This document shows, in pieces, positions 1 through 12,649 of a stretch of DNA of 12,649 nucleotides. The position numbers were made by a program, and so were the translations under genes. The notes under the pieces are model-generated. The model was not told the DNA's origin and did not search any database. It saw only the letters and a program-made list of their open reading frames with translations. Source of the stretch: Chitinophagaceae bacterium (lineage in GTDB: Bacteria; Bacteroidota; Bacteroidia; Chitinophagales; Chitinophagaceae); the NCBI GenBank assembly GCA_020846105.1, contig JADLEN010000028.1:1-12649 (forward strand), written 5' to 3'. How positions within the stretch are numbered: the stretch's first letter is position 1; each line of letters begins with the position of its first letter.

Positions 1-494
1 ATAAAAAAATAAAGAAAATCTCAGGAGGAATTGGAATAGATTATTTGTCGGGCAATACAGATAAAACCAAAGTAGGTGACAATAATAATTTTAATACACT
101 GTACGCCACCAACCACAAATTTTATGGCTATATGGATTACTTCCTCAACATTCCTGGCGATACAAAACAACGTGGCTTAATGGACATTTATGCGAAAGTC
201 GGATTTTACCCAAGCAAAAAAATCAATACTTATGTTACCGTACATTACTTCTCTTTTGCAAATGAAAATAAATTAGGTGCAAAAAAAATTGGGCAAAGTG
301 CAGGTACTGAAACTGATTTTATTCTGAATTATAAAATAAGCCCCATCACAAGCCTTCAAGCAGGGTATTCTATGATGTTTGCAACACAAAATATGGAATT
401 GGTAAAAGGCGGAAATGCTAATCAATTCAACTCTTGGGCATATTTAATGCTAAAAATAACGCCTACTTTTTTTCATCACAAATTCAACGGCTAA
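1..494 (+). CDS. C-terminal part of alginate-export-family outer-membrane beta-barrel protein (5' end outside window)
   Basis: The reading frame is open from the left edge (first full codon at position 3) to the TAA at 492-494, giving about 163 residues. The start lies upstream, so a TTG at 45 should not be taken as the start. The text shows alternating polar/aromatic beta-strand patterns and the stretches GIDYLSG, FNTLYATNHKFYGYMDYF and a barrel-like end WAYLMLKITPTFF. These resemble the C-terminal third of the Alginate_exp porin-like family, which is common in Bacteroidota. Such proteins are outer-membrane channels, and the name reflects the first characterised member rather than a proven substrate here. 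nirK begins 36 bases downstream on the same strand with no terminator between, so the two are probably co-transcribed. A role in nitrite or anion passage is only an inference from that position. Family assignment is fairly sure; substrate is unknown. Confidence 0.75.
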   Translation, partial: KKIKKISGGIGIDYLSGNTDKTKVGDNNNFNTLYATNHKFYGYMDYFLNIPGDTKQRGLMDIYAKVGFYPSKKINTYVTVHYFSFANENKLGAKKIGQSAGTETDFILNYKISPITSLQAGYSMMFATQNMELVKGGNANQFNSWAYLMLKITPTFFHHKFNG

Positions 495-530
495 AACAAA
501 CAAAATAATTAACGACTAAAATTAAAAACA

Positions 531-1352
531 ATGAACACAAAAACAATTTTCAAACAATCGGCTATTGCTGCAAGCTTTGCAGTGGCACTATTATTGGGCA
601 GTTGCTCTGGCGGCAATAAAGGCTCTGAAAACTCTTCAAGCAATACCACCCAAGCCATCGAAGGCGAGGAAATTGCGGTACTGACAGCAGCACCAAATGT
701 GCCACCGCCCATCACCCGTAAGCACGCTACCAAGATGATTGTAAAATTGGAAGTGATAGAAAAGGAAATGGAAATGATGGATGGTGTGAAATATAACTAC
801 TGGACATTTGGTGGAAGTGTACCCGGATTATTTATCCGTGTTCGTGAAGGTGATCTTGTAGAATTTCATTTGAGCAATCACGCAAATAATAAATTGCCCC
901 ACAACATAGATTTGCACGCAGTATCTGGGGAAGGTGGTGGTGCCGCAGCAACCTTTACTGCGCCGGGTCACGAAACACAATTTTCTTTTACTGCCCTCAA
1001 CCCTGGCTTGTATATTTACCATTGTGCTACAGCACCTGTGGGTATGCACATCGCCAACGGTATGTATGGTTTGATATTGGTAGAACCTAAAGAAGGCTTG
1101 CCAAAAGTGGACAAAGAATTTTATGTTTGTCAAGGTGATTTTTACACAAAAGGAAACTATGGCGAATCTGGTTTGCAGCAATTCAATATGGATAAAGCGC
1201 TAAAAGAACAACCTGACTATGTGGTTTTTAATGGTCAAGTTGGCGCGCTTTCTGGCGATAAATCTATGAAAGCAAAAGTTGGTGACAAGGTTCGATTGTT
1301 TGTAGGAAATGGTGGTCCCAATATGCTATCAAGCTTTCACGTAATTGGTTAA
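531..1352 (+). CDS. nirK: Copper nitrite reductase NirK, N-terminal 273 residues ending at a premature TAA
   Basis: NirK reduces nitrite to nitric oxide in the periplasm. The ATG at 531 is preceded by an A-rich leader and begins a lipoprotein signal (LLLGSC, lipidated Cys25). The first cupredoxin domain holds the type-1 copper ligands His124, Cys165, His173 and Met178, and type-2 ligands His129 and His164. Asp127 matches the catalytic Asp98 of Alcaligenes NirK, and His270 in SSFHVIG matches catalytic His255. The frame then stops at TAA (1350-1352), where relatives such as AniA read HVIGEIFD. The same frame continues with IFDNVYPEGG and the rest of NirK. As written, the product ends inside the second cupredoxin domain and lacks the type-2 copper ligand equivalent to His306, so it should not form a complete active site. 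It is otherwise a clear AniA-like NirK. The break is either a nonsense mutation or a sequence error. Confidence 0.93.
1350..1352 (+). other. In-frame TAA interrupting nirK
   Basis: Codon 274 of nirK is TAA. In AniA-type nitrite reductases the residue after HVIG is normally glutamate, so one G-to-T change (GAA to TAA) would explain it. There is no shift of frame: the 210 codons that follow, up to the next stop at 1980, continue the family sequence without another stop. TAA also ends most other complete genes here, so the codon is not reassigned as sense. No stem-loop or known recoding element is evident around it. Whether it is real cannot be settled from one sequence. Confidence 0.9.
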
Positions 1353-1982
1353 ATTTTTGACAATGTTTATCCCGAAGGTGGTTCTACGTTGAATCATAAT
1401 GTACAAACAACTTTGATACCTGCCGGTGGTGCTGCAATTACAGAATTTAAATGCGATGTGCCTGCAACGCTTATTTTGGTGGATCACTCTATATTCAGAG
1501 CCTTTAATAAAGGAGCTTTGGGAATGTTACAAGTAGAAGGAGCTGAGCAAAAATCAATATACTCCGGGCAACAAGATGATAGAATATACCAAGCAGAAGG
1601 TGGTGCGGTACAAACTATGCCAAGCGAGCCAAAAGTAGCTGCGCTTCCACTTACAAAAGAGGAGAAAATGACGAAAGGAAAAGCAATTTATGCGAGTACT
1701 TGCCAAGCTTGTCACCAAGCAGACGGTAAAGGAATTGCCAACGCATTCCCTCCACTTGCTGCTTCAGATTTCTTCGCTTCTGACCCTTCAAAAATTGTTA
1801 CCGCAATTACACACGGTCTTTCTGGCAAGATTACTGTAAATGGTAAAAGCTATGATGGTGTGATGCCAAAACAAACTTTGAGCGATGCACAAATAGCATC
1901 GGTAGCAACTTATGTACTTAATAGTTTTGGCAATAAAGGTGGTGAAATAAAAGAAACCGAGGTGGTAAAACTTAGAAAATAA
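1353..1982 (+). pseudogene. nirK: Rest of NirK: end of second cupredoxin domain plus fused C-terminal cytochrome c domain
   Basis: This continues the nirK frame after the internal TAA; uninterrupted, the protein would be 483 residues. Numbering from Met1, residues 275-337 finish the second cupredoxin domain and include His319 in LVDHSIFRAF, the expected type-2 copper ligand equivalent to His306. After a linker, residues 376-475 form a class I cytochrome c domain with heme motif CQACH (391-395) and a likely axial Met445 in GVMPK. Such NirK-cytochrome fusions can feed electrons directly to the type-1 copper. On its own this segment has no signal peptide. The first frame-compatible start codons are a TTG at 1389 and an ATG at 1524, both without a leader, so a free periplasmic cytochrome is unlikely to be made from it. 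The domain is about 60% identical (hand alignment) to the separate cytochrome at 3402-3869. Confidence 0.85.
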
Positions 1983-1983
1983 A

Positions 1984-2745
1984 ATGACAAGATTATTCAT
2001 TATCATCTTTTTATTCAACAGCACTTTTTCAGAGGGAAAAGGCGGCGAAGGTATGGTCTCTATCAAAGGGGGCTATTACCTGCCGCTTTATTCTTTAGAT
2101 TCGCAAAAGCTGCTGGTGAAAGACTTTTTGATGGATGTGTATCCTGTTACCAACAACAACTATTTGTCTTTTTTGCAAGAAAATAATGAGTGGGAAAGGA
2201 GCAAAGTAAAATCAATTTTTGCCGATACCAATTATTTGAATCAATGGATTTCTGACAGCACTTTTTCTCCCAATCTTGCAAAAAGTCCCGTGGTCAATGT
2301 CTCTTGGTTTGCTGCAAAAAAATATTGCGAATGCCAAGGCAAAAGACTAGCTACAACTGCTGAGTGGGAATTGGCAGCTCGCGCGAGCGACACAAAAGCG
2401 GATGCCTCGAAAGATAAAAAATTCAATCAGTGGGTGCTTAATTGGGTATCGAAACCAAACCCGAAAGTACTGCCCAATGTGGGTTATACTTTCCGAAATT
2501 ACTATGGTGTGTACGACCTACACGGCTTGGTTTGGGAATGGACTTACGATTTCAACAGTGCGCTTACCACCGGCGAATCGCGCGGCAATAGCGGATTAGA
2601 CAATACACTTTTTTGCGGAGGCGGCTCATTTGCTTCCAAAGACATTAATAACTATGCTTCGTTTATGCGCTTTGCCACACGGTCTAGCCTCAAAGCAAAA
2701 TACTGCGTGCCCAATGTTGGGTTTCGCTGTGTAAAAACACAATAA
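1984..2745 (+). CDS. nirV: NirV-like SUMF1/FGE-domain protein, exported, lacking the catalytic cysteine pair
   Basis: The protein has 253 residues. The ATG lies one base after the nirK stop, and a short hydrophobic export signal (residues 1-16, MTRLFIIIFLFNSTFS) supports this start. SUMF1-family marks are PVTNNNYLSFL (55-65), SPVVNVSWFAAKKYC (101-115), GKRLATTAEWELAAR (119-133), GVYDLHGLVWEWTYD (175-189) and the ending NVGFRC (244-249). True formylglycine-generating enzymes carry two cysteines just before the final AARS segment. Aligned here, those positions are Ala225 and Phe230, so sulfatase-activating chemistry is not expected. NirV proteins of this family are known immediately downstream of nirK in proteobacterial denitrifiers such as Rhodobacter sphaeroides 2.4.3, and the position here matches. 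Their function is unclear; help in NirK maturation or copper loading is an inference. Family assignment is sure, the nirV name less so. Confidence 0.82.
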   Translation: MTRLFIIIFLFNSTFSEGKGGEGMVSIKGGYYLPLYSLDSQKLLVKDFLMDVYPVTNNNYLSFLQENNEWERSKVKSIFADTNYLNQWISDSTFSPNLAKSPVVNVSWFAAKKYCECQGKRLATTAEWELAARASDTKADASKDKKFNQWVLNWVSKPNPKVLPNVGYTFRNYYGVYDLHGLVWEWTYDFNSALTTGESRGNSGLDNTLFCGGGSFASKDINNYASFMRFATRSSLKAKYCVPNVGFRCVKTQ

Positions 2746-2747
2746 TT

Positions 2748-3383
2748 ATGAAATACAAATTCCTGAAAATTGCGGCACTTGTTGCGCTTCCTCTTTTACT
2801 TAATTCTTGCCAAGAAAATGCAACGAAAGAAAAAGTAGCAGAAGAAAAAGAGTGTTGCAAGAAGAAAGATGCAAACGAAAGTGGCAAAGTTTCGGAAGAG
2901 TCTATTTACAACGTTACAAGTTTTTGGCAAACGCAAAACAATGAAAAAATACAGCTCAGGCACTTTGAAGGCAAACTGTTAATCGCAGCAATGGTATTCA
3001 CGCATTGCGAAGCAGCTTGCCCTCGCATCGTAGCCGACATCCAAAGGATTGAAAAAGAATTTACAGCCGACGAATTGAAGCAGATAAACTTCTTGCTCAT
3101 TTCTATGGACCCCGAAAGAGACTCCTCTGAAAGGCTTTTAGCGTTTTCGAAAGAATACCAAATGAATAATAACTGGACGCTCATAAACGGTACTGATGAT
3201 GCCACTATGGAGATGGCAAATATTTTGGGCGTGCGCGTCAAGAAGCTTTCTGACGGCGGATTCGACCACTCCAACACTATCTTTTTGATAGACCGTGGTG
3301 GCAACATCGTACACCAACAAAACGGGCTAGAGCAAGAACCAACAGATATGATCAAAAACACAAAAACATTTCTTAATAAATAA
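2748..3383 (+). CDS. SCO1/SenC-family copper chaperone / thiol-disulfide lipoprotein
   Basis: The protein has 211 residues and starts at an ATG two bases after the upstream stop. The N-terminus is a lipoprotein signal with lipobox LLNSC (Cys21), so it is probably anchored in a membrane facing the periplasm. The thioredoxin-like domain follows, with the SCO copper motif FTHCEAACP (Cys87 and Cys91, CxxxC) and the distal histidine in FDHSN (His174), the three classic copper ligands. SCO proteins deliver copper to, or reduce cysteines of, cuproproteins, best known for the CuA site of cytochrome oxidase. Between nirV and the cytochrome gene, the natural client here is the copper of NirK, which is an inference from position. 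An extra Cys36-Cys37 pair in a lysine/glutamate-rich linker could be another metal-binding site or chance. The family call is firm. Confidence 0.92.
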   Translation: MKYKFLKIAALVALPLLLNSCQENATKEKVAEEKECCKKKDANESGKVSEESIYNVTSFWQTQNNEKIQLRHFEGKLLIAAMVFTHCEAACPRIVADIQRIEKEFTADELKQINFLLISMDPERDSSERLLAFSKEYQMNNNWTLINGTDDATMEMANILGVRVKKLSDGGFDHSNTIFLIDRGGNIVHQQNGLEQEPTDMIKNTKTFLNK

Positions 3384-3401
3384 AAACAAAAAACAAAAAC
3401 A

Positions 3402-3869
3402 ATGAAAAAGTCAAACATCTTCAAAGCATCAGCAATCGTAGCCATTGCCATCTTTAGCGCCTGCGGCGGCGGAGAGCAGCCAGCAACAACAACTGCCACT
3501 ACCGAAGAGGCACCTGTATCAATGGTAGCACCTACCGAGCTTACTAAAGAGCAAAAAATAGAGCAAGGAAAAGCAGTGTATGAAAAAGTATGCCAAGCCT
3601 GCCATCAGGCCGACGGAAAAGGCGTTCCAGGTGCATTTCCTCCACTTGCAGAGTCTGATTACTTAGCTGCAGACCTTACCAAATCCATACACGGCGTAGT
3701 TCACGGACTTTCTGGAGAAATCACAGTAAATGGTGTAAAGTTTAATTCTGCAATGCCAAAATCTGACCTCAGCGACGAAGAAATTGCAAACGTTTTCACT
3801 TATGTGCTCAACAATTTTAGCAACAAAGGTGGAGAGGTAAGTGCAGCTGATGTAGCCGCAACAAGATAA
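3402..3869 (+). CDS. Class I cytochrome c lipoprotein, paralogue of the NirK-fused cytochrome domain
   Basis: The protein has 155 residues. The ATG at 3402 follows an 18-base A/C-only leader, and the signal ends in lipobox FSAC (Cys21). A Thr/Ala/Glu-rich linker (about 26-46) tethers one cytochrome c domain with heme site CQACH (64-68) and probable axial Met118 in SAMPK. It should carry electrons in the periplasm while fixed to a membrane. Its cytochrome domain aligns without gaps over about 105 residues to the C-terminus of the interrupted NirK, sharing CQACHQADGKG, AFPPLA, HGLSG and the end NKGGE, roughly 60% identity by hand. The shared origin suggests that both serve the same donor or acceptor. 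It is a plausible donor to NirK or NorC, the latter starting 28 bases downstream. The exact partner is inferred only. Confidence 0.9.
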   Translation: MKKSNIFKASAIVAIAIFSACGGGEQPATTTATTEEAPVSMVAPTELTKEQKIEQGKAVYEKVCQACHQADGKGVPGAFPPLAESDYLAADLTKSIHGVVHGLSGEITVNGVKFNSAMPKSDLSDEEIANVFTYVLNNFSNKGGEVSAADVAATR

Positions 3870-3897
3870 CAATCACGCTTTTTAAAAACTTAATAGT

Positions 3898-4323
3898 ATG
3901 CTTTCAAAATCGCAAGCAAAGGTGTTTTTTCTGGGAGGTACAATGCTCTCCTTTGCAGTTTTCTTAGGTATGTCTTGGAACTCGATGAGCAAGGAAGTAC
4001 CCAAGCAAACGCACGAAGAAAACTTGACAGCTCAGGTAATAAATGGGAAAAAAATCTGGGAAGCAAACAACTGTATGGGTTGCCATACCATATTGGGCGA
4101 GGGCGCTTATTACGCCCCCGAACTTACTAAAGTGTATGATAGAAGAGGCGAAGGCTACATAAAAGCCGCGCTGATGTCTAAAACACCTTGGTCGCCGAGA
4201 GGTAGAAAAATGGTGGCCTATGCTATGACCGAGCAAGAAGCAAACGATGTTGTTGCCTTCTTGAAATGGGTAGGAGAAATGGACCTCAATGGTTTCCCTG
4301 CAAAACCAGATTTGAAAAAATAG
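3898..4323 (+). CDS. norC: Nitric oxide reductase subunit C (membrane-anchored cytochrome c)
   Basis: The protein has 141 residues, a usual NorC length. One N-terminal membrane helix (about 9-27, FFLGGTMLSFAVFLGM) anchors a periplasmic cytochrome c domain with heme motif CMGCH (59-63). That motif sits in a typical NorC sequence ENNCMGCHTILGEGAYYAPEL-like block, here with ANN in place of ENN. The likely axial ligand is Met105 in GRKM. NorC accepts electrons from periplasmic donors and passes them to heme b of NorB for reduction of two NO to N2O. norB starts 27 bases downstream, giving the usual norCB order. The gene ends in TAG, while most of its neighbours end in TAA. No Shine-Dalgarno is visible; the leader is AT-rich, as for the neighbours. 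The assignment is firm. Confidence 0.95.
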   Translation: MLSKSQAKVFFLGGTMLSFAVFLGMSWNSMSKEVPKQTHEENLTAQVINGKKIWEANNCMGCHTILGEGAYYAPELTKVYDRRGEGYIKAALMSKTPWSPRGRKMVAYAMTEQEANDVVAFLKWVGEMDLNGFPAKPDLKK

Positions 4324-4350
4324 TGTTTAACTAAAAATTTTTCTTTTATT

Positions 4351-5691
4351 ATGAAATATAAATCGCAGAAAGTAGCCTACTGGTTTTTTGCCTTGTCGAT
4401 GCTGCTATTAAGTTTGCAAATTGTGTACGGCTTCATTATGGGTTTCGCGCATATGGGATACGATAATCTTCACTCTATTATTCCGTTCAATACGGCAAGG
4501 GCAGTGCATACCAACCTTTTGGTGGTGTGGCTATTATCTGGCTTTATGGGTGCCGCTTATTACATAATACCCGAAGAAGCCGAGAAAGAATTGGTGAGTG
4601 TAAAACTCGCTTACATCCAATTAATAACACTAGCCTTGGTGGGTGTGGTGGCCATTGTAGGTTATCACTTCAACTATTGGGAAGGCCGTAAGTTTTTGGA
4701 AATTCCACGACCACTAGACTGGTTGGTGGTAGCTAATGTACTCACCTTTTTAGGCATCATTATTATGACCCTTGCAAAAGGAAAAAAACGAACAACAACC
4801 TCTTTAGTGCTCACTATGGGCTTGGTGTTTGCCGCGCTACTATACCTACCTGGTATGATTTGGTTCGACAACCAAACGATGGATTCATTCTTCCGTTGGT
4901 GGGTAGTGCATCTTTGGGTAGAAGGTGTTTGGGAATTGATAATGGGCGGTATCCTTGCCTTCTTACTTATCAAAATTACAGGTGTGGATAGAGAGGTAAT
5001 TGAGAAATGGCTTTACGTAATTGTTGGTCTTACTTTTATCTCTGGAATCTTAGGTACTGGTCACCACTATTATTATATTGGTGTGGGCAAAATTTGGTTA
5101 ATTGTTGGCGGAATATTCTCAGCATTAGAGCCTTTGGCGTTCTTAGCAATGGCGCTGTTTGCTATCGCAATGTATCGTAAGGGAGAGAAAAAACATCCCA
5201 ACAAAATGGCACTTAGTTGGACGCTTGGTACCGCCATTGTATCTTTTGTAGGTGCTGGTTTGTTAGGCTTGGCGCACACTTTCCCTGCGGTAAATATGTA
5301 CACTCACGGCACGCTAGTAACGGCTATGCACGGTCACCTTGCGTTTTGGGGTGCTTACGCAATGATAGTTTTTGCGTTCATTAGCTATTCAATGCCCAAT
5401 CTTACGGGTCGTAAAATGTACGAAACCACATCTGGCTTGTTGGCTTTCTGGCTTTCCAATATTGGAATGATAGGTATGACAGCAGCTTTTGGTGTGGCAG
5501 GCGTTGCACAGGTATATCTCGAACGCAAAGTTGGTCTTGAGTTTGGCGAAGTGCAAAAGGAAATTGAGGTTCACTTTTTTATCCTAGTGTCTTGCGCCAC
5601 CTTATTCACCACAGGCATTGGTTTCTTTATTTATGAATTTATAAAGTACGGTCGCCCTAATGATGAGGCATTAATTGCCAATCAAGAATAA
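4351..5691 (+). CDS. norB: Nitric oxide reductase subunit B, cNOR type
   Basis: The protein has 446 residues with about twelve membrane helices, a member of the heme-copper oxidase superfamily that reduces 2 NO to N2O. All expected metal ligands can be placed: His53 (RAVHTN) and His329 for low-spin heme b, His327 (HGHLAFWG) for heme b3, and His187 (VVHLWVEG), His238 and His239 (GTGHHYY) for non-heme iron FeB. The functional glutamates Glu191, Glu195 and Glu260 match the Pseudomonas positions 211, 215 and 280. The spacings His187 to His238 (51) and His238 to His327 (89) equal those of Pseudomonas aeruginosa NorB. It lacks the long N-terminal extension of quinol-dependent qNOR, which agrees with a separate norC just upstream. 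It is intact and the last gene before a strong terminator. Confidence 0.97.
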   Translation: MKYKSQKVAYWFFALSMLLLSLQIVYGFIMGFAHMGYDNLHSIIPFNTARAVHTNLLVVWLLSGFMGAAYYIIPEEAEKELVSVKLAYIQLITLALVGVVAIVGYHFNYWEGRKFLEIPRPLDWLVVANVLTFLGIIIMTLAKGKKRTTTSLVLTMGLVFAALLYLPGMIWFDNQTMDSFFRWWVVHLWVEGVWELIMGGILAFLLIKITGVDREVIEKWLYVIVGLTFISGILGTGHHYYYIGVGKIWLIVGGIFSALEPLAFLAMALFAIAMYRKGEKKHPNKMALSWTLGTAIVSFVGAGLLGLAHTFPAVNMYTHGTLVTAMHGHLAFWGAYAMIVFAFISYSMPNLTGRKMYETTSGLLAFWLSNIGMIGMTAAFGVAGVAQVYLERKVGLEFGEVQKEIEVHFFILVSCATLFTTGIGFFIYEFIKYGRPNDEALIANQE

Positions 5692-5714
5692 CAAGCACAT
5701 TTCTAAATTATACA

Positions 5715-5770
5715 AGAGCGCTGAAATAGTTGCCGCTACTATGCAGCCTATTTCAGCGCTCTATTTTTTT
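5715..5770 (+). terminator. Strong Rho-independent terminator between norB and norQ
   Basis: A perfect 15-base inverted repeat (5715-5729 AGAGCGCTGAAATAG; 5748-5762 CTATTTCAGCGCTCT) encloses an 18-base loop. One A and a run of seven T (5764-5770) follow. It begins 24 bases after the norB stop and ends 25 bases before the norQ start. It should end the nirK-norB transcript, or leave only partial read-through into norQD. Confidence 0.92.
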
Positions 5771-5794
5771 GAAAAAAACAAACATTTTTGAATA

Positions 5795-6589
5795 ATGATA
5801 GCAACAGAAGAGATTATTAAAACACCTTTTTATAAAGCAATAGGAAAGGAGTGCGACGTTTTTGAACATTCTTTTCAGAATAAATTACCACTGCTAATTA
5901 AAGGGCCAACGGGCACCGGAAAGTCTAGGTTTGTAGCATATATGGCAAGCCAATTGGACCAAAAAATGATTACGATTAGCTGCCACGAGGAAACATCATC
6001 AACCGATTTGATTGGACGATTCATCATCAAAGGCGCAGAAACAATTTGGCTTGATGGTCCATTAACCACTGCCGTAAAAAACGGGTACATTCTTTACCTA
6101 GACGAAGTGGCAGAAGCCCGCCCTGACGTAGTTGTGGCCATTCACTCACTTACCGATCATCGTCGTGAATTGTTTATAGACAAGCTGAACGAAACTGTGA
6201 AAGCGCACGAAAAATTTATGTTGGTGGCATCATTTAACCCAGGTTATCAACGTGGTTTTAAAGAATTGAAACCTTCTACACGGCAAAGGTTTATTGCGCT
6301 CTCTTTTAATTTTCCTGATGCAAAATTAGAAGAAGAAATTTTGATCAAAGAAACAGGTGTGGATGCGGATATTGCAAAGCGATTAGTGAACATCGGCAAC
6401 AAGGTGCGCAACCTTACAGAGCTTGGGCTTACAGAAACAGTTTCGACGAGATTGTTAGTAGATGCTGCGAAGCTGATTTGTTCGGGATTGGCAAACAGAC
6501 TATCGGTAAAAGTTGCTGTGATGGAACCGCTTTCTGACGAACCGCAAGTGCTCACTGCGCTCTACGATTTGACTGATTTAATGATGTAA
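5795..6589 (+). CDS. norQ: NorQ/CbbQ-type MoxR AAA+ ATPase
   Basis: The protein has 264 residues. Visible AAA+ elements are Walker A GPTGTGKS (37-44), Walker B ILYLDEV (99-105, Asp103-Glu104), a sensor-1 asparagine at Asn148 in SFNPGYQ, arginine-finger candidates Arg163 and Arg165 in STRQRF, and a sensor-2 arginine at Arg219 in VSTRLL. The ASFNPGYQRGFKELKPSTRQRF region is typical of NorQ/CbbQ. These ATPases work with a VWA partner (NorD or CbbO) to activate a metalloenzyme; NorQD are needed to build active NorCB, probably by inserting FeB. norD starts 5 bases downstream, the standard pairing. The ATG at 5795 lies just after the terminator region, so the unit needs its own promoter or read-through; I found no convincing Bacteroidota promoter in the remaining bases. 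CbbQ is the alternative name, but norB next door favours NorQ. Confidence 0.93.
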   Translation: MIATEEIIKTPFYKAIGKECDVFEHSFQNKLPLLIKGPTGTGKSRFVAYMASQLDQKMITISCHEETSSTDLIGRFIIKGAETIWLDGPLTTAVKNGYILYLDEVAEARPDVVVAIHSLTDHRRELFIDKLNETVKAHEKFMLVASFNPGYQRGFKELKPSTRQRFIALSFNFPDAKLEEEILIKETGVDADIAKRLVNIGNKVRNLTELGLTETVSTRLLVDAAKLICSGLANRLSVKVAVMEPLSDEPQVLTALYDLTDLMM

Positions 6590-6594
6590 TAATT

Positions 6595-8361
6595 ATGGCT
6601 TTAGACGAATATATTTATGGAAAAATTGCACGCTATTTCAAGAATAAAAGCAAACAATCTTCTATTGAAGAAATAGAAAGAACCGTTCGCTTAGAAGATA
6701 TAAAGCCACGATTAACTATTCTGTCAAGAGCACTTACAGGAAGGGTTATTGAGGTGTTTCCAGCAGAGCGAGAAGGCGGCTACAAGAATAATAATTTTTT
6801 CTTCCCCACTACACTTTCTTTATTCCCAAGCTACGACCAAAATCTATCTTTTTATTTCTATCGGCTACTCTATTTATCCACGCAGCAAAGCTTGGATTTG
6901 AATTGGAAAGAAGCAGCAGAAATAGACCTAAAAACAGCACAACAATTTGCTTTAGAAGCATCGCCAACAGTGCTCGAAAAAATGTTTGAAGACTATCCCA
7001 TTTCGCAAGAGCTGTACGATTCTTTCTTTCTTTTTTTTCAAAAACATGCAACTGAAAAAAGTCCGATTGACCATTCGTGGCTCTACGGAAAATGGATGCG
7101 CGATGAAAAAGAAAAAGATAAAAACAATCAACTTAATGAGTTTTCTGAGGCTGTAAAAAAAGCAATAAACGACCAAGCAAAAACAATACTAAAAGCAAAT
7201 GCTGTGGAAGAAGTGGTAACCGCAGAAGTGGATAAAAAAGCACAAGAAGAATATGTGATGACCCACAATTTTGAGAAGGTAGAAACCGCCGACGAGCACA
7301 ACGGAATTTGGCGAGACTTTGATGGGGACGATGATTTGGAAGATCATCAAGATGCGCTCGACGAGCTGAATATGAAATATACTGTGCGGGTAGATGACGT
7401 GGCGCATTCTATTTATCAAGCCGAATTTACCGAGAATACAAGCATAGCCGAGAGTCGTGAACAACATAATAATGACTATCATATTTGCTACCCCGAGTGG
7501 AACTATGCAAAAGGTGAGTACAAAAAAGATTTTTGCAAAGTTTACCCCAAAAAACAAATAGAGACTGCCGCAGATTATTACCAAAAAACGATAAAGGATA
7601 ATGCTGTAGTGCTTACAGGGCTTCGCAAAATGCTGACCTCTATTAATAATAAAATGCAGCAGGTACGCCGGCAGAGCGATGGCGAAGAATTTGATTTGGA
7701 TGCCCTTTGCGATTTGTATGCGGATATTTTTTCGGGAGTAAGCCCAAGCGAAAATATCTATTTATCTAAGCGGAAAAAAGAAAAAAATTTATCCATTCTG
7801 TTGTTGCTCGACCTTAGTCTTTCGAGTGATGGCTATGCCGATGGCAACAGAGTGATTGATGTGGAAAAGCAAGCCAGTATTTTATTTGGTGAAATTCTAA
7901 ATGAATATCAAATAGATTTTTCGGTGCAAGGTTTTTATTCCAAAACAAGAAACTATTCTTCCCATATAATACTCAAAGATTTTGATGAAAACTGGGCAAA
8001 TGCAAAGTATAAAATAGGTGCAGTAGTGCCAAATGGATATACCCGAATAGGCGCTGCACTGCGACATTCTGGGGCATTGCTACGAGCGCGCGACACAAAA
8101 AATAAGTGGATAATTCTCCTTTCAGACGGTAAGCCAAATGACTATGATAAGTATGAAGGGAAATACGGAATACAAGATGTGAAGCAAGCGCTTTTGGAAC
8201 TGAAACGAGAAAATATAGGCGCTTATGCACTTGCCATAGAGGCGCAAGCCAAGTATTATTTGCCCCAAATGTTTGGGAAAAATCATTATCAAATGCTTAC
8301 TACTCCCAATGAGTTGCTTACATCACTAGCTGTACTTTACGAAAAAATAAAACGCGGATAA
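6595..8361 (+). CDS. norD: NorD: VWA-domain (MIDAS) activation protein for NO reductase
   Basis: The protein has 588 residues, close to usual NorD size, and has no signal peptide, so it acts in the cytoplasm with NorQ. The N-terminal two thirds are poorly conserved and partly charged, including an Asp/Glu-rich run at about 241-257. The C-terminal von Willebrand factor A domain runs from about residue 398 to 585. It has a full MIDAS metal site: DLSLS (Asp406, Ser408, Ser410), Thr483 in NGYTRIG and Asp511 in LLSDGKPND. NorD/CbbO proteins link the NorQ/CbbQ hexamer to the target enzyme through this site. The start is the ATG 5 bases after the norQ stop. Its own stop directly abuts the next ATG, so translational coupling with the carbonic anhydrase is likely. 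The family assignment is firm. Confidence 0.93.
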   Translation: MALDEYIYGKIARYFKNKSKQSSIEEIERTVRLEDIKPRLTILSRALTGRVIEVFPAEREGGYKNNNFFFPTTLSLFPSYDQNLSFYFYRLLYLSTQQSLDLNWKEAAEIDLKTAQQFALEASPTVLEKMFEDYPISQELYDSFFLFFQKHATEKSPIDHSWLYGKWMRDEKEKDKNNQLNEFSEAVKKAINDQAKTILKANAVEEVVTAEVDKKAQEEYVMTHNFEKVETADEHNGIWRDFDGDDDLEDHQDALDELNMKYTVRVDDVAHSIYQAEFTENTSIAESREQHNNDYHICYPEWNYAKGEYKKDFCKVYPKKQIETAADYYQKTIKDNAVVLTGLRKMLTSINNKMQQVRRQSDGEEFDLDALCDLYADIFSGVSPSENIYLSKRKKEKNLSILLLLDLSLSSDGYADGNRVIDVEKQASILFGEILNEYQIDFSVQGFYSKTRNYSSHIILKDFDENWANAKYKIGAVVPNGYTRIGAALRHSGALLRARDTKNKWIILLSDGKPNDYDKYEGKYGIQDVKQALLELKRENIGAYALAIEAQAKYYLPQMFGKNHYQMLTTPNELLTSLAVLYEKIKRG

Positions 8362-9051
8362 ATGACCCAATTTCCAATAAAAATTAAACTGTTTGTATTG
8401 TTTTTTTTTTGCGCAAACATGATAAGTTGTACAGGCCAAAGGGTAGAACAAAATCCCCATCAGGTTGTGCTTCATTCAGCCGATGAGGCACTTGCCGAAT
8501 TGAAAAAGGGCAACAAAAGATTTATTGAAAACAAAATGTGGAACACCAATTATGCCGCTGAAATTGAAAACACAAAAGGACATCAAAATCCTCATTCCAT
8601 TATTCTAGGATGTATAGATTCTCGTGTACCACCTGAAATTGTTTTCGACCAAGGTATAGGAAATATTTTTGTGTCGCGGGTGGCTGGCAATGTGGAAGAT
8701 GATGATGTACTCGGTAGCATTGAATTTGCCATAAAGGTGAAACATACAAAACTAATTGTAGTGCTAGGCCACAGTCACTGCGGTGCTGTGCAAGGTGCTA
8801 TTGATAATGTAGAAATGGAGCACCTTACACAGCTCACAGACCAAATAAACCCCGCCATTCACGACCAAGAATCTTACCCTATGGAAAATGTCAAAATAGA
8901 CATCACCTCGCGTAAAAATGTAGAAATAACCTTAAAGCATATCCTTGCACTCAGCAAAACAGTGAATGATTTGGTAACAAATGGTGAGGTAAAAATTATC
9001 GGTGCCTACTACAATGTCGAGAATGGTGAGGTAAGTTTTTTTGATAAATAA
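8362..9051 (+). CDS. Beta-class carbonic anhydrase with a lipoprotein signal
   Basis: The protein has 229 residues. It interconverts CO2 and bicarbonate. Zinc ligands are Cys84, His137 and Cys140, and the Asp86/Arg88 dyad lies in GCIDSRVPPE; the second motif is GHSHCGAVQGA. The N-terminus is a signal sequence ending in MISC (Cys23), so it is probably a periplasm-facing lipoprotein; many beta-class enzymes are cytoplasmic. Ten consecutive T (8401-8410) encode the hydrophobic core of the signal, a place where slippage could switch the frame. The ATG starts on the base after the norD stop codon, which suggests it is the third gene of a norQ-norD unit. A role in supplying or buffering protons or bicarbonate near nitrite/NO reduction is a guess. 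Enzyme class is firm; the link to denitrification rests on position alone. Confidence 0.93.
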   Translation: MTQFPIKIKLFVLFFFCANMISCTGQRVEQNPHQVVLHSADEALAELKKGNKRFIENKMWNTNYAAEIENTKGHQNPHSIILGCIDSRVPPEIVFDQGIGNIFVSRVAGNVEDDDVLGSIEFAIKVKHTKLIVVLGHSHCGAVQGAIDNVEMEHLTQLTDQINPAIHDQESYPMENVKIDITSRKNVEITLKHILALSKTVNDLVTNGEVKIIGAYYNVENGEVSFFDK

Positions 9052-9072
9052 ACAACTGCTTGTTCCTAGTAT

Positions 9073-9669
9073 TTAAGTAATCATTTGCGCTCCTTGCTTG
9101 CGCACATACATCGTCTTTATCATTATCGATTGACCTTCAATACGACCTTCTACATAACCTGTGTCATTGGGGTCGAGGCGGATATTTTTTACTACAGTTC
9201 CCAATCTTGCATTTACGGTAGAGCCTTTCACATCAAGTGATTTTATAAGCACAATTGAGTCGCCATTTTCGAGTATATGCCCATTGCTGTCTTTATGTAA
9301 ATCTACACTTGCGTCACTTTCGTGGTCGCCAGTAGCTTTTGCCCAAAGCATTGTTTCGTCGTCGAAATACATCATATCAATCGCCTCTGCAGCCCAAGCT
9401 TCTTGGCGCATTCTATTGAGTATTCTCCAAGCAACAACTTGTACAGGTATCACTTCACTCCACATAGCAGTTTTAAGACAATCCCAATGCTTGGGATCGA
9501 AATCTTCTTTTTTGTCAATTTGTGCAACGCATTTTGCGCAAGCAAAAATTTCATTGCCTTTTACATTTCCAGAACTTGGTCCTACTTCGTAAACCGATAA
9601 GTTTGAAGTGGATTCGCAGAGCTCACATTTGTTGCCGCTTCTGGATTTTAAGTCGTCTATTAGTGCCAT
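9073..9669 (-). CDS. PhnA-domain protein with N-terminal zinc ribbon
   Basis: The protein has 198 residues. It opens with a zinc-ribbon-like region, Cys15-x-x-Cys18 (KCELCES) and Cys44-x-x-Cys47 (ACAKCV). It ends in a small beta-rich PhnA/YjdM-like domain with GDSIVLIKSLDVKGS (136-150), LGTVVKNIRL and GQSIMIKTMYVRK. Members in Bacteroidota have this length with a helical middle segment, seen here around 60-100. The family took its name from an E. coli gene near phosphonate genes, but a general phosphonate role is not supported, and no phosphonate genes are visible here. It is the last gene of the minus-strand group, 16 bases after the small membrane-protein gene, and it converges on the carbonic anhydrase gene with only 21 bases between. 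The family call is good; the function is unknown. Confidence 0.85.
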   Translation of the reverse strand: MALIDDLKSRSGNKCELCESTSNLSVYEVGPSSGNVKGNEIFACAKCVAQIDKKEDFDPKHWDCLKTAMWSEVIPVQVVAWRILNRMRQEAWAAEAIDMMYFDDETMLWAKATGDHESDASVDLHKDSNGHILENGDSIVLIKSLDVKGSTVNARLGTVVKNIRLDPNDTGYVEGRIEGQSIMIKTMYVRKQGAQMIT

Positions 9670-9685
9670 TATTTTTAGCTGTTTT

Positions 9686-10225
9686 TTATACTTCTGAAAG
9701 TCTTTTTAAATTTTTAGAAAAGGGTAATCTTGGCGTTTTATTAGGGAGCAATTGATGAATGTAGGTAATAAATTTATTGCGTTCTTCATTTGTAAGTGCT
9801 TCTAAAGGTATCAGGACTTTTACGATTGTATCCTCATCTGCCAGCTGTTCCAACTCAATAAAGGAAGGTTTCATTCCGAAAAAAGAATGAATGGTATATG
9901 CCTTTAATGAAGCCATTGGCATTATCCTTTTGTATGTTTTTCTGTTGTTATTATTATCTACTTTTTCGAATTCAATCGTGAGTATATTGTTGCTTGTGTA
10001 TGAACTAAATTTTAGCTTCCTGCCCAATTTATCATTCCATACTAATTTGCCAATTAACCCTCCAAACAATAGAAATAACAGCAACGCCGGAATACCTTCA
10101 CCAATATCAAAAAAATAAAAACAACCTATAGCAAGCAACACACCAACAAGTGCATATCCAAGCCATTGTAGCTTAGATATACGTTGTTTATTATTTTGAG
10201 AACTTGCTATTATAGTGATTTCCAT
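9686..10225 (-). CDS. Hypothetical two-helix membrane protein
   Basis: The protein has 179 residues from the ATG at 10225. I do not recognise the family. Residues about 20-40 and 46-63 form two closely spaced hydrophobic helices (LGYALVGVLLAIGCFYFFD, then ALLLFLLFGGLIGKLVW). A soluble C-terminal domain with alternating beta strands follows (ILTIEFEKVD, RKTYKRIMPMASLKAYTI, FIELEQL), and the tail is basic. This layout recalls small PH-like or DUF membrane proteins, but no motif decides it. The upstream mutase stop lies 3 bases away. A TTG at 10228 immediately follows that stop and is in frame, so a 180-residue start is possible. An AGGAGG on this strand (10238-10243) sits 9 bases from the TTG and 12 from the ATG. 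The gene is probably co-transcribed with the mutase and the PhnA-domain gene. Confidence 0.7.
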   Translation of the reverse strand: MEITIIASSQNNKQRISKLQWLGYALVGVLLAIGCFYFFDIGEGIPALLLFLLFGGLIGKLVWNDKLGRKLKFSSYTSNNILTIEFEKVDNNNNRKTYKRIMPMASLKAYTIHSFFGMKPSFIELEQLADEDTIVKVLIPLEALTNEERNKFITYIHQLLPNKTPRLPFSKNLKRLSEV

Positions 10226-10228
10226 CAA

Positions 10229-12649
10229 TTACATATTCCTCCTATACTGTCCACCCACTTCAAAGAGCGCTTGCGTAATTTGCCCGAGCGAACAATACTT
10301 CACCGTCTCCATCAATTCTTCAAAAATATTTTCGTTGTGTATTGCTTTTTGCTGCAAGCGATGCAACATTTCTGCACCTTTGTAACCTTTTGCTTTCGCA
10401 ATATTTTGCACGTTGGTAATTTGGAATTCTTTTTCTTCTGATGTACTTCTTATTACCTCAGCAGGTATCACTGTTGGCGAACCTTTCGAACTCAAAAACG
10501 TATTCACACCAATAATCGGGAACTCGCCTGTATGTTTTAGTGTTTCGTAATACAAACTCTCTTCTTGTATTTTGCTGCGTTGGTACATTGTTTCCATTGC
10601 ACCAAGCACGCCACCACGCTCCGAAATACTATCAAATTCCGCCAACACAGCAGCTTCTACCAAGTCGGTCAACTCTTCGATAATGAAAGCGCCTTGTAAA
10701 GGGTTTTCATTTTTCGCTAAGCCCAATTCTTTATTGATAATTAATTGTATCGCCATTGCACGTCGCACAGATTCCTCTGTAGGCGTGGTTATCGCTTCAT
10801 CGTAAGCATTAGTGTGCAAAGAATTACAGTTGTCGTAAATCGCATACAGTGCTTGCAAAGTGGTACGAATATCGTTGAAGTCAATCTCTTGTGCGTGTAG
10901 CGAGCGACCCGAAGTTTGGATATGATATTTAAGCATTTGGCTACGCTCATTACCTCCATATTTGTGCTTCATTGCTTTTGCCCAAATACGGCGTGCTACT
11001 CTACCAATCACAGAATATTCTGGGTCTACACCATTGCTAAAAAAGAAAGAAAGGTTTGGTGCAAAATCATCAATATGCATTCCTCGGCTGAGGTAGTATT
11101 CTACAAAAGTGAAGCCATTAGAAATAGTAAAGGCAAGCTGCGAAATAGGATTAGCGCCCGCTTCGGCAATATGATAACCCGAAATAGATACGCTATAAAA
11201 ATTACGCACCCCTTCGTTGATGAAATATTGTTGCACATCGCCCATTACGCGCAGCGAAAATTCTGTAGAGAAGATACAAGTGTTTTGCGCTTGATCTTCT
11301 TTCAAAATATCGGCTTGTACGGTACCGCGCACCGCTTTTAGCGTATCTGCTTTTATTTGTGCATACACATCTGCTGGCAATACTTGATCGCCTGTAACGC
11401 CCAACAACATCAAGCCTAAACCATTATTACCCTCAGGCAATTCGTTCTCTAAATAAGGTTGGTAGCGTGGGCGAGCAATTCCTTTTTCTTTATAAATAGC
11501 TTCTATCTTGGCTTCCACCTCTGCTTCCAATCCATTGGCTTTGATATAAACTTCACATTGCTGGTCGATGGCAGCATTCATAAAGAACGCGGTAATCGTT
11601 GGTGCAGGACCATTAATGGTCATCGAAACTGAAGTCTTGGGGTCGGCAAGGTTGAAGCCACTATATAGTTTTTTGGCATCGTCTAGCGAAGGAACACTCA
11701 CGCCCGAATTGCCTATTTTACCATAGATATCTGGGCGATGATCAGGGTCTTGTCCATAAAGGGTTACACTATCAAATGCAGTGCTCAACCGTGCTGCGGG
11801 CAAGCCTTTGCTCACGTAGTGAAAGCGTTTGTTGGTACGCTCTGGGCCACCTTCTCCGGCAAACATACGTGTTGGGTCTTCTCCTTCTCTTTTGAAGGGA
11901 TAAATGCCTGCTGCATAAGGAAATTCCCCAGGGAAATTCTCGGTCAATGCCCATTGCAAAATCTCGCCCCAAGCTTCAAATTTGGGCACTGCTATTTTGG
12001 GTATTTGCAGGTGCGACAAAGACTCGGAATGTGTTTTTATTTTTAATTCCTTGTTGCGGACTTTGAAGGTGTAATACTCATCTTGGTACTGTTGCTTTTT
12101 GGCGTCCCAATTCTTTAGCAATTCTAGATTCTTGGGGTCAATATCCAATGTCAAGGTCTGGTACACTTCTTCCAATTGTTTCACCAATCGGTCTTTATCT
12201 TCTATTTTCGAGGTCTGTAAAGTCTCTATTGTTTTGCGCAGGCCAAACAATTTTTGTGCTACAGCAGCTTGCTCTTTGGCGCGCTTATCGTAGCTGCGAT
12301 TGTTCTCGGCTATCTCACTCAGGTAGCGCGTACGTGCTGGCGGAATGATAAATATCTTTTCGCTCAGCTCGTCGCTCGCTTTGAAGGTCGATTGCAAATC
12401 GGCACCTGTTCTTTCTACAATTTTGTCCATCAGTGCGCGGTACAGCGTGTTCGTGCCTGGGTCGTTGAATTGCGAAGCGATACTACCAAAAACAGGCATT
12501 GTATCTGCATCCTTATCAAACAATTTATGATTGCGTTGGTATTGTTTCTTCACATCGCGTATGGCATCCATAGCACCACGCTTGTCAAATTTATTCACCG
12601 CCACTATGTCGGCAAAGTCCAGCATATCAATCTTCTCCAGCTGTGTAGC
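10229..12649 (-). CDS. icmF: IcmF-type fused acyl-CoA mutase, missing its N-terminus at the window edge
   Basis: 806 residues are visible, and the frame is open through the right edge; the ATG at 12625 is internal. The first residues are the end of a G-protein domain: [13 protein letters not shown] contains the NKxD guanine-specificity motif. A linker and the methylmalonyl-CoA-mutase-like TIM barrel follow, with [24 protein letters not shown] sequence, [14 protein letters not shown] and [10 protein letters not shown]. This order is typical of IcmF, a B12-dependent isobutyryl-CoA mutase fused to its own chaperone GTPase. Full-length IcmF is about 1,100 residues, so the B12-binding domain and most G motifs lie outside. 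A glutamine (codon 11285-11287, in QAQNTCIF) occupies the site of the carboxylate-binding arginine of methylmalonyl-CoA mutase, which favours a non-carboxylated substrate such as isobutyryl-CoA. It probably acts in branched or short-chain acyl-CoA metabolism, unrelated to denitrification. Confidence 0.88.
10238..10243 (-). promoter_or_regulatory. Shine-Dalgarno-like AGGAGG inside the end of the mutase gene
   Basis: On the minus strand, AGGAGG encodes Arg-Arg just before the last residues of the mutase and lies 9 bases before a TTG and 12 before the ATG of the next gene. Other starts in this window have A-rich leaders and no such motif, as is usual in Bacteroidota. It could be a real ribosome site or merely two arginine codons. 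The spacing slightly favours the TTG start. Confidence 0.4.

Follow-up and report, generated by a model that had tools for sequence, protein, structure and literature searches.

A stop codon that splits nirK in a Chitinophagaceae draft genome most likely reflects a wrong base in the draft sequence

Three-domain heme-Cu nitrite reductases such as RpNiR (PDB 3ziy and others; also 2zoo) consist of two cupredoxin domains followed by a C-terminal heme c. These structures are the best PDB matches of the NirK fusion described here (residues 45-482, E about 1e-183), which has the same domain order and whose type-2 Cu ligands and catalytic Asp and His align with those of RpNiR. The AniA-type two-domain NirK of Neisseria (PDB 1kbv, 5ue6) matches the core (residues ~49-353); unlike the fusion, the matched chains have no fused heme domain. 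PMC2924362 cites counts of 5 of 23 and of 8 of 31 meningococcal strains whose nirK is inactivated by small mutations; the genus keeps norB.

The window, i.e. the whole stretch of DNA that was analysed (12,649 bases), is contig C28 of a fragmented metagenome-assembled draft genome (MAG) of a Chitinophagaceae bacterium (1,906,509 bases in 358 contigs, completeness 73.16, contamination 0.26). Unlike RpNiR, the NirK frame of the window is cut after residue 273; a database copy named P0002 is uncut. The following features were assigned:

531..1349, + strand: first part of the NirK core (273 codons), with cupredoxin domain 1 and most of domain 2 behind a signal/lipoprotein-like N-terminus (TIGR02376, 283.0 bits)
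1350..1352, + strand: in-frame TAA, most likely a draft base error (open copy P0002)
1353..1982, + strand: end of NirK domain 2, which contributes the type-2 Cu ligand H319, followed by a linker and the C-terminal cytochrome c with CQACH at residues 391-395 (frame, PF00034, alignment)
1984..2745, + strand: FGE-sulfatase/EgtB-like protein (PF03781)
2748..3383, + strand: SCO1/SenC-like protein (PF02630)
3402..3869, + strand: stand-alone cytochrome c (PF00034)
3898..4323, + strand: NorC-like cytochrome c (PF00034; named NorC for its position beside norB)
4351..5691, + strand: NorB-like subunit of the heme-copper oxidase family (PF00115; named NorB from context)
5795..6589, + strand: NorQ/CbbQ-like ATPase (PF07728, PF08406)
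6595..8361, + strand: NorD-like VWA protein (weak VWA matches; named from position)

The open reading frame at 531-1352 (273 aa) is closed by the in-frame TAA at 1350-1352. Past this stop the same frame continues from 1353 for 209 sense codons, or 210 codons if the terminating TAA at 1980-1982 is counted. No frame shift lies between the two parts, and a cytochrome c is encoded behind the stop (domain PF00034, E 3.3e-11). P0002, which was found in a protein database, comprises 483 residues; it contains a Glu at position 274, and its other 482 residues are identical to the two parts of the window. Since P0002 aligns with the two parts over their full length, they represent a single gene that is split, rather than two frames that are open by chance. 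With the model for copper-containing nitrite reductases, TIGR02376, the 283.0 bits of the first part fall below the curated cut-off of 296.3, whereas P0002 scores 362.6 and thus exceeds it. The C-terminal cytochrome c that a three-domain heme-Cu NirK carries in the same protein is missing from the cut frame and present in P0002.

Residue correspondences were deduced from an alignment to RpNiR, whose residue names follow PMC6278305. Asp127, His129, His164 and His270 correspond to RpNiR Asp97, His99, His134 and His240, and all of them precede the stop. His319 is the equivalent of RpNiR His289, the third type-2 Cu histidine, and lies behind the stop together with the heme domain. The cut frame therefore contains only His129 and His164 of the three type-2 Cu histidines, all of which are present in P0002. 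The column of the stop is occupied by Glu in 178 of 195 database proteins and by Asp in 16, and one protein has a gap. In 90 loci of relatives, which comprise 10 of the 14 loci from one set and all 80 that were kept out of 560 matches, and which include Neisseria, the residue is Glu in 84 cases, Thr and Gly in two each, and Asp and Gln in one each. An acidic residue is usual at this column and not universal; the RpNiR structure has an Ala. The type-1 Cu ligands, which we take to be H124, C165, H173 and M178, are all located 5' of the stop and are conserved in 195, 195, 195 and 194 of the 195 proteins, respectively.

An earlier note on this sequence had described a NirK-cytochrome c fusion split by a nonsense codon, with neither a shift nor a further stop for 210 codons. 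The continuing frame, the domains and P0002, which spans both parts, confirm this description. The statements that the stop leaves catalytic His270 and removes the type-2 ligand His319 and the heme domain agree with the RpNiR alignment. What the note called the remaining copper ligand is, more precisely, the third type-2 Cu histidine, so that the term is right in substance. The Glu that it expected in relatives occurs in most of them, though RpNiR deviates, and the alignment to relatives that it proposed as a check yielded a stop at this column in none of the 90 loci.

The start codon TTG of an open reading frame at 1389-1982 could be taken to indicate two genes, namely a shortened NirK and a second protein that is started separately. 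The first ATG, however, follows 57 codons past the stop, the second part begins inside domain 2, and the column is a sense codon within one frame in 90 of 90 relatives' loci, none of which has the same split followed by a separate start site. This arrangement is highly improbable and was rejected. An old pseudogene was likewise rejected, because divergence behind the stop is not relaxed: The ratio of dN 3' to dN 5' of the stop has a median of 1.94 in the 12 pairs that include the window, compared with 2.13 among 12 relatives (65 of 66 pairs; one was dropped for zero divergence). The absence of decay fits a very recent nonsense event as well as an error.

The quality of the draft was assessed by means of a screen, based on codon usage, for stop codons that are flanked on either side by coding sequence of the same frame. 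The screen covered the window and 140 further contigs; 123 of these 141 sources were readable (720,251 bases), and 18 consisted of N throughout. It yielded 95 candidates, 38 of which had no ATG in the first 18 codons. From these 38, nirK and seven others were pursued by searching for homologues, and each of the seven withstood the comparison. The other 30 were judged by eye as short, antisense-looking, low-scoring or having an apparent late start (e.g. L112), and the 57 candidates with an early ATG were left aside; the number of seven is therefore a lower bound. The 707,602 readable bases outside the window thus contain at least the following seven isolated in-frame stops, whose frames are open in the nearest relatives:

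L163:4561-4563: cdsA; open in same-genus relatives (59-61%) and in one fragment (77%); Pfam domain spans the stop
L245:1562-1564: ligA; open in five same-genus genomes (74-80%); Pfam domain spans the stop
L220:2866-2868: proS; open in five relatives (86-93%); Pfam domain spans the stop
L214:3411-3413: choice-of-anchor I protein; open in the nearest relatives (80%); Pfam domain spans the stop
L209:7910-7912: WYL/WCX protein; open in the nearest relatives (69%); stop between two domains
L168:3119-3121: small hypothetical protein; open in the nearest relatives (74%); no Pfam match
L164:4025-4027: NAD(P)H-hydrate dehydratase; open in three relatives (61-65%); Pfam domain spans the stop

Prolyl-tRNA synthetase, NAD-dependent DNA ligase and CDP-diglyceride synthase (proS, ligA and cdsA) are normally indispensable. 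As each of them has a single match in the draft, their stops can hardly be real in living cells. Moreover, a database copy of ProRS, P0197, differs from the draft at the stop alone; it is found on three contigs, the longest of which has 8,268 bases, compared with 11,028 for the draft proS contig. The named database matches of ProRS include Chitinophagaceae bacteria, Rurimicrobium and Taibaiella, so that the MAG belongs to a Chitinophagaceae-like member of the Bacteroidota. Single stops also occur inside the matches of some relatives: for cdsA in 9 of 36 rows, all from outside the genus, and for proS in 2 of 22 full-length rows. For the hydrate dehydratase, 4 of 21 rows are affected, including one from a same-genus genome, G002, whose gene is moreover in two pieces. 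Some of these internal stops may lie outside true genes.

A background of about 2e-4 substitutions per base was estimated as a lower bound from six breaks in the 707,602 bases, with 4.1% of single-base changes in coding codons creating a stop. The corresponding chance of a stop in one given gene of the length of nirK is about 1%, and the seventh break raises both rate and chance by one sixth. The error background alone hence does not predict the stop in nirK; given this background, however, such a stop is unremarkable in a genome of this size. A control on 30 loci from isolates, one of which contained N, proved barely informative. Among the remaining 29, the 12 low-GC loci (153 kb) gave no candidate, where one or two were expected at the rate of the MAG; 10 mid-GC loci gave 7 and 7 high-GC loci gave 27 candidates, which look like antisense frames.

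The stray stops also bear on a reading of the TAA as an amino acid, by codon reassignment or read-through, which would yield the full fusion and agree with the conserved frame behind the stop. In a reassigned code, one stop would stand for one residue and rarely serve as a terminator, which is not what the draft displays. The stray stops include TAA, TAG and TGA and occupy positions where relatives have mainly Glu (at three of them), Tyr or Leu (for cdsA Tyr in 5 of 11, for ligA Glu in 4 of 11, for the choice-of-anchor I protein Glu in 2 of 3 and for proS Leu in 111 of 120). All three codons end ordinary long frames in the draft (214 TAA, 80 TAG, 12 TGA). No single recoding fits different replaced residues and three codons that all terminate long frames; a recoded stop was accordingly rejected as scarcely credible.

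A real and recent nonsense mutation would leave the strain with a NirK that is truncated ahead of the third type-2 Cu ligand and deprived of the heme domain and the last portion of domain 2. The strain could not reduce nitrite with this protein, while NorCB would be kept. The stop is present in the draft sequence, the undecayed 3' part suits a very recent event no less than an error, and meningococci are an example of natural nirK inactivation beside a kept norB (PMC2924362). It is also in line with such a mutation that the 73%-complete draft, in which an absence carries little weight, contains no match to NrfA, no convincing NirS and no second NirK (its one PF07732 match is NirK itself). On the other hand, P0002 is an open copy that is otherwise identical and sits on a 2,568-bp contig, separate from that of the window. 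The truncated 273-residue product, used as a database query, was not found among the 120 matches listed, none of which exceeded 87% identity; P0002 is too long to be a candidate. In addition, stops of the same type interrupt genes that cells cannot lose (cdsA, ligA, proS). A real nonsense allele is therefore unlikely. Still less likely is a mixed population in which some cells carry a real nonsense nirK and live by reducing NO while others retain the open gene, denitrification being divided between strains of one species.

The searches for further nitrogen-oxide enzymes gave one match to Cytochrom_D1 just above the cut-off (contig C40, L135:3-1412). This protein combines PSCyt1 with a YNCE-like propeller, a combination that can be mistaken for NirS; it was rejected as a NirS candidate. 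The sole match to NosZ was the cupredoxin of NirK itself and remained below the cut-off, again with the weak significance of an absence from a 73%-complete draft.

The genes 3' of nirK (FGE-like, SCO1, cytochrome c, norC-, norB-, norQ- and norD-like) are all open; no NorB-specific model matched the protein at 4351..5691. The gene order of the window recurs in L018-L021, the four loci of relatives that extend far enough to show it. In L018 and L019, SCO1 and norC have no stand-alone cytochrome c between them; in L020 and L021 the end of the locus cuts norQ, and extra stretches occur between genes. The FGE-sulfatase/EgtB-like gene (1984-2745) directly follows nirK in 14 of 15 relatives' loci (L003, L017-L030), the exception being L024, whose contig stops within nirK. 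FGE enzymes are copper binders; the FGE-like protein has no obvious role in a nitrite/NO gene set. The stand-alone cytochrome c (3402-3869) is 47-63% identical to the NirK-fused heme domains of relatives' loci, as if one had been copied from the other. A beta carbonic anhydrase (PF00484) with a lipoprotein-like N-terminus is encoded directly after norD (8362-9051).

Taken together, the TAA at 1350-1352 is best explained as a single-base consensus error in a fragmented and incomplete MAG, with a probability of roughly 0.87. This judgement follows from the similar stray stops in indispensable genes and from the intact copy elsewhere; it is the open copy P0002 that makes an error likelier than a gene loss. 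On the strength of their identity, P0002 and P0197 appear to stem from the same population as the draft, and we infer that the TAA arose through a base error and not as a genuine but rare allele. As a feature, the stop in nirK is very probably not real biology. Of the causes listed in the earlier note, i.e. recent mutation, base error or strain heterogeneity, the base error is favoured by P0002 and the stray stops, and a real recent allele is less likely. Its proposal that the organism lost nitrite reduction and turned from denitrifier to NO scavenger hangs on one codon and finds no support, given that P0002 is open at this codon and that isolated stops also occur in proS, ligA and cdsA. In the living population, the three-domain heme-Cu nitrite reductase is most likely encoded by an open gene. 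By analogy with the enzymology of the family, the fused cytochrome c would deliver electrons to the type-1 Cu and thence to the type-2 Cu, where nitrite would be reduced to NO, and the neighbouring NorCB would convert NO to N2O.

With seven further isolated in-frame stops, the gene inventory of this MAG has to be used with care. A single draft base would recast a nitrite-to-N2O gene set as that of a "NO scavenger". Isolated stops in indispensable genes of the same draft, combined with an open copy elsewhere, provide a cheap check that tells a draft error from a gene loss. Under the wording tried, a literature search for base errors in MAGs returned nothing. Compared with the known systems, the losses of nirK in Neisseria meningitidis recur in sequenced strains, whereas the present case comes from a single draft whose base quality is doubtful, and other data contain an open copy. 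Even if the stop were real, it would not constitute a new kind of event, because nirK inactivation beside norB is on record for meningococci (PMC2924362); it would add one more nirK loss of an already reported kind.
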